Source of the DNA: Thermus thermophilus
GTDB taxonomy: Bacteria; Deinococcota; Deinococci; Deinococcales; Thermaceae
Length of the DNA stretch: 64,000 bases
Assembly: GCF_019974155.1 (NCBI RefSeq)
Contig: NZ_AP025158.1
Span: forward strand, 2,046,001 to 2,110,000
Direction: 5' to 3'
The notes beneath the pieces were generated by a model, which saw nothing but the letters and a program-made list of their open reading frames with translations, searched no databases and was not told the origin of the DNA. Both the position numbers and the translations under genes were made by a program. Shown here piece after piece: positions 1 through 64,000 of this stretch. How positions within the stretch are numbered: position 1 is the first letter of the stretch; the number at the start of each line of letters is the position of its first letter.

Positions 1-585
1 CACTTCCACCGGCAAAGGGCCCTTCTGGAGCGGGACGCGGGCCTCAACGACCTCGTGGTGAACCTCGGGGGCGCCTACGCCCGAAGCGAGGTGGCCTCGG
101 AGCTCGTGGGCCCGGGGGCGGAAAGCGAGATGCTCGGCCTCTATTTCGGGCACGGGAGGCAACAGTTTGACCACTACACCCTGCAGCACCACGTGGAGCA
201 CCACACCCGAAGCGACCTCCTCTACAAGGGGGCAGTGAAGGACGAGGCCCGGGCGGTCTTCTCCGGCCTCATCCGGCTGGAAAAGGGCGCCCAGAAGACG
301 GACGCCTACCAGGCGAACCGCAACCTCCTCCTCTCCCCCACGGCCCGGGTGGACTCCATCCCCCAGCTGGAGATCGGGGCCAACGACGTGCGCTGCACCC
401 ACGGGAGCACCACCGCCCCCGTGGACGAGATGCAGCTCTTCTACCTCCAGTCCCGGGGGCTTCCTCGAGGCCTCGCCCAGGAGCTCCTGGTGAAGGCCCA
501 CCTGGCGGACGTCCTCACCCGCATCCCCTTGAAGGCGCTCAGGGCCCACATTGAGGCGGTGATTGAGGAGAAGGTGCGGATCTAG
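1..585 (+). CDS. sufD: Fe-S cluster assembly protein SufD (5' end outside window)
   Basis: The frame is open from base 1 and ends at 585, giving the last 194 residues. They form the C-terminal part of the SufB/SufD beta-helix core, with the family's recurrent pattern of short repeats and the region around ANDVRCTHGSTTAPVD, whose Cys and His are typical of SufBD proteins. In the family, SufB, SufC and SufD form a cytoplasmic scaffold that builds Fe-S clusters. SufD is preferred to SufB because the segment is a gene end followed by an accessory ferredoxin-like gene, but SufB cannot be excluded without the N-terminus. The next gene starts 2 nt after the stop, so the two are co-transcribed. Confidence 0.8.
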   Translation, partial: HFHRQRALLERDAGLNDLVVNLGGAYARSEVASELVGPGAESEMLGLYFGHGRQQFDHYTLQHHVEHHTRSDLLYKGAVKDEARAVFSGLIRLEKGAQKTDAYQANRNLLLSPTARVDSIPQLEIGANDVRCTHGSTTAPVDEMQLFYLQSRGLPRGLAQELLVKAHLADVLTRIPLKALRAHIEAVIEEKVRI

Positions 586-587
586 CC

Positions 588-890
588 ATGTGGACCCCCG
601 TGGCCAAGCTCGGCGAGCTCCAAAACGGCCGCCTCGTGGTGAAGCGGCCCGAGCACAAAAAGCCCATCCTCCTCCTTTACACGGGGGAGGAGGTCTTTGC
701 CTTGGAGGACGTCTGCACCCACGACGACGGCCCCCTCCACGAGGGGGAGGTGGAGGACGGGGCCATCGTCTGCCCCCGCCACGGGGCCCGGTTTGACCTG
801 AGGACGGGGCGGCAGACCCTCCCCGCCCCGAGGCCCGTGAAGGTCTTCCCCGCCCGCCTCGAGGGGGACACCGTCCTCCTGGACCTCTAG
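588..890 (+). CDS. Rieske-type [2Fe-2S] ferredoxin
   Basis: A 100-residue protein with both Rieske motifs: CTHDDGPL (C-x-H) near residue 43 and CPRHGARFD (C-x2-H) near residue 62. These bind a [2Fe-2S] cluster through two Cys and two His. There is no catalytic domain or transmembrane segment, so it is a soluble electron-transfer protein of the NirD/dioxygenase-ferredoxin type. Its position 2 nt after sufD suggests that it is matured by, or serves, the Suf machinery; that link is inferred from context. Its stop overlaps the convergent trpD stop by 4 nt, leaving no intergenic terminator. Confidence 0.9.
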   Translation: MWTPVAKLGELQNGRLVVKRPEHKKPILLLYTGEEVFALEDVCTHDDGPLHEGEVEDGAIVCPRHGARFDLRTGRQTLPAPRPVKVFPARLEGDTVLLDL

Positions 891-1876
891 GCCCTGAGGA
901 AGGCCACGTAGCGCTCCAGGAGGAGGTAGGCCTCCCCCGAGGCCAGGACCTCCCGGGCCAACGCCACCCCCTCCTTCAGGGAGGGGGTTTTTCCCGCGGC
1001 GTAGAACCCGGCCCCCGCGGCCAGGGCCACGGCGTCCGCCAGGGGGCCCTTCTCCTCCCCCTTGAGGAGGCGGCGGGCGAGGGCCGCGTTCTCCTCGGGG
1101 CCGCCTCCTTTGAGGGCCTCGAGGGGAGCCCTCCTTAGGCCCACCTCCTCGGGGGTGAGGGTATAGGCCCCCTTCCCCACCTCCACCACCCGGTTCTCCC
1201 CGAGGACGAGCTCGTCCGCCCCCTCCCCGTGGACCACGAGCCCCCGGGCCCCAAGCCGCTCCAGGGCCTCGGCCATGGGGGCAAGCCACGCGGGGCTAAA
1301 GACCCCGAGGACGTAGGCGTCCGCCCCGGCGGGGTTGGTGAGGGGCCCGAGGAGGTTGAAGACGGTGCGCACGCCGAGCTCGGCCCGCACCGGGGCCACG
1401 TGGCGCATGGCGGGGTGGAAGACCCGGGCGAAGAGGAAGCCGAAGCCCAGCTCCTCTATGGCCTCTTCCACCCTCTCAGGGGGGGCCTCGAGGTCTACCC
1501 CCAGGGCCTCGAGGAGGTCCGCGCTCCCCGCCTTGGAGCTCGCCGCCCGGTTCCCGTGCTTGGCCACGGCCACACCCCCCGCCGCCGCCACCAGGGCGGC
1601 CAGGGTGGAGAGGTTGAGAAGCCCTTTCCCATCCCCCCCGGTGCCCACGAGGTCCAAAAGGGGGCGCCGGCGCACCTTGAGGGGCCTCGCCGCCTCCCGC
1701 ATGGCCCGGGCCATGGCGGCGATCTCGTGGGGCCGCTCTCCCCTCAGGCTCATGGCCACCAAAAGCCCCGCCGCCCGCACCGGGGAGACCTCCCCCGCCA
1801 TCAGGGCCCGCATGACCTCGTAGGCCTCCCCCTCCTCCAAAACCTCGCCCAGAATGGCCTTCTTCACCGCGTCCAT
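887..1876 (-). CDS. trpD: Anthranilate phosphoribosyltransferase
   Basis: 329 residues, the usual length for TrpD. It transfers phosphoribose from PRPP to anthranilate, the second step of tryptophan synthesis. The PRPP-binding segment is visible as DLVGTGGDGKGLLNLST around residues 76-92, followed by the conserved AKHGNRAASSKAGSADLLEALG stretch, which starts at about residue 105. It starts with ATG inside the end of trpG (13-nt overlap), so translation is probably coupled. It is the last gene of the trpE-trpG-trpD unit, under the trp attenuator upstream of trpE. Confidence 0.95.
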   Translation of the reverse strand: MDAVKKAILGEVLEEGEAYEVMRALMAGEVSPVRAAGLLVAMSLRGERPHEIAAMARAMREAARPLKVRRRPLLDLVGTGGDGKGLLNLSTLAALVAAAGGVAVAKHGNRAASSKAGSADLLEALGVDLEAPPERVEEAIEELGFGFLFARVFHPAMRHVAPVRAELGVRTVFNLLGPLTNPAGADAYVLGVFSPAWLAPMAEALERLGARGLVVHGEGADELVLGENRVVEVGKGAYTLTPEEVGLRRAPLEALKGGGPEENAALARRLLKGEEKGPLADAVALAAGAGFYAAGKTPSLKEGVALAREVLASGEAYLLLERYVAFLRA

Positions 1877-2445
1877 GGGTCCTCCAGGAAGTTCTTGAGG
1901 ATGAGTTTACCCGCCTCCGTGAGGTAGCTCTCCGGGTGGAACTGCACCCCGTGGGTGGGGTAGTCCCGGTGGCGGAAGCCCATCACCGTCCGCCCCCCCG
2001 CCTCCTCCGCCCAGGCGTTCACCACCAGGGCCTCCGGCACCTCCGCCACCACCAAGGAGTGGTAGCGGGTGGCGGGGAAGGGGCTAGCTAGCCCCCGGAA
2101 GACCCCGGTGCCGTCGTGGTGGATGGGGCTCACCTTGCCGTGCATGAGGACGGGGGCGGGAACCACCTTCCCCCCGAAGGCCGCCCCGATGGCCTGGTGC
2201 CCGAGGCAGACCCCCAGGATGGGGTAGCGCGAAGCGTAGCGCTGGATCAGGGGGATGGAAAGCCCCGCCTCAAAGGGCGTACAGGGCCCCGGGCTCACCA
2301 GGATCCGGTCCGGGTCCAAAGCCTCCACCTCCTCCAGCCGGAACTGGTCGTTCCGCCACACGATGGGGCTTGCCCCGAGCTCCCCCAGGTACTGCACCAG
2401 GTTGTAGGTGAAGCTGTCGTAGTTGTCCACCACCAAGACCCTCAT
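1864..2445 (-). CDS. trpG: Anthranilate synthase glutamine amidotransferase subunit
   Basis: 193 residues, a class I glutamine amidotransferase. The nucleophile elbow GVCLGHQAIG (Cys near residue 80) and the C-terminal GVQFHPES catalytic His/Glu are both present. It supplies ammonia from glutamine to TrpE. The ATG is preceded by a good Shine-Dalgarno (GGAGG, 6 nt spacing), unlike the leaderless genes around it, as expected for an internal operon gene. It lies 79 nt after trpE and overlaps trpD. In other bacteria the subunit may be shared with p-aminobenzoate synthase; nothing here decides that. Confidence 0.95.
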   Translation of the reverse strand: MRVLVVDNYDSFTYNLVQYLGELGASPIVWRNDQFRLEEVEALDPDRILVSPGPCTPFEAGLSIPLIQRYASRYPILGVCLGHQAIGAAFGGKVVPAPVLMHGKVSPIHHDGTGVFRGLASPFPATRYHSLVVAEVPEALVVNAWAEEAGGRTVMGFRHRDYPTHGVQFHPESYLTEAGKLILKNFLEDPWTR

Positions 2446-2524
2446 AACCTTCCTCCCCTTCGCTCCGCCAAGGGCAATGTCCCCCAGGCCTCCTTACCGG
2501 GGCCCCCGCCAGCATGGGGTGGGA

Positions 2525-3913
2525 TCATAGCCCCTCCTCCGCCATCTCCACCGCCTTGAGGAGCGCCCGGGCCTTGTTCAGGCATTCCTGGTACTCCCTC
2601 TCCGGCACCGAGTCCGCCACAATCCCCGCCCCCGCCTGCACGTGCATCCAGCCCTTGGCCACCACGAAGGTGCGCAGGGTGAGGGCCATGTCCATGGCCC
2701 CGTCGTAGGCCAGGTAGCCGAAGCTTCCCCCGTAGGGCCCCCGGCGGTGGGGCTCCAGCTCCTCAATGATCTCCATGGCCCGGATCTTCGGGGCCCCGGA
2801 GACCGTGCCCATGGGGAGCACGCTGGCCAAGGCGTCCAAAGGGGTCTTGCCTTCGGCCAAAACCCCTTCCACCGTGGAGACGAGGTGCATCACGTGGGAG
2901 TAGTACTCCACGTGCATGGGCTCGAGGACCCGCACCGTGCCGAAGGCGGCCACCCGGCCGATGTCGTTGCGGGAGAGGTCCAGGAGCATCACGTGCTCCG
3001 CGACCTCCTTCTCGTCCTTAAGGAGCTCCTCGGCAAGCCCCTTGTCCTCCTCCTCGTCCTTCCCCCTGGGCCTCGTGCCCGCGATGGGCCGGGTGATTAC
3101 CTTGCGGCCGTCCGAGCGGAGGAGGCTTTCGGGGCTTGCGGAGACCAGGACCACCTCCCCCAGGTCCAGGTAGCCCATGTAGGGGCTCGGGTTCACGCTC
3201 CTCAGCGCCCGGTAGAGGGCGAAGGGGTGGACGGTGAGGGGGGAGGAGAGCCGCAAGGAGAGGACCACCTGGAAGATGTCCCCGGCCCGGATGTAGTCCA
3301 GGGCCTTTTCCACCGCCTTCAGGTAGTCCTCCCGGGAAAAGTCCTCCTGGAAGCGGGCCCTCCCCCCCGCCCTCTCCCCCGGCACCCCGGGCAGGGGGCC
3401 CTTGAGCCTCCTTTCCGCCCAGAGGAGGCGGGATTCCGCCTCCTCGGGGTCCTCCCCCGGGGCCACGAGGTGGAGGAGGTTCTTCAGGTGGTCAAACACG
3501 GCCACCACCTCGGGCTCCACGAAGAGGAGGTCGGGGAGGCCCAGGTCGTCGGGCTTGAGGCTTGGAAGCCTTTCGTAGTAGCGGACGAGGTCGTAAGCGG
3601 CGTAGCCCACCACCCCGCCGAAGAAAGGGGGGAGGTCGGGGGGGCGCTCCAAGGGGGCGTAGACCCGCTCGTAGAGGGCGCGCAAGGGGTCTTGGGCCTC
3701 CACCCGCTCCCCGTTCACCGTGAAGACCCCGTCCTTCAGGCGGAAGGTGCGCCGCGCCCCCACCCCCACGATGGAGAAGCGGCTTTGGCGCCCCCGCTCC
3801 ACCGACTCCAAGAGGAAGCTCACCGGGGCCTTCTCGGAGAGCTTCAGGTAGGCGGTCACCGGGGTCTCCAGGTCCGCGAGGAAGGTTTTGCGGTAAGGTC
3901 GGATCCGCTCCAT
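2525..3913 (-). CDS. trpE: Anthranilate synthase component I
   Basis: 462 residues. It makes anthranilate from chorismate with ammonia from TrpG. The C-terminal chorismate-binding domain is complete, with SPESLLRSDG, PIAGTRPRGKD, LDLSRNDIGRVA and VSGAPKIRAMEII in the usual order. The N-terminal domain holds YLKLSEKAPVSFLLESVERG, the family's tryptophan feedback-binding region (LLES). The frame is open upstream to 4195, but the ATG at 3913 is chosen because translation from there matches TrpE, it has a GGGGGA ribosome-binding site, and the extra upstream residues would cross the attenuator. It is regulated by the leader peptide and terminator immediately upstream. Confidence 0.95.
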   Translation of the reverse strand: MERIRPYRKTFLADLETPVTAYLKLSEKAPVSFLLESVERGRQSRFSIVGVGARRTFRLKDGVFTVNGERVEAQDPLRALYERVYAPLERPPDLPPFFGGVVGYAAYDLVRYYERLPSLKPDDLGLPDLLFVEPEVVAVFDHLKNLLHLVAPGEDPEEAESRLLWAERRLKGPLPGVPGERAGGRARFQEDFSREDYLKAVEKALDYIRAGDIFQVVLSLRLSSPLTVHPFALYRALRSVNPSPYMGYLDLGEVVLVSASPESLLRSDGRKVITRPIAGTRPRGKDEEEDKGLAEELLKDEKEVAEHVMLLDLSRNDIGRVAAFGTVRVLEPMHVEYYSHVMHLVSTVEGVLAEGKTPLDALASVLPMGTVSGAPKIRAMEIIEELEPHRRGPYGGSFGYLAYDGAMDMALTLRTFVVAKGWMHVQAGAGIVADSVPEREYQECLNKARALLKAVEMAEEGL

Positions 3914-3923
3914 GCCGTCCCCC

Positions 3924-3953
3924 AAAAACAAAGCCCCGGGGTGTGCCCCGGGG
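3924..3953 (-). terminator. trp attenuator terminator
   Basis: On the minus strand a self-complementary octamer CCCCGGGG (3946-3953) is followed by CACA and a second copy (3934-3941), then CTTTGTTTTT. This is a strong rho-independent terminator placed between the leader peptide and trpE. A third copy of the octamer (3966-3973) lies directly after the leader stop codon and can pair with the 5' arm instead, as an antiterminator would. The trpE ribosome-binding site lies just beyond the T-run. Confidence 0.85.
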
Positions 3954-3974
3954 AAAGGCCTCCCGCCCCGGGGC

Positions 3975-4010
3975 CTAGCCGGGCCACCAAAGGGCGGAGG
4001 GAAGGGCCAT
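3975..4010 (-). CDS. trpL: trp leader peptide
   Basis: An 11-residue reading frame, MALPSALWWPG, with two adjacent Trp codons at positions 8 and 9. It starts 6 nt after a TATCCT -10 box, so the mRNA is probably leaderless. The stop codon abuts the first of three CCCCGGGG segments that can form either a terminator or an alternative pairing. Tandem Trp codons, a downstream terminator and trpE as the next gene together identify a classical trp leader. Ribosome stalling at Trp codons when charged tRNA-Trp is scarce would favour read-through; the exact ribosome footprint is inferred. Confidence 0.88.
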   Translation of the reverse strand: MALPSALWWPG

Positions 4011-4016
4011 GGCCTC

Positions 4017-4045
4017 AGGATAGCGGGACAAGGGGGCCCTGTCCA
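4017..4045 (-). promoter_or_regulatory. trp operon promoter
   Basis: A -35 element TGGACA (4040-4045) and a -10 element TATCCT (4017-4022) are separated by exactly 17 bp. The trpL start codon begins 6 nt after the -10, so transcription should start at or next to the A of the ATG. The promoter lies just outside the thioesterase gene upstream, so trpLEGD has its own start. Confidence 0.75.
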
Positions 4046-4049
4046 GGGG

Positions 4050-4451
4050 CTAAAGGGGCCGCCCCTCCAGGGCCCGGATCCTCTCCCGGATGGCCTCGGG
4101 CAAGGGGGCGGGGCGGCCCCCTTCCAGCCAAACCTGCACCGTCCGGCCCCGGGCCGCCTCCTCTCCCCGGGCTTCCACCCGGTACTCCATGTCAAAGCTG
4201 GAGCGGCCGATCCGCACCACCCGCACCCCCACCTCCACGGGGTCCTCGAGGTGGATGGGCCTCAGGAAGTCCACCTCGGCCCGGGCCAGGATGAAGTGGC
4301 CCCGCGCCACCCAGTCCTCCTCCAGCCTTCGGAAGTAGGCAGCCCGGGCCACCTCAAAGTAGGTGAGGTAGACGGCGTTGTTCACGTGGCCCAAGGCGTC
4401 CAGATCGCGGAAGCGCACCTGCACGGAAACCTTTACGGGAAAGCCCTCCAT
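4050..4451 (-). CDS. Hotdog-fold acyl-CoA thioesterase (4HBT/YbgC type)
   Basis: 133 residues, the length of a single hotdog domain. RFRDLDALGHVNNAVYLTYF near the N-terminus is the 4HBT active-site signature (D-x-x-G-H-V-N with the catalytic Asp). These enzymes hydrolyse acyl-CoA thioesters in the cytoplasm; the acyl substrate cannot be told from sequence. The ATG lies 6 nt after a TAAGCT -10 box (4458-4463), so it is probably leaderless. It diverges from the TPR/ATPase gene at 4490, and its 3' end runs close to the trp promoter. Confidence 0.85.
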   Translation of the reverse strand: MEGFPVKVSVQVRFRDLDALGHVNNAVYLTYFEVARAAYFRRLEEDWVARGHFILARAEVDFLRPIHLEDPVEVGVRVVRIGRSSFDMEYRVEARGEEAARGRTVQVWLEGGRPAPLPEAIRERIRALEGRPL

Positions 4452-4457
4452 GCCCCA

Positions 4458-4484
4458 AGCTTACCCCGCCTTTGGGGCTATCCT
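4458..4484. promoter_or_regulatory. Divergent promoter region of thioesterase and TPR/ATPase genes
   Basis: Minus-strand -10 TAAGCT (4458-4463) lies 6 nt before the thioesterase ATG. Plus-strand -10 TATCCT (4479-4484) lies 5 nt before the GTG of the gene at 4490. No good -35 is visible for either. Confidence 0.5.
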
Positions 4485-4489
4485 GAAGG

Positions 4490-5872
4490 GTGTACCTCCA
4501 CCGCCCAAGGCTTCACCGGGCCCTGGAGGAGGCCCTTCCCGAAGGGGTCCTGGTCCACGCACCCCCCGGCTTCGGCAAGACCCTCCTCCTCAAGGGCTTC
4601 GCCGAGGCCAAGGGGCTCCCCTACCGCCGGGACTGGAGCCCGGAGCCGGGCTGCTACGACCTGAGGGAGCCCCCGCCCGAGGTCCTCCCGGGCCAGGTGG
4701 TGGCCGTCCGAAAAGCCCGGCTTCCCCCACTCCACCGCTTGGGCCCGGAAGATCTGGCCTTCACCCCCGAGGAGGTGGGGGGGCTCGCCCGCCGCTTGGG
4801 GAAGAAGGAGCTTGCCGGGCCCGTCCACGCCCTCTTCGGGGGCTGGCCCCACCTCACCCGGAAGGCCCTGGAAAAGGGGGAGGCCGCCTGGACCCCCGAG
4901 CTTCGCGCCTTTCTGGAGGACCTCCTTCCCCCCTTGGACCTCCGCCCCTTCCTCCTCCCCCTCCCCGAGGCCGCCTTCCGCCGGGCGGGGTTTGGGGAGG
5001 CGGTGGAGGCCCTTTTGGCCCAGGCCCTGGCCCAGGGGGTACCCCTCAGGCTCCTCCCCGCCCTCGTCGCCTACCTCGAGGCCACCCACCCCTTGCCGCC
5101 CGAGGAAACGGCCAGGAGGCTCCTCGAGGCCGCCCTCGCCCTCGAGGCCTGGGAAGAGGCCCTGGAGGCCGCCGGGCGCTACGGGGGTGGGCTCCTCCTC
5201 TGGACCCTGGAGCGGGCGGGAAGGCCCCTCCTGGAAAGGGGCAAGGTGGAGGCCTTCTTCCGCCACGCCGAGCGGGTGGCGCACCCCTCCCCCCGCCTCC
5301 GCCTCCTCCTCGCCCTGGGGCACCGGATGCGGGGAGAGCTGGACCGGGGCCTGGCCGTCCTGGAAGGGTTCCCGGAGGAAGACCCCGCCTTGCTTGCCGA
5401 GGCCCTCCTCGCCAAAGGCACCCTCCTCGGGTTGAAAGGGGTGCACCGGGAAGCCGAACGGGTCTTCTCCCAGGGGGTGGCCCTGGGGGAGACCCCCTTG
5501 CGGGCCCGCTTCCTCACCAGCCGGGGGGCGGCCCGCATCCGCCTCTCCCGCTACCGGGAGGCGGCGGAGGACCTGGAGGAGGCCCTGGCCCTCTCCCGGA
5601 GCGCAAGGCAGCGGGAGGTGGAGGCCCTGGCCCTCCACAACCTGGCCGTGGCCCGGCACCACATGGGGAAGCTTTCCGAGGCGGTGGGCCTCTACCGGGA
5701 GGTTCTCCCCTTCAAGACCACCCCCCTCTCCCGGGCCTACACCCTGCTCTCCCTGGGGGAAGCCCTGCGGTACCTGGGGCGGTTTTTGGAGGCCAAAGGG
5801 ACCCTCCTCGAGGCCCAGAAGGAAGCTCAGGCCTCCGGGGACTACCGCGCCTTGGGCTATACCCTCTTATAA
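4490..5872 (+). CDS. Truncated ATPase/TPR regulator-like protein
   Basis: 460 residues starting at GTG. The N-terminus has a P-loop, APPGFGKT (about residues 24-31), in the setting used by MalT/LuxR-type (LAL) ATPase regulators: an N-terminal 'RPRLHRALEEAL' helix before the loop. The expected Walker B segment is weak. From about residue 150 the protein is all helical with TPR units, clearest at 295-455. The last residues, GDYRALGYTLL, stop in the middle of a TPR helix, and no C-terminal DNA-binding domain (LuxR HTH or SARP/BTAD) follows. I read it as a C-terminally truncated regulator or solitary TPR scaffold. What it binds is unknown. Confidence 0.6.
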   Translation: MYLHRPRLHRALEEALPEGVLVHAPPGFGKTLLLKGFAEAKGLPYRRDWSPEPGCYDLREPPPEVLPGQVVAVRKARLPPLHRLGPEDLAFTPEEVGGLARRLGKKELAGPVHALFGGWPHLTRKALEKGEAAWTPELRAFLEDLLPPLDLRPFLLPLPEAAFRRAGFGEAVEALLAQALAQGVPLRLLPALVAYLEATHPLPPEETARRLLEAALALEAWEEALEAAGRYGGGLLLWTLERAGRPLLERGKVEAFFRHAERVAHPSPRLRLLLALGHRMRGELDRGLAVLEGFPEEDPALLAEALLAKGTLLGLKGVHREAERVFSQGVALGETPLRARFLTSRGAARIRLSRYREAAEDLEEALALSRSARQREVEALALHNLAVARHHMGKLSEAVGLYREVLPFKTTPLSRAYTLLSLGEALRYLGRFLEAKGTLLEAQKEAQASGDYRALGYTLL

Positions 5873-6106
5873 GAAATCCTCCTGATCCTGTTCCCCAGCC
5901 CTCCCAGGCCACCCGTAGAAGAGGACACGGCCAGCGCAACGTTCTCGTGATAAGGGAAAAGCCTACGGGGAGTTCTTATGAGCACCCCCACCCCTTAGGG
6001 ACTATCCAGCGCGGCTACACCCCTGGGGCAGGAAGCTGGGTTCGCGAACGCGTCCCTTTGAAGCCTTCCACCGGCTTCTGACCGGCGGGTCAGGTATAGT
6101 GGGGGC
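5873..6106. other. Gene-free spacer with two hairpins before pepF
   Basis: The 234-bp stretch has no convincing reading frame and looks less GC-biased than its surroundings in its first half, which fits decayed remains of the truncated upstream gene. Two short inverted repeats sit just before the pepF promoter: GAAGCC/GGCTTC (6060-6078, 7-nt loop) and TGACC/GGTCA (6079-6092, GGCG loop). The second abuts the -10 box and could be an operator. Confidence 0.4.
6095..6100 (+). promoter_or_regulatory. pepF -10 element (leaderless)
   Basis: TATAGT lies 6 nt before the pepF ATG, so the mRNA probably starts at the start codon. No recognisable -35 is present; the TGACC-GGCG-GGTCA inverted repeat occupies the spacer region. 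Confidence 0.6.
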
Positions 6107-7798
6107 ATGGAGACCACCTGGGACCTCACCCCCCTCTTCCCCGGCCTGGAAAGCCCCGAGTTCCAGAGGGCCTGGGAAGGCCTGAAGGGAAGGATCGGCG
6201 AGCTCAAGGGGCTTCTTGAGCGGGAAGCCCCCCTCGCCGAGGTCCTCGCCGCCCTGGACGCCTTCCTGGAGGAGGCCACCCCCCTTCGGGCCTACCTCTA
6301 CGCCCGCTACAGCGCCGACACCCGGGACGAGGCTGCCCTTGCCAAGCTCTCCGAGCTGGAGGTCCTCTTCCTGGACTTCCAGCGTTTAAGGCCCCGCCTC
6401 ACCCGCTACCTGGCCCTGAAGGACCCGGAGGAAGCCGGGCCCTACCGCCTCCTGGTGGAGGAGGCCAAGGAGGAGGCCCTGCACCTGATGCCCGAGGGGG
6501 AGGAGGTCCTGGCGGCGGAGCTTTCCCTCTCGGGGAGAGCGGCCTGGGACAAGCTCCACGAGAGCCTCACGAGCCAGATCACCGCGGTGGTGGACGGGGA
6601 GGAGATGCCCATCACCAAGGTGCGGAACCTCTACTTCCACCCCGAGGAGGAGGTGCGGAAGAAGGCCTACGAGGCCGAGCTCAAGGCCTGGGAGGCCCAC
6701 GAGGTGCCCCTGGCCTTCGCCCTAAACGGGGTGAAGGGGGAGGCCAGCGTCCTAAACCGGAAGCGGGGCTATAGGGACGACCTCGAGCCCACCCTCCTCC
6801 AAAACCGCATCACGAGGAAGGCCCTCTCCGCCATGCAGGAGGCGGTAGGGGAAAGCCTTCCCCTCTTCCGCCGCTACTTCCTCCTCAAGGCCAGGGCCCT
6901 AGGCAAGGAGCGCCTGGACTGGTGGGACCTCTTCGCCCCCCTAGGCCGGGGGAGGCGTTGGAGCCTGGAGGAGGCCCGGGCCTTCATCCCGGCCAAGCTC
7001 GCCCTCCTGGTGCCGAAAGCCGCCCAGGTGGCGGAGATGGCCTTCCAGGAGCGCTGGATGGACCTCCTCCCCCGAAAGGGCAAGGTGGGCGGGGCCTACT
7101 GCATGGCCCGGGGCGGAGGGAAGAGCCTCATCCTCGCCAACTACGAGGAGAGCTTTGAGTCCGTCTCCACCCTGGCCCACGAGCTCGGCCACGCCTACCA
7201 CAACTTCGCCCTCAAGGAGGCCCCGGCCTCCCTCCGCCGGGTCCCCATGACCCTGGCGGAGACGGCGAGCATCATGAACGAGACCCTGGTGGTGGAGGCG
7301 GCCCTCAAGGAGGCCTCCCCCGAGGAGGGCCTCCTCATCCTGGACACCTACCTCCAGGGGGCGGCCCAGGTGGTGGTGGACATCCATAGCCGCTTCCTCT
7401 TTGAGTCCTGGGTCTTCCAAAGGCGCAGGGCGCGGGAGCTTTCCCCAAGGGAGTTCAAGGAGCTCATGCTCAAGGCCCAGGAGGAGGCCTACGGGGAGGC
7501 CCTGGCCACCCGCCACCCCTACATGTGGGCGGTGAAAGGGCACTACTACGGGGCCGACTTCTACAACTACCCCTACACCTTCGGCCTCCTCTTCGGGCTT
7601 GCCGTCTACCAGGCGGCCAAGGAGGACCCCGGCTTCGCCGAGCGCTACGAGGCCCTCCTCGCCGAGTCCGGCCGCTACCGGGCCAAGGAGCTCGCCCTCC
7701 GCTTCGGCTTTGACCTGGAGAGCGTGGACTTCTGGCGCCGGGGGGTTCGGGTCCTCGAGGAGAAGGTGGCCCAGCTTGAGCGCATGACCTCCCCCTGA
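6107..7798 (+). CDS. pepF: Oligoendopeptidase F (M3 family metallopeptidase)
   Basis: 563 residues, normal for M3B oligoendopeptidases. The zinc site is intact: STLAHELGHAYHNFAL with the HExxH core at about residue 358, and the third ligand Glu in the downstream MTLAETASIMNE segment. The N-terminal PepF helical domain and the C-terminal YPYTFGLLFGLAVY region are present. It cleaves short peptides in the cytoplasm. The start ATG is 6 nt from a TATAGT box. It is followed 24 nt later by arsC, which has its own -10 box. Confidence 0.93.
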   Translation: METTWDLTPLFPGLESPEFQRAWEGLKGRIGELKGLLEREAPLAEVLAALDAFLEEATPLRAYLYARYSADTRDEAALAKLSELEVLFLDFQRLRPRLTRYLALKDPEEAGPYRLLVEEAKEEALHLMPEGEEVLAAELSLSGRAAWDKLHESLTSQITAVVDGEEMPITKVRNLYFHPEEEVRKKAYEAELKAWEAHEVPLAFALNGVKGEASVLNRKRGYRDDLEPTLLQNRITRKALSAMQEAVGESLPLFRRYFLLKARALGKERLDWWDLFAPLGRGRRWSLEEARAFIPAKLALLVPKAAQVAEMAFQERWMDLLPRKGKVGGAYCMARGGGKSLILANYEESFESVSTLAHELGHAYHNFALKEAPASLRRVPMTLAETASIMNETLVVEAALKEASPEEGLLILDTYLQGAAQVVVDIHSRFLFESWVFQRRRARELSPREFKELMLKAQEEAYGEALATRHPYMWAVKGHYYGADFYNYPYTFGLLFGLAVYQAAKEDPGFAERYEALLAESGRYRAKELALRFGFDLESVDFWRRGVRVLEEKVAQLERMTSP

Positions 7799-7822
7799 CC
7801 GAGGGGGCCTAGGCTTTGGAGG

Positions 7823-8275
7823 ATGCGGGTCCTCGTCCTCTGCACCCACAACTCCGCCCGAAGCCAGATGGCGGAGGCCTGGCTCCGCCACTTCGCCCGG
7901 GAGCTTGGGGTGGACCTCGAGGTCCACTCCGCGGGCACGGAGAAGGCCTTCGTGAAGGAGGAGGCCAAGCGAGTGATGGCCGAGGTGGGGCTGGACCTCT
8001 CGGGCCACTTCTCCAAGACCCTCCTCGAGGTCCCCGACCCCTGGGACTTCGGCCTCGTCCTCACCGTGTGCGACCAGGCCAAGGAGGCCTGCCCCGCCTA
8101 CCCCGCAAGGACCCAAAAGCGCCACGTCTCCTTCCCCGACCCCACGGGGAAACCCCTGGAGGAGTGGCGAAGGGTGCGGGACGCCCTCGGGCGGATGGCC
8201 CGCTTCCTGGTGGAAGCCCTCAAGGAGGGAAGGCTCCCCAGCGACGAGGAGCTGAGGCAAGCGGCCGGGCTTTAG
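7823..8275 (+). CDS. arsC: Arsenate reductase, thioredoxin-coupled (LMW-phosphatase fold)
   Basis: 150 residues. The N-terminal CTHNSARSQMAE loop is the CX5R phosphatase-like active site (Cys7), and two further cysteines near residues 83 and 90 (VCDQAKEACP) form the redox relay typical of thioredoxin-coupled ArsC. The family reduces arsenate to arsenite in the cytoplasm. A characterised T. thermophilus HB27 enzyme has this architecture. No ars efflux gene or ArsR repressor adjoins it. TAGGCT lies 7 nt before the ATG, so a leaderless transcript is likely. The stop overlaps the convergent ubiE stop by 4 nt. Confidence 0.88.
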   Translation: MRVLVLCTHNSARSQMAEAWLRHFARELGVDLEVHSAGTEKAFVKEEAKRVMAEVGLDLSGHFSKTLLEVPDPWDFGLVLTVCDQAKEACPAYPARTQKRHVSFPDPTGKPLEEWRRVRDALGRMARFLVEALKEGRLPSDEELRQAAGL

Positions 8276-8976
8276 GGCTTGTCCCCCACGTGGATGGCCG
8301 CCACCCCGAAGGTGAGGAGCTCGTAGCGCACGGAAAACCCCGCCGCCGCCATCATGGCCTTCAGGGCCTCAGGAGGGGGGAAGGCCTCCACGCTTTCCGG
8401 CAGGTAGCGGTAGGCCCCGAAGTTCCCCGAAAGAAGCCCCCCGAGGAACGGGAGGACCCGCCCGAAGTAGACCCGGTAGACGAGGCCAAAGGCCCCCCGG
8501 GGGGGCGGGGGGAACTCCAGGAGGACGAGCCTCCCCCCGGGGGCCAGGACCCGATAAAGCTCCCTTAGGGCCTTTCCGTAGTCGGCGAAGTTGCGGAAGC
8601 CGAAGGCGATGGTCACCGCGTCAAAGGCCCCGTCGGGGAAGGGGAGGGCGAGGGCGTCCGCCTCGAGGAAGCGAACCCCCACCCCCCTCGCCTCCGCCTT
8701 CCTCCGGGCGATCTCCAGCATGGGCGGGGCGAAGTCCGCCCCCACCACCTCCGCCTCGGGGGCCCTTTCCTTGAGGAGGAGGGCCAGGTCCCCCGTCCCC
8801 GTGGCCAGGTCCAGGATGCGCCTTGGAGCCTTCTCCAGGGCGAGGTCCGCCGCCCGCCTGCGCCAGCGGAGGTCCGCCCCGAAGGAGAGGAGGCGGTTTA
8901 GGAGGTCGTAGCGGGGGGCAATCTCCGAGAACATGCGGCGCACCTTGTCCGCCTTTTCCTCTGGGGAAGCCGCCAC
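8272..8976 (-). CDS. ubiE: Demethylmenaquinone C-methyltransferase (UbiE/MenG)
   Basis: 234 residues, class I SAM methyltransferase. UbiE signatures are clear: the N-terminal VRRMFSEIAPRYDLLNRLLSFG, the SAM motif ILDLATGTGDLALLLK, and FGFRNFADYGKALRELYRVL. It methylates the demethylmenaquinone ring in the last step of menaquinone synthesis, menaquinone being the respiratory quinone of Thermus. The GTG start lies 6 nt after a TAGACT box (8982-8987), suggesting a leaderless mRNA. The gene diverges from the permease gene at 9026. Confidence 0.92.
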   Translation of the reverse strand: MAASPEEKADKVRRMFSEIAPRYDLLNRLLSFGADLRWRRRAADLALEKAPRRILDLATGTGDLALLLKERAPEAEVVGADFAPPMLEIARRKAEARGVGVRFLEADALALPFPDGAFDAVTIAFGFRNFADYGKALRELYRVLAPGGRLVLLEFPPPPRGAFGLVYRVYFGRVLPFLGGLLSGNFGAYRYLPESVEAFPPPEALKAMMAAAGFSVRYELLTFGVAAIHVGDKP

Positions 8977-9025
8977 GAGGGGAGTCTAGCACGAGAGGCC
9001 ACCCCCTTGGGGTAAAATCCTCCGC

Positions 9026-10840
9026 GTGTTGACGGACCGCAAGCGCCTGGGGCTTCTCGTCCTCCTGGGAGGGGGGGGCACCCTCCTCCTCTGGTACCTC
9101 GCCCCCTGGGCCGTGCCCCATAGGGTCTTCGGCGGCGAGGGGGTGCTCCTCAACCCCTTCGGCCACCACCTGCCCCAAGGGAGCCTGCCCCAAGGCTACC
9201 GGGACGCCTGGCTCTACCCCGTCTTCTACCTCTCCCTGGCCTGGCTTGCCCTGAGCCTCCTCCTCCCCTGGACCAAGGCGGGCCCCCAGGGGCTCTACTG
9301 GGCGGGGGCCCTGGGCCTAGGGCTTTTCCTCCTCACCTACCTCCTCTTCCAAGGGAGCGTGGCCCAGGTGAACGCCGGGGCGGAAAGGCCCCTCCTCAGG
9401 CGGTATAGCCTGGGCCTTGGGAGCTACGCCACCTTGGCCTACGGCCTCTACCTCCTCCTCCTCGCCCGGGTCTTTTCCCCGGGGGGGCTCGCCCTTTTGG
9501 TGCGGAGGCGGGGGGTGGTGGTGCCCCTTTTCTCCCTCCTCCTCGCCTCCCTCCTAGGTGGGGCCATCGTGGCCGTGCTCAAGGAAAGCCCCGGGGAGGC
9601 CGCCACCTGGCGGGAGGCCCTTATGCTCAAGCTGGACCTCATCACCTACACCTACCAGCTCCTCTATAGCCCCCTGGTGAGCCCTTCGGGGTTTCTCCAA
9701 AGCCTCCTCCTCGCCACCCCCCTCATCTTCACCGGGCTTTCCGTGGCCCTGGGCTTTAGGGGCGGCCTCTTCAACATCGGGGCCCCGGGGCAGCTCATCC
9801 TGGGGGCCATCGCCGCCATGCTGGTGGGGGTCTACCTCCCGGGCCCGAGGTGGCTCGTCCTGCCCCTGGCCCTCCTCGCCGCCGCCTTGGCCGGGGGGCT
9901 TTGGGGGGCAATCCCGGGCTGGCTCAAGGCCCGCTTCGGGGCCCACGAGGTGATCAACACCATCATGTTCAACTACATCGCCGCAAGCCTCTTCCTCTTC
10001 CTCATCTCCGCCAACGAGTACAAGTTCTTCGGCCAAACCCTCCACCTCCCCTTCAAGTACCCCGGCTACGAGGCCCGGAGCTACGAGGTCCGGCCCGAGG
10101 CCCGCATCCCCCATTGGACCGACCTCGTGGCCCCGGGTGGGGAGCTCTCCTTCGCCCTGCCCCTCGCCCTCCTCCTGGGGGTTTTGGGCTACTTCCTGGT
10201 GCGGAGGAGCCTGGGCCACCGGGTCCTCGCCGCAGGCCTCCTCGGGGCCTTGGGCTACGGGCTTGGGGGGCTTCTTCCCGGGCCCCAGGTGGCCTTCGGC
10301 CCCGACCTCACCTCGGTGCGCCTGAACGGGGCCTTCCTCCTCGCCCTCCTCGCCCTCCTCTTCTTCCACCTCTACGTCTTCCGCCACGTGGGGGGGTATG
10401 AGCTTCGCGCCCTGGGCCTCGCCCCCAAGGCGGCGGAGTACGGGGGGGTGAACCCGGGAAGAAAGGTGGTCTGGACCATGTTCCTGGCGGGGGCCCTGGC
10501 GGGCCTCGCCGCCACCCACTACGTCCTGGGGGGCGGGATTGACGAGTACCGCCTGAAGCAGTCCCTCCCCTACTCCGTGGGCTTTGACGGGATCGCCGTG
10601 GCCCTCATGGGGCAGAACACCCCCCTTGGGGTGGGCCTCGCCGCCTGGCTTTTCGGCATCCTCCTCACCGGGGGGCTCCAGGTGAACCTGCAGCTTGGCA
10701 TCAGCCGGGAGCTGGTGGCGGTGCTCCAGGCCCTCATCGTCCTCTTCATCGCCGCGGGGGGCTTCCTCCCCCGGTACTTCACCGACCCCCTGAGGGCCGC
10801 GGAGGTGGAGCTCAAGGCGGAAAAGGAGGTGAAAGAATGA
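9026..10840 (+). CDS. ABC transporter permease, BPD_transp_2 (nucleoside type)
   Basis: 604 residues with many hydrophobic segments. The part from about residue 225 is a BPD_transp_2 permease, with FRGGLFNIGAPGQLILGAI, the family hallmark. It is larger than usual (about 350 residues): the first 200 residues add several membrane helices (around 10-25, 60-80, 92-110, 135-152, 165-185), and another extension lies near residues 370-470. Related permeases with a BMP-type lipoprotein import nucleosides or riboflavin. The GTG start is 7 nt after TAAAAT (9013-9018). The next permease overlaps by 4 nt. No ATPase or binding protein is in the window. Confidence 0.85.
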   Translation: MLTDRKRLGLLVLLGGGGTLLLWYLAPWAVPHRVFGGEGVLLNPFGHHLPQGSLPQGYRDAWLYPVFYLSLAWLALSLLLPWTKAGPQGLYWAGALGLGLFLLTYLLFQGSVAQVNAGAERPLLRRYSLGLGSYATLAYGLYLLLLARVFSPGGLALLVRRRGVVVPLFSLLLASLLGGAIVAVLKESPGEAATWREALMLKLDLITYTYQLLYSPLVSPSGFLQSLLLATPLIFTGLSVALGFRGGLFNIGAPGQLILGAIAAMLVGVYLPGPRWLVLPLALLAAALAGGLWGAIPGWLKARFGAHEVINTIMFNYIAASLFLFLISANEYKFFGQTLHLPFKYPGYEARSYEVRPEARIPHWTDLVAPGGELSFALPLALLLGVLGYFLVRRSLGHRVLAAGLLGALGYGLGGLLPGPQVAFGPDLTSVRLNGAFLLALLALLFFHLYVFRHVGGYELRALGLAPKAAEYGGVNPGRKVVWTMFLAGALAGLAATHYVLGGGIDEYRLKQSLPYSVGFDGIAVALMGQNTPLGVGLAAWLFGILLTGGLQVNLQLGISRELVAVLQALIVLFIAAGGFLPRYFTDPLRAAEVELKAEKEVKE

Positions 10841-11748
10841 GTCTGGACGCCGCCTTCCTCACCGCGCTTCTCCTCTCTACCCTGCGCCAGACCACGCCCC
10901 TCCTCCTCACCGCCCTCGGGGGGATGTTCTCGGAGAGGAGCGGGGTGACGAACATCGCCCTGGAAGGGATCCTCCTCTTCGGCGCCCTCACGGCGGCGGT
11001 GGTGGTGGAGCGCCTCGAGGCCGCCCTAGGCCCCGGGCCCCATCCCTGGCTCCCCTGGGTGGGGGTGGTGAGCGCCATGGGGGTAGGGGGCCTGGTGGCC
11101 TTCGTCCACGCCCTGGTTTCCATCAAGTACCGCGCGGACCAGATCATCAGCGCCACCGCCATCAACCTCCTGGCCCTGGGGGCCCCAAGCCTCGTCCTCA
11201 CCTACTTCTACGGCAACGCCACGAGCTCCAAGGAGGTGGTAAACCGCCTCCCCCTCCTCTTCGGCCTCTCCCCCGTGGTCTACCTGGCCTTCCTCCTGGT
11301 GCCCTTAAGCTGGTGGGTCCTCTTCAAGACCCCCTTCGGCCTCCGCCTGCGGGCCGTGGGGGAGCACCCCGAGGCCGCGGACACCCTGGGGGTGAACGTC
11401 CACCGCATGCGCTACATCGGGGTGGTCCTCTCCGGGGTTTTGGCGGGGCTTGCGGGGGCCTACCTCTCCATCGGCTTCCTGAACCAGTTCGTGCGGGGCA
11501 TGTCGGCGGGGATGGGCTTCATCGCCCTGGCGGCCATGATCTTCGGCAACTGGCACCCCGCGGGCATCCTCTTCTCCACCCTCCTCTTCGGCCTCGCCTC
11601 GGCCCTCGCCATCCAGCTCCAGGGGAGCGAGATCCTCCCCGCCGTCTTGGTCCAAGCCTTCCCCTACGTGGTCACGGTCCTGGTCCTGGCGGGCTTCATC
11701 GGCCGGAGCCGCCCCCCGGCCGCCGTGGGCAAGCCCTACGAGAAGTAG
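10837..11748 (+). CDS. ABC transporter permease, BPD_transp_2 (second subunit)
   Basis: 303 residues, a compact BPD_transp_2 permease. GGMFSERSGVTNIALEGILLFGA near residue 30 is the paired-subunit counterpart of the FNIGAPGQ signature in the preceding gene, and RAVGEHPEAADTLGVNV is the cytoplasmic coupling loop. The ATG overlaps the previous stop (ATGA). The two proteins should form the heterodimeric channel of a nucleoside-like importer. The 3' end overlaps the convergent small gene at 11736 by 13 nt. Confidence 0.88.
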   Translation: MSLDAAFLTALLLSTLRQTTPLLLTALGGMFSERSGVTNIALEGILLFGALTAAVVVERLEAALGPGPHPWLPWVGVVSAMGVGGLVAFVHALVSIKYRADQIISATAINLLALGAPSLVLTYFYGNATSSKEVVNRLPLLFGLSPVVYLAFLLVPLSWWVLFKTPFGLRLRAVGEHPEAADTLGVNVHRMRYIGVVLSGVLAGLAGAYLSIGFLNQFVRGMSAGMGFIALAAMIFGNWHPAGILFSTLLFGLASALAIQLQGSEILPAVLVQAFPYVVTVLVLAGFIGRSRPPAAVGKPYEK

Positions 11749-11993
11749 GCGCGAAGCCGCCCCAGGCGGTGGGTAAGCCTCAGGCGGCTTCCGTCCCGGA
11801 AGACGAGCTCCACCCCGTTTTCCAGGAGGGCGAAGCCCTGGAGGCGCTCCGCCCCCACCCCTTGGGCGAAGCGGGCGTGGGCGTCCGCCCTGAGGTAGAG
11901 GAAGCCCTCCTCCAGGAAGACCTGGGCCTCGGTCCGCTGGCGGTTGAAGACCAGGCGGCGCACCCTCCTGGCGAAGGCCTCCGCCTCCTTCAC
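11736..11993 (-). CDS. Conserved-looking small protein of unknown function
   Basis: 85 residues, charged, with N-terminal helix KEAEAFARRVRRLVF and then strands around FLEEGFLYLRADAHARFAQG and VELVFRDGSRLRLTHR. I recognise no family. It is believed real because its GTG overlaps the flavin reductase stop by 4 nt (GTGA), codon use matches its neighbours, and the frame is continuous with that operon. It is the last gene of the unit starting at 14782. Confidence 0.6.
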   Translation of the reverse strand: MKEAEAFARRVRRLVFNRQRTEAQVFLEEGFLYLRADAHARFAQGVGAERLQGFALLENGVELVFRDGSRLRLTHRLGRLRAYFS

Positions 11994-12526
11994 GGCGCGA
12001 AGGTCTCCTCGGCGGGGCGCCCGTAGAGGCCCTTGCCGTAGTAGAGGAGGGAAAGGCCAGGCTTAGGCCTTCCCTTCTCGTCCAGGAGGCCTTCCTCCTC
12101 CCAGACCGCCACCACCCGGCCCACGAAGAGGTCGTGGTCGCCGAGGGTGTGGACCTCGAGGAGCTCAAGCTCGTAGGCGGCGTAGGCCCCTTCCAGGATG
12201 GGCACTCCCAGATGGCCCAGGAAGTGGGGGGCCTGGCCCTTGTCCACCTCCCGGCCCGAGCGGCTTCCCAGCCAGTGGACGAGGTCCTTTTGCTCAAAGG
12301 GGTGGAAGCTTGCCGAGAAGCGGCGGGCCTTCAGGAGGAGGCCGTGGGTGAAGCGCTTGGGGCTGATGGAAACCCCGAAGAGGGGCGGGTTGGCGGAGAG
12401 GCCCGTGTTCCACACCGCCGGGCAGAAGTTCACCCTCTCCCCCACCCGCACCCCCACCACGGCGGGGACGCCGGGGTAGTAGTGGTAGAAGGCGGGGAGG
12501 GGGCCTTGGGGGAGGTAGCTCCTCAC
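11990..12526 (-). CDS. Flavin reductase-like FMN-binding protein
   Basis: 178 residues from a GTG at 12526, chosen because it overlaps the preceding stop by 4 nt; the frame is open further upstream, but that part is a shadow of the PSP1 gene. The sequence FYHYYPGVPAVVGVRVGERVNFCPAVWNTGLSANPPLF, which starts near residue 12, is typical of the flavin reductase-like domain (HpaC/DIM6 type). HTLGDHDLFVGRVVAVWEE later carries the FMN-site GDH-D-x-F motif. These proteins bind FMN and often reduce flavins with NAD(P)H. The partner oxygenase, if any, is not nearby. Confidence 0.85.
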   Translation of the reverse strand: MRSYLPQGPLPAFYHYYPGVPAVVGVRVGERVNFCPAVWNTGLSANPPLFGVSISPKRFTHGLLLKARRFSASFHPFEQKDLVHWLGSRSGREVDKGQAPHFLGHLGVPILEGAYAAYELELLEVHTLGDHDLFVGRVVAVWEEEGLLDEKGRPKPGLSLLYYGKGLYGRPAEETFAP

Positions 12527-13290
12527 GCGAGCTCCTCCTTGGAGACCTCGAGGGTCTTCCCGTCCTCCAGGTGGAGCTCCACCGTGCCCTTCAAGGGGTT
12601 CACCTTCTGCACCTTGCCGCAGACCCCCTCCCTCGTGCACACCCGGGCGTTCTTCTTGGGAAGCTCCTTGAGAAGCTCCTGGTAGACGGGGTGCTCGTAG
12701 GTGAGGCAGCAGAGAAGCCTCCCGCAGGGGCCCGAGATCTTCTCGGGGTTTAGGGGAAGCTGCTGGTCCCGGGCGAGCTTGATGGAGACCTGGGCGAAGC
12801 CCTGGAGCCAGGTGGAGCAGCAGGACTCCATGCCGCAGGCCCCCAAGGTCCCCAGGTAGCGGGCCTCCTCCCGGGGGCCTTCGGCCACGAACTCAATCCG
12901 GGCCCCCAGGGCGCGGGCGAGCTCGGGGGCAAAGCGCCTCAGGTTCACCCGCTCCTCGGCGCTGTAGTGGATGACGAGGTGGCGGCCGTCCAGGGTGAAG
13001 TCGCACCCCAGGATCTTGGCCTGCACCCCTTCCTCCCGGAACCGGGCCCGGACGAAGTGGAGGGCCTCCTCCGCCCGGGCGCGAAGCCTCGCCGCCCGGT
13101 CCAGGTCCTCCTTGGAGGCGAGCCGCACCACCTCCCCCGAGGCCGGCCGGTCCACGGGAGGGGTGCGGACCCGGCCCACCTCCAGCCCCCGTCCGGTGCG
13201 GACCACCACGAAGGCGTCCACGGGCGGGGCCTCCCCCCGGAAGCGGACGTAGCGGAGGACGGGGGTACGGAAGCGTACGCCCACGGTCAT
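12523..13290 (-). CDS. ricT: PSP1-domain protein, RicT/YaaT-like
   Basis: 255 residues. The PSP1 domain occupies the N-terminal half (VRFRTPVLRYV through ERVNLRRFAPELARAL). The C-terminal half has a cysteine-rich cluster: C96, C152, C157, C158, C189, C194 and C195, with CGRLLCCLTYEHPVY. In Bacillus the RicT homolog carries such cysteines, binds [4Fe-4S] clusters and controls RNA maturation through RNase Y; that role is by analogy. As in Bacillus, the gene sits beside holB (4-nt overlap), which supports the orthology. Confidence 0.85.
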   Translation of the reverse strand: MTVGVRFRTPVLRYVRFRGEAPPVDAFVVVRTGRGLEVGRVRTPPVDRPASGEVVRLASKEDLDRAARLRARAEEALHFVRARFREEGVQAKILGCDFTLDGRHLVIHYSAEERVNLRRFAPELARALGARIEFVAEGPREEARYLGTLGACGMESCCSTWLQGFAQVSIKLARDQQLPLNPEKISGPCGRLLCCLTYEHPVYQELLKELPKKNARVCTREGVCGKVQKVNPLKGTVELHLEDGKTLEVSKEELA

Positions 13291-14093
13291 GTCCCTAAGT
13301 CTAAGGCCAGCCGGGCGAGGACCAGCTCGGGGCTCACGTACCCCTCCAGGGCCTCCCGCGCCCGCTCCAGGGCGAGAAGGTGTTCCGGGCGCTCCAAGAC
13401 GGCGTGGAGGGCGTGGACCCCCTCCTCCTCGGCCAAAAGCTCCCGAAGCAGGGCGAGGCGCTCCAGGGGCGAGGCCTTCAGGACCCTTTGCGCCCTGGCC
13501 ATGCGGGCCCGGTACCCCTCCGGGTCCTGGAGGGCCCTAAGGAGGCGGCCCGGAGCCCCGGCGGCGTAGCGGAGGAGCTCCGGGTCCTGGGTGAGGGCGC
13601 GCAGGGCCTCCTCGGGCACGGGGGCGAAGGCCACCTCCGTGGCCCGGGAGGCCAGGGTGGGGAGGAGGGTGGCGCGGCTTGGGGCGATGAGGACGATGCG
13701 GGCGTAGGAAGGGGGCTCCTCCAGGAGCTTGAGGAGGGCGTTGGCCGCGGCCTCGGTGAGGAGGTGGGCCGAGTCCAAGATGGCCACCTTCACCCGCTCC
13801 CGGGGGTGGCTGGAGAACCACTCCAAGAGGGGCGCCACCTCCTCCAGCCGCACCTCGGCCCGGCCCCGGAGGTCCCGGGCCTTGGGCCCCACCTCGAGGA
13901 CGTCCGGGTGCTCCCCCAGGGAGGGCGGGGGGAAGCCGCGGTTGAGCCCCCAGGCGTACCAGCGGGCCACGGTGCGCCGCCCCACCCCCTCGGGGCCGGA
14001 GAAGAGCAGGGTCTGGGCGGTGAGGCGGGGAAGGAGGGCGAGAACGGCCTCGTGCCCGATTATTGCCCCAGGGTGAGCCGGGTGTAGAGCCAT
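13287..14093 (-). CDS. holB: DNA polymerase III delta' subunit
   Basis: 268 residues from the ATG at 14093; this start gives the length I recall for the T. thermophilus subunit, and the longer open frame upstream is out-of-frame phosphoesterase sequence. Delta' is the fixed 'stator' of the clamp loader. The AAA+ fold is visible, but the P-loop reads GPEGVGRRT at about residues 33-41, without the Walker lysine, as expected for a subunit that does not hydrolyse ATP. KVAILDSAHLLTEAAANALLKLLEEP is the family's Walker B/SRC-adjacent stretch. It overlaps the upstream phosphoesterase gene by 34 nt and ricT by 4 nt. Confidence 0.92.
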   Translation of the reverse strand: MALHPAHPGAIIGHEAVLALLPRLTAQTLLFSGPEGVGRRTVARWYAWGLNRGFPPPSLGEHPDVLEVGPKARDLRGRAEVRLEEVAPLLEWFSSHPRERVKVAILDSAHLLTEAAANALLKLLEEPPSYARIVLIAPSRATLLPTLASRATEVAFAPVPEEALRALTQDPELLRYAAGAPGRLLRALQDPEGYRARMARAQRVLKASPLERLALLRELLAEEEGVHALHAVLERPEHLLALERAREALEGYVSPELVLARLALDLGT

Positions 14094-14782
14094 GGGGGAA
14101 AGCCCTCCTCCGCAAGGCGGGCGGCCACGCGCTCCAGGTCGTAGGCCACCCGGTAGAAGGCGATCCGGTCCCCCTCCCAAAGGGCGAAGGCCGCCCCCGG
14201 GACCCCGTCCCTGGGCTGGCCCACGGAACCCGGGTTCACCAGGGCCCGCACCGGGGGGGGCAGGACGAGCTCCCCCCCTTCGGGGAAGGCCTGGTAGCGC
14301 ACCCAGGGGCGGGGGCCCTGGAGCTCCAGAAAGGCCCCCGCGAGGTGCGTGTGCCCGTGAAAGGCGAGCCGGGCCCCGCTGCAGCGGAAGGCCTGCCGGG
14401 CGGGGGCCAGGTCGTCCAGGTACTCCCAGGGGTCGCAGGGGCTTCCGTGGACGAGGAGCGCCCCCTCCACCTCCCTCTGCCAGGGCCAGGAGGCGAGGAA
14501 GGCGAGGTTTTCGGGGGAGAGGCGGCGCCTTTGCCACTCCAGGATCTCCAGCACCACGCCCTCCACGGGGAGCCGGTCCAGGGCGAGGAGCCAGGCGTCG
14601 TGGTTCCCCAGAACGCACTCCGCCCCCACCTCCCGGAGCCAGCCGAGCACCCGGTCCCCGTCCGGGTAGTAGCCCACCGCGTCCCCCAGGAAGAGCACCC
14701 GGTCAAAGGGGGGGGCGGCCTGGAGCACCGCCTCCAGGGCGGGCCAGTTCCCGTGGATGTCGGAGAGGACCAGGTGGCGCAC
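14060..14782 (-). CDS. Metallophosphoesterase (YfcE/MJ0936-like)
   Basis: 240 residues. All calcineurin-like metal motifs are present: DIHGN (residues 8-12), FLGDAVGYYPDG, LGNHDAW, VHGSP and FHGHTHLAG. Members bind two divalent metals and hydrolyse phosphodiesters; the natural substrate is unknown. The GTG start is 6 nt after TATTCT (14789-14794), a -10 box that overlaps the opposite-strand box of the gene at 14803. The first gene of a five-gene unit, it overlaps holB by 34 nt, an unusually long overlap that suggests translational coupling. Confidence 0.88.
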   Translation of the reverse strand: MRHLVLSDIHGNWPALEAVLQAAPPFDRVLFLGDAVGYYPDGDRVLGWLREVGAECVLGNHDAWLLALDRLPVEGVVLEILEWQRRRLSPENLAFLASWPWQREVEGALLVHGSPCDPWEYLDDLAPARQAFRCSGARLAFHGHTHLAGAFLELQGPRPWVRYQAFPEGGELVLPPPVRALVNPGSVGQPRDGVPGAAFALWEGDRIAFYRVAYDLERVAARLAEEGFPPWLYTRLTLGQ

Positions 14783-14787
14783 GGGGT

Positions 14788-14794
14788 TAGAATA
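14788..14794. promoter_or_regulatory. Overlapping opposed -10 boxes
   Basis: TAGAAT on the plus strand (14788-14793) and TATTCT on the minus strand (14789-14794) share five bases. The minus start codon is 6 nt away and the plus ATG (14803) is 9 nt away, so two nearly leaderless genes diverge from one melted site. Confidence 0.6.
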
Positions 14795-14802
14795 GCATGG
14801 GC

Positions 14803-15426
14803 ATGGCTTCGGACCTTTTGGAACGCCTGAGCGAGGACCTCGAGGTCCTCTCCCTCCACGCCCGCGCCTACCTGGACGAGTTCGGCACCCTTCTTTGCTA
14901 CCTGGAGGGGGGAAGGGGCGGGGGCACCACCCTCCTCCACGCCCCCTACGCCGAGGCCCTCCCCGTGCTCCAGGCCCTAAACGGCCTCGCCTTCCGGGGC
15001 CGGGTCCTCCTCGCCCTGGACCCCTCCCCCCTCTCCCCCACCCTGGAGGGCCTCCCCCTCACCGGGCCCACCCGCGCCCCCCTGGAGCACCTCCTCCGCC
15101 GCCACCGCCCGGACCGCCTCCTCCTGGCCTTTTACGGGCAAGGCCTGGGTCGGAGCTTTCCCGGGGGGAAGGAGACGGAGGCGGGCTGGCGGCCCCTTAA
15201 GGCCGAGGGCGAGCCCCTCCACCTCCGGGTGCGAAGCCCCACGGGCCTCGTCTACCCTGAGCGCCGGGCCTACCCCGCCTGGGAAAGCCCGCCCCTCCCC
15301 GTGGACCTGCCCGAGGCCGAGGGCCCCTACCTCGGGGGGGTAGGGCGGGCCTTAGGGGTTTCCACCTACGGGGTGGGGCTGGTAGACTTGAAGGCGAGCT
15401 TGGAGGCGCTTTTCCGCCTCTTCTAG
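14803..15426 (+). CDS. Hypothetical protein, family not recognised
   Basis: 207 residues from the second in-frame ATG; an ATG at 14797 is only 3 nt from the -10 box, so the second fits better. The N-terminus is helical (SDLLERLSEDLEVLSLHARAY), followed by FGTLLCYLEGGRGGGTTLLHAPYAEALPVL and a C-terminal YLGGVGRALGVSTYGVGLVDLKAS. The glycine-rich turns suggest an alpha/beta enzyme-like fold, but I cannot assign a function. It is followed by a small membrane protein with its own ribosome-binding site. Confidence 0.55.
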   Translation: MASDLLERLSEDLEVLSLHARAYLDEFGTLLCYLEGGRGGGTTLLHAPYAEALPVLQALNGLAFRGRVLLALDPSPLSPTLEGLPLTGPTRAPLEHLLRRHRPDRLLLAFYGQGLGRSFPGGKETEAGWRPLKAEGEPLHLRVRSPTGLVYPERRAYPAWESPPLPVDLPEAEGPYLGGVGRALGVSTYGVGLVDLKASLEALFRLF

Positions 15427-15436
15427 GGAGGGAAGT

Positions 15437-15637
15437 ATGGTGTACATCGCATTGTTCGCCCTGGGTGCGGCCCTGGTGACCCTCTTCTTCTACCTCATCC
15501 TCAACCCGCGGGTCCTCACCACGGAAGGGGAGACCTTTGACCTCAGGTTCGTCCTCTTTATGCTCATCCTCATCCTCCTGGCCGCGGGCACCGTGGCCCT
15601 GATGCTCCTCATCGGAAAGGCCCACCACCTGCTTTAG
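15437..15637 (+). CDS. Small two-helix membrane protein
   Basis: 66 residues with two hydrophobic segments, at about 3-22 and 38-60, joined by a charged loop (NPRVLTTEGETFDLR). A GGGAGG ribosome-binding site precedes the ATG at good spacing, so it is co-transcribed with the gene at 14803. No family recognised. It might be a small accessory subunit or a membrane-stress peptide; nothing here decides. Its stop overlaps the convergent solute-binding protein gene by 4 nt. Confidence 0.65.
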   Translation: MVYIALFALGAALVTLFFYLILNPRVLTTEGETFDLRFVLFMLILILLAAGTVALMLLIGKAHHLL

Positions 15638-16788
15638 GGCCTCCTCGAGGCCCGAGCCTGGGCCTCCTCCAAGGCCTTTTTAGGGGGCACGTTTCCTTTT
15701 AAAGCCTTCTCCAAAGCCTCCTCCAAGGGAGGCGCCCAGAGGAGGAGGGGGGCTTCCTGGTGCCATGGGGCAAGGCGGGGCTTCTGGTCCAGGAGGAGGC
15801 GGCCCGCCTCTTCCTTGCGCCAAGCCTCCTGGGCCTCTAGGTTCAGAGGCAGGTAGAGGGTACCCCGGGCCAAGGCGAGCTGTCGGTGGCCCTCGGCCAG
15901 GTGGCGGTAAAAGGCGAGAAGGCCTTCCCTCGCCTCCGGGCCCGCGTGGCGGAAGGCCACCAGCACCGAGCCGGAGGCGGCCACCCGACCTTGAGGCTCC
16001 AAGGGAAGCGGGGCAAGACCTATGGCGAAGGGAAGCCGGGTGCGGCCCTCCACGGCGCGAAGGAGGGTGGAGGGGCCTAGGGCCATAAACGCCTTCGTCC
16101 TGAGGAAGTCCGCTCCCGCAGCGAGAATTTCCGTGGCGGAGCGCACCTGGAGGACCCCCTCCCGCTTTAAGGCCTCGAGGTACTCCAGGGTGCGAAGGGC
16201 TCCTTCCCCGTCCAAGGCGGGACGACCTGCTTGGGCAAGCCTCCCCCCTTGGGCCAAGACCAAGGCGGCGAAGCTGTAGACGTCAGCGGAGAAGAGGAGC
16301 CCCTTCGCCGAGCGGGTGGAAAGCGCCCGGGCCACCCTCCCCAGCTCGGCGAAATCCTTAGGAGGCGAAAGCCCCCGGGCTCCGAAAGCCTCCCGGTTGT
16401 AAAAAAGCACCGCCACGGAAACGCCCACCGGGTAGCCGTAAAGCCTCCCTCCCACCTCCCCTAGGCGCAGAAGGGCAGGGTCCAGGCCAGGGATTCCCGG
16501 AGGAGGAAGGGGGACCGCCAGCCCCTCCAGGGCGAGGACCGGAAGGAAGCCGAGCTCCACTTGGGCCACGGGAGGCGCCGTGCCGTTGCGAAGCGCGGCG
16601 GCGAGGAGGACGCCGAGCTCCCTATAGTCCCCCACGAACCGGGGGAGGATCCGGAAGCGCCCCTGGGAACGGTTGAAGGCTTCGGCCTCCGCCTCCAGGA
16701 ACCCCCCCTCCCCCAGGGTGTGCCAGAGGGGGATTTCCACTTGGGCCAGGGCCAGGCTCAGGAAAAGGCCGAGGGCAAGCCCTCGCAT
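15634..16788 (-). CDS. ABC transporter solute-binding protein, sugar type (family 1)
   Basis: 384 residues from the ATG at 16788, which has GGAGG 8 nt upstream; a GTG at 16794 is too close to that site. The signal peptide is GLALGLFLSLALAQ, with mature protein starting VEIPLWHTLGEGG. The family-1 solute-binding pattern is clear: FVGDYRELGVLLAAALRNG, GRLYGYPVGVSVAVLFYNREAF, DFLRTKAFMALGPST. It is a tandem paralog of the disrupted gene upstream: WHT, VGDYRE, YNxxAF and DFLRTKAFMxxGP are shared. It probably binds a sugar or polyol phosphate in the periplasm. No matching permease or ATPase adjoins it. Confidence 0.88.
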   Translation of the reverse strand: MRGLALGLFLSLALAQVEIPLWHTLGEGGFLEAEAEAFNRSQGRFRILPRFVGDYRELGVLLAAALRNGTAPPVAQVELGFLPVLALEGLAVPLPPPGIPGLDPALLRLGEVGGRLYGYPVGVSVAVLFYNREAFGARGLSPPKDFAELGRVARALSTRSAKGLLFSADVYSFAALVLAQGGRLAQAGRPALDGEGALRTLEYLEALKREGVLQVRSATEILAAGADFLRTKAFMALGPSTLLRAVEGRTRLPFAIGLAPLPLEPQGRVAASGSVLVAFRHAGPEAREGLLAFYRHLAEGHRQLALARGTLYLPLNLEAQEAWRKEEAGRLLLDQKPRLAPWHQEAPLLLWAPPLEEALEKALKGNVPPKKALEEAQARASRRP

Positions 16789-17536
16789 TCTCACTACCTC
16801 CTCTCCGCCGCCAGGGCCTTCTTCTGGGCCTCCTCCAGGGCCACCCTGGGCCTCACCCCCTGCTTGAGGCTTTTCTCCAGGGCCTCCTCCAGGTAGCCGT
16901 ACCAGACCACAAGCTCAGGGTCCTGGCTCCAGGGGCGGGCCGCCTCCCCTTGGGCGAAGACCGCCTGCCGCTCGGGGTCCTGGAGGAAGTCCTTAAGCTC
17001 GGCCTCCGCCGCCCGCCTCAAGGGCAGGTACCAGGTGGTGCGCACCCAGTCCGCCTGGCGCTTGGGCTCCAGGAAGTGGCGCCAGAAGGCCACCGCCCCC
17101 CGGGCCTCCTCGGGACTCGCCCCCTTGAGGACCACGAGGACCGCCCCCGAGAGGGGGACGGCCCCGCCCGGGACCCGGGGCAAGGGGGCGTACCCCACCT
17201 GGAAGGGGAGGGCGGTCTGGGCCAGGACCACAGGGAGGGCCGTGGTGGGGCCGATGCCCATGAAGGCCTTGGTCCTGAGGAAGTCGGCCACGGCGAAGGG
17301 GGCCTCCGCCAGGTTCCTGGCCTGGGCGTGCCCCTTTTGCACCATGCGGTAGAGCATCTCCAGGGCCTCCACCACTTCTTTAGAGGTGAAGGCGGGAAGC
17401 CCGTCCTTCACCAGGCTTCCCCCCAGGCTCATGACGATGGCGTTGAAGCTCCACACGTCGGTGGCGATCACCATCCCCTTGGCGGTGCGGCTGGTAAGCG
17501 CCTCCGCCACCCGCTCCACCTCGGCCCAGGTCCTGG

Positions 17537-17548
17537 GGGGCTTAAGCC
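17537..17548. repeat. Target-site duplication, left copy
   Basis: GGGGCTTAAGCC, identical to 18721-18732 on the other side of the IS. It carries codons of the interrupted solute-binding protein. Confidence 0.9.
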
Positions 17549-18720
17549 TGAGCTCTCATCACTTTGAGGGCTGGGGCTTGACAAGGGAAGAGAAGAGGGG
17601 GGTAAGTAAGGTGTGCCGCCCACCACCCCCCTTTCCCAAGTTATCACCCTCTGGGTCCATAAGGTCTTCGCCTCCCTCAGGAAAACCATCCGCTCCAACC
17701 TCGCCCTCTTCCTGTCCACCCTCCTCACTACCCCCCTGGACCCCACCCTCTCCGACCTCGCCCGCAGAACCCCCCTCCCCACCCTGGCCCAAAGCCGCCT
17801 CAATCGCCTCTGGCGCTTCCTCCATCACCCCACCCTGCAAGACCCCTGGGCCCTCACCGAAGCCCTCCTCCCCCTCCTCGTCCCTCGTTTCCCCAAAGAC
17901 CGCCCCCTCCCCCTCATCGTGGACTGGACCTTCACAGAGGACGGTAGGCACCAAGCCCTGGTGGCCGCCCTTCCCCTCAAGGGAAGGGCCCTGGTGGTGG
18001 CCTTCGCTCTTCACCCCCTCTCCCCTTTCCCCAGTCAAAACCGGGTGGAGGAGGAGTTCCTCCACCGCCTGGGCCGCGCCGTCCAGGACCTGGGATATAC
18101 CCCCCTCTTCCTCCTGGACCGCGGCTTTGACCGGGTCTCCCTGATGCGAAAGCTCCAGGGGTGGGGCATGGGCTTCCTCATCCGCCTGCGGCAGAACCGG
18201 GAGGTGGAACCCCAAGGGGGGAAGCGCCTTCCCCTGAAGGAGGGCTACCAGCGTGTGGTCCACCCCCTGCGGGAGGAGGTCCGCCTTTTCGGACACGGTG
18301 GGGAGGGGGTAGAAGTCACCCTCCTGGTGTACCCAGGGGGTCGGGATCCCTGGTATCTGGCCTATTCGGGCCCTTTTGGGGGGGAGCCGCCCTATGGGTG
18401 GCGGATGTGGATTGAAGAGGGGTTTAGGGACCTGAAGGGGCAGGGGTTTGGGCTGGACCGCCATCGGCTGCGGACGGGGGCGAGCCTCAGGGGGTGGTTA
18501 TGGCTTCTGGCCTTGGGGATGGCGCTCTTGGTCCTTCTGGGGGCGCGCTTGCAGGGCAGGGAATGGCTTCCCCGGCTTCTGGCCCATCCCGAGCGGCAAA
18601 GCCTCTTCCGTCTGGGCCGGATCGCCCTGGCCCAGGGGCCCCCGCCTTGGAGGGAAGCAGTGGTGGAGGAGCTGGTCAGGTTGCTTCAGGAACTGGGGGG
18701 AGGAAAGTGATGAGAGCTCA
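17549..18720 (+). mobile_element. IS4-family insertion sequence, intact
   Basis: 1,172 bp bounded by perfect 17-bp terminal inverted repeats: TGAGCTCTCATCACTTT at 17549-17565 and its complement at 18704-18720. It is flanked by 12-bp direct repeats, GGGGCTTAAGCC, at 17537-17548 and 18721-18732, a target duplication length typical of IS4-like elements. The single transposase gene is full length. The identical ends and target copies argue for a recent, possibly still mobile insertion. Confidence 0.93.
17613..18710 (+). CDS. IS4-family DDE transposase
   Basis: 365 residues from a GTG. The DDE triad is visible: Asp in IVDWTF, Asp in FLLDRGFDR, and the IS4 signature Y-x2-R-x3-E-x6-K realised as YGWRMWIEEGFRDLK. 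The frame runs to within 10 nt of the right end, with no stop or frameshift, so the enzyme is probably functional. A TTGACA -35-like element lies at 17578-17583, just inside the left end; its -10 is uncertain (TAAGTA at 17603-17608, 19-bp spacer). Confidence 0.92.
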   Translation: MPPTTPLSQVITLWVHKVFASLRKTIRSNLALFLSTLLTTPLDPTLSDLARRTPLPTLAQSRLNRLWRFLHHPTLQDPWALTEALLPLLVPRFPKDRPLPLIVDWTFTEDGRHQALVAALPLKGRALVVAFALHPLSPFPSQNRVEEEFLHRLGRAVQDLGYTPLFLLDRGFDRVSLMRKLQGWGMGFLIRLRQNREVEPQGGKRLPLKEGYQRVVHPLREEVRLFGHGGEGVEVTLLVYPGGRDPWYLAYSGPFGGEPPYGWRMWIEEGFRDLKGQGFGLDRHRLRTGASLRGWLWLLALGMALLVLLGARLQGREWLPRLLAHPERQSLFRLGRIALAQGPPPWREAVVEELVRLLQELGGGK

Positions 18721-18732
18721 GGGGCTTAAGCC
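18721..18732. repeat. Target-site duplication, right copy
   Basis: GGGGCTTAAGCC, the partner of 17537-17548. Confidence 0.9.
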
Positions 18733-19175
18733 CCTTGGCGCGGAAGGCGTCCTTGTTGTAGTAGAGGGCGGGGACCGAGACCCCGAGGGGAAGGCCGTAG
18801 GTCCTTCCCTGCACCTGGCCCGCCTTGAGGGGGGCGGGGTAGAGGTCCTGGGGCAGGTCCTGGAGGTGGGCGTCCAGGGGAAGGGCGAGCCCCTCCTTTG
18901 CGAGGCGGGGCAGGAAGGAGAGCTCGGCGTGGAAGAGGGCGGGCGGCCTGCCGGAGCGCAGGGCGGCGAGGAGCTTCACCCCGGCCTCGCGGTAGTCCCC
19001 CACGTACCGGGCCTCGAGGCGGTAGGCGTTCTGGCCCGCGTGGAAGGAGCGGATCGCCTCCTCCAGGACCCGGTCGCCGGGAGGGCCTGCGGTGTGCCAA
19101 AAGGGGATGACCGTCTGGGCCAGGGCCAGGGAGAGGATGGGCAGAAGGGCGGAAAACCCCCTCATGCCCCTAAGC

Positions 19176-19958
19176 CTACCGGGAAACGGGTGAGAGGTCT
19201 GAAAGGGGGAGGGAAAGGCCCTTGAGGAAGGGGGCCGCCCGGGCCCTCAGCTCCTCCCGGGCCGCAAGGAAGAGGCGGCGCACCTTTGGCCCCGGAAACT
19301 CAGGGCCCAAAAGCTCCTGGGGGAGGCCGGGGTCCAGGAAGAGGAGCTTCCTCGCCTCGTGGACGAGCCGGGTGAGGTGGCGGAAGGCCTCCACGGGGTC
19401 CTCGGGGCTTTGGCCCAGGAAGGCGGCAAGCCGCCCATAGCCCGCCTTGGCCTCCTCCAGGGGGAAGGCCCTGAGGACCTCCTCCTTTCCCCCGAGAAGC
19501 TCCCCTTGGAAGCAGGTGGCGGCGAGGCCGTAGAAGCCGAGGAGCTCCCGGGTGGCCTCGAGGTCCACCCCAACCCCCAAATAGACCCCGCTTTGCAGCC
19601 CTCCGTAGCCCAAAAGGGCCATCTCCCGCCGGAACCTCTCCCTCTCCCCCCGGTCCTTGGGCCCCTCGGGAAGGACGAGGAGGAAGCGCCCGTCCCACGG
19701 GGGGAGGGGCCCGTAGAGGCGGCGGCGCACCTGGCGCACCTGCCAGTAGACCCGGTCGGAGAGGGCGTAGGAGGCGGCCCGCCCCTCCCGCTTGGGCGCC
19801 ACCCAGCCCCGCTTGGCGCTCCGGGAAAGCGCCGCCCGCACCGCCATCTCCGAAAAGCCCAGGGCGGCCATCATGGCCACGAGGTCCCGCACCCGGGCCG
19901 CCCGTTCCGGGTAGACGTACTCCACGAACAGGGTGAAGAGGGTGGACCTGGCCCGCAT
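19176..19958 (-). CDS. PaaX-like transcriptional regulator
   Basis: 260 residues. The N-terminal RSTLFTLFVEYVYPERAARVRDLVAMMAALGFSEMAVRAALSRSAKRGWV is the PaaX winged-helix region, including the characteristic 'VRxALSRxxxxGW' recognition segment; the middle and C-terminal parts also follow PaaX. PaaX proteins repress phenylacetate catabolism and bind phenylacetyl-CoA. Here the neighbours are thrS and solute-binding protein genes, so the regulated target is unknown. TATCTT (19966-19971) lies 7 nt before the ATG, consistent with a promoter at the very end of thrS. Confidence 0.82.
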   Translation of the reverse strand: MRARSTLFTLFVEYVYPERAARVRDLVAMMAALGFSEMAVRAALSRSAKRGWVAPKREGRAASYALSDRVYWQVRQVRRRLYGPLPPWDGRFLLVLPEGPKDRGERERFRREMALLGYGGLQSGVYLGVGVDLEATRELLGFYGLAATCFQGELLGGKEEVLRAFPLEEAKAGYGRLAAFLGQSPEDPVEAFRHLTRLVHEARKLLFLDPGLPQELLGPEFPGPKVRRLFLAAREELRARAAPFLKGLSLPLSDLSPVSR

Positions 19959-19961
19959 GGC

Positions 19962-21941
19962 TTAAAAGATAGGCTCAAGCCGCCTTTCCCGATACTCCCT
20001 GAGGGCCCCTTCCAGGAAGGCGGCGAGGGGCATCGTCCCCAGGTTGCCCTTCTTCCGGCGGCGCACGCTCACCGCCCCTTCGGCCTTCTCCCGCTCCCCC
20101 ACCACGAGGATGTAGGGCACCTTCTGCACCTCGGCGTCCCGGATCCGGGCCTGCATCCTCTCGGGCCTCGTGTCGGCCTCGGCCCGTAGGCCCGCCTCCT
20201 TGAGCCTTTCCGCCACCTCCCGGGCGTAGTCCCCCTGCTTCTCGGACACGGGGACCACCACCGCCTGCACCGGGGCGAGCCACAGGGGGAAGTCCCCGGC
20301 GAAGTGCTCAATGAGGATGCCGATGAAGCGCTCCAAGGAGCCGAAGGGGGCCCGGTGGAGCATCACCGGGCGGTGCTCCTCCCCGTCAGGCCCCACGTAG
20401 GTCAGGCCGAAGCGCTCGGGCAGGTTGTAGTCCACCTGGATGGTGCCGAGCTGCCACTCCCGCCCCAGGGCGTCCTTCACCACGAAGTCCAGCTTGGGGC
20501 CGTAGAAGGCGGCGTCCCCCGGCTCCACGGTGTACTGGAGCCCGGCCTCGAGGGCCGCCTCCTCAATCTGCCGCTCCGCCAGGGCCCACTTGGCCTCGTC
20601 CCCCACGTACTTGCCGCTTCCCGGGTCCCGCACCCCGATCCGGGCCCGGTAGTCCCTAAGCCCCAGGGTGGCGAAGACCTTAAGGACCAGGTCCAAGACC
20701 CCGAGGAACTCCCCCTTCACCTGGTCGGGAGTGCAGAAGATATGGGCGTCGTCCTGGGTGAAGCCCCTAACCCTCGTGAGGCCAAGGAGTTCCCCCGCCT
20801 TCTCGTAGCGGTAGACCGTGCCGAACTCGGCAAGCCTTAGGGGAAGCTCCCGGTAGGAGCGCTTCCTATAGGCGTAGATCCTGATGTGGTGGGGGCAGTT
20901 CATGGGCTTGAGGAGGTATTCTTCCTCCTCGCCCCGCTCCTTGAAGCTGATGGGGGGAAACTGGCTTTCCGCGTAGTAGGGGTAGTGGCCGCTGGTCTTG
21001 TAGAGCTCCAGGCTCCCGATGTGGGGCGTGGTCACGAGCTGGTAGCCCCGCTTCACCTGCTCCTCCCGCATGAAGGCCATGAGCTCCTCCCGGACCACGT
21101 TCCCCTTGGGAAGCCAGAGCACCAGGCCCTTCCCCACCATGGGGTCTATGAGGAAGAGCTCCAGCTCCCGGCCCAGGCGCCGGTGGTCTCGCTTCTTGGC
21201 CTCCTCCAGCTGCCAGAGGTATTCCTTAAGCTCCTCGGCGGTGCGGAAGGCCACCCCGTAGACCCGCTGCAGCATGGGCCTCTTCTCGTCCCCCCGCCAG
21301 TAGGCCCCCGCCACGTGGGTGAGCTTGAAGTGGGGGGGGATGCGCCCCGTGGAGGGCACGTGGGGCCCGCGGCAGAGGTCGGTGAAGCCGTAGGCCTCGT
21401 CCCCCTGCTGGTAGAAGCTGATCTCCTCGCTTTCGGGGATCTCCAGGATGAGCTCCGTCTTGTAGGGGTCCTTCCCCCGGTAGCGGGCGAGGGCCTCCTC
21501 CCGGGAGAGGACGAAGCGCCTTAGGGGGAGGTCCCGCCTGAGGATCTCCCGCATCTTCTCCTCTATGGCGGGGAGGTCCTCGTCGGAGAGGGGCTCGGGG
21601 GCTTCTATATCGTAGTAAAAGCCCTTCTCAATCACGGGCCCCACCCCGAGCCTCACGCTTTCCGGGTCATAGCCCTTCTCCCGGAAGAACTCCTTCACCG
21701 CCTGGGCCAGGACGTGGGCCAGGGTGTGGCGGAAGAGGGTCTGGAACTCGGGGTCCTTCTCCGTGAGGAGGCGCACCCTGGCCCCCTCGGGGAGGGGCTT
21801 CAAGAGGTCGTAAAGCTCCCCGTTCACGATGGCCCCCACCGCCCGCCGCTCCCAGCCCTCCCCCAGGGCCCGGGCCACGTCCTTCGCCGTGGCCCCCGGG
21901 GGGAGCTCCAGGGGCTTGCCGTCCGGCAGGTGGACCGTCAT
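19962..21941 (-). CDS. thrS: Threonyl-tRNA synthetase
   Basis: 659 residues from the ATG at 21941; the open frame continues upstream, but only as a shadow of folE. Domains in order: TGS (1-60), editing domain with the HTLAHVLAQAVKEFF motif, class II catalytic core with LKPMNCPHHIRIYAYRKRSYRELPLRLAEFG, and the C-terminal anticodon-binding domain. The Cys of NCPHH is one of the zinc ligands that select threonine. The start lies 7 nt after TATAGT (21949-21954), with TTGGGC 18 bp further upstream, so the mRNA is probably leaderless. Confidence 0.97.
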   Translation of the reverse strand: MTVHLPDGKPLELPPGATAKDVARALGEGWERRAVGAIVNGELYDLLKPLPEGARVRLLTEKDPEFQTLFRHTLAHVLAQAVKEFFREKGYDPESVRLGVGPVIEKGFYYDIEAPEPLSDEDLPAIEEKMREILRRDLPLRRFVLSREEALARYRGKDPYKTELILEIPESEEISFYQQGDEAYGFTDLCRGPHVPSTGRIPPHFKLTHVAGAYWRGDEKRPMLQRVYGVAFRTAEELKEYLWQLEEAKKRDHRRLGRELELFLIDPMVGKGLVLWLPKGNVVREELMAFMREEQVKRGYQLVTTPHIGSLELYKTSGHYPYYAESQFPPISFKERGEEEEYLLKPMNCPHHIRIYAYRKRSYRELPLRLAEFGTVYRYEKAGELLGLTRVRGFTQDDAHIFCTPDQVKGEFLGVLDLVLKVFATLGLRDYRARIGVRDPGSGKYVGDEAKWALAERQIEEAALEAGLQYTVEPGDAAFYGPKLDFVVKDALGREWQLGTIQVDYNLPERFGLTYVGPDGEEHRPVMLHRAPFGSLERFIGILIEHFAGDFPLWLAPVQAVVVPVSEKQGDYAREVAERLKEAGLRAEADTRPERMQARIRDAEVQKVPYILVVGEREKAEGAVSVRRRKKGNLGTMPLAAFLEGALREYRERRLEPIF

Positions 21942-21948
21942 GCCCTCT

Positions 21949-21978
21949 ACTATACCGGGCGCGGAGCCTATAGCCCAA
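21949..21978 (-). promoter_or_regulatory. thrS promoter
   Basis: -10 TATAGT at 21949-21954 and a possible -35 TTGGGC at 21973-21978 with an 18-bp spacer. The ATG is 7 nt from the -10, which predicts a leaderless mRNA. No T-box-like leader is possible in this arrangement. Confidence 0.6.
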
Positions 21979-22629
21979 AGGGGTCTTTGAGGTGGCTCAA
22001 AAACTCCTCCCGGGTCTTCTGGTTCTCCCGGAAGACCCCCAGCATGGCGCTCGTCACGGTGCGGGAGTGCTGCTTCTCCACCCCCCGCATCATCATGCAG
22101 AGGTGGACCCCTTCCACCACCACCCCCACCCCCTGGGGCTCCAGAACCTCCTGGATGGCCTCGGCGATCTGGACCGCGAGGCGCTCCTGCACCTGGAGCC
22201 TGCGGGCGAACATGTCCACGATGCGGGCGAACTTGGAAAGGCCCAGGATCTTCCCGTCGGGGATGTAGCCGATGTGGACCTTGCCGAAGAAGGGGAGGAG
22301 GTGGTGCTCGCACATGGAGTAGAACTCCACGCCCTTCACCACCACCATTTCGCTTCCCTCCGCCGGGAAAACGGCGCCGCCCACCACCTCCTCCAGGCGC
22401 TGCCGGTAGCCCCGGGTGAGGAAGGCCCAGGCCTTGGCCACCCGCTCCGGCGTCTTCAAAAGCCCCTCGCGGCCGGGGTCTTCCCCGATGACCTGGAGCC
22501 ACTCGGCGGCGAGGGTCTGAAGGCGCTCCAGGTCCACCTCGGTGGCAAAGGTCAAGCCCGTGTCCTCAAGTTCCACCATCTTGCGCTCCATGCTGCCCCT
22601 TTCCTGCCCCCCGCTCTGTGGCCCCGGGC

Positions 22630-22633
<4 letters not shown>
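21968..22633 (-). CDS. folE: GTP cyclohydrolase I
   Basis: 221 residues from a GTG that overlaps the upstream stop by 4 nt (GTGA). An ATG at 22591 is an alternative start, and the 14 residues between are low complexity. Family motifs are complete: [21 protein letters not shown] with zinc ligands Cys and His, and a third cysteine in [14 protein letters not shown]. It converts GTP to dihydroneopterin triphosphate at the head of folate and pterin synthesis. It ends an overlapping unit with the DUF1028, Ndx1 and gamma-carbonic anhydrase-like genes. Confidence 0.92.
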
Positions 22634-24537
<1,904 letters not shown>

Positions 24538-24640
24538 GCCCTTATCCTAAGGGCCTTCCCGTGGTGGAGTGGCGGATTGGTGCACCCATGGAGATTGGGC
24601 GGTCCTGGACCCCTCCCGGAGGAAGCGCCCGGTGGGAAGG

Positions 24641-24676
24641 CAAAGGAAAACCGGGGGCGGCCTCCCCACCCCCGGG
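24641..24676 (-). terminator. Rho-independent terminator after the 24-residue gene
   Basis: Minus strand: CCGGGGG (24669-24675) and CCCCCGG (24651-24657) form a 7-bp stem with an 11-nt loop, followed by TTTTCCTTT. It lies about 13 nt after the stop of the small gene at 24689, giving that gene a complete transcription unit. Confidence 0.7.
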
Positions 24677-24688
24677 CCCCCTTTAGGC

Positions 24689-24763
24689 CTACTCCTCTTC
24701 CCGCTCCCCGTAGGTTTCCAGGGCCTCTTTCCAGGCCTCGCTGATGGCTTTCCCCTGCTCCAT
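24689..24763 (-). CDS. Probable 24-residue peptide
   Basis: The frame encodes 24 residues, starting MEQGKAISEAWKEALETYGE and ending in four acidic or charged residues. It is preceded by AAGGAGGTGGACC, one of the best Shine-Dalgarno sequences in the window, at ideal spacing, and followed closely by a terminator. The composition is that of a single amphipathic helix with an acidic tail. I recognise no family. Function unknown. The strong translation signals in a region of mostly leaderless genes are the main evidence that it is real. Confidence 0.55.
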   Translation of the reverse strand: MEQGKAISEAWKEALETYGEREEE

Positions 24764-24873
24764 GGTCCACCTCCTTATGCCCCAGGGTAGGGGAAGCCCG
24801 AGGGAAGCCGGGGGCTCTAGGGGGTAGACCCGTACACCCCTTGTGGGTGTAGGGACGAGGAGGCTACACCGCT

Positions 24874-25551
24874 TCAGGACTGGAGGAGGGCCTCGGCCTC
24901 GAGGCGGGCGAGCACCTTCTCCAGGCTCCCCCCCCGCCAGCGCTCCACCGCGTAGGCCGAGAGGGGAAACCGGGCCTGAAGCCGCTTGAGGAAGCCCAGG
25001 GCGTCCTCGGGGCGGCCTCCTTGGAGGACGAGGAGGTACCCTCCCCGAAGCCTAAAGGCCAGGTCCCCCCGCCTGAGCTCCGCCTCCAGCCTCTCGGGCG
25101 GGGCCTCCGTGGCCAGGTAAACCAAGACCAAAGGCCGCCTCAGGGCGAGGCCCTCCAAGGCCCCCGCCAGGCGCAGGAGGTCCTCCCGCGTCCCCACCCC
25201 CGGCAGGGGGGGCAGGAGGGGGGCCTCCCGCCCCGTGCCCAGGAAGAAGGCCACCCCCAGGGCCAAGGCCCCGAGCACCCCCCCAAGGGCGGCGTAGCCG
25301 GGAAGGTCAAGCCCCACCAGGCGCAGGGCGCCTTCTAGGGCGCGCTCAAAGGCCAGAAGGCTAAGCCCAAGCACCAGGGCGAGCTGCACGGGGAAGGCCA
25401 CGGGAAAGCGGGAGTAGAGGCTCGCCACGGCGGCAAGGAGAAAAGCGGCGAGAAGAGCGCCCCACCCCACCGTCCCCACGGGGTCCGCCACGGCCAGGGG
25501 GAGGAGGCCAAGGAGGAAGAACCCCCACGGCAAGAGGAAGAGGGCCCGCAT
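24874..25551 (-). CDS. Membrane protein with degenerate GGDEF-like domain
   Basis: 225 residues from the ATG at 25551; a GTG lies 18 nt upstream. Four hydrophobic helices fill residues 1-115 (LFLLPWGFFLLGLLPLAVA, GALLAAFLLAAVASLY, and two more). The C-terminal 110 residues look like the fold of a GGDEF cyclase: LRRGDLAFRLRGGYLLVLQGG sits where the signature and its preceding 'DxxxRxGGDEF' should be, but the motif is RGGYL, without the catalytic acidic pair. It therefore cannot be an ordinary diguanylate cyclase. It may be a sensor or have a structural role. It diverges from rarA. Confidence 0.55.
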   Translation of the reverse strand: MRALFLLPWGFFLLGLLPLAVADPVGTVGWGALLAAFLLAAVASLYSRFPVAFPVQLALVLGLSLLAFERALEGALRLVGLDLPGYAALGGVLGALALGVAFFLGTGREAPLLPPLPGVGTREDLLRLAGALEGLALRRPLVLVYLATEAPPERLEAELRRGDLAFRLRGGYLLVLQGGRPEDALGFLKRLQARFPLSAYAVERWRGGSLEKVLARLEAEALLQS

Positions 25552-25601
25552 TCCCCCCAAGCCTACCACAGGCCCCCTTGCCCCCGGCTTAGCATGGAGG
25601 G

Positions 25602-26858
25602 GTGGAGCCCCTGGCCGAGCGACTCAGGCCCCGAAACCTGGACGAGGTCCTGGGCCAGCCCCACCTCACCGGCCCCAAGGGGCTTCTAAGGCGGATGCTG
25701 GAGGCAAGGCGGCTTTCCTCCATGGTCCTCTTCGGCCCCCCGGGCACGGGCAAGACCACCCTGGCGAGGCTCCTCGCCGAGGGGGTGGGAAGGCCCTTCC
25801 TAAGGCTTTCCGCGGTGGAGGCGGGGCTTAAGGAGGTGCGCCAGGCGGTGGAGGAGGCCAGGGCGAAGGGGGGCCTCGTCCTCTTCCTGGACGAGATCCA
25901 CCGCTTCAACAAGGCCCAGCAGGACGCCCTTCTGCCCCACCTGGAGTCGGGCCTCCTCACCCTCATCGGGGCCACGGCGGAAAACCCCGCCTTCGCCCTC
26001 ATCCCCGCCCTCCGCTCCCGCCTCCGCCTCTTCCCCTTAAGGCCCCTGGGGGAGGCCGACCTCCTCGCCCTCCTCAAGCGGGCCCTGGAAGACCCGAGGG
26101 GCCTTCCCGGCACCCCTTACGAGGAGGAAGCCCTACGGGTTCTCGCCCAAGCGGCCGGGGGCGACGCCCGCTTTGCCCTGAACACCCTGGAGCTCGCCGC
26201 AAGCTTCGGCCGGGTGGACCTGAGGAGCGTGCGGGAGGCCCTGGGGGCGGAGCGCTTCGCCATGGACCGGGAGGGGGACCGGTTTTACGACCTGGTCTCC
26301 GCCCTCCACAAGTCCTTGCGGGGAAGCCACGTGGACGCCGCCCTCTACTACCTGGCGAGGCTCCTCCGGGGCGGGGCCGACCCCCGCTACCTCGCCCGCA
26401 GGCTCATCCGGGTGGCGGTGGAGGACGTGGGCCTCGCCGACCCCCTGGCCCTCCGCCTCGCCGTGGCCGCCAAGGAGGCCTACGAGGCCTTGGGAAGCCC
26501 GGAAGGGGAGCTCGCCTTGGTGGAGGCCGCCATCTACCTGGCCCTGGCCCCCAAGAGCCACAGCCTCTACGCCGCCTGGCAAAAGGCCCAGGAGGCGGCG
26601 GAGGCCCACCCCGAGGCCGAGGTCCCCCTAAACCTAAGAAACGCCCCCACCGGCCTCGCCCGCGCCCTGGGCCACGGGGAGGGGTACGCCTACTACCACG
26701 AGGACAAGGAGGGAAGCTTCGCCCAGCCGTACCTCCCCGAGGGCCTGGAAGGCCTCACCCTCTTTGAGGCCCTGGGGGAAGGCTGGGAGGAGCGGGTGCG
26801 GGAAAGGCTCAAGGCGCTAAGGGAGAGGTTCCAAAGCGCCAGGCGGCGGAGAGGCTGA
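25602..26858 (+). CDS. rarA: Replication-associated recombination protein A (RarA/MgsA ATPase)
   Basis: 418 residues. AAA+ clamp-loader-like ATPase: [22 protein letters not shown], Walker [10 protein letters not shown], Walker [23 protein letters not shown], and the C-terminal MgsA tetramerisation region with [29 protein letters not shown]. It acts at stalled forks with the sliding clamp and SSB. The GTG start is 6 nt after TAGCAT (25590-25595), so a leaderless transcript is likely. The 3' end overlaps the convergent lipoprotein gene by 50 nt. Confidence 0.93.
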
Positions 26859-27387
26859 AGAGGACCCCGTCCATCCCCGGCCCGCCCAAGGCCCCCACCT
26901 CCGCGACCCAGTTCCCGCCGTAGACCCCCGCGGAAAACTGGTAGAGCAACCCCCACCCCCCTCCCAGCACCCCCAGGAGATGGAGCCTGGGCGAGAGGTA
27001 GTAGCCTCCCCCGCCCAGGATGACCCCCCCGTCCAGGACCACGGGCACCCCCCACCTACTCCAGTCCGCCCCCTGGCCCAAGTCAGGCGGGAGGGTGAGG
27101 CCCGCGTCCAGGGCCACCCCGGGGGCCAAGCCCACCTTCACCCCGCCCCGGAGGCCCCACTGGAGGGAGAGGTTGTACTCCAAGGTCCCGTCCCCCTTGG
27201 CGTAGGCCAGGTAGGGCAGGGGAAGCACGGGGTAACGGTCTCGGTTGGCGAACGGATTGGGCATCAGGGTCGCCCCCAGGGAAAACTCCGCCCCCCGGGC
27301 GGGCTCCGGAGGGCGCAGCATGGCCACGGGGAGGCAACCGGAAAGGACCAGGGCAAGCGCCAACGCCAGGGCGCGCACGGCCTTCAC
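26809..27387 (-). CDS. Putative outer-membrane lipoprotein
   Basis: 192 residues. The N-terminus [18 protein letters not shown] ends in a lipobox (LSGC) with Cys18 as the lipidation site. The mature part is rich in Gly, Tyr and Leu with alternating hydrophobic residues ([29 protein letters not shown]), as in small beta-barrel or beta-sandwich envelope proteins. No family assigned. A TACACT -10 box (27407-27412) precedes the GTG by about 19 nt. The last 16 codons overlap the end of rarA on the opposite strand. Confidence 0.6.
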
Positions 27388-27413
27388 CCCCTTTCCCTAC
27401 GCCTTCAGTGTAG

Positions 27414-28199
27414 CTACCCCTTTAGCCCTTCCTCAAAGGTGGCCACCACCCGCCTCTCAAAGAGGAGGTAGAGGAGGGCGATGGGGAGGACGCTGAGGAG
27501 GGCCGCCGCCGAGAGGAGGCCCCAGTCCGTGGGGTACTTGCGCTGCAGGTCCGTGAGCCAGGTCTGGAGGGTCCAAAGCCCTGGGTCGGAGACCACCACC
27601 CGGGGGTAAAGGACCAGGTTCCAGTGGGCGGCGAAGGCCAGCACCCCGGCCGCCACCAGGGTGGGGCGCACCAGGGGGAGGAGGATGCGGAAGAGGAGGA
27701 CCCGGTGCCCGGCCCCGTCCAGCTTGGCCGCCTCCAGAAGCTCCTCGGGCACGGCCCGCATGCCTTGGTAGACGAGGTAGATGACGAAGGGGCTCGCGGC
27801 GAAGGGCAGGAGCAGGGCCCAGAAGGTCTCCAGCAGGGAGAGGTCCTTCAGGACCCCGTAAAGGGGCACGAGGAGGAGCTCCGCCGGGATCGCCATCAGG
27901 ACCAGGTAGAAGGGGAGAAGCCCCAGGCCCGCCCTCAGGGCGTAAGCGGCGAAGAGGGCGGTGAAAAGCTCCAAGGCCACCGCCCCAAAGGACACCCCCA
28001 AGGAGAAGAGAAGGCGTCCCCAGAAGCCCTCCCGGGCCAGGGCCCGCACGTTCTCCAGGCTGAAGCCCACCCGTGAGAAGAGCTCCCCCGAGTACACCGC
28101 CTCCTTGGGCATGAAGGCGGCGTAGGCCATCCAGAGGAAGGGAAGAAGGACGAAAAGAAGCACCGAAAGGGCGAAGGCGTGCCGGAGGAAGCGGCCCAC
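27414..28199 (-). CDS. ABC sugar transporter permease, MalG/UgpE type (orphan)
   Basis: 261 residues, with six predicted helices and the EAA coupling loop EELLEAAKLDGAGHRVLLFRILLPLVRP near residues 167-194. It is an inner-membrane importer subunit of the CUT1 type. No partner MalF-type permease, ATPase or binding protein adjoins it, so it may serve the solute-binding proteins at 15634 or a distant operon; that is inference. The GTG lies 6 nt after TATAGT (28206-28211), predicting a leaderless mRNA. Confidence 0.85.
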   Translation of the reverse strand: MGRFLRHAFALSVLLFVLLPFLWMAYAAFMPKEAVYSGELFSRVGFSLENVRALAREGFWGRLLFSLGVSFGAVALELFTALFAAYALRAGLGLLPFYLVLMAIPAELLLVPLYGVLKDLSLLETFWALLLPFAASPFVIYLVYQGMRAVPEELLEAAKLDGAGHRVLLFRILLPLVRPTLVAAGVLAFAAHWNLVLYPRVVVSDPGLWTLQTWLTDLQRKYPTDWGLLSAAALLSVLPIALLYLLFERRVVATFEEGLKG

Positions 28200-28205
28200 C
28201 CCCCC

Positions 28206-28223
28206 ACTATACCGGCGTAAGAT
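28206..28223. promoter_or_regulatory. Divergent leaderless promoters
   Basis: Minus-strand TATAGT (28206-28211) and plus-strand TAAGAT (28218-28223) are separated by 6 bp. Each lies exactly 6 nt from its start codon (GTG 28199 and ATG 28230). Confidence 0.65.
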
Positions 28224-28229
28224 GCCCCC

Positions 28230-29453
28230 ATGAAGCCCCTTTCCGGCCTCAAGGTTCTGGACCTCTCCCGGGTCCTGGCGGGGCCCCTTTGCACCATGAT
28301 CCTGGCGGACCTCGGGGCGGAGGTGGTCAAGGTGGAGCCCCCCTGGGGGGACGAGACCCGGGGCTGGGGCCCGCCCTTCGTGGAAGGAGAGAGCGCCTAC
28401 TTCCTCGCGGTGAACCGGGGAAAGCGGAGCGTGGCCTTGGACCTAAAGGCCCCCGAGGGCCAGGAGGCGGTGCGCCGCCTCGCCCAGAAGGCGGACGTCC
28501 TGGTGGAGAACTTCAAGACGGGGGACCTCAGGCGCTTCGGCCTGGACTACGAGAGCCTGAAGCCCCTGAACCCCCGCCTCGTCTACCTCTCCATCACCGG
28601 CTTCGGCCACACCGGGCCCAGGGCTAAGGAGCCCGGCTACGACGCCGCCCTCCAGGGCTACACCGGGATCATGTCCGTCACGGGGGAGCCCGAAGGCCCC
28701 CCCATGAAGGTGGGCGTGGCCTGGATTGACGCGATGACGGGGATGATGGGGGCCTTGGCCGTGCTCGCCGCCCTCCTGGAGCGGGAGCGAAGCGGGGAGG
28801 GCCAGCACATTGACCTCTCCCTCTTTGACGTGGGGCTTTTCGCCCTGGCGAACCTCGGGGAAAGCTTCCTCCTCACGGGAAATCCCCCAAAAAGGCTCGG
28901 CAACGCCCACGCCCAGATCGTCCCCTACGGGGCCTTCCCCGCGGAGGACGGCTGGCTCATTCTGGCCGTGGGCAACGACGAGCAGTTCGCGAGGCTCTGC
29001 CAGGCGGTGGGGCTTCCCGACCTCGCCCGGCGCTTTCCCACCAACGCCCTCCGGGTGGAGCACCGGGAGGAGGTGGTGGAGGCCCTCTCCGGGGTCCTCA
29101 AGACCCGCCCCCGGGCCTACTGGCTAGAGAGGTTCAAGGAGGCGGGCGTCCCCGCCGCCCCGGTAAACGACCTGAAGGAGGCCTTCCAGGACCCCCAGGC
29201 GAGGGCGCGGGGCGCGGTCTGGACCCTCCCCCATCCCCTCCTGGGCGCCCTCCCCACCCTGGCCAACCCCTTGCGCTTCCTCTCCCGGACCCCCGCGGGG
29301 CCAGGCCTTCCCCCGCCCCTCCTCGGGGAGCACACGCGGGAGGTCCTCCTCGAGGCGGGCTACACCCCGGAGGCGGTGGCGGACCTGGTCCAAAGGGGGA
29401 TCGCCAAGGAAGCGCCCCCGGCTTCCCAGCGGCGCCCGGACCGAGGCGCTTAG
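28230..29453 (+). CDS. CoA-transferase family III (CaiB/BaiF)
   Basis: 407 residues. Class III CoA transferase features: GLKVLDLSRVLAGPLCTMILADLGAEVVKVEPP at the N-terminus, NRGKRSVALDLK, and GYDAALQGYTGIMSVTGEP, in which the Asp after GY is the catalytic residue that carries the acyl anhydride. It moves CoA between carboxylic acids; the substrates are unknown. The ATG is 6 nt from TAAGAT. The last 13 codons overlap the 4.5S RNA gene on the opposite strand, which probably fixes the charged tail (PASQRRPDRGA) independently of enzyme function. Confidence 0.88.
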   Translation: MKPLSGLKVLDLSRVLAGPLCTMILADLGAEVVKVEPPWGDETRGWGPPFVEGESAYFLAVNRGKRSVALDLKAPEGQEAVRRLAQKADVLVENFKTGDLRRFGLDYESLKPLNPRLVYLSITGFGHTGPRAKEPGYDAALQGYTGIMSVTGEPEGPPMKVGVAWIDAMTGMMGALAVLAALLERERSGEGQHIDLSLFDVGLFALANLGESFLLTGNPPKRLGNAHAQIVPYGAFPAEDGWLILAVGNDEQFARLCQAVGLPDLARRFPTNALRVEHREEVVEALSGVLKTRPRAYWLERFKEAGVPAAPVNDLKEAFQDPQARARGAVWTLPHPLLGALPTLANPLRFLSRTPAGPGLPPPLLGEHTREVLLEAGYTPEAVADLVQRGIAKEAPPASQRRPDRGA

Positions 29454-29513
29454 GGCTGCTTCCTTCCGGACCTGACCCGGTTCACGCCTGGCCCGCCGCG
29501 CTGGACCGGGGGC
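29414..29513 (-). ncRNA. ffs: Signal recognition particle RNA (4.5S RNA)
   Basis: The minus strand contains the conserved Ffh-binding core, GTCAGGTCCGGAAGGAAGCA, with its GGAA tetraloop. The predicted ends, GCCCCCGG and CCGGGGGC, pair, as do the inner CCAGCG/CGCTGG and CGGCG/CGCCG segments, giving the usual long hairpin of about 100 nt. A TATACT -10 box (29520-29525) is 6 nt before the first G. The RNA binds Ffh and targets membrane proteins co-translationally. Its 3' 40 nt lie antisense inside the CoA-transferase gene. Confidence 0.93.
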
Positions 29514-29518
29514 TTGGG

Positions 29519-29525
29519 TAGTATA
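29519..29525. promoter_or_regulatory. Overlapping opposed -10 boxes (4.5S RNA and ABC ATPase)
   Basis: Minus-strand TATACT (29520-29525) drives the 4.5S RNA. Plus-strand TAGTAT (29519-29524), 7 nt before the ATG at 29532, would drive the ABC exporter. They share five bases, so both polymerases cannot open the site at once. Confidence 0.6.
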
Positions 29526-29531
29526 GCACCC

Positions 29532-30410
29532 ATGGAAGCCCTGAAGCTAGAGGGCGTGAGCAAGCGCTACGGGCGGAGGCCCGTCTTGGAGGGCGTGAGC
29601 CTCTCCGTCCGCCCGGGGGAGGTCTACGCCCTGACGGGGCCCAACGGGAGCGGCAAGACCACCCTCATCCGCCTGGCCACCGGCCTCGCCTTCCCCACGG
29701 AGGGCCGGGCCTTCCTCCTCGGGGAGGACGTCCACAAAAGCCCCGCCGCCCGCCGCCACCTGGGGGCGGTGGTGGAGGCCCCGGCCGCCTTTTACCCCTA
29801 CCTCACGGGCCGGGAGAACCTCAGAATGCACGCCCGGCTCTCCGGGGTGGAAGACGAGGCCCGCATCGGCGAGGTCCTCGCCCGGCTTAAGCTCCTGGCG
29901 GTGGCCGACCAAAGGGTGGAGGGGTACTCCCTGGGGCAGAGGCAGCGCCTGGGTCTGGCCGCGGCCATCCTCCACCGCCCCAAGGTCCTCGTCCTGGACG
30001 AGCCCACCTCCGGCCTGGACCCCGAGGGGGTGGAGCTCGTCCACCGCCTCCTCCAGGAGCTGGCCCAGGAGGGGGTGGCCATCCTCCTCTCCACCCACCA
30101 CCTCCAGGAGGTGGCCCGCTATGCCCACAGGGTGGGGATCCTGGGCGGGGGGAGGCTTCTGGACGAGGTGGTCCTCTCCGGGAAGGAGGCCTACCGGCTG
30201 GAGGCGGAGCCCCCGGAGGGGGCCCTCGCCCTCCTCAAGACCCTGCCCCAGGTGGCCTGGGCCCGGCTCCAGGGGCGGAGCGTGGTCTTTGAGGGGGAGC
30301 CGGAGGCCGCCCTCCGCGCCCTTCTGGCGGAGGGCTACCGGGTGAGGTCCCTCGCCCCCCACCGCTTTGACCTCTTGGACTACTACCAGGAGAGGGTGCG
30401 GCATGTTTAG
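29532..30410 (+). CDS. ABC exporter ATP-binding protein
   Basis: 292 residues from the ATG 7 nt after the -10 box; an in-frame upstream start at 29514 lies in the 4.5S RNA promoter. Walker A GPNGSGKTT, signature YSLGQRQRLGLAAAIL, Walker B VLVLDEPTSGLDPEG and the switch His (LSTHH) are intact. The C-terminal 80 residues are the extension common in CcmA/DrrA-type drug or bacitracin exporters. It pairs with the membrane subunit that starts inside its stop region. Confidence 0.9.
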   Translation: MEALKLEGVSKRYGRRPVLEGVSLSVRPGEVYALTGPNGSGKTTLIRLATGLAFPTEGRAFLLGEDVHKSPAARRHLGAVVEAPAAFYPYLTGRENLRMHARLSGVEDEARIGEVLARLKLLAVADQRVEGYSLGQRQRLGLAAAILHRPKVLVLDEPTSGLDPEGVELVHRLLQELAQEGVAILLSTHHLQEVARYAHRVGILGGGRLLDEVVLSGKEAYRLEAEPPEGALALLKTLPQVAWARLQGRSVVFEGEPEAALRALLAEGYRVRSLAPHRFDLLDYYQERVRHV

Positions 30411-31173
30411 GCTCGTGGGCTTTGAGGTCTACAAGCTCTTCCGGCTCCGCTCGGTTAGGCTCGGCCTCCTCTTCGCCCTCCTCCTCCCCTTCCTCTGGGC
30501 CTTGGCCCCGGGGCTTAAGGAGGTCTACGGCCTGGTCCTGGCCTCGGGGTGGCAGGTGGTGTCCTTAAGCCTCCTCGCCGGGATGGAGTTCCTCTTCCCC
30601 TTCCTGGTGGTGATGGCGGCGAGCGAGGCCCTGGGAAGTGAGGTGGCCCAGGGCACGCTGAAAAGCCTCCTCCTAAGGCCCCTCTCCCGGATCCACCTCC
30701 TCCTCGCCAAGCTCTTCGCCGTCCTCCTCTACCCCTTCGTCCTCCTGGGGGCGAGCTTCCTCGGGGGGGTGCTCGCGGGGATGCCCCATGGGCTTGGGGC
30801 CTTCTACGGCGGCACGGGCCTCGGGGAAGGGGGATTCGCCGGGGCGGGGCTTCTGAGCCCTCAGGCGGCCCTCGCCGAGCTCCTTAAGGCCCACCTCCTC
30901 GCCGGGGCCGTGCTCCTTCCCCTCGCCTCCCTGGCCTTCCTCTACGGGACCGTCTTCCTCTCCACCACGGCGGGCGCCCTGGCCGCCGTGGCCACCCTCC
31001 TCCTCATGCGCCTCCTCGTGGCCTTCCCTGCCCTCACGCCCTTCCTCCTCACCACCTATTTGGACCTCTACCTGCGGCCCGAGGCCGTGGGGCTTGGGCT
31101 ACCCCTCCTCCTCCTCTACACCCTGGGCTTCGCCCTCCTCGCCGCCTTGGTCTTTGAGCAGAAGGACCTCTAG
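30403..31173 (+). CDS. ABC-2 type exporter permease
   Basis: 256 residues from the ATG at 30403, which overlaps the ATPase stop by 8 nt. Six hydrophobic helices with an N-terminal EVYKLFRLRSVRLGLLFALLLPFLW segment, then the ABC-2 pattern LGSEVAQGTLKSLLLRPLSRIHLLLAKLFAV, typical of Nod/ABC-2 membrane subunits. Substrate unknown. The stop overlaps the convergent aminopeptidase gene by 4 nt. Confidence 0.85.
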   Translation: MFRLVGFEVYKLFRLRSVRLGLLFALLLPFLWALAPGLKEVYGLVLASGWQVVSLSLLAGMEFLFPFLVVMAASEALGSEVAQGTLKSLLLRPLSRIHLLLAKLFAVLLYPFVLLGASFLGGVLAGMPHGLGAFYGGTGLGEGGFAGAGLLSPQAALAELLKAHLLAGAVLLPLASLAFLYGTVFLSTTAGALAAVATLLLMRLLVAFPALTPFLLTTYLDLYLRPEAVGLGLPLLLLYTLGFALLAALVFEQKDL

Positions 31174-32234
31174 AGGAAGCGCCCGGCCTCCAGCAGGGGG
31201 GTCCCGTCCAGGAGGAGCCGCCCTTCCCTCAAGGAGAGGACCAGGTCCCAGTGGAGGGCGCTTTCGTTCCGCCCGCCCGTCTCCGGGTAGCTCCGGCCCA
31301 GGGCCAGGTGGACGGTGCCCCCCATCTTCTCGTCCAGGAGGACGAGGCCCGTGGGTCGGTCCAGGGCGAAGTTGGTGCCGATGCCCACCTCGCCGAGCCG
31401 CCTGGACCCGGGGTCGGTGGCCAGGGCCGCCTGGAGGTAGGCCTCCCCCACCTCCGCCCGGGCCTCCACCACCTCCCCCCGGGAAAAGCGCAGGTACACC
31501 CCCTCCACCCGCCTTCCCCCCACGAAGGCGGGGAGGTTGAAGCGCACCTCCCCCTCGGCGGAGTCCTCCACGGGGCCGGTGAAGACTTCCCCCGAGGGCA
31601 TGTTGCGCCGGCCATCGGAGTTGATCCAGGTGCGCCCCGCCACGGAAAGCCTCAGGTCCGTGCCGGGGGCCAGGATGCGGAGCTCCTTCGCGGCGGAAAG
31701 CCTCCGGATAAGCCCCTCCTGGAAGCGGGAAAGCTCCCGCCAGGCGGCCACGGGGTCCTCCCGGTCCAGGAAGAGCGCCCTTTCCAGGTAGGCCCGGAAC
31801 GCCTCCGTCCCCATCCCCGCCCCCACGGCGTAGCCCACCGTGGGGTAGAGGGTGAGGGCCCAGCGCTTCCCCAGGCGGAGTTCGGTGAGGGGGCGCCAGG
31901 CCCGCTGCCTGCGCAGGGCCAAGGCGGGGTCCACCGCGGCCGCCTCCAGGGGGTTCTCCGCGGAGAGGACGCGCAGGAACTTGTCCGCCCGCTGGTAGAG
32001 GGCGATCTCCGCCTCCGGGACCTCCTCTAGCCAGCGCCCGCCGAAGAGGAGGAAGTCCCGCTCCTCCCCGGGGTAGCTCAGGCGGATGAGGGGGTAAGCG
32101 CCCCGGCGCAGGAGGGCCCGCTTCAGGTGGGGAAGGAGGGGGAGGGCCGGGGTTTCCGCCTCCACCAGGACGGTCTCCCCGGGGCCCGCCTCGAGGCAGT
32201 ACTCGGCCAAAAGCTCGGCGAAGCGCGCTTCCAC
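31170..32234 (-). CDS. Aminopeptidase, M29 family
   Basis: 354 residues. The M29 metal-site segments are visible: NMPSGEVFTGPVEDSAEG, LGEVGIGTNFALD, GTVHLALGRSYPETGG and SALHWDLV, giving the Glu, His, Tyr and Asp ligands of the two-metal site known in aminopeptidases T and S. It removes N-terminal residues from peptides. It is shorter than the roughly 410 residues of aminopeptidase T, with fewer N-terminal residues. The GTG start is 6 nt from TATGAT (32241-32246). Confidence 0.88.
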   Translation of the reverse strand: MEARFAELLAEYCLEAGPGETVLVEAETPALPLLPHLKRALLRRGAYPLIRLSYPGEERDFLLFGGRWLEEVPEAEIALYQRADKFLRVLSAENPLEAAAVDPALALRRQRAWRPLTELRLGKRWALTLYPTVGYAVGAGMGTEAFRAYLERALFLDREDPVAAWRELSRFQEGLIRRLSAAKELRILAPGTDLRLSVAGRTWINSDGRRNMPSGEVFTGPVEDSAEGEVRFNLPAFVGGRRVEGVYLRFSRGEVVEARAEVGEAYLQAALATDPGSRRLGEVGIGTNFALDRPTGLVLLDEKMGGTVHLALGRSYPETGGRNESALHWDLVLSLREGRLLLDGTPLLEAGRFL

Positions 32235-32239
32235 CCTGC

Positions 32240-32246
32240 TATCATA
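32240..32246. promoter_or_regulatory. Overlapping opposed -10 boxes (M29 peptidase and PSBD protein)
   Basis: The near-palindrome CTATCATAG supplies TATGAT to the minus strand (32241-32246, 6 nt before the GTG at 32234) and TATCAT to the plus strand (32240-32245, 9 nt before the ATG at 32255). Confidence 0.6.
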
Positions 32247-32254
32247 GGACCAAG

Positions 32255-33265
32255 ATGGAAGAACCCAAGATCACGCCCCTGGCCCGGCGCCTGGCGGAGG
32301 AGAACGGCATAGACTGGCGGAAGCTTCAGGGCACGGGCCCTGACGGGCTCATTGTGGAGCGGGACATCCTGGCCTACCTGGCCAAGGTCATGGCCGGGGA
32401 GGTGGACCTCCCCCCCCAGCCCGAGGCCCCGCCCCCGCTCCCCAAGGAGGAGGAGCTGAGGCGGGCCCAGGAGGTCCTGGGCCGGGAGGGGGTGGACCTC
32501 GCCGAGGTGATCCCCCAGGAGCCCGAGCCCACCCCTCCGCCCCTCACCTTGGAGGAAGAAGCGCTGGACTTCCCCGAGGTGGAGCTGGACCTCTCCCTAG
32601 AGGAAGAGGTCCTCCTGGCGGAGGAGCCGGAGGCCGTTCCCCTCGAGGCCTGGGAGGAGGAGCGGCTTCCCGAGGAAGTCCCAAAGGAGGAGGCCTGGGA
32701 GGAGGACCTCCTCCTCGCCGAGGAGCCCTCCCCAGCCCCAATGGAGGCGCCCCCGGCCCCAGAACCCCTTCCCCCCTGGCCCCAGGCCCAGGCGGAGGAA
32801 GGGATCGCGGCGGTCCCCGTGGCCCCTCCCCCGGCCTCCCTCACGCTCCTCCGCGTCCACCGTAGGCGGGTGGACCTAAAGGCTCTAGAGGAGGCCATGG
32901 ACCTCTTCCAGCGGGTCCACGGGGTGCCCAAAACCCCCCTTCCCTTTCTCCTCCGGGCCGCGGAGCGGGCCCTCGCGGAGCTGGAAATCCCCATGCGGGC
33001 CCTCGTGGGCCGGGTGGAGGGGGAGGAGGTGCGGGGGCTTAAGCCTTCCCCCTCCTTCCTCGCCCTCTTCCGGGAAGGAAGCGGGGAGGAAGGGGAAGGC
33101 CTCCTCTGCTTCCACGGGGAGGAGGAGGTGCACACCGGCCGCCCAAGCCTCTTCCTCTCCCAAGAAGGCCTCCTCGCCGCCTCGGGGCTGGAAGCGCCCC
33201 TGGCGAGGAAGCTTCTGGAGCGGGTGGCCCTCTACCTGGAAAACCCCCTCCTCCTCCTGGCCTAG
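32255..33265 (+). CDS. E3-binding-domain (PSBD) protein without a lipoyl domain
   Basis: 336 residues. Residues 5-45 (ITPLARRLAEENGIDWRKLQ, then GTGPDGLIVERDILAYL) are a clean peripheral-subunit-binding domain as in E2 subunits of 2-oxoacid dehydrogenases. Residues 50-210 are an acidic Pro/Glu-rich linker. The last 125 residues vaguely echo an E2 catalytic domain (RVHRRRVDLKALEEAMDLFQ) but lack the HxxxDG active site. There is no lipoyl domain before the PSBD and no dehydrogenase gene nearby. It may be a non-catalytic organiser or adaptor that binds E1 or E3. Confidence 0.7.
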   Translation: MEEPKITPLARRLAEENGIDWRKLQGTGPDGLIVERDILAYLAKVMAGEVDLPPQPEAPPPLPKEEELRRAQEVLGREGVDLAEVIPQEPEPTPPPLTLEEEALDFPEVELDLSLEEEVLLAEEPEAVPLEAWEEERLPEEVPKEEAWEEDLLLAEEPSPAPMEAPPAPEPLPPWPQAQAEEGIAAVPVAPPPASLTLLRVHRRRVDLKALEEAMDLFQRVHGVPKTPLPFLLRAAERALAELEIPMRALVGRVEGEEVRGLKPSPSFLALFREGSGEEGEGLLCFHGEEEVHTGRPSLFLSQEGLLAASGLEAPLARKLLERVALYLENPLLLLA

Positions 33266-33273
33266 GGGACGCT

Positions 33274-35274
33274 TCACCGCTTCTTCCGCTTCCGCCGCCC
33301 CCCGGGGACGGGCTCGGGGGCCCTTATGCCCTGGAGGCGGGCCTCGAGGGCCCGGATCTCGTCCCTAAGCCTCGCCGCCCGCTCAAAGTCCAAGGCCTCC
33401 GCCGCCTGCCACATGAGAAGCTCCAGCTCGGCGATCCGCTCCTTCAGGTCTTCCCCGGAGAGGTCGGCCTCGAGGGAGACCTCCTCGTAGCCCTCGGGGC
33501 GGATGACGGCCCTCACCTCCTTCCGCACCGTCTCTGGGGTGATGCCGTGCTCCCGGTTATAGGCCTCCTGGAGGGCCCTTCTCCGGTTCGTCTCCTCTAT
33601 GGCCCTCTGCATGGCCTCGGAGACCCGGTCGGCGTAGAGCCAGACCTCGCCCCGGGCGTTCCGCGCCGCCCGGCCGATGGTCTGGATGAGGCTCCGTTCG
33701 CTCCTAAGGAAGCCCTCCTTGTCCGCGTCCAGGATGGCCACCAGGGAGACCTCGGGGATGTCCAGGCCCTCGCGGAGGAGGTTGATCCCCACGAGGCAGT
33801 CGTAGTGGCCAAGCCGGAGGTCCCGGATCAGGGCCTGGCGCTCAAAGGCGTCCAGCTCGTGGTGGAGATAGCGGGCGCGGATCCCGTGCTCCACCAGGAA
33901 GCTCGTGAGCTCCTCCGCCATGCGCACCGTGAGCACCGTGACCAGGGTGCGCTCCCCCCTCGCCGCCCTCTCCCGTATCCCCTCCATGAGGTCCAGGATC
34001 TGGTTCTCCGTGGGCTTGACCCGGACCAGGGGGTCAAGGAGCCCCGTGGGCCGGATGATCTGCTCCACCACGCGCCCCGAATGCGCTAGCTCAAAGGGCC
34101 CCGGGGTGGCGGAGACGAAGACCACCTGGGAAACCCGCTCCAAAAACTCCTCAAAGCGCAAGGGGCGGTTGTCCAGGGCCGAAGGCAGGCGGAAGCCGTA
34201 GTCCACCAGGGTCTTCTTCCTCACGTAGTCCCCCCGGTACATCCCCTGAAGCTGGGGCACGGTCACGTGGGACTCGTCCAGGAAGACGAGGAAGTCCTCG
34301 GGGAAGTAGTCCAGGAGGGTGTAAGGGGGCTCCCCCGGGGCCTTCCCCGTGAAGTAGCGGGCGTAGTTCTCCACCCCCGGGCAGGTGCCCATGACCCTCA
34401 GCATCTCCAGGTCGTAGAGGGTGCGCTCCTTGAGGCGCTGGGCGTAAAGGACTTCTCCCCTTTCCTCAAAGTAGCGGACCCTCTCCCAAAGCTCCTTCTC
34501 AATCTCCTTCAGGATCTCCTCTAGCCCCTCCGGGGAGAGGTAGTGAGTGGCGGGGAAGAGGACGAAGCCGGGAAGCTCCCGAAGCCGCTCCCCGGTGATG
34601 GGGTGCACCTGGAGGATGCGCTCCACCTCGTCCCCCCATAGCTCCACCCGGATGGGCTCGGTCTCGTAGGCGGGGAAGATCTCCAGAACCTCCCCCTTGG
34701 CCCGGAAGCGGCCCGGGGAGAGGTCCAGGTCGTTCCGCTGGTAGCCGAGTTCCAGGAGGCGCTCCAAAAGGGCCTCCCTGGGGTAGGGCTTGCCCCTTTC
34801 CACCACCAGGTTCCTGGCCCTATACTCCCTCGGGTCCCCGAGGCCGTAGATGGCCGAGACCGAGGCCACCACGATCACGTCCCGCCGGGTGAGGAGACTT
34901 CGGGTGGTGGAGTGCCTTAAGCGCTCAATCTCGGGGTTGATGGAGGCGTCCTTCTCTATGTAGAGGTCCTTCCCCGGGACGTAGGCCTCGGGCTGGTAGT
35001 AGTCGTAGTAGCTGATGAAGTACTCCACGGCGTTTTCCGGGAAAAGCTCCCGGAACTCCGCCGCAAGCTGGGCCGCCAGGATCTTGTTGGGGGCGAGGAC
35101 CAAAGCGGGCCTTCCCAGGGCCTCTATGACCTTGGCCATGGTCACCGTCTTCCCCGTGCCCGTGGCCCCGAGGAGGGTGACGAACCGTTCCCCGTCCCTC
35201 AAGGCCTCCACGAGCCCGGCGATGGCCTGGGGCTGGTCCCCCTTGGGCGCAGGCCCCCGGTAGCGGAAGGTCAT
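33274..35274 (-). CDS. uvrB: Excinuclease ABC subunit B
   Basis: 666 residues. DNA damage-verification helicase of nucleotide excision repair. Helicase motifs are complete: Walker [17 protein letters not shown], the beta-hairpin region [29 protein letters not shown] (Walker B), SATPGPFE, and QTIGRAARN. The C-terminal UVR motif ([23 protein letters not shown]) that contacts UvrC is present. It closely resembles the structurally known T. thermophilus UvrB, with scattered differences from the HB8 sequence I recall. TATACT (35284-35289) is 9 nt before the ATG, with GGGTAAGG as a possible ribosome-binding site. Confidence 0.97.
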
Positions 35275-35325
35275 CCTTACCCAAGTATAGGGGCCTCCTC
35301 GCTTCCCTATAGGAAGGGGGGTAAC

Positions 35326-35357
35326 AAAAACCCCCGCCCCCTTTGGGGGGGCGGGGG
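35326..35357 (-). terminator. slpA terminator
   Basis: Minus strand: CCCCCGCCCCC (35347-35357 complement) and GGGGGCGGGGG (35331-35341 complement) make a perfect 11-bp GC stem with a 5-nt loop, then TTTTTG. It follows the slpA stop by about 16 nt, as expected for one of the most heavily transcribed genes in the cell. Confidence 0.92.
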
Positions 35358-35373
35358 AAGGCGCTCCTAGGGC

Positions 35374-38328
35374 CTAGAAGTTGACGTTGTAGGTGACCTT
35401 GAAGGCCCGGCCGTAGGACTGGACGTTGTCCGCCCCGTCCAGGAGGACAGCGTCCAGGTAGGCCACGGTGAAGCCGTAGTACTTGGCCTCCACGTAGATC
35501 CCGTCCACGCCGCCAGACCCGGTCCCCGCTCCGGTGGTGAGGTTCCAGGGGAACTGGACCTCGCCAGGGTAGGTGAAGAGGTGGTCGGTGGTGGCGCTCA
35601 GGGAGAAGTCGCCGTAGCCCCGGGTGAGGAAGGAGCCAGCGGGGTCCACCACGTTCTGCCCGCGGTAGGAGGCGTAGCCCACCTTGACGCTGGCGCCAGG
35701 CACCAGGAACTCGTTCAGGGTGAGGCCCACGCGCCAGTAGGTCTCCTGGGCATCGCTGGTGGAGCCACGGGTGATATCCGTGGAGCGGGCGGCGTAGACC
35801 CCTTCCAGGCTGGGCTTCAAGGGGATGCCCAGGGGATCCGTGGCCACCTTAATCCCGTACTTGAGGGTGGTGTAGTCGTAGGTGGTGCGACCAGCAGCAA
35901 GAGTCAGGGGATCGCTGTAGAGAGGGGGCCCACCCGGGTTGGTATCGGTGAACGCATGGTAACGGACATAGGGGCTAAGGCTCAAGGGGCCGAGCTTGAA
36001 GCTGTAGGCAGCGTAGGCCAGGAGGTCACGCAGGCTGTAATCCCCGCTGGAATCAGCGAAGACCTGGTAGCCCAAGGTGAGGTCAAGCCCGGGGATCAGG
36101 GCGCTTTCTGCCTTGGCGTCGTGGATGAACTTCACGCCAAGGCTGGAGGAGTAGCGGCTGTCCTGACCGTTGTAGAAGTAGTCGTAGCGGCTGTCCTGAC
36201 CGTTGTAGAAGTAGTCGCTGTAGTTGTAGTTAACAATGCCAAGGCTAGCAGAACCACGGGTATCCCCTTCAGCCGTGTTGCTGAAGAAGAGCTGGTTCCA
36301 GTAGGGGTTCAGGGCGAAGCCGCGGAAGAGCTTAAGGGTGGCCCCTACACCGTAGGCTTGCTGCTGGTAACCACCAGCAGAGCCCAGCTTCACTCCATTG
36401 TAGTCGTAGGCGTTCTCGTAGTAGCCCCGGACCTCTAGGCCCTCCAGAAGGCCCAAGTTAAGCTTGGCCTGCACGCCAAAGCCCCGGTTGTTGGGAGCAT
36501 AGGGGGCAGTGCCGTTCCCGCCCACCCCGAAGTAGAAGTAGTGGTAGTTGGAGGACATCCCGGCCACGCCGTTCTCGTAGGCCGGGTCAATGGCCCGGTA
36601 GTTGGCGGAGAGGGAGAGGGGCCCCAGGCTGAGGTCGCCCTTGACGTAGTAGGCCCAGTCGGCGAGGGTGCTGTCAAAGAAGTTCCGCAGGCCGCCCGTG
36701 GGCCAGGTCTTGGAGGTGTCAAAGAGCCCGCTGAGCTTGACCGGCCCCAGGGCCAGGCTCGCGTCCACGCCCAGGGCGGAGCGGTTGCCGTAGTTCTCGG
36801 CGTAGTTCAGGGCCAGGCTGAAGCCCTCCACCGGCTTGAAGGCGGTGCGGATGCCGAAGTAGCCGCCCTGGAGCGCGGCTGGAGCATTGAAAGAGGCCCC
36901 TTCGTTGTTAGCCACGCCCGCCACCACGGTGACCTCGGGGGAGAGGGGGAACTTGGTGCCGGAGAAGGTGGCCACCATGCCCTGGCGGGGGTTAGCCGGC
37001 TCGGGGTCGTTGTCATTGGCGAAGAGGTAGTCGTTGAACTTGAAGCTGCTCACCGCCCGGCTGTAGACCACGCTGAAGGCCTGGCCGTCCACGTTGCCCT
37101 TGACGCTTGCGGCGTTGAGGCGGATGGTGGGAGCAGAAGTGTAAGAGGTCCCGAAAGCCGCGGGCACCTGGAGGGTGGCGCTGGCCTCGGAGACGTTCAC
37201 CCCGCTCGTGCCGGGCTGGGCCACCTTGACCCCGAAGGTGAGGGTGGCGGAGCCCTTGGTGAAGGTCTGGTCAAAGTCGCCCCGGCGCTGGGCCACCCGG
37301 TTGCGGTAAGGCGGACCAGCACCGTAGTCCTGCTGGCCGGAGCCCGAGGAGACCTGGTTGCCGGGGAAGAGGCGGTCAATGTCAAAGTTGATGCCGGTGT
37401 TGGTGGCCGTGCCGTAGGTGGCGGAGAGGCTGCCGGAGATGGAGTAGCGCACCTTGTTGAGCTCGGCCACCTGCTCCTCCAGCTTGGAGACCTTCTCGGA
37501 GAGGCCCACCAGGTCGGAGCGCAGGGCGGCGGCGAACTCCTGGACGGCGGCCACGTCCTCCTTGGTGGCGAACTGCTCCAGGTCGGGGAGCTCCTGGCCG
37601 CCGGAGACCAGCTTCTCCAGGGCGGTCACCCGGTCCTGGAGGGCCAGCACGTCCTGGTTCAGGAGGACGGCGAGCTCGTTCAGGGCCTGGATGGCCTGGG
37701 CGTTGGCCTCCACCTGGGTGGAAAGGGCGGCCACGTCGCCCTTCACGCCCTCCACGTCCTGGGCCAGGGCGTCCAGCCGCTCGGCCAGCTGCTGGGCCTG
37801 GGCGAGGGCGGTGTCCGCGGCGACGGAGGCGGCCTCCACCCGGTCCATGAGGTCCTGGAGGGCGGCCTGGTCCATGCCGGGCTCAGGCATGGGCTGGGCC
37901 TTGAGCTCGGCGATCAGGGCCTCGAGGCGGGCGATGTCCTCCTTGGTGGCGGCGCTGTCCTCCAGGGCCGAGACCCGAACGCCCAAGGCGGCGAGCTCGG
38001 CGGCGAGCTCCTGCACGGCGTTCTTCAGGGCCTCGAGGTCCTCAGGAGCCAGGGCCTCCATGGTGGGGGACTCACCCTTGGCCTTCAGCTCCTCCTCAAT
38101 CTGCTGCAGGAGGCGGTAGATGATGAGGGCGGCCTGGTAGCGGGTGAGGGCCTCGTTCCCCCGGTAGGTGCCGTCGGGGAAGCCCAGAATGATGCCCTTA
38201 GCCGCCAGGGCCTCCACCGCCTCCTTGGCCCAGTGCCCGGCGGGCACGTCGGAGAACTGGGCCAGACCGAACCCCATGGAGAGGACGGTCAAGAGCCCTG
38301 CCAGTAGTGTGACCAGCCTTTTCTTCAT
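35374..38328 (-). CDS. slpA: S-layer / outer-membrane-anchoring protein SlpA
   Basis: 984 residues from the ATG at 38328 ([24 protein letters not shown] signal peptide, 24 residues). It has one SLH domain ([33 protein letters not shown], from about residue 25), a coiled coil at about 70-290, and then a long beta-strand region ending in Phe ([10 protein letters not shown]), as in outer-membrane barrels. SlpA lines the envelope and ties it to secondary cell-wall polymer. The N-terminal 300 residues match the HB8 SlpA I recall almost exactly; the barrel part diverges strongly and is longer (917 residues recalled for HB8). A 33-bp tandem repeat lies within the barrel region. Confidence 0.92.
36151..36216. 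repeat. 33-bp perfect tandem repeat inside slpA
   Basis: Two identical 33-bp units (36151-36183 and 36184-36216) encode the repeated peptide [11 protein letters not shown]. The perfect identity of both copies indicates a recent in-frame duplication, probably in a surface loop of the barrel. Confidence 0.95.
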
Positions 38329-38467
38329 ATGCCTCACACCCCCTTAAGGGTCTTGGGCGGGAACCCGAGACGGGCGAGTTGCCGCGTTTCCTCTCCGCCC
38401 AGGTCCGCCCGGTGCGGGAAAGACCCCCGAAAAGGAGCCTTTTTTCCCCGCATCCGGGGCTATCATA
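38329..38467 (-). promoter_or_regulatory. slpA long 5' leader
   Basis: The region between the predicted transcription start (about 38455) and the ATG is about 127 nt, the leader length described for T. thermophilus slpA. It holds a GC hairpin CCCCG-GATG-CGGGG followed by AAAAAA near its 5' end and a CCCTTAAGGGGG palindrome near the start codon. Such a leader suits control of translation or mRNA stability and contrasts with the leaderless genes nearby. Confidence 0.7.
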
Positions 38468-38490
38468 AAAACCTCACGCGCTCTTGTCAA
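38462..38490 (-). promoter_or_regulatory. slpA promoter
   Basis: A textbook promoter: consensus -35 TTGACA (38485-38490 complement), 17-bp spacer, -10 TATGAT (38462-38467 complement). It is one of the strongest-looking promoters in the window and matches the well-used slpA promoter of Thermus. Confidence 0.93.
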
Positions 38491-38514
38491 GCGGTCGGGC
38501 CTTAAGGTTTCTGT

Positions 38515-38520
38515 TATACT
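38515..38520 (+). promoter_or_regulatory. glmS -10 element
   Basis: TATACT, 317 nt before the glmS ATG. No good -35 is visible at 17 bp; the slpA -35 lies about 25 bp upstream on the other strand. Transcription from here would include the whole folded leader. Confidence 0.55.
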
Positions 38521-38578
38521 CCCCCTTCGGGGAGGGAGGTGGGAGACGGTCCGAAAAGACGCGTCGGTGGAAGGCGGG

Positions 38579-38756
38579 AAGCGCAGGGGGCCATCGGCCT
38601 CACGAGGTGGCGGACCCCGCGAAGGGGATAACCGGCTACAGCCGGGAAAGATCGAGGGATCCGCGGATGCCGCCCGGGGTGTGCCCGCCCCGCCCGCCTG
38701 CGAAAAGCCCCGAGGGAAAGCCGGCCCCGCGAGGGGCGGACAACCGAGGGGCAGGG
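38579..38756 (+). ncRNA. Candidate glmS ribozyme/riboswitch
   Basis: The leader directly before glmS shows the glmS ribozyme pattern in order: cleavage-site context A|GCGC (A38580/G38581), a P1 hairpin GGGGCC-ATC-GGCCTC, the conserved ACGAGG (38602-38607), GGCGG (38609-38613) pairing with CCGCC (38670-38674), the core AUCGA (38651-38655) and CGCGGAUG (38662-38669), a P3 GGGG/CCCC hairpin, and P4 GCCCC/GGGGC (38707-38711/38748-38752) enclosing a GCGA-capped hairpin and GGACAA. Two extra hairpins (38615-38646) are inserted in the core, and GCGCA replaces the usual GCGCC. The class self-cleaves when glucosamine-6-phosphate binds and lowers glmS expression. Activity here is inferred. Confidence 0.75.
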
Positions 38757-38837
38757 CGTACCCAGGAGGAAAACCGCCGGGAAGAAGGCGCGCCCTTTGG
38801 GGGCTTCGGCCCCTTCCCGGTGGCCTTTTGAGGCCAT

Positions 38838-40652
<1,815 letters not shown>

Positions 40653-40655
40653 GGC

Positions 40656-40685
40656 TTGGCCTTCCCGCCGGGGATGTGGTATGAT
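40656..40685 (+). promoter_or_regulatory. tRNA-Trp promoter
   Basis: -35 TTGGCC (40656-40661), 18-bp spacer, -10 TATGAT (40680-40685). The tRNA begins 12 nt after the -10, leaving a short 5' leader for RNase P. Confidence 0.75.
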
Positions 40686-40697
40686 CCCCCTTGGCGG

Positions 40698-40773
40698 GGG
40701 CCGTTAGCTCAACTGGCAGAGCACCGGTCTCCAAAACCGGGGGTTGGAGGTTCGAGTCCTTCACGGCCCGCCA
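40698..40773 (+). tRNA. tRNA-Trp (CCA)
   Basis: 76 nt with encoded CCA. Acceptor GGGCCGT/ACGGCCC, discriminator G, D-arm GCTCAACTGGCAGAGC, anticodon stem CCGGT/ACCGG with loop CTCCAAA (anticodon CCA), T-arm GGAGG-TTCGAGT-CCTTC. It has its own promoter and terminator, so it is a monocistronic tRNA gene. It is also the tRNA read by the trp leader peptide. Confidence 0.96.
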
Positions 40774-40779
40774 GGCTTT

Positions 40780-40816
40780 CCCCCTGGGCCCTTGGGGCCC
40801 AGGGGGTTAGGCTTTT
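40780..40816 (+). terminator. tRNA-Trp terminator
   Basis: CCCCCTGGGCC (40780-40790), a CTTGG loop, and GGCCCAGGGGG (40796-40806) form a perfect 11-bp stem, followed by TTAGGCTTTT. It ends the tRNA transcript just before the next start codon at 40822. Confidence 0.85.
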
Positions 40817-40821
40817 AGCGT

Positions 40822-41520
40822 ATGACGGCGTACCCAGTCCTCATCGTGGGCGCGGGGTTCTCCGGGGCCGAGGCCGCCTTTTGGCTCGCGCAAAGGGGGG
40901 TGCGGGTGGGCCTCCTCACCCAGAGCCTGGACGCGGTGATGATGCCCTTCCTGCCCCCCAAACCCCCCTTTCCCCCGGGAAGCCTCCTGGAACGGGCCTA
41001 CGACCCCGAGGACCCAAGGGTCTGGGCCTTCCACGCCCGGGCCAAGTACCTCCTAGAAGGCCTCAAACCCCTTCACCTCTTCCAGGCCACGGCCACGGGG
41101 CTTCTCCTGGAGGGCAACCGGGTGGTGGGGGTCAGGACCTGGGAGGGCCCCCCGGCCCGGGCGGAAAGGGTGGTGCTCGCGGTGGGGAGCTTCCTCGGGG
41201 CGAGGCTTTTCCTGGGGGAGGTGGTGGAGGAGGCGGGCCGGCTTTCCGAGGCGAGCTACCCCGACCTCCAGGAGGACCTCGAGGCCCTGGGCTTCCGCTT
41301 CGTGGAGCGGGAGGGGGAGGTGCCGGAAACCCCCTCCACCCCGGGCTACCGGGTGCGCTACCTGGCCTTCCACCCCGAGGAGTGGGAGGAAGAGACCTTC
41401 CGCCTCAAGCGCCTGGAGGGGCTTTACGCCGTGGGCCTATGCGTCCGGGAGGGGGACTACGCCCGCATGAGCGAGGAGGGGAAGCGCCTGGCGGAGCACC
41501 TTCTCCATGAGCTTGGGTAG
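40822..41520 (+). CDS. GidA/MnmG-related FAD-binding protein
   Basis: 232 residues. The N-terminal YPVLIVGAGFSGAEAAFWLAQRGVRVGLLTQ is a dinucleotide-binding fold like that of MnmG/GidA and TrmFO, and LEGLYAVGLCVREGDYARMSEEGKRLAEHLL is the C-terminal FAD contact of the family. It is far shorter than MnmG (about 600 residues) and lacks the tRNA-binding parts. A T. thermophilus 'GidA-related protein' of this length has a known structure with FAD, but I know of no assigned function. The 3' end overlaps the convergent mutY by 84 nt. Confidence 0.85.
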   Translation: MTAYPVLIVGAGFSGAEAAFWLAQRGVRVGLLTQSLDAVMMPFLPPKPPFPPGSLLERAYDPEDPRVWAFHARAKYLLEGLKPLHLFQATATGLLLEGNRVVGVRTWEGPPARAERVVLAVGSFLGARLFLGEVVEEAGRLSEASYPDLQEDLEALGFRFVEREGEVPETPSTPGYRVRYLAFHPEEWEEETFRLKRLEGLYAVGLCVREGDYARMSEEGKRLAEHLLHELG

Positions 41521-42414
41521 GGGCCTTTTCCAGGGGTCCTCCCCCTCTCCCTCCCAAAGGGCCCCCCGCACCTCCACGAGAAGCCTCCGGTGGGTGAGGG
41601 CGTGGCGCACCTCGCCCAGGGGAAAGGAGCGCACCCCGAAGGCCGCCTCCCGCCCGGGAAGCTCCTCAGGGGGGAAGAGGGGGACGCCGTAGAGGCCCTG
41701 GAAGCGCCCCTCAAGCCTCTCCAGGTGCACCCCCTTCCGCCCGAGGAGGACGAGGGCGGTGAGGCGCTCCTCCTTCGCCCGGCGCTTCCTGGGCGCGGGG
41801 TAGCGCCCTGGGGCCTCCTTCCCCCGGCAGAAGGCCCCCAAGGGGCAGGCCCCGCAACGGGGCCTTTTCGGCAGGCAGACCGTGGCCCCGAGCTCCATGA
41901 GGGCCTGGTTCCACACCCCCGGGTCCACGCCCTCGGGAAGGAGGCCCTGGGCGAGGGCGAAAAGCTCCTTCTCCTTGGGGCTTTCCCGGGCGAAGAGGCG
42001 GGAGAGGACCCTCCGGACGTTCCCGTCCACCGCCGCCACCCGCTCCCCGAAGGCGATGGAGGCCACCGCCGCCGCGGTGTAGGGCCCGAGGCCGGGGAGC
42101 TTCCGCAGCTCGGCGAAGCTCGGGGGAAGCGCCTCCACGCTTCGGGCCAGGCGGTGGAGGTGTTCCGCCCGCCGGTAGTAGCCCGCCCCCTGCCAGACCC
42201 TAAGGACCTCTTCCAGGGAGGCCGCGGCCAGGGCCTTCAGGGTGGGAAAGCGCTCCAGGAAGCGGCGGTAGTAGGGAACGGCCTGCTCCACCCGGGTCTG
42301 CTGCAGGAGGACCTCGGAGACCAGGACGCGGTAAGGGTCCTTCTCCCCCCGCCAAGGGAGGGGGCGGGCGTTTTCTCGGTACCAGGCGAGGAGGGCTTTC
42401 TGCCAGGCCTCCAC
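41437..42414 (-). CDS. mutY: A/G-specific adenine DNA glycosylase
   Basis: 325 residues. N-terminal DNA glycosylase: EVLLQQTRVEQAVPYYRRFLERFP, the helix-hairpin-helix LPGLGPYTAAAVASIAF with catalytic Asp in AVDGNVRRVL, and the Fe-S cluster C-x6-C-x2-C-x5-C in VCLPKRPRCGACPLGAFC. The C-terminal 100 residues are the Nudix-like domain that recognises 8-oxoG. It removes A mispaired with 8-oxoguanine. The gene ends 84 nt inside the convergent GidA-related gene. Confidence 0.93.
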   Translation of the reverse strand: MEAWQKALLAWYRENARPLPWRGEKDPYRVLVSEVLLQQTRVEQAVPYYRRFLERFPTLKALAAASLEEVLRVWQGAGYYRRAEHLHRLARSVEALPPSFAELRKLPGLGPYTAAAVASIAFGERVAAVDGNVRRVLSRLFARESPKEKELFALAQGLLPEGVDPGVWNQALMELGATVCLPKRPRCGACPLGAFCRGKEAPGRYPAPRKRRAKEERLTALVLLGRKGVHLERLEGRFQGLYGVPLFPPEELPGREAAFGVRSFPLGEVRHALTHRRLLVEVRGALWEGEGEDPWKRPLPKLMEKVLRQALPLLAHAGVVPLPDA

Positions 42415-42416
42415 GG

Positions 42417-42839
42417 CTAGAGGGGAAGGGGCCCCCGGAAGAGGCGCTTGTGCTCCACCATGAGGCAGCGGTCGGCCACCACGGGGATGCCCGCCTCCTT
42501 CAGGGCCTTTTCAAACTCCGGGTGGCGGATCCCGAGCTGGAGCCAGACCAGGCCGGGCCTCAGGGCAAGGACCTCCGGAAGGTGGTCCATGAGGGCGGAA
42601 GGGGGACGGAAGACGTCCAGGATGTCCACGGGCTCCTTCAGGTCCAAGAGGCTCGCCACCGCCTCCTCCCCGAAAAGCTCCTCCCCCTGGAACCTAGGGT
42701 TCACGGGGAGGACGCGGTAGCCCTGTTCCCGAAGGTATCTGGGCACGTAGTGGGCGGGGCGGGAAGGGTCCTTGTGGGCCCCGAGGACGGCGATGGTCTT
42801 GGCCTGCTGCAAGAGGCGCTTGAGCTCTAGATCCTCCAT
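42417..42839 (-). CDS. CoA-binding protein, YccU family
   Basis: 140 residues from the ATG at 42839, which overlaps the NERD gene stop (TGATG); the longer upstream frame is a shadow. A single CoA-binding Rossmann domain: AKTIAVLGAHKDPSRPAHYVPRYLREQGYRVLPVNP and DILDVFRPPSALMDHLPEVLALRPGLVWLQLGI. A T. thermophilus homolog is known to bind CoA. The physiological role is not known. Confidence 0.9.
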   Translation of the reverse strand: MEDLELKRLLQQAKTIAVLGAHKDPSRPAHYVPRYLREQGYRVLPVNPRFQGEELFGEEAVASLLDLKEPVDILDVFRPPSALMDHLPEVLALRPGLVWLQLGIRHPEFEKALKEAGIPVVADRCLMVEHKRLFRGPLPL

Positions 42840-43489
42840 CAGCGCACCCTCCCTTCCAAGAGCTTGGACACCCGCTGGGCCTCGGTAAAGCTCAGGCGCA
42901 GGGGGAGGCCCCTGAGGTAGGGCCCCACCTCCTCCGGTGGCAGCACGGGAAGCCGCCCCACCCGGCGCCCCTCCAGGCGCCCGCCCACGAAGACCAAAAG
43001 GGGCTCCACCTCCACCCCCAAAAGCTCCCGAAGCTTGTGGGCCTGGCGCCAGGCCTGGCGCACCAGATCGTCCCGGCGCTCCCCCCGGACCCAAAGCCCC
43101 TGGGGCGTGGCCCGGATGGGGCCCGTGTAGTTTTTCACCTCCACGTTGAAGACGCCGGCGGGACCCACCACCACGTGGTCGGCGTTCTCCCCGCCCAAGT
43201 CCACGTCGTGGAAGACCCGCCAAGGGGAGGGGAGCGCCTCGAGGACCCGGCCCACCCGGGCCTCCCCCAGGTAGCCCCGCGCCTTCGCCACCACCTCGCG
43301 CTCCACCTCCTTGTCCTGAAGCAGGCGCACCACGGCCAAGAAGGCCAGGGGAAGGGCCAGGGCCCCCATCCAGGGGGCGAGGAGCTTGACGAGGAGCCAG
43401 ATGGCGAAGCCGAAACCCAAGAGCACCAGGGCGATTCGTCCCAGCCTTCGGGCGAGGGTCTTCCCCGCGCTTCCCACCTTGCGCGCCAT
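42839..43489 (-). CDS. NERD-domain membrane protein
   Basis: 216 residues. Two N-terminal hydrophobic segments (ALVLLGFGFAIWLLVKLLAPW and GALALPLAFLAVVRLL) are followed by a nuclease-related domain: GYLGEARVGRVLEALPSPWRVFHDVDLGGENADHVVVGPAGVFNVEVKNYTG. The D-x-VVVGPxGVF-x-VExK catalytic pattern is present. NERD proteins are presumed nucleases; none of this membrane type has a settled role that I know. It lies 8 nt after nadE with a GGAGG site. Confidence 0.82.
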   Translation of the reverse strand: MARKVGSAGKTLARRLGRIALVLLGFGFAIWLLVKLLAPWMGALALPLAFLAVVRLLQDKEVEREVVAKARGYLGEARVGRVLEALPSPWRVFHDVDLGGENADHVVVGPAGVFNVEVKNYTGPIRATPQGLWVRGERRDDLVRQAWRQAHKLRELLGVEVEPLLVFVGGRLEGRRVGRLPVLPPEEVGPYLRGLPLRLSFTEAQRVSKLLEGRVR

Positions 43490-43497
43490 AAGGCCTC

Positions 43498-44343
43498 CTA
43501 AGGGCGGTAGTCCAAGGGCCTCAGGTAGAACTCCCCAATGCCAGTGGAGGAAAGGAGGGCCACCGTGGGCAGGGCCCTTTTCCAGTGGGTGCGGTTCACC
43601 CGTTCCTTCACCCGCCTAAGCTCCTCCTCAGTGAAGCCCAGGCCCAGGATGTACCGGTCGGAGTAGCCCTTCAGGTAGTGCTCCAGGATCACGTCGGCCC
43701 GGAGGTAGCGCACCCCCAAATCGGCCTCGTCCGTCTGCCCGGGGATGAGGTCGGCGGTGGGGGGCTTCCTCACCACCTCCTCCGGCACGCCGAGGTACTC
43801 GGCGAGCCGCCAGACCTGGGTCTTGTAGAGGTCCCCCAGGGGGTTCACGGGGGGCGTGTCGTCCCCGTGCCAGGTGTAGTAGCCGAAAAGCCTTTCCGTC
43901 TTGTTCCCCGTGCCCAGGGGGAGGGCCTTGTAGGCCTCGGACTTGTCAAAGAGGACGATCATCCGCGCCCGGGCCATGACGTTTCCCTTGCGGTGGGGGG
44001 TGAGGTCCGGGGTGAGGGCGGCGTAGCCCTCCACCATGGGGGTGATGTCCACCTCCTCCAGGGCCACGCCGAAGGTTTCGGCCACCAGGTGGGCGTGCTC
44101 CCGGGAGGTGGGGCTACTCTCCCGGTGGGGCAGGAAGAGGGCGTGGACCCTTTCCGCCCCCAGGGCCCGCACCGCCAGGGCCAGGGTGGTGGCCGAGTCC
44201 ACCCCACCGGAGACGGCCACGATGGCCTTCTCGTAGCCCCGCCAGGAAAGTTCCTCCCGGATAAAACGGGTGAGGAAGTCCGCCACCAGGGGCCAGTTGA
44301 GCTCCAGGGTCTCGTGAAGCTTGGGGGCTTCAACGATCCGCAT
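43498..44343 (-). CDS. nadE: NAD+ synthetase, ammonia-type catalytic subunit
   Basis: 281 residues. ATP pyrophosphatase motif VAVSGGVDSATTLALAV, then GTGNKTERLFGYYTWHGDDTPPVNPLGDLYKTQVWRLAEYLGVP with the deamido-NAD and metal contacts. It completes NAD synthesis by amidating nicotinate adenine dinucleotide. The single-domain form would use free ammonia, but the adjacent nitrilase-fold protein (14-nt overlap) is the obvious candidate glutaminase partner. Confidence 0.93.
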   Translation of the reverse strand: MRIVEAPKLHETLELNWPLVADFLTRFIREELSWRGYEKAIVAVSGGVDSATTLALAVRALGAERVHALFLPHRESSPTSREHAHLVAETFGVALEEVDITPMVEGYAALTPDLTPHRKGNVMARARMIVLFDKSEAYKALPLGTGNKTERLFGYYTWHGDDTPPVNPLGDLYKTQVWRLAEYLGVPEEVVRKPPTADLIPGQTDEADLGVRYLRADVILEHYLKGYSDRYILGLGFTEEELRRVKERVNRTHWKRALPTVALLSSTGIGEFYLRPLDYRP

Positions 44344-45208
44344 CCCGCCTCCCTAAGACCCTCTGCAGGTCGGAAAGAAGCAGGGGCAGGCCCGCCTCGA
44401 GGTCGGAGAGAAGAGGGCTCTCGTAGCGCACCGGAGCGATGCGCCCCCGGTCCAAGGCGAAGAGAAGGGCCGCCTCCTCAAAGAGGGGGGCCTCGGCCAG
44501 GACCCGCCCGTCCGGCCCCACCACCAGGCTTCCCCCGCTCATCCCCTTCCCCCCCTCAAACCCCACCAGGCTGGCCACCACCACATATAGCCCGTGCTCC
44601 GCCGCCACCGCCTGGGCGAGGGTGCGCCAGCGGGCCACGTTCTCGGGATACCCCCCCTGGAAGCCCCGGGCCGGGCTCGCCGCGGGCACGTAGATCACCT
44701 CGGCCCCGTCCAGGGCGGCGAGGGTGGCGGTGATGGAGTGCCAGAAGTCCTCGCAGATGAGAAGGGCCGCCTTCCCGAACCGGGTGGCGAAGGCCTCCAC
44801 CCGGCTTCCCCGGGCCAGGTAGCGCTCCTCGTCAAAGACCCCGTAGGTGGGGAGGAAGACCTTGCGGTGGACGTGGACCACGCGGTGGGGAAGCTCCAGG
44901 TAGGCGGCGCTGTTGTAGTAGGCCCCTTCGTCCCGCTCGTAGAAGCCCACCACCACGTCCAAAACCCCTTCCCACCCCACCTCCTCGTACACGCCCACCA
45001 GGAGCTCCAAAAGCTCGTGGCGGGTGAGGGCGAGCTCCCTTACCCCTCCCTGGAGGAAGTAGCCGGTGAGGGCGGCCTCGGGCAGGACCACCACCTGGGG
45101 GGCGTGGGGGCGGAGGGCCTCGAGGTGGGCCCTAAGCCGGGCCAGGCTCTCCCCAATCCGGCTCTTCTCGGGGCGGAACTGGAGGATGGCGTGGCGCACC
45201 TCTTCCAT
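44330..45208 (-). CDS. Nitrilase-superfamily amidase, probable glutaminase partner of NadE
   Basis: 292 residues from the ATG at 45208, which overlaps the upstream stop (TGATG). The Glu-Lys-Cys triad is visible in VVVLPEAALTG, HRKVFLPTYGVFDEERYL and ALLICEDFWHS. The last two are the forms found in the glutaminase domain of glutamine-dependent NAD synthetases. Its overlap with nadE makes a two-gene version of that enzyme the simplest reading. It could instead be an independent amidase. Confidence 0.8.
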   Translation of the reverse strand: MEEVRHAILQFRPEKSRIGESLARLRAHLEALRPHAPQVVVLPEAALTGYFLQGGVRELALTRHELLELLVGVYEEVGWEGVLDVVVGFYERDEGAYYNSAAYLELPHRVVHVHRKVFLPTYGVFDEERYLARGSRVEAFATRFGKAALLICEDFWHSITATLAALDGAEVIYVPAASPARGFQGGYPENVARWRTLAQAVAAEHGLYVVVASLVGFEGGKGMSGGSLVVGPDGRVLAEAPLFEEAALLFALDRGRIAPVRYESPLLSDLEAGLPLLLSDLQRVLGRRDADR

Positions 45209-46770
45209 CAAGCCCCCTCTTGAAGGTAGAGGCGGGGATTGGCCTCGGGGAAGGGGTTGTCCCGCTCCTCCAAGGCCCTAAGCTCCTCGGGGGAGACCCC
45301 CTTAAGGAGGTGGAAGAAGGCCCGGGCGTGCTCCTCGTACCGCTCCCGCGCGTAGGCCTCCGCCTGCCCCGTGTCTATGAGGAAGGGCCAGTCGGAGGCC
45401 TCGAGGAGCAGGAGCTCGCGCATGGCCTGGCGCAACGCCCCCTCGGGGAGGACCCCCCGGCGCACCGCCTCCCGCATGGCCCCCTCCGCCCGGTAAACCT
45501 TTTCCCAGTAGTCCAGGGTCTTCTCGTTGAGCCAGACCCGGTGGTCCCCACCCCGGCCCCAGGAGCCCTCGGGGAGGGCGGTCCGCACCGCGGGCCCCTG
45601 CACCGCCTCCCGCGCGGTCACGGGCCGGACCTTGGGGCTTTGGGCGAGAAGCCTCAGGACGGCCTCGAGCCAGGCCACCCCCTCGTACCACCAGTGGCCG
45701 AAGAGCTCGGCGTCGTAAGGGGAGAGGATGACCCCCTCGGGGCGCCCCTCGGCGAGGCGCTCCAGGAGGGCTACGAAGTGGCGGGCGTGCTCTTCCGCCT
45801 TGGCGAAGGCCGCCTCCGGGTCGTAGGGGGCCTTCTCCGCGAGGTCGGCCTTGCGGTGGGTCACCCGCCAGTGGTGGAGGCCGGAAATGGGGTCCTTGCG
45901 GTGGAACTCCCGGTAAAGCCCCTCCCCCGGGTAGCCGTGGTCGGCGCTCCACACCTGGAGGGCGGTCTCCGGGTTGCGGGCGAGGACCCTAAGGCCCGAG
46001 GCCAGCTCGTGGACGTGGTAGGTGGCCTCCCCGCTTTCCACGGGGCCCAAGGCGGCCTCCCCGTAAGGGGAGAGGGGCTCACCCCCCTGGACCAGGTGGG
46101 CGTCCACGAAGGTGTAGCGGATCCCGGCCCGCATCAAAAGCTCGTCCACCCCGGGCCTCACCCCTTCCGGGGGGCCTTCCACGGGGGGCTTCCAGGGCCC
46201 TTTGGGCCGGTAGGCCATCTCCGGGAGCCAGAAGCCCGTGGGGTCTTTGGCGAAGTGGCGGCGGTAGGTGTTGACCCCGGTCTTGATCTGGGCCCAGAGG
46301 GCCTCGTCGTAGCCCAGAAGGGGGGAGTAGCCGTGGGTGGCGTTGGAGGTGATGAGCTCCACCTGCCCCCGTTCTTGGGCCCGGCGGAAGGCCGCCAGAA
46401 GGTCGCCCCCAAGTTGGTGGAAGTGGTCCAGGGTGAGCTCCCAGAAGGCCACCTGGTGCCGGGCGCTGGCCTCGAGGGCCGTGCCCCGGTAGCGCTGGTA
46501 GTCGCCCTGGGCCCTCTCCAGGCGGTCCTTGGCGTAGGCCCAGAACCCCTCCTTGATCCGGGGGTCGGCGAGCTGCTCCGCCAGGATCGGGGTGATCCCC
46601 AGGGTGAAGGGGGCCTCCACCCCCTCGGCGCGAAGCCGCTCCAGGACCCGGACGAGGGGGAGGTAGGTCTCGGCCACGGCCTCGTAGAGGGTCTCCTCCC
46701 CGAAGGGCCACATCCCGTGGGCCCGCACGTAGGGGAGGTGGGCGTGGAGGACCAGGGCGAAGCGCGCCAT
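45208..46770 (-). CDS. Glycogen branching enzyme, GH57
   Basis: 520 residues, the length of the characterised T. thermophilus GH57 branching enzyme. The nucleophile Glu184 lies in [11 protein letters not shown] and the acid/base Asp353 in [33 protein letters not shown] at the start and ATHGYSPLL are also family motifs. It transfers alpha-1,4 chains to alpha-1,6 branch points of glycogen. TACGCT lies 6 nt before the ATG, so it has its own promoter even though lysZ ends only 4 nt upstream. It begins a six-gene overlapping unit running to mutY. Confidence 0.95.
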
Positions 46771-46774
46771 GGCC

Positions 46775-47584
46775 CTAGCGTACCACGGTGCCTTCCCCGG
46801 AAAGGGCCCGCCTTATGGGGTTTTCCACCCGGGCGTCGGCGAAGACCACCCGCTTGACCCCGCCCCGCACCGCCTCCACCGCCCCCATGACCTTCCGCTT
46901 CATCCTGCCTTGGGCGAGGGCCAGGTACTCCGGGTCCTCCACCCGGTCCACGGGGATCTCCCGCACCAAGGAGGCCTCGTCGGGGTAGCGGGCGAGGAGG
47001 CCCGGGACGTTGGAGAGGTAGACCAGGGCCTCGGCCCCGTAGAGGGTGGCGAGGAGGGCGGCGATGCTATCCCCGTCGGTGTTGATGGCCTCGTTCTCGT
47101 AGCTTAGGGCGGGCGGGGTGAGGACGGGGAGGTAGCCCGCCCCAAGGAGGAGGTCCAAAAGGGCCTTGTTCACCTCCTCCACCGTCCCGGTGTAGTCCCC
47201 GCGGTGGATCTTGACCTTTCCGTCCTCCACGTACTTGACCGCGGTCTTCCTACGGCCCACGAAAAGCCTCCCGTCCAGGCCGGAAAGGCCGATGGCGTTC
47301 GCCCCCTCCTTCTGCAAAAGCTCCACCAGGCGCTTGTTCACCAGGCCGCAGTAGACCATCTCAAAGATCTCCAGGGTCCTCCGGTCGGTGAGGCGGCTCA
47401 CCTGCCCCCCGGGGTGGGTGAGGAAGCGGGGCGGGTGGCCCAAGGCCTCCGCCACCTTGTTGGTCTCGCTGCTTCCCCCGTGGACGAGAAGGAGCTTTAC
47501 CCCCTCCTTCCACAAGGAGGCCGCGTCCTTGGCCACGGCCTCGTAGTTGATCCCCTCGGCGCCTCCCACCTTGACCACGATCAC
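46775..47584 (-). CDS. lysZ: [LysW]-aminoadipate kinase
   Basis: 269 residues, amino acid kinase family close to Arg[21 protein letters not shown] and [20 protein letters not shown] bind ATP phosphates; [37 protein letters not shown] is the ArgB-like nucleotide site. It phosphorylates the side chain of aminoadipate held on LysW. Its GTG has a GGGAGG site. It follows lysY by 17 nt and closes the lysine cluster. Confidence 0.95.
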
Positions 47585-47601
47585 AAGCCCACCTCCCTGC
47601 C

Positions 47602-49033
<1,432 letters not shown>

Positions 49034-49052
<19 letters not shown>

Positions 49053-49876
49053 GCGTACTTCAGAATTTCCCCCGGGATGTCCACCCCGGTGGTGTGCACG
49101 GAGTTCTTGAACTCCATGGTGTGGTTCACCTCGTTGACCAATAGCCCCCGCTCCGACTCCAGGAGGTCCACAGCCACCACCCCGCCCCCCACGGCCTCCG
49201 CCGCCCCCACGGCCAGCCGGGCGATCTCCTCCGTGAGGGGGCAGTTCTCCGCCTGCCCGCCCCGGGCGGTGTTGGTGATCCAGTGGGCGCTTCTGCGGTA
49301 GATGGCGGCGATGGCCCTCTCCCCCACCACGAAGACCCGGATGTCCCGCCCGGGCTTCTCCACGTACTCCTGGATGTAAAAAAGCTGGTGCTGAAACCCC
49401 CCTAAGACCTCCTTGTGCTCAAGGAGGGCCTCCGCCGCGGCCCGGTCCGTGACCTTGGCCAAAAGGCGCCCCCAGCTTCCGATCACGGGCTTCAGCACCA
49501 CGGGGTAGCCGAAGGCCTCCATGAGCCTAAGGGCCTCCTCCCGGTCCGTGGCCAAGGCGGTCCTGGGCTGGGGAAGGCCCGCCCGGGCCAAGGCCACGCT
49601 CGTGGCCCACTTGTCCCCGCAGGCCTCTATGACCTCGGGGCGGTTCACCACGGGGATGCCGAGGGCGGTGAGGTAGCGGGCGGCGGCGAGGCCCCGGCTT
49701 TGGCTCACGCACCGCTCCAGGGCCACCGTGACCCCCTCAAGCTCCTCGGGCCTTTCCCCCAGGACCATGGGCAGGGCGGGGACGTAGACCTTCTTGTAGG
49801 GGAGGCCCAGGGCCTCCGCCCGCTCAAAGAGCATCCGCTCGTCGGGGCGGATGCGGTCGTAGAGGATGGCCAGCAT
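49034..49876 (-). CDS. lysX: LysW--alpha-aminoadipate ligase
   Basis: 280 residues from the ATG at 49876; a longer open frame crosses the folded leader and is rejected. ATP-grasp fold of the RimK type: [38 protein letters not shown] and [16 protein letters not shown]. It attaches aminoadipate to the C-terminal Glu of LysW as a protecting carrier. Its GGAGG ribosome-binding site lies in the 3' side of a CCTC-TTCGG-GAGG hairpin at the end of the folded spacer, which should affect translation. Confidence 0.95.
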
Positions 49877-50027
49877 CTCGCCTCCCGAAGAGGTCCCACG
49901 CCGGCCTAAGTGGCTGCACGTTGATTTCGCAACACGGGCCGCCCCAAATAAGGCTTGGGAAGGTCCTTTTGGGGCCCCCACCGCGGCGAGAGCCGCGGTG
50001 GGGTACTTAGGCCGGCGTGGGGTGGGA
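49877..50027 (-). promoter_or_regulatory. Folded lysW-lysX intercistronic element
   Basis: Read on the minus strand this 151-nt spacer can form five helices. P1 is a perfect 17-bp stem between 50005-50021 and 49895-49911. P2 is a perfect 12-bp stem (49992-50003/49976-49987) with a UCUC loop. P3 pairs GCCCCAAA with UUUGGGGC (49968-49975/49941-49948), extended by AGG/CCU. P4 is a small GUUG/CAAC hairpin (49920-49933). P5 is CCUC-UUCGG-GAGG (49881-49893), which covers the lysX Shine-Dalgarno. No coding potential is seen. It could be a translation-control RNA, an mRNA processing or stability element, or a palindromic mobile repeat. Confidence 0.65.
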
Positions 50028-50192
50028 TCACTCGCCCCAGTCCTCCGCCTCCTCGGGGGCGGGCTCGAGCCTCAAGGGGTCAAGCCCCACCACCTCAAGC
50101 TCCGCGCCGCAGTCCTCGCAGACCACAAGCTCGCCAAGCTCCGGGTTCTCCAGCCGCAGTTCCGCACCGCACTCAGGGCAGGTCGCTACCAT
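50028..50192 (-). CDS. lysW: Lysine-biosynthesis amino-group carrier protein LysW
   Basis: 54 residues from the ATG at 50192. Zinc ribbon with C5-x2-C8 and C25-x2-C28 (TCPECGAEL and VCEDCGAEL), followed by an acidic tail ending EDWGE. The C-terminal Glu is the residue to which LysX links aminoadipate, masking its amino group through LysZ, LysY and later steps. Its start overlaps the preceding LysW-like gene by 7 nt. Confidence 0.96.
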
Positions 50193-50500
50193 TCCTCGTC
50201 CTCCTCTACCTCGCTCCAGTCGGGGAGGAAGCGGAAGCCGCACTCGGGGCACTCCGCCTCCTGGCCCTGGTCCTCCTCGGAGAGCTCAAAGGTGTAGCCG
50301 CAACGGGGGCAGTCCACGAAGAAACCTTCCAGGCCCTCCTCCGTCACCTCCACCTCCAAGGGGTCCAGGGAGACCACCTCCAGGAAGGCCCCGCAGGCCT
50401 CGCACTCCAGCACGTCCCCGACCTCCAGGTCCTCAAGGTCCTCCGCCAGCACCAGGCTGGCCTCGCCGCACACCGGACAGACGATCTCTAGGTCCTCCAT
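50186..50500 (-). CDS. LysW-like double zinc-ribbon protein
   Basis: 104 residues. The first half repeats the LysW layout: C8-x2-C11 and C33-x2-C36 followed by [12 protein letters not shown], against [12 protein letters not shown] in LysW. The second half has another ribbon, C64-x2-C67 and C84-x2-C87. The tail is acidic (EVEEDEEW) but does not end in the EDWGE carrier motif. It is translated just before lysW (7-nt overlap) and 9 nt after lysU. It is a paralog of unknown role: perhaps a scaffold for the LysX/Z/Y enzymes, or a carrier for another amino acid. Confidence 0.85.
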
Positions 50501-50509
50501 GACTAGAGT

Positions 50510-51001
50510 CTACTCCCCCGGGAAGCGCCCGTGCTTCTTGTAGTAGTCCAGGAGGGACCCCTCCTTGAGCGCCTCCAGGAGGAAGGGGGGCGGGGGGCGG
50601 AGGGCAAAGCGCTCCTCCCCTCGGACAAGCACCCCGCTTTCCAGGTCCAGCTCCACCTCGTCGCCGTCCTCTAGCGCATCCACCACCTCCTCCGACTCAA
50701 AGGGGACGATCCCCAGGTTCACCAGGTTGCGGAAGAAGATGCGGGCGTAGCTTTTGGCGATGATGGCCCGGACGCCGAGGCGCTTCAGGGCCTCGGGGGC
50801 GTACTCGCGGCTAGAGCCGAGCCCCGCGTTCCGCCCAAAGACGAGGATGTCCCCGGGGCGCACCTGCTTGGCGAACTCGGGCCGAAGGTGGGCGAAGGCG
50901 TAGAGGTGAAACCGGTCCTCCCCCACCATGAAGGGGGCGTACTTGCCGGGGAGGATGTCGTCGGTGTTGATCTGGTCGCCGAACTTCCAAACCCTAGGCA
51001 T
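50510..51001 (-). CDS. lysU: Homoaconitase small subunit
   Basis: 163 residues, the swivel domain of the LeuD/AcnB type. [21 protein letters not shown] and [38 protein letters not shown] are diagnostic. With LysT it isomerises homocitrate to homoisocitrate through cis-homoaconitate. The ATG lies inside the end of lysT (8-nt overlap). Confidence 0.94.
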
Positions 51002-52250
51002 GGACCTCCTCCAGTTCCTCCGGGGTGGTGAGGTAGCCCGCCACGGCGCTCGCCGCCGCCACGCGGGGGCTCGCCAGGTAGATCTCGGCGTCCGGGGCTC
51101 CCATGCGTCCCCGGAAGTTGCGGTTGGAGGTGGAGACGCACACCTCCCCCGGGGCCAAGACCCCCATGTGCCGCCCCATGCAGGGGCCGCACCCCGGGGT
51201 GCCGATGGTGGCCCCGGCCTCGAGGAGGGTGAGGAGGGTGCCGTCCCTGGCCGCCTCCTCCAGGACCTGGGAGCTCGCCGGGACCACCAAAAGCCGCACC
51301 CAAGGGGCCACCTTCCTCCCCCTTAGCACCTCCGCCGCCGCCCTGAGGTCCTCAATCCGGCCGTTGGTGCAGGTGCCGATGAAGACCTGGTCCACCCGCT
51401 TGCCCTTGACCGCGGCCACCTCGTGGACGTTGTCCACGTAGAAGGGCACGGAGACCCTGGGGGTGAGGGCGGAAAGGTCTATCTCCACCTCCTTGGCGTA
51501 CCGGGCGTCGGGGTCGGGGTAGAGCCAGTCGGGCACCCGGTACATCTCCAGGATCTCCCCACTCGGCACCACAAGCCCCGCCTTGGCCCCCGCCTCCACG
51601 GTGAGGTTGGCGAGGGTCATGCGCTCGCCCCGCGTGAGGGCCTCCGCCCCGTCCAGGAGGTGGATCTCCACCGCCATGTAGGTGGCCCCTTCGGCGGTGA
51701 GGAGGCGGACCATCTCCAGGGCGGCGTCCTTGGCCGTGACCCCCTTGGGAAGCCTTCCCCGGAAGACCACCTTGACGCTCTCGGGCACCCGAAGCCAGGT
51801 GCGCCCGCTCGCCGCCGCCAAGGCGATGTCCGTGGCCCCCATCCCCGTGCCGAAGGCCCCCACCGCCCCGTAGGTGGTGGAGTGGCTGTCCGAGCCCACC
51901 ACCACCCAGCCCGGCTGGGCCAGGCCCTCCTCTATGAGGACCTGGTGGCACACCCCCCTCCCCACGTCAAAGACCCGGATGCCGTGCCGCTTGCCCCACT
52001 CCCTTATCTCCTTCTGGGCCTTGGCCACCTCCAGGTTCGCCGCCGGGGCCACGTGGTCTATCACGATGGAGACCCTTTCCGGGTAGCGGGGGGTGGCCTC
52101 CAGGTACTCCAGGCGCTTGAAAAAGCTCCCGGCGATGGAGTCCACCACCATCACCTGGTCCACCTCCACCACCACGAGCTCCCCCGCCCGCACGGGCCTT
52201 CCCACCTTGTGGGAGAGGATCTTTTCCGCTAGCGTCTGTCCCACACGCAC
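50994..52250 (-). CDS. lysT: Homoaconitase large subunit
   Basis: 418 residues, the LeuC-like aconitase domain. [4Fe-4S] ligands: Cys in VFIGTCTNGRIEDLRAAAEV and the pair in TPGCGPCMGRHMGVLAPGE; substrate region GSDSHSTTYGAVGAFGTGMGATD. It is the homocitrate-specific paralog, judged from the lysine cluster. The GTG has a GGAGG site. It diverges from hicB with only 16 nt between start codons. Confidence 0.94.
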   Translation of the reverse strand: MRVGQTLAEKILSHKVGRPVRAGELVVVEVDQVMVVDSIAGSFFKRLEYLEATPRYPERVSIVIDHVAPAANLEVAKAQKEIREWGKRHGIRVFDVGRGVCHQVLIEEGLAQPGWVVVGSDSHSTTYGAVGAFGTGMGATDIALAAASGRTWLRVPESVKVVFRGRLPKGVTAKDAALEMVRLLTAEGATYMAVEIHLLDGAEALTRGERMTLANLTVEAGAKAGLVVPSGEILEMYRVPDWLYPDPDARYAKEVEIDLSALTPRVSVPFYVDNVHEVAAVKGKRVDQVFIGTCTNGRIEDLRAAAEVLRGRKVAPWVRLLVVPASSQVLEEAARDGTLLTLLEAGATIGTPGCGPCMGRHMGVLAPGEVCVSTSNRNFRGRMGAPDAEIYLASPRVAAASAVAGYLTTPEELEEVHA

Positions 52251-52254
52251 CTCC

Positions 52255-52260
52255 TATACT
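52255..52260 (+). promoter_or_regulatory. hicBA -10 element (leaderless)
   Basis: TATACT, 6 nt before the hicB ATG. It lies within the 16-bp gap to the divergent lysT start, overlapping the lysT ribosome-binding site on the other strand. Confidence 0.65.
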
Positions 52261-52266
52261 GAGGGT

Positions 52267-52491
52267 ATGCCCAAGTACACCGCCCTCCTCTACCCGGACC
52301 CGGAGACCCCAGGGGTCTGGATCGCCGAGTTTCCCGCGGTGCCCCAAGCCCACTCCTTCGGCCAAAGCCCCGAGGAAGCCTTGGCGCGGGCCAAAGAAGC
52401 CTTGGAACTCGTCCTGGCCTACTTGAAAACCGAAGGGTGCCCCCTTCCCCAGGACGTGCAAGCGGTAGAGGTGGGCGTGGATGCCGCCTAG
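52267..52491 (+). CDS. hicB: HicB-family antitoxin
   Basis: 74 residues from the ATG. The HicB partial RNase H-like fold is clear: [20 protein letters not shown], then [26 protein letters not shown]. No separate C-terminal DNA-binding domain is present, so any autoregulation would use the core or the complex. The hicB-before-hicA order occurs in a subset of these modules. The gene overlaps hicA by 11 nt. Confidence 0.88.
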
Positions 52492-52687
52492 GCCGGAGGA
52501 GGTGGCCCGGAAGCTCCGCCGCCTCGGGTTCGTGGAGCGCATGGCCAAGGGTGGGCATAGGCTTTACGCGCACCCCGACGGCCGCATCGTGGTGGTGCCC
52601 TTCCACAGCGGGGAGCTTCCCAAGGGCACCTTCAAGCGCATCCTGCGCGATGCCGGCCTCACCGAAGAGGAGTTCCATAACCTCTAG
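52481..52687 (+). CDS. hicA: HicA-family toxin (mRNA interferase)
   Basis: 68 residues, a double-stranded RNA-binding-like fold. The catalytic His lies in [43 protein letters not shown] is the conserved second half. HicA cleaves mRNA and is held by HicB. Both residues and length are intact, so the toxin should be active. The module occupies the gap between hcs and lysT on the opposite strand. Confidence 0.9.
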
Positions 52688-52689
52688 CC

Positions 52690-53883
<1,194 letters not shown>

Positions 53884-53928
53884 CTATCCTACCCCCCGGC
53901 GGCCGAGTTTTTTCGCGCGGGCCAGCAT
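53884..53928 (-). CDS. Lysine leader peptide
   Basis: 14 residues, MLARAKKLGRRGVG, with tandem Lys codons at 6 and 7. It lies between the hcs promoter and a rho-independent terminator. Leader-peptide-mediated attenuation of the lysine cluster has been reported in T. thermophilus, and this is evidently the same element. Stalling at Lys codons would favour read-through into hcs. Confidence 0.88.
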   Translation of the reverse strand: MLARAKKLGRRGVG

Positions 53929-53938
53929 CTTGCCCGTA

Positions 53939-53967
53939 AGGGTATACGAAACGCCGCGGGTTGTCAA
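53939..53967 (-). promoter_or_regulatory. hcs/lysine cluster promoter
   Basis: Consensus -35 TTGACA (53962-53967 complement), 17-bp spacer, -10 TACCCT (53939-53944 complement). The -35 overlaps the uppS stop codon. Confidence 0.85.
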
Positions 53968-54755
53968 CGCCCAAACCGCCTCTCGCGGGCCTGGTAGCTC
54001 CTTAGCGCGCGCAGGAAGTCAATCTTGCGGAACTCGGGCCAGAGGACGTCGGCAAAGTAGAACTCGGAGTAGGCGGACTGCCAGAGGAGGAAGCCGGAAA
54101 GCCGGATCTCCCCCGAGGTGCGGATGATGAAGTCGGGGTCGGGAAGCCCGGCGGTGTAGAGGTGGCGGGCGATGTCCTCCGGGGTGAGGGCCTCGGCCAC
54201 CTCCTTAGGGGTGAGGCCCTGGGCCTCCGCCTCCAGAAGAAGCCGCTTCACGGCGTCCACGATCTCCTCCCGCCCCCCATAGCCCATGGCGATGTTGAGG
54301 AACATGCCCCGGTGCCCCTCCGTCCTCCGTTCCAGGCGCTCTATGGCCCGGACCACCTCCGGGGAAAACCCCTCCCGCCTGCCGATGAAGCGCACCCGCA
54401 CCTGGTTTTCCAGGATCCGGTGGTCCTCCGCCATCCGCTCGGCCTCCCGCAGGAAGAGGTTCATGAGGGTCTCCACCTCTTCCGGGGAGCGCTTGAAGTT
54501 GTCGGTGGAGAAGACCCAGACGGTCACGGTCTTGATGCCCATCTCCAGGCACCACTCCAGGACCTCGTAGGCCTTCTGCACCCCGAACTCGTGCCCCTTG
54601 GTGGGGGAAAGGCCGAGGGCGCGGGCGTAGCGGCGGTTCCCGTCCAGGATGAGGCCCAGGTGCCGGGGCATGGGGCCCCGCTTGACCTCCCTGAGGAGGC
54701 GCCTTTCGTAAAGCCAGTAGAGGGGGCGGGAAAGGGCAAAGAGGCGGCGGACCAT
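53964..54755 (-). CDS. uppS: Undecaprenyl diphosphate synthase (cis-prenyltransferase)
   Basis: 263 residues. The signature HLGLILDGNRRYARALGLSPTKGHEFG holds the catalytic Asp and pyrophosphate site; VWVFSTDNFKRSPEEVETLMNLF and the C-terminal DPDFIIRTSGEIRLSGFLLWQSAYSEFYFADVLWPEF complete the family pattern. It makes the C55 lipid carrier for peptidoglycan. The N-terminal 30 residues extend beyond the minimal enzyme. Confidence 0.94.
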   Translation of the reverse strand: MVRRLFALSRPLYWLYERRLLREVKRGPMPRHLGLILDGNRRYARALGLSPTKGHEFGVQKAYEVLEWCLEMGIKTVTVWVFSTDNFKRSPEEVETLMNLFLREAERMAEDHRILENQVRVRFIGRREGFSPEVVRAIERLERRTEGHRGMFLNIAMGYGGREEIVDAVKRLLLEAEAQGLTPKEVAEALTPEDIARHLYTAGLPDPDFIIRTSGEIRLSGFLLWQSAYSEFYFADVLWPEFRKIDFLRALRSYQARERRFGR

Positions 54756-54790
54756 ACCCTTTCCACCCTAAGGGAGAAGGGCGGGGCGCG

Positions 54791-55909
54791 CTAGCGGTAG
54801 AGCTCTCGGGCGATGACGAGGCGCTGGATCTCCGAGGTGCCCTCGTAGATCTCCGTCACCTTGGCGTCCCGGTAGTACCGCTCCACCCGGTAGTCCCGGT
54901 GGTAGCCGTACCCCCCCAGGACCTGGACCGCCTCCCGGGTCACCTCCACCGCCACCTGGCTGGCGAAGAGCTTGGCGGCGCTGGCCTCGAGGGTGAACCG
55001 TTCCCCCCGGTCCTTCTTCCGCGCGGCCTCGAGGACCAAGGCGCGGGCGGCGGCGATCTTCACGTGCATGTCGGCGATCTTGAAGGCGATGGCCTGGTGC
55101 TCCTTTAGCTTCTTCCCGAACTGCTCCCGCTCCTCGGCGTAGGCCTTGGCGATCTCAAAGGCCCCCCGGGCGATGCCCACCGCCTGGGCCGCCACCCCCA
55201 CGCGCCCCGAGTCCAGGCCCGCGAGGGCGTAGGCCAGGCCCCGCCCCTCCTCCCCGAGGAGGTTCTCCTCGGGGACGAAGACCTCCTCGAGGCGCACCTC
55301 GGCGGTGTGGGCCGCGTGGAGGCCCATCTTCTCCTCGGGGCGGCCGAAGGAAAGCCCCGGGGTGTCCTTCTCCACCAAGAAGGCGCTGATCCCCTTCTCC
55401 GTGCGGGCCATGACCACGTAGAGGTGGGCGTGGCCAGCGGAGGTGATCCAGCTCTTGACCCCGTTCAGCACGAACCCGCCCTTGACCCGCCGCGCCTCGG
55501 CGCGGAGGCTTTTGGCGTCGGAGCCCGCCTGGGGCTCGGTGAGGCAGAAGGCCCCGATCCACTCCCCCCGGGCCAGGGGCACGAGGTAGCGCCGCTTCTG
55601 CGCCTCGCTCCCGAAGCGGAGGAGCATGTACTGGGGAAGGCCGCTGGTCACGGAGACGATAACGGCCACGCTGGGGTCGGCGGCGGCGAGCTCCTCCAGG
55701 GCCAAGGCCCAGGTCACGGAGTCCAGACCCACCCCGCCCCACGCCTCCGGGGTGGTCATGCCGAGGAGGCCGAGCTCGGCCAGGGCCTTGAGCTGGGGCC
55801 AGGGGTACTCGGCCTTCCGGTCGTACTCGGGGGCGAGGGGGTAGAGGACCTCCCGGGCCACCCGGCGCACCGCGTCCAGAACCAGCCGTTGCTCCTGGGT
55901 GAGGGTCAT
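54791..55909 (-). CDS. Acyl-CoA dehydrogenase
   Basis: 372 residues from the ATG at 55909, 7 nt after a TACGAT box; the frame is open 30 nt further. FAD-binding AFCLTEPQAGSDAKSLRAEARR and SWITSAGHAHLYVVMARTEKG, and the C-terminal LGGYGYHRDYRVERYYRDAKVTEIYEGTSEIQRLVIARELY, where the Glu of YEGTSE is the catalytic base of short- and medium-chain enzymes. It oxidises an acyl-CoA in beta-oxidation or amino acid catabolism. Substrate not determined. Confidence 0.93.
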   Translation of the reverse strand: MTLTQEQRLVLDAVRRVAREVLYPLAPEYDRKAEYPWPQLKALAELGLLGMTTPEAWGGVGLDSVTWALALEELAAADPSVAVIVSVTSGLPQYMLLRFGSEAQKRRYLVPLARGEWIGAFCLTEPQAGSDAKSLRAEARRVKGGFVLNGVKSWITSAGHAHLYVVMARTEKGISAFLVEKDTPGLSFGRPEEKMGLHAAHTAEVRLEEVFVPEENLLGEEGRGLAYALAGLDSGRVGVAAQAVGIARGAFEIAKAYAEEREQFGKKLKEHQAIAFKIADMHVKIAAARALVLEAARKKDRGERFTLEASAAKLFASQVAVEVTREAVQVLGGYGYHRDYRVERYYRDAKVTEIYEGTSEIQRLVIARELYR

Positions 55910-55946
55910 CCTCCCCATCGTAACATCGCAGGTCGGCAAAAAAGCG

Positions 55947-56513
55947 TCACGTTTCCCCCCACCGGGGGGCGCGCTTCCCGGGAAGCCCCAGGTGGTCCAG
56001 GATGCGCTGGGTGACGAAGCCGAGGAGGTCCCTGATCTCCTTGGGGCGGTGGTAGAAGCCGGGGCTCGCCGGGAGGATGGTGGCCCCGGCCTCCGCCGCC
56101 TGGACCATGGCCCTCAGGGTGGGGAGGGGCAAAGGGGTCTCCCTCAGGACAAGGACGAGGGGGCGGCGCTCCTTCAGGTGGACGTAGGCCGCCCGGGTGA
56201 GGAGGGTGTCGGCCAAGCCCGCGGCCACCTTGGCCAGGGTGGTGGCGGAGCAAGGGACGACCACCATCCCCCGGGTGGGGAAGGAGCCCGAGGCGATGGG
56301 GGCGCCCAGGTCCTGGTCCTTGTAGACCCGGTGGGCCAGGGCGTGGAGGTCCTTGGGGCTTAGGCCCATCTCCTCCCAGAGCACCCGCGTGGCCCCCTGG
56401 GAGAGGACGAGGTGCACCTCGGCGAGGTCCTTGAGCGCCTCGAGGAGGTCCAGGGCGTAGGGCATGCCGCTCGCCCCGGAAACCCCCACCACCACCCGGA
56501 AAGGCGCGTCCAC
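55947..56513 (-). CDS. ubiX: Flavin prenyltransferase UbiX
   Basis: 188 residues. VVVGVSGASGMPYALDLLEAL, GSFPTRGMVVVPCSATTLAKVAAGLADTLLTRAAYVHLKERRPLVLVLRETPL and ATILPASPGFYHRP are the UbiX/Pad motifs for FMN and dimethylallyl phosphate. It makes prenylated FMN for UbiD decarboxylases; in a menaquinone organism that may serve MqnA-pathway (futalosine) or aromatic decarboxylation. The GTG is 6 nt from TAGAAT (56520-56525), although it also follows the DUF4127 gene closely. Confidence 0.92.
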   Translation of the reverse strand: MDAPFRVVVGVSGASGMPYALDLLEALKDLAEVHLVLSQGATRVLWEEMGLSPKDLHALAHRVYKDQDLGAPIASGSFPTRGMVVVPCSATTLAKVAAGLADTLLTRAAYVHLKERRPLVLVLRETPLPLPTLRAMVQAAEAGATILPASPGFYHRPKEIRDLLGFVTQRILDHLGLPGKRAPRWGET

Positions 56514-56522
56514 GGCGCCATT

Positions 56523-57737
56523 CTACCGGCCCAAGGCGGGGCCCGCCCGGCGGGGCACCAGGGCGAGCTCAGGCCAGGCCTCAAAGCTTCGCCGCCAGGG
56601 GAAGGCGAGGCCCCGGAGGTCCAGCCAGAACCCGTCCAGCTCCACCCGGGGAAAGCCCTCGGCCACGGCCCGGGCCTCCTCGGGGAGGGGCTCGGGGAAG
56701 CGGGCCCGCACCCAGGGCCTGCCCACCTCCCCCCACCAGTACTGGAAGTAGGCCTCGGCGAGGCGCGAAAGCCGCCCCTCCCGGTCCTCGAGGAAAAGCC
56801 CCCCCTGGGCCAAGGCGCTCCCCAGGTTGTTCGCCGGCGTGCCCCAGGCGGCGTAGGCGGCGAGGCGGGCGTAGAGGCCCATCCCCTCCAGGTAGGCCAT
56901 GAGGCGGGGGTCCCCCCGGTTCACCCGGGCGAGGTCGGCCAGGGCCACGGGGTGGCGGGCCATGAGGCGGAGGAGGTCCAGGGCGGCCCTTCTCGGGTCC
57001 CCACCCCCGTAGACGTAGAGGACGAGGTCGGGGCCCTCGGCCAAGGGCACCGCCACCGCGCGGGCGCTGGCCAAGACCCCGGCCACGGTCTCTTCCAGGG
57101 GAAGCCCCTCGTAGGGGGTGACCCGGGCGCGCAAGGCCTCGTCCTCGTAGACCACGGCCACCCGGAGGCCGGGCCTCAGGGCCCTAAGAAGCAGGACCTG
57201 GCCCGCCTCGTCGGCCCCGGGGCGGGCGGGGTAGCCCAGGGCCCGGGCCTCCCGGGGGCCTGGGGAGTTCCTCAGGGCGTCGTCCCAGACCGCCTCCAGG
57301 TAGACCCCCCGAAGGCCCCTCCAGGAGGCGAGGGCCTGGAGGACCCGAAGGTTCCGCTCCCGCCTCGAGGCGTCCCACCTCGGGACGACGCCGAAGAGGT
57401 AAAGCGCCCCGCCCCCACGGGCCTTCCAGGCGAGGAGGGGGGCGAGGCGGGCCAAGGCGTCCTCCGGGGCGAGGGGGAGGTGGCGGCTTGGCACAAGCCC
57501 CCCGTAGGCCAAGGCGTCCAGGCTCGCCACAAGCCCCCACCCGGGGGTGGCGAGGAGCCAGGCCCTCAAGGCCTCGAGGTCGGCCCCCTCCGGCCCCCGG
57601 TAGGCCTCCCGGGGCGGACAGAGGACCACCCCCCAGGCGCAGGGGGCGAGGTTGGGGGGACGGTCGTCCAGGGGAAGATAGAGGAGCTGGGCGAGGCCCA
57701 GGCCCCAGGCCACGAGAAGCGCCCAAAGGCGCGCCAC
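56523..57737 (-). CDS. DUF4127 protein with signal peptide
   Basis: 404 residues. Signal peptide RLWALLVAWGLGLAQ, then LLYLPLDDRPPNLAPCAWG. The DUF4127 landmarks are DDRPPN, VASLDALAYGGLVPSR, GVVPRWDAS and AWGTPANNLGSALAQG. The Asp- and Arg-rich conserved sites suggest an exported hydrolase, but I know of no assigned activity. It starts 6 nt after trxB and ends next to ubiX. Confidence 0.82.
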   Translation of the reverse strand: MARLWALLVAWGLGLAQLLYLPLDDRPPNLAPCAWGVVLCPPREAYRGPEGADLEALRAWLLATPGWGLVASLDALAYGGLVPSRHLPLAPEDALARLAPLLAWKARGGGALYLFGVVPRWDASRRERNLRVLQALASWRGLRGVYLEAVWDDALRNSPGPREARALGYPARPGADEAGQVLLLRALRPGLRVAVVYEDEALRARVTPYEGLPLEETVAGVLASARAVAVPLAEGPDLVLYVYGGGDPRRAALDLLRLMARHPVALADLARVNRGDPRLMAYLEGMGLYARLAAYAAWGTPANNLGSALAQGGLFLEDREGRLSRLAEAYFQYWWGEVGRPWVRARFPEPLPEEARAVAEGFPRVELDGFWLDLRGLAFPWRRSFEAWPELALVPRRAGPALGR

Positions 57738-57743
57738 GTCCGC

Positions 57744-58721
57744 CTAGCCCTTGACCTTTTCCGCCTCCTCCGCCAGGTAGCGCTCGGCCATCATGGCGGC
57801 GCGGGTGCCTGCCCCCACGCTCGTGGTGAGCTGGCGGTAGATGGGGTCGGCCACGTCCCCGGCGGCGAAGATGCCGGGTTCCGAGGTGAAGACCTCGTCC
57901 CGCACGGCGATGTACCCGTCGGGCCTGAGCTCCACCACCCCCTTGAGGAAAGCGGTGTTGGGCTCGTGGCCGATGAAGACGAAGACGCCGTCCGTGGGGT
58001 AGACGTACTCCTCCCCCGTCTTCAGGTTCTTAAGCCGCACCCCCGTCACCTGGTCCTCTCCCAGGATCTCGGTGACCACGTGGGAGAAGAGGAAGTGCAT
58101 CTTGGGGTTCTGGAAGGCCCGCTTCTGGGCCACCTTGTTGGCCCTAAGCTCGTCCCGGCGGTGGACCAGGGTCACTTTTCGGGCGAACTTGGTGAGGAAG
58201 ATCCCCTCCTCCACGGCGGCGTCCCCCCCACCCACCACGACCACCTCCTTGTCGCGGTAGAAGAAGCCGTCGCAGGTGGCGCAGGTGGAAACCCCCCGGC
58301 CGTAAAACTTGTCCTCCCCGGGGACCCCAAGCCGCCTCGGGTTCGCCCCCGTGGCCACGATCACCGCCCGGGCGCGGTAGTTCCGCTCGTAGCCCCGGAC
58401 CAGGTAGCCCCCCTCGGCCTTCTCCAGGCCCAGGACCTCGTCCATGACGATCCGGGCCCCGAACTTCTCCGCCTGCTGCACCATGCGGCCCGCGAGCTCC
58501 GGCCCGGAAATGCCCTCGGGGAAGCCCGGGTAGTTCTCCACCTCGTCCGTCTGGGCGATCTGCCCCCCGGGAAGCCCCTTCTCCACGATGACCGTCTTGA
58601 GCTGGGCCCGGCCGGCGTAGATCCCGGCGGTAAGCCCCGCGGGCCCCCCGCCGATGATGACCACATCGTAGGTTTCCTCCGAGGTGGGGGTGCTCCCCAG
58701 TGCGCTCAGGTTGAACTCCAT
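57744..58721 (-). CDS. trxB: Thioredoxin reductase
   Basis: 325 residues. FAD domain [20 protein letters not shown], redox disulfide [32 protein letters not shown] (the second part being the NADPH Rossmann motif), and the C-terminal [28 protein letters not shown]. It reduces thioredoxin, which in turn would serve the thioredoxin-coupled ArsC at 7823. The gene has an AAGGAGGAGGG ribosome-binding site, its own promoter (58787-58815) and a candidate metal/persulfide-sensor operator. Confidence 0.95.
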
Positions 58722-58759
58722 TCTTTCCCTCCTCCTTGGATGCCAGTTTACCCCCTCAC

Positions 58760-58776
58760 ATACCTATAGGGGGTAT
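58760..58776. promoter_or_regulatory. CsoR/CstR-like operator in the trxB leader
   Basis: ATACCTATAGGGGGTAT is an imperfect palindrome: half-sites ATACC and GGGTAT around a central TATA, close to the operators of CsoR/CstR (DUF156) repressors. It begins about 4 nt downstream of the predicted trxB transcription start, where a bound repressor would block elongation or open-complex formation. Confidence 0.45.
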
Positions 58777-58786
58777 ACCTCGTCCC

Positions 58787-58815
58787 ATTTTGGGGGGTGA
58801 GGGGAAGGGTGTCAA
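58787..58815 (-). promoter_or_regulatory. trxB promoter
   Basis: Consensus -35 TTGACA (58810-58815 complement), 17-bp spacer and -10 CAAAAT (58787-58792 complement). It lies just downstream of the tRNA terminator, so trxB is transcribed independently of the tRNA genes. Confidence 0.7.
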
Positions 58816-58836
58816 GAAAAAACCAACCGAGCCGCG

Positions 58837-58862
58837 GAAAAAACACCCCCGAAGGGGTGTTT
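58837..58862 (-). terminator. tRNA operon terminator
   Basis: Minus strand: AAACACCCC, a TTCG loop, and GGGGTGTTT followed by TTTCC. The 9-bp stem with a stable tetraloop begins right after the tRNA-Glu(CTC) CCA. Confidence 0.92.
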
Positions 58863-58863
58863 C

Positions 58864-58939
58864 TGGTGACCCCAGGGGGATTCGAACCCCCGTCTCGGCC
58901 TTGAGAGGGCCGTGTCCTAGGCCTCTAGACGATGGGGCC
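58864..58939 (-). tRNA. tRNA-Glu (CTC)
   Basis: 76 nt with encoded CCA. Acceptor GGCCCCA/TGGGGTC, discriminator A, anticodon stem CGGCC/GGCCG around loop CTCTCAA (anticodon CTC), T-stem GGGGG/CCCCC. It is the last of three tRNAs on one transcript and decodes GAG, the favoured Glu codon here. Confidence 0.96.
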
Positions 58940-58959
58940 ATGCGCGGCTCGGCTGGCTT

Positions 58960-59034
58960 TGGTGACCCCAGGGGGACTCGAACCCCCGCCGCCGGCTTGA
59001 AAGGCCGGTGACCTAACCGCTAGTCGATGGGGCC
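58960..59034 (-). tRNA. tRNA-Glu (TTC)
   Basis: 75 nt with encoded CCA. The acceptor stem is identical to the neighbouring tRNA-Glu(CTC); anticodon stem CCGGC/GCCGG with loop CTTTCAA (anticodon TTC). Near-identity of acceptor and T-arm to its neighbour suggests a local duplication with later anticodon change. Confidence 0.96.
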
Positions 59035-59040
59035 AAAGTT

Positions 59041-59114
59041 TGGCTGGGGTGCGTGGATTCGAACCACGACCGGCGGATCCAGAGTCCGCTGTCCTACCCT
59101 TAGACGACACCCCA
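59041..59114 (-). tRNA. tRNA-Gln (CTG)
   Basis: 74 nt with encoded CCA. Acceptor TGGGGTG/CACCCCA, discriminator G, anticodon stem GCGGA/TCCGC with loop CTCTGGA (anticodon CTG), T-arm CGTGG-TTCGAAT-CCACG. First gene of the three-tRNA operon. The first base being U with a weak U-A pair is a known identity feature of tRNA-Gln. Confidence 0.96.
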
Positions 59115-59184
59115 GCGACGGGCGCCCGAAGCCTCGGGCAGTCGTTATGGTACACTCTAAGGGGCGGATTGGCAAGCCCCTCCT

Positions 59185-59781
59185 ATGGAACGCGAGGTCG
59201 TAGACATCCTCAGCGAGTACCTTTCCCCGCAAGCGGCCGCCAACCTCCTCGCCCGTGCCAAAGCGCGGCTCGCCCCGACCACCCCCCAGGACTGGGCACG
59301 GCTTTTGGAGGGACCGCTTTGGGAGGAGCTACGGGCCATCCTCCCCTTCCGGGAAATGCCCCCCGGGCTTAAGGCCCTCGTTCGGCGGCTCAAGGCGGCT
59401 ACCCCCCCTCCGCCCGAACCCCAAGGCGAGGCGGCGCCGGAGGCCGCGCCGGCCCTCGAGGCGGTGGACCTGGCCGACCCCGCGGAGCGGGACCGCCTCG
59501 CCCGAAGCCTCGCCCGCCTCGAGGGGGTGACGGGGGTGGTGGTGGCCCACCCCTCGGGGAAGGCCGAGCTCCCCGAGGGCTTCCCCATACCCCTGGACAC
59601 CGCCCACCTCCTCCTCCGCCGCCAGGGGTACGCCCTCTTTTACCTGCGCACCGCCTCGAGGCTCCTCCTCCTCCGTCCCGTGGGCGGAGGCTTCGTGGGC
59701 GTGACGGCCCGGGAGGAGGCCAACGTGGGACAGCTCGTGCACAGGCTCAAGCGCCTGGCCCCCAAGGAGGTAAGCGGATGA
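59185..59781 (+). CDS. Hypothetical protein, possible Roadblock/LC7-like C-terminus
   Basis: 198 residues. The N-terminal 70 are helical (VVDILSEYLSPQAAANLLARAKARL), then a Pro/Glu/Ala linker, then a domain from about residue 105 (LARLEGVTGVVVAHPSG, YALFYLRTASRLLLLRPVGGGFVGVTAREEANVGQLVHRLKRL) whose strand-helix order resembles Roadblock/LC7 regulators of small GTPases. The match is weak. A TACACT box (59151-59156) is the likely -10. The stop overlaps the next gene by 4 nt (ATGA), so the two probably work together. Confidence 0.6.
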   Translation: MEREVVDILSEYLSPQAAANLLARAKARLAPTTPQDWARLLEGPLWEELRAILPFREMPPGLKALVRRLKAATPPPPEPQGEAAPEAAPALEAVDLADPAERDRLARSLARLEGVTGVVVAHPSGKAELPEGFPIPLDTAHLLLRRQGYALFYLRTASRLLLLRPVGGGFVGVTAREEANVGQLVHRLKRLAPKEVSG

Positions 59782-61448
59782 GAAGAGGTCTGGTCCTGCC
59801 CTTCGCCCTCGTCCTTTCCCTGGCCCTGGCCGCGGGCCTCACCGACCTTTACGACGGCCTGGAGGCCGCCTTGGGCCAGGTGCGCCTGGAAAACCCGGCC
59901 CAAGCGGTGAACGCCCTCAACCGGGCTCAAAGCCTCCTCCGCGAGGAAGGGGCGCTGCCCCCGGTCCTGCGGGACGCCGCCCTCACCAACCTGCAGGAGG
60001 CCCGCCAGTTCCTGGCGCAGCAGAGCGCGGTGGACCTCGAGGCCCGCCTCCTCCTGGTCCGCCACCTCGTGGGCAAGGCCCTCTACGACGCCTTCCTCCA
60101 GGCCCAGGGGGAGGAGAAGGCCGCCTTGGGCCAGCGCCTGGCCCGGGCCACGGGCCTTCCCCCCGCCCTGGTGGACCAGGCCCGCTCCGCCCCCCCAGAG
60201 GAGGCCCGGAGGCTCCTGGAGGCCCGCTATCTCCAGGCCATGGCGGGGGACCTGGGCCAAGCCCTCGCCGCCCAGAGCCGCCCCCAGGCCTACCTGGCCC
60301 TGGCCCGGGCCTACGCCCGCTACCTCATCGTCCAGGACAGCCCCCAAAGCCGCCTCAAGGCCCAGGACTTCGTCCAGGCCCTGGCCCTCGTCTCCTTCGG
60401 CCAGCCCTTCCGCCCCGAGGTCCAGAGGCTACTCGGCCAGGTCCAGGCCTGGCGGCAGGACCTCCTGCGCCTGCAAACAGAGCAAGCCCCTTCCCCGGCC
60501 GAGGCCACCCCACTCCAGACGCCCGCGCCCGCATCCCAACCCCAGGCCTCCCCGCCCCGTCCCGGAAGCGTGGGCGCTCTCCTCGCAGGGGGGCTTCCGG
60601 AGGGACTCGAGGAGGAACTCAGCTTCCTGGCCCTAGAGCCTGAAGCGAAAGCGCGCCTAGGCGAGGCCCTCCAGGGCATGGGCTATGGGAGCGTGCTGGA
60701 CTGGCTCGCCGTGGCGGACGAGGTGCGGGGGGCCCTCGCCCTGGCCCAGCTCTACGTGCAAAACGGCCTCTTCGCTCAGGCCCGGAGCCAGCTGGACTAC
60801 GCCCACAGCCGTTTCCGGCTCAAGCTCCTGCCCGTGGCCGAGGCCTACGCCCCGGGCGTGGCCAAGCGGACAGACCTGCTCTTCCAACGCCTGCGGGAGG
60901 CGGTGGGGCTCAGGACGCTGGACATCACCGTGCTCCTCGGCGAGCTCCAGGAGTTGGAAGAACGGCTCCTAGGCAACACCCTCGGCCCGTGGCACGCCCT
61001 CCAGGTGCAGGCAGAACTCCTCCTCCTAGGCATCCCCCGTTCCGTCTTCTTTATCCTGGCGGCGGTCCTTTCCTTCTTCCCCCTTTACCTCATCCGGATC
61101 ACCTTCGGCGGGCGGAACGTCTACTGGAACCTCCTTGGGCTGGGCTTTTTCTTCCTCTTCCTACCCATCCTGGCCGAAGGCCTCTCCTACATGGGTTCCA
61201 TCCTGGCCGAGTACGGGGGACTCCCCGCCTTAGGCGCCCTGGCCAACCTCTCCGTGGCCCAGTCCCTCCTCGCCTACTGGGGCTGGGGGCTTTCCGTCTT
61301 CCTCGTGGTGGCCCTGGCCGGGGCGGGCCTCCGGGGCATCGCCGCCCAGTTCGGCCTCCTGCGGGAGCGGGAGCCCGAGGCCTCGAGGCGGGAGACCACC
61401 CCCACCCTCACCAGCGAGACCATCGTGGAGTGGGACGAGGAATTCTGA
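59778..61448 (+). CDS. Large exported membrane protein, function unknown
   Basis: 556 residues. Signal peptide GLVLPFALVLSLALAAG; then about 220 residues of helical, TPR/ALPR-like sequence (LYDGLEAALGQVRLENPAQAVNALNRAQSLL); a Pro-rich linker near 235-265; another helical stretch to about 405; then three membrane helices (about 417-438, 450-475, 495-525) and a cytoplasmic tail ending SETIVEWDEEF. The layout suggests a periplasmic sensor or scaffold anchored in the inner membrane. No family recognised. It is translationally coupled to the preceding gene. Confidence 0.65.
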   Translation: MRRGLVLPFALVLSLALAAGLTDLYDGLEAALGQVRLENPAQAVNALNRAQSLLREEGALPPVLRDAALTNLQEARQFLAQQSAVDLEARLLLVRHLVGKALYDAFLQAQGEEKAALGQRLARATGLPPALVDQARSAPPEEARRLLEARYLQAMAGDLGQALAAQSRPQAYLALARAYARYLIVQDSPQSRLKAQDFVQALALVSFGQPFRPEVQRLLGQVQAWRQDLLRLQTEQAPSPAEATPLQTPAPASQPQASPPRPGSVGALLAGGLPEGLEEELSFLALEPEAKARLGEALQGMGYGSVLDWLAVADEVRGALALAQLYVQNGLFAQARSQLDYAHSRFRLKLLPVAEAYAPGVAKRTDLLFQRLREAVGLRTLDITVLLGELQELEERLLGNTLGPWHALQVQAELLLLGIPRSVFFILAAVLSFFPLYLIRITFGGRNVYWNLLGLGFFFLFLPILAEGLSYMGSILAEYGGLPALGALANLSVAQSLLAYWGWGLSVFLVVALAGAGLRGIAAQFGLLREREPEASRRETTPTLTSETIVEWDEEF

Positions 61449-61454
61449 AGGGGC

Positions 61455-62636
61455 CTAGTTGCGGAACACCACGTCCTCCCGCCCGAAGGCCCACACCGCC
61501 AGGCCCAGGGCGGCCCCGGCGTAGACCAGGGTGGAAAGCCAGGTGAGCCCCGCCTGCAAAGGGGTGGCGGTGCCCTTGAGGAGGGCATCCATCAGCAGGG
61601 CCACGTTGAAGAGGGGAAGGAGGTGGTGCCAGGCCTCGAGCTGCAGGAAGCCCCGAAACTGCAGGAAGAGGAGGGGGAGAAGGGCCAAAAGCTGCAGGGG
61701 GGCCATGTAGCTTTGCGCCTCCTTGAAGCTCCGGGCGTAAAGCCCCAGGGCCACCATCACCGCCCCCATGAAGAGGGCGAGGAGGAAGGCGGTGAGGAAG
61801 AGGGCAAGGAAGCTCCCTCCGTCCAGGCTCACCTGTCCGCCCAAGGCCAGGACCTCGCCCCTCTCCGTGAGGATGCCCCCGCCAAGGCGGGCGCTCCAGG
61901 CCCCGCCCAGGGCCAGCCCCAAAAGCCCCGCCACCCCTGAGAGCAGGCCCATGGCCACCGTGGCCAAGGCCTTGCCCAGGGCCACCTGGACCAGGGGGAT
62001 GGGAGCGGCCAAAAGGGCCTCGAGGGTCCCCTTCTCCTTCTCCCCCGCCGTGGCGTCCACCGCCACCACCTGGCCTCCGGAGAGGATAAAGACCACCAGG
62101 AAGAAGGGGAGGAGGAACCCCAAAAGCCCCCCGGCCCTTTCCCTGGGCGGGGAGGCGTCCACCACTTCCACCCCGAACGGGGAAAGGACCTCCTGGGGAA
62201 GCCCCGCCCGCCGGAGGGCCTCCGCCACCTTGGCCTCCTTAAGGGCCTGCAGGGCCCCCTTGACCTTCTCCACGACCACCTGGCTTTCCGTGAGGCCGGA
62301 GGCCAGGCGGCCGTAGACCCGGTACACCCCTTCCCGGAAGGCCACCCCCGCAGGGTAGCGGCCTTCCCGCACCGCCCCTTCGGGGTCCGGATTGTTCACG
62401 GGCTTAAGCTGCGCTTCCTCCAGGGCCTTTAGGGCCTCCTCGGGAAGCCCCGCCACCGCCACCTCTTGCACCTTCTCCGCCGCGCCCTGCATGAGCCGGT
62501 TTAGGAAGAGGCTGGGCCCGAACATGAAGACCGGCATCAGCAGGACGGGAAGGACCAGGGTGGAGAAGACCAGCTTCCGGTCGCGAAAGACCTGGACGAG
62601 CTCCTTTCGGAATATTCTTAAAACGGCTTCCATCAC
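61455..62636 (-). CDS. natB: ABC-2 type exporter permease, NatB-like
   Basis: 393 residues. One helix near residues 25-45, a large external domain (50-170), then five to six helices. NatB features: FRKELVQVFRDRKLVFSTLVLPVLLMPVFM and VVAVDATAGEKEKGTLEALLAAPIPLVQVALGKALATV. NatAB exports sodium ions in Bacillus; other members export drugs, so the substrate is a guess. The ATG overlaps the natA stop by 4 nt. Confidence 0.85.
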   Translation of the reverse strand: MMEAVLRIFRKELVQVFRDRKLVFSTLVLPVLLMPVFMFGPSLFLNRLMQGAAEKVQEVAVAGLPEEALKALEEAQLKPVNNPDPEGAVREGRYPAGVAFREGVYRVYGRLASGLTESQVVVEKVKGALQALKEAKVAEALRRAGLPQEVLSPFGVEVVDASPPRERAGGLLGFLLPFFLVVFILSGGQVVAVDATAGEKEKGTLEALLAAPIPLVQVALGKALATVAMGLLSGVAGLLGLALGGAWSARLGGGILTERGEVLALGGQVSLDGGSFLALFLTAFLLALFMGAVMVALGLYARSFKEAQSYMAPLQLLALLPLLFLQFRGFLQLEAWHHLLPLFNVALLMDALLKGTATPLQAGLTWLSTLVYAGAALGLAVWAFGREDVVFRN

Positions 62637-63349
62637 GCCCTCCGCACCTGTCGGACGAAGGCCCGCTCCAGACTCCCGTCCCCCAAGGCCAGGGCCTCGC
62701 CCAGGCTCCCCTCGTAGACCAGCCGTCCCCGGTGGAGGAAGCCCACCCGGTCCGCCACCTCCTCGGCCTCGGCCATCACGTGGGTGGAGTAGACGATGGC
62801 GTTGCCCAGGTCCCGGTAGGCCTTCACGAAGTCCAGAAGAGCCCTGCGGGCGAAGACGTCCAGGCCCGCCGTGGCCTCGTCCAGGAGGAGGACCTTGGGC
62901 CGGTGGAGGATGGCCCGGGCGATGACCACCTTCTGCCGCATCCCGGTGGACATCTCCCCCACTTTCTTGTCCAGGGTCTCCTCCATTCCCAAGAGGTCCA
63001 CCACCCAGTCCAAGGCCCCGAGAAAGGCCCGCCCTTTGAGGCCGTAGAAGCCCGCGAAGAACTCCAGGACCTCCCGCCCCGTGAGGCGCTCGTAGACCCG
63101 CATGCCCCCGTTCACCAAGCCGAGGTTGCGGCGCACCTCGAGGGGCTCCCGCACCACGTCAAAGCCCGCCACCAGAGCCCTCCCGGCGCTCGGGCGGACG
63201 AGGGTAGAGAGGAGGCGCAAGGTGGTGGTCTTCCCCGCCCCGTTGGGGCCGAGGAGGGCGTAGACCTCCCCGGGCCCCACCCCAAAGGTCAGGCCCTCCA
63301 CGGCCACGGCCTCACGGTAGCGCTTGGTAAGGCCCTCTGCCTGGACCAT
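62633..63349 (-). CDS. natA: ABC exporter ATP-binding protein, NatA-like
   Basis: 238 residues. Walker A GPNGAGKTTTLRLLSTLVRPSAG, signature MSTGMRQKVVIARAIL, Walker B VLLLDEATAGLDVFARRALLDFV and the switch His in YSTHVMAEAEEVADRVGFLHRGRLV. Compact, without the C-terminal extension of the exporter at 29532. TAAGCT (63356-63361) lies 6 nt before the ATG, predicting a leaderless natAB transcript. Confidence 0.92.
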   Translation of the reverse strand: MVQAEGLTKRYREAVAVEGLTFGVGPGEVYALLGPNGAGKTTTLRLLSTLVRPSAGRALVAGFDVVREPLEVRRNLGLVNGGMRVYERLTGREVLEFFAGFYGLKGRAFLGALDWVVDLLGMEETLDKKVGEMSTGMRQKVVIARAILHRPKVLLLDEATAGLDVFARRALLDFVKAYRDLGNAIVYSTHVMAEAEEVADRVGFLHRGRLVYEGSLGEALALGDGSLERAFVRQVRRA

Positions 63350-63376
63350 GGCGGGAGCTTACCAAATAATGGGGGC

Positions 63377-63661
63377 GTGAAGGCCATGACCTTCTGGGTG
63401 AAGCCCAAAAGCTCCATAGAGGCCCTGCCCGAGGCCCAGGCCCTGGTCCGGGACCTCTTGGAGCTTTTCTACGAGTACTTCCCGGAGTACGAGGGGTGCT
63501 TGGGCTTTTCCCAGTCCCCCAGAAGGCCCCGCTACCTCTTCCTCTACATGGAGGGGCCCTGCGGTGGGCTTCTTCCCGCGGCCACCCGGTTTCTGCGGGA
63601 GCTCCTCGAGGCCGCCTTCCCCCAGGCCGAGGTGCGGGTCTACGGCAAGCCCTGGCCTTAG
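63377..63661 (+). CDS. Small protein of unknown function
   Basis: 94 residues from a GTG 6 nt after AATAAT (63365-63370); an ATG at 63386 is an alternative start. The fold looks alpha/beta: TFWVKPKSSIEALPEAQALVRDLLELFYEYFPEYEG then RPRYLFLYMEGPCGGLLPAATRFLRELLEAAFPQAEVRVYGKPW. No family recognised. It diverges from natA and converges with the cobalamin adenosyltransferase gene (4-nt overlap). Confidence 0.6.
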   Translation: MKAMTFWVKPKSSIEALPEAQALVRDLLELFYEYFPEYEGCLGFSQSPRRPRYLFLYMEGPCGGLLPAATRFLRELLEAAFPQAEVRVYGKPWP

Positions 63662-64000
63662 CGGCGCTTCTTCACCAGCCACCCTTCCTCCCTGACCCCT
63701 AGCCGGGCGTTCACCACCCGGGCCAGGACGAAGAGGAGGTCGGAAAGCCGGTTCAGGTAGCGGATCACCTCGGGGTTCACGGGCTCCTCCCGGCTCAAGG
63801 CCACCACCTTGCGCTCGGCGCGGCGCACCACGGTGCGGGCGAGGTGAAGCGCGGCCGCCGCCGGATGCCCTCCGGGGAGGATGAAGCCCCGGAAGGGGGG
63901 GCTTTCCTCCTGGTAGCGGTCAATGGCCTTTTCCAGGGCCTCCACGTCCTCGGCGTCCATGCGGGCGATGTTCTTCTCGTAGGGGCTTCCCATACGGGTC
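63658..64000 (-). CDS. Cob(I)alamin adenosyltransferase, PduO type (5' end outside window)
   Basis: The frame is open through the window edge, so the ATG at 63993 is probably internal; a full PduO enzyme is about 180 residues, and about 114 are seen. FILPGGHPAAAALHLARTVVRRAERKVVAL and PEVIRYLNRLSDLLFVLARVVNARLG are the conserved C-terminal half, with the ATP-contacting Arg residues. It attaches the 5'-deoxyadenosyl group of ATP to cob(I)alamin. Confidence 0.9.
   Translation of the reverse strand, partial: TRMGSPYEKNIARMDAEDVEALEKAIDRYQEESPPFRGFILPGGHPAAAALHLARTVVRRAERKVVALSREEPVNPEVIRYLNRLSDLLFVLARVVNARLGVREEGWLVKKRR

Follow-up and report, generated by a model that had tools for sequence, protein, structure and literature searches.

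We describe a 24-codon gene of Thermus thermophilus whose product probably serves the isocitrate lyase pathway as a small helper or control peptide. It lies on the minus strand of the window, by which we mean the whole stretch of 64,000 nucleotides that was analysed. The frame is a real gene, and its amino acids are under purifying selection. Its operator design is the same as that of aceA, the gene for isocitrate lyase, which is the key enzyme for growth on acetate and fats. The reading that we favour, at a probability of about 0.5, is that the peptide represents a new family that is made together with isocitrate lyase, and that, by binding through its helix to an enzyme of the isocitrate branch point, it directs isocitrate to the glyoxylate bypass. 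Proteins of such small size that modulate carbon enzymes have been described before; as far as searched, what is new is the small-protein family, the connection of its operator with aceA, and the occurrence of the family in Thermaceae.

The gene runs from 24763 to 24689 (24 codons plus the stop) and encodes MEQGKAISEAWKEALETYGEREEE. Its ATG is preceded by AAGGAGGTGGACC, with the Shine-Dalgarno sequence AAGGAGG at 24770-24776 on the same minus strand. A sequence-only reading of this DNA had already pointed out the frame, with no strand given, as well as the Shine-Dalgarno, and both were confirmed. Further upstream, also on the minus strand, we noticed a possible -10 element, TACCCT, at 24784-24789 (conserved as TACCcT; there is no clear -35) and an operator-like array, GGTGTA-N13-TACACC-N7-GGTGTA, at 24833-24870, the layout of which is found again upstream of aceA. 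Behind the stop, the terminator scan gave an intrinsic terminator-like hairpin (24675-24651, minus strand) of 10 pairs, 9 of them G-C, followed by the T-rich tail TTTTCCTTTG. A hairpin with such a tail had been recognized before, but its stem is longer than the 7 bp then assigned to it. Judged from these predicted elements, the small gene appears to have its own control region and terminator.

ATG frames of 15–50 codons with AAGGAGG at most 18 bases upstream occur twice in the window, the small gene included; the other one is a frame of 42 codons at position 667 on the minus strand. Five terminator-like sites are present in 3 kb, compared to 2.4 (sd 1.7) in shuffled sequences, and two of the five overlap at the small gene. 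A scan of the same 3 kb for sigma-70 consensus promoters listed none. The expression signals alone would be weak evidence, and we judge the gene to be real because of its conservation. The description of the region as otherwise without genes was overstated, since the small gene lies between a gene for a 231-aa protein (25569-24874, minus strand) and a DUF1028 gene (24537-23674, minus strand), which are about 340 bases apart. The 231-aa protein, which is kept beside the small gene in Thermus, has no significant match in Pfam or NCBIfam.

By blastn, the region could be found in 25 of 61 genomes, the window's own genome included, and the block that is best kept consists of the Shine-Dalgarno and the frame. 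A search profile of nine rows (eight Thermus forms and the form of G028, a genome from another genus) recovered full-length copies in 23 of the 27 Thermus genomes and in G028, although counts over related genomes such as these are not independent. Among the species that carry the gene are T. scotoductus, T. brockianus, T. arciformis, T. caliditerrae and T. parvatiensis. Whether the amino acids and the Shine-Dalgarno are kept in other Thermus genomes had been proposed as a check, and the full-length copies together with a pN/pS of 0.094 for the frame (22 distinct coding sequences) answer it in favour of the gene. In a codon test that ignores kinship (23 sequences, 22 of them distinct, without G020, which has a start two codons longer, and the interrupted copy of G016), 23 of 34 distinct substitutions were silent, while 10.2 were expected; a count of 23 was not attained in any of 20,000 simulations. 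Among the 22 distinct sequences, the variable columns number 6, 4 and 18 of 23 each at the first, second and third codon position, respectively.

An alignment of 22 loci showed four conserved blocks, namely the operator, the TACCCT hexamer, the Shine-Dalgarno (GGAGG conserved to at least 90%) and the frame. This alignment does not include G016 or the loci L006 and L023, whose printed sequence equals that of L022 around the gene. The copy in G028 (L011, position 1595) lacks a Shine-Dalgarno; its TACCCT stands 6 bases before the ATG, as in a leaderless mRNA.

Three Thermus genomes (G002, G005 and G015) are devoid of the small gene. The 231-aa gene is present in them, and behind it the array, the promoter region, the frame and the terminator are all missing, so the cassette behaves as one unit. 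In G016, the first 15 codons end one contig (L025 1-335) and the last codons are located on another (L027 1501-1576). The second contig starts, ahead of these last codons, in a gene for a helix-turn-helix protein that is weakly similar to insertion-element transposases, and this copy appears to have been interrupted by an insertion. With a core profile, seven of 50 Thermaceae gave no detected copy, yet aceA was found in all seven. The seven genomes and the seemingly broken frame of G016 indicate that the peptide is dispensable, and the presence of aceA where no small gene was detected suggests that it would tune the pathway rather than permit it.

The sequence-only reading had missed that the gene belongs to a wider family. 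When the nine-row profile was run against genus g4 (18 genomes) and genus g5 (two genomes), its best match was the C-terminal end of a short ORF in 16 of the former (E 3e-4 to 0.11) and in both of the latter (E 3.5e-7 and 3.5e-4). We take these genera to be Meiothermus and relatives. Their proteins have 36 residues in g5 and 53–65 residues in g4, and they share, with single departures, a motif SxAWxEALExY(G/D) close to the C-terminus. GGAG or GGAGG precedes the chosen start in 17 of these 18 relatives, the starts having been chosen by hand with the Shine-Dalgarno in view. With the core profile, 43 of 50 Thermaceae each gave a single copy, a count that is not independent because the profile was built from members, and no relative appeared at E 0.02 or better in 61 other Deinococcota. 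In one scan that also took in genomes outside the Deinococcota, all 10 confirmed loci belonged to Thermus. Inspection by eye showed that the genes around the small gene vary from one genus to another.

The peptide is acidic (pI 4.4), and the hydrophobic moment of its first 19 residues is 0.39, a value reached by 1.2% of shuffles; for the consensus it is 0.43, reached by 0.1% of shuffles. For a 64-residue member from g4, AlphaFold2 (19 sequences) predicted one helix at residues 35–58 and a low-confidence N-terminus, with pLDDT block means of 72 (residues 31–40), 92 (41–50) and 94 (51–60), an overall value of 70 and a pTM of 0.38. The helix covers the part of this longer relative that matches the Thermus peptide, which suggests that the Thermus form is essentially a lone helix. 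The acidic amphipathic helix that had been proposed for the peptide is in agreement with both these values and the model of the longer relative. The Thermus peptide would then be mainly one helix. It is the shortest form of the family, and the part that all forms have in common is a predicted C-terminal helix, SxAWxEA(L/M)ExY(G/D). Pfam and NCBIfam contain no family that matches the peptide, PHROGs gave no significant match (best E 0.16) and a plasmid search gave none. The matches in the PDB were discarded as chance (the best, at E 3.1, is a designed protein). Among the papers listed in a literature search with thin coverage of subscription journals, none deals with the small gene or with a regulator that acts on aceA in Thermus.

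The operator in common with aceA, which had also escaped the sequence-only reading, provides the link to metabolism. Upstream of the small gene, the core array has the spacing GTGTA-N13-TACAC-N9-GTGTA. The pattern GGTGTA-N12/13-TACACC occurs at 37 places in 27 Thermus genomes: 22 at the small gene, 10 upstream of ppdK (pyruvate phosphate dikinase), one upstream of aceA and four left unassigned, the assignment having been made by hand with the help of coordinates. Three further places match the longer array pattern, and all of them precede aceA; the identity of isocitrate lyase at these three places and in G061 was given by NCBIfam. We found aceA in 49 of 50 Thermaceae. Upstream of it, there are 96 GTGTA/TACAC boxes in 30 regions, compared to 8.9 in shuffled sequences, and 87 boxes in 19 regions, compared to 10.1.

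A looser form of the array (GTGTA-N14-ACACC-N7-GGTGT with at most one mismatch) was searched in 50 Thermaceae genomes. It returned 64 match rows, 13 at the small gene (13 genomes), 50 at aceA (26 genomes, most sites being read on both strands) and one at ppsA; the pattern was chosen after aceA had been seen, and the aceA figure is descriptive. The reversed pattern, used as a control, gave one match in the 50 genomes. The lone match outside aceA and the small gene is located in G027 (L191, around 1501-1536) between ppsA, encoding PEP synthase, and the gene for the PpsR regulatory protein, both of which were named by NCBIfam. Ten of the 23 full-length Thermus copies were missed by the loose pattern, and these ten have a 12-base spacer. 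The strict pattern GTGTA-N12/13-TACA misses 26 of the 30 aceA regions (from Thermus, G028, G035 and G064), because the first letter of the second box is usually C or A where the small gene has T.

In genus g4, GTGTA-N12/13-TACA precedes the small gene in 15 of 16 genomes (shuffle mean 0.11). In the exception, G061, there is no array; only 14 bases separate the small gene from the stop of the aceA gene ahead of it, and the small gene has a Shine-Dalgarno of its own. In the two g5 genomes, 6 boxes were counted in total, which do not show the N12/13 spacing, and this spacing is also missing at the small gene of G028 and G016. The operator that is common to both genes in most genomes and the operon-like order in G061 both point to a link with aceA.

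Since the small gene has the same operator design as aceA, its product is probably made along with the enzymes of the glyoxylate bypass and gluconeogenesis. Going by the operator, the peptide would appear when these pathways are turned on, as on acetate or fatty acids. The face of the helix that is formed by Trp, Ile, Leu and Tyr would then bind either isocitrate lyase or isocitrate dehydrogenase, the enzymes of the isocitrate branch point, and the activity of the bound enzyme would change such that isocitrate is directed to the bypass. It is from co-regulation alone that we infer a target at this branch. A narrower proposal, which we regard as rather doubtful, is that the one-helix peptide of the Thermaceae is a protein switch of the isocitrate branch point that holds back isocitrate dehydrogenase or activates isocitrate lyase. 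If this were true, a stoichiometric peptide would stand in the place of the phosphorylation switch that enteric bacteria operate with AceK. The isocitrate dehydrogenase kinase/phosphatase AceK is expressed with aceA and directs isocitrate to the bypass; the proposed job is the same, but AceK is a large enzyme, whereas Thermus would use a helix of 24 residues. If the peptide controls the isocitrate branch point, few protein regulators of a central enzyme would be shorter. Its host is a model thermophile, with enzymes that are stable and easy to purify. A gene of 24 codons, a size often missed by gene finders, gains a family, a regulon and candidate partners.

The small protein could also be real and belong to the same regulon, but act on another target. 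Candidates would be the transcription factor that binds the GTGTA boxes (as feedback), pyruvate phosphate dikinase or 2-oxoglutarate dehydrogenase. The gene of pyruvate phosphate dikinase, ppdK (loci L241-L263), has GTGTA-N13-TACAC upstream in all 23 Thermaceae genomes in which it was found; in the window genome, the site is C1:1419152-1419176. As ppdK carries part of the same operator, the target of the peptide could lie in gluconeogenesis. Moreover, the window genome contains a single TACACC-N7-GGTGTA (L119 1501-1519, C1:139775-139793) between two divergent genes, one from the enoyl-CoA hydratase family and the other odhA, which encodes the E1 component of 2-oxoglutarate dehydrogenase. However, in the 50 genomes the three-box layout was detected only at the small gene, at aceA and at one ppsA site. 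At E 1e-60, ppdK was found neither in those g4 and g5 genomes that have the small protein nor in G010, G014, G021 and G025 (G021 is 87% and G025 65% complete). A tie to ppdK in place of aceA was rejected for the same reason, since no g4 or g5 genome yielded ppdK. We consider another target within the regulon possible, if somewhat unlikely.

If the ppdK sites are taken together with the arrays of aceA and the small gene, the regulon looks like one of glyoxylate bypass and gluconeogenesis, which suggests that one regulator may serve both pathways. The GTGTA array offers a handle on this regulator in Thermaceae. Its half-site and the N13 spacing fit the site of a YtrA-type GntR regulator from B. 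subtilis, which is similar to AGTGTA-N13-AACACT, and a regulator of this type is a possible lead. The available part of PMC4494728 names no Thermus site for YtrA-type regulators. The CRP-family protein TTHB099 was rejected as the regulator: its consensus, as given in PMC7662524, is a 16-bp palindrome TGTA-N8-TACA, versus TGTA-N13-TACA here.

The reading that we prefer, a peptide made with isocitrate lyase and acting at the isocitrate branch point, can be compared with three described proteins. VcdP from Vibrio cholerae (29 aa) binds to citrate synthase, an enzyme of the TCA cycle, and makes it more active (PMC8672173, available sections). Like the Thermus peptide, it is a tiny protein under a carbon regulator, in its case CRP, but according to the same sections it comes from a dual-function base-pairing RNA, whereas the Thermus locus shows no conserved RNA segment. 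AcnSP from Synechocystis (44 aa) tunes aconitase, another TCA-cycle enzyme (PMC7336809, in the excerpt available), and if the proposed role holds, the Thermus peptide would likewise be a small protein tuning an enzyme of this cycle. AcnSP resembles the N-terminus of its target (same excerpt), while the Thermus peptide is not clearly similar to AceA. When the peptide was compared to AceA and to parts of PpdK and OdhA, the best match was with OdhA, and 32 of 300 shuffles equalled or surpassed it. A copied piece of the target, as in AcnSP, is not favoured, since neither AceA nor the segments of PpdK and OdhA gave a similarity clearly above the shuffles. AzuC from E. coli, which is encoded by a CRP-repressed unit, raises the activity of the carbon enzyme GlpD (again PMC8672173, available sections). 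It is encoded on a dual-function RNA, and its regulator and organism differ from those of the Thermus peptide.

An RNA that both encodes a peptide and regulates by base pairing has precedents in carbon metabolism, namely VcdRP and AzuCR, and the Thermus gene might be a third case. Its transcription unit is short and has a strong terminator-like hairpin, and the 144-nt RNA folds somewhat better than its shuffles (z -2.2, with 4 of 200 shuffles as good). However, the sequence 3' of the stop is not conserved among the relatives, many of which show G+C-rich inverted repeats there, and the variation within the frame follows codons. As no conserved segment is present behind the stop in the 22 aligned loci, we rejected the dual-function RNA and regard it as very unlikely.

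A leader peptide or attenuator that acts on the downstream gene is even less probable. The window does have a DUF1028 gene in the same direction about 150 bases further on, but the gene in this position changes between species (in G010 it is typA, on the opposite strand), and there is no conserved co-directional gene. Furthermore, in G005 and G015 the next gene in line, without any cassette before it, closely resembles the DUF1028 gene, and the sole run of a single amino acid in the peptide is the final EEE. A chance frame that was kept through an overlapping conserved DNA or RNA element deserves next to no credence: the genome is GC-rich, and 65 ORFs of at least 20 aa overlap a 6-kb stretch, but the silent-site pattern in the codon test, the retention of start, stop and Shine-Dalgarno, and the presence of short homologues in other genera, where the flanking DNA differs, speak against it. 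Unless its substitution pattern stems from misalignment, the codon test refutes this reading.

We also observed an apparent remnant of another gene downstream of the small one. On the plus strand of the window, positions 24588-24637 contain the first codons of typA (the BipA GTPase), reading GAPMEI, and within a few bases its last ones, VLDPSRRKRPVG. By its sequence, this stretch is apparently the deletion scar of typA. At the corresponding place, G010 carries an intact typA (L264), identified as TypA by NCBIfam.
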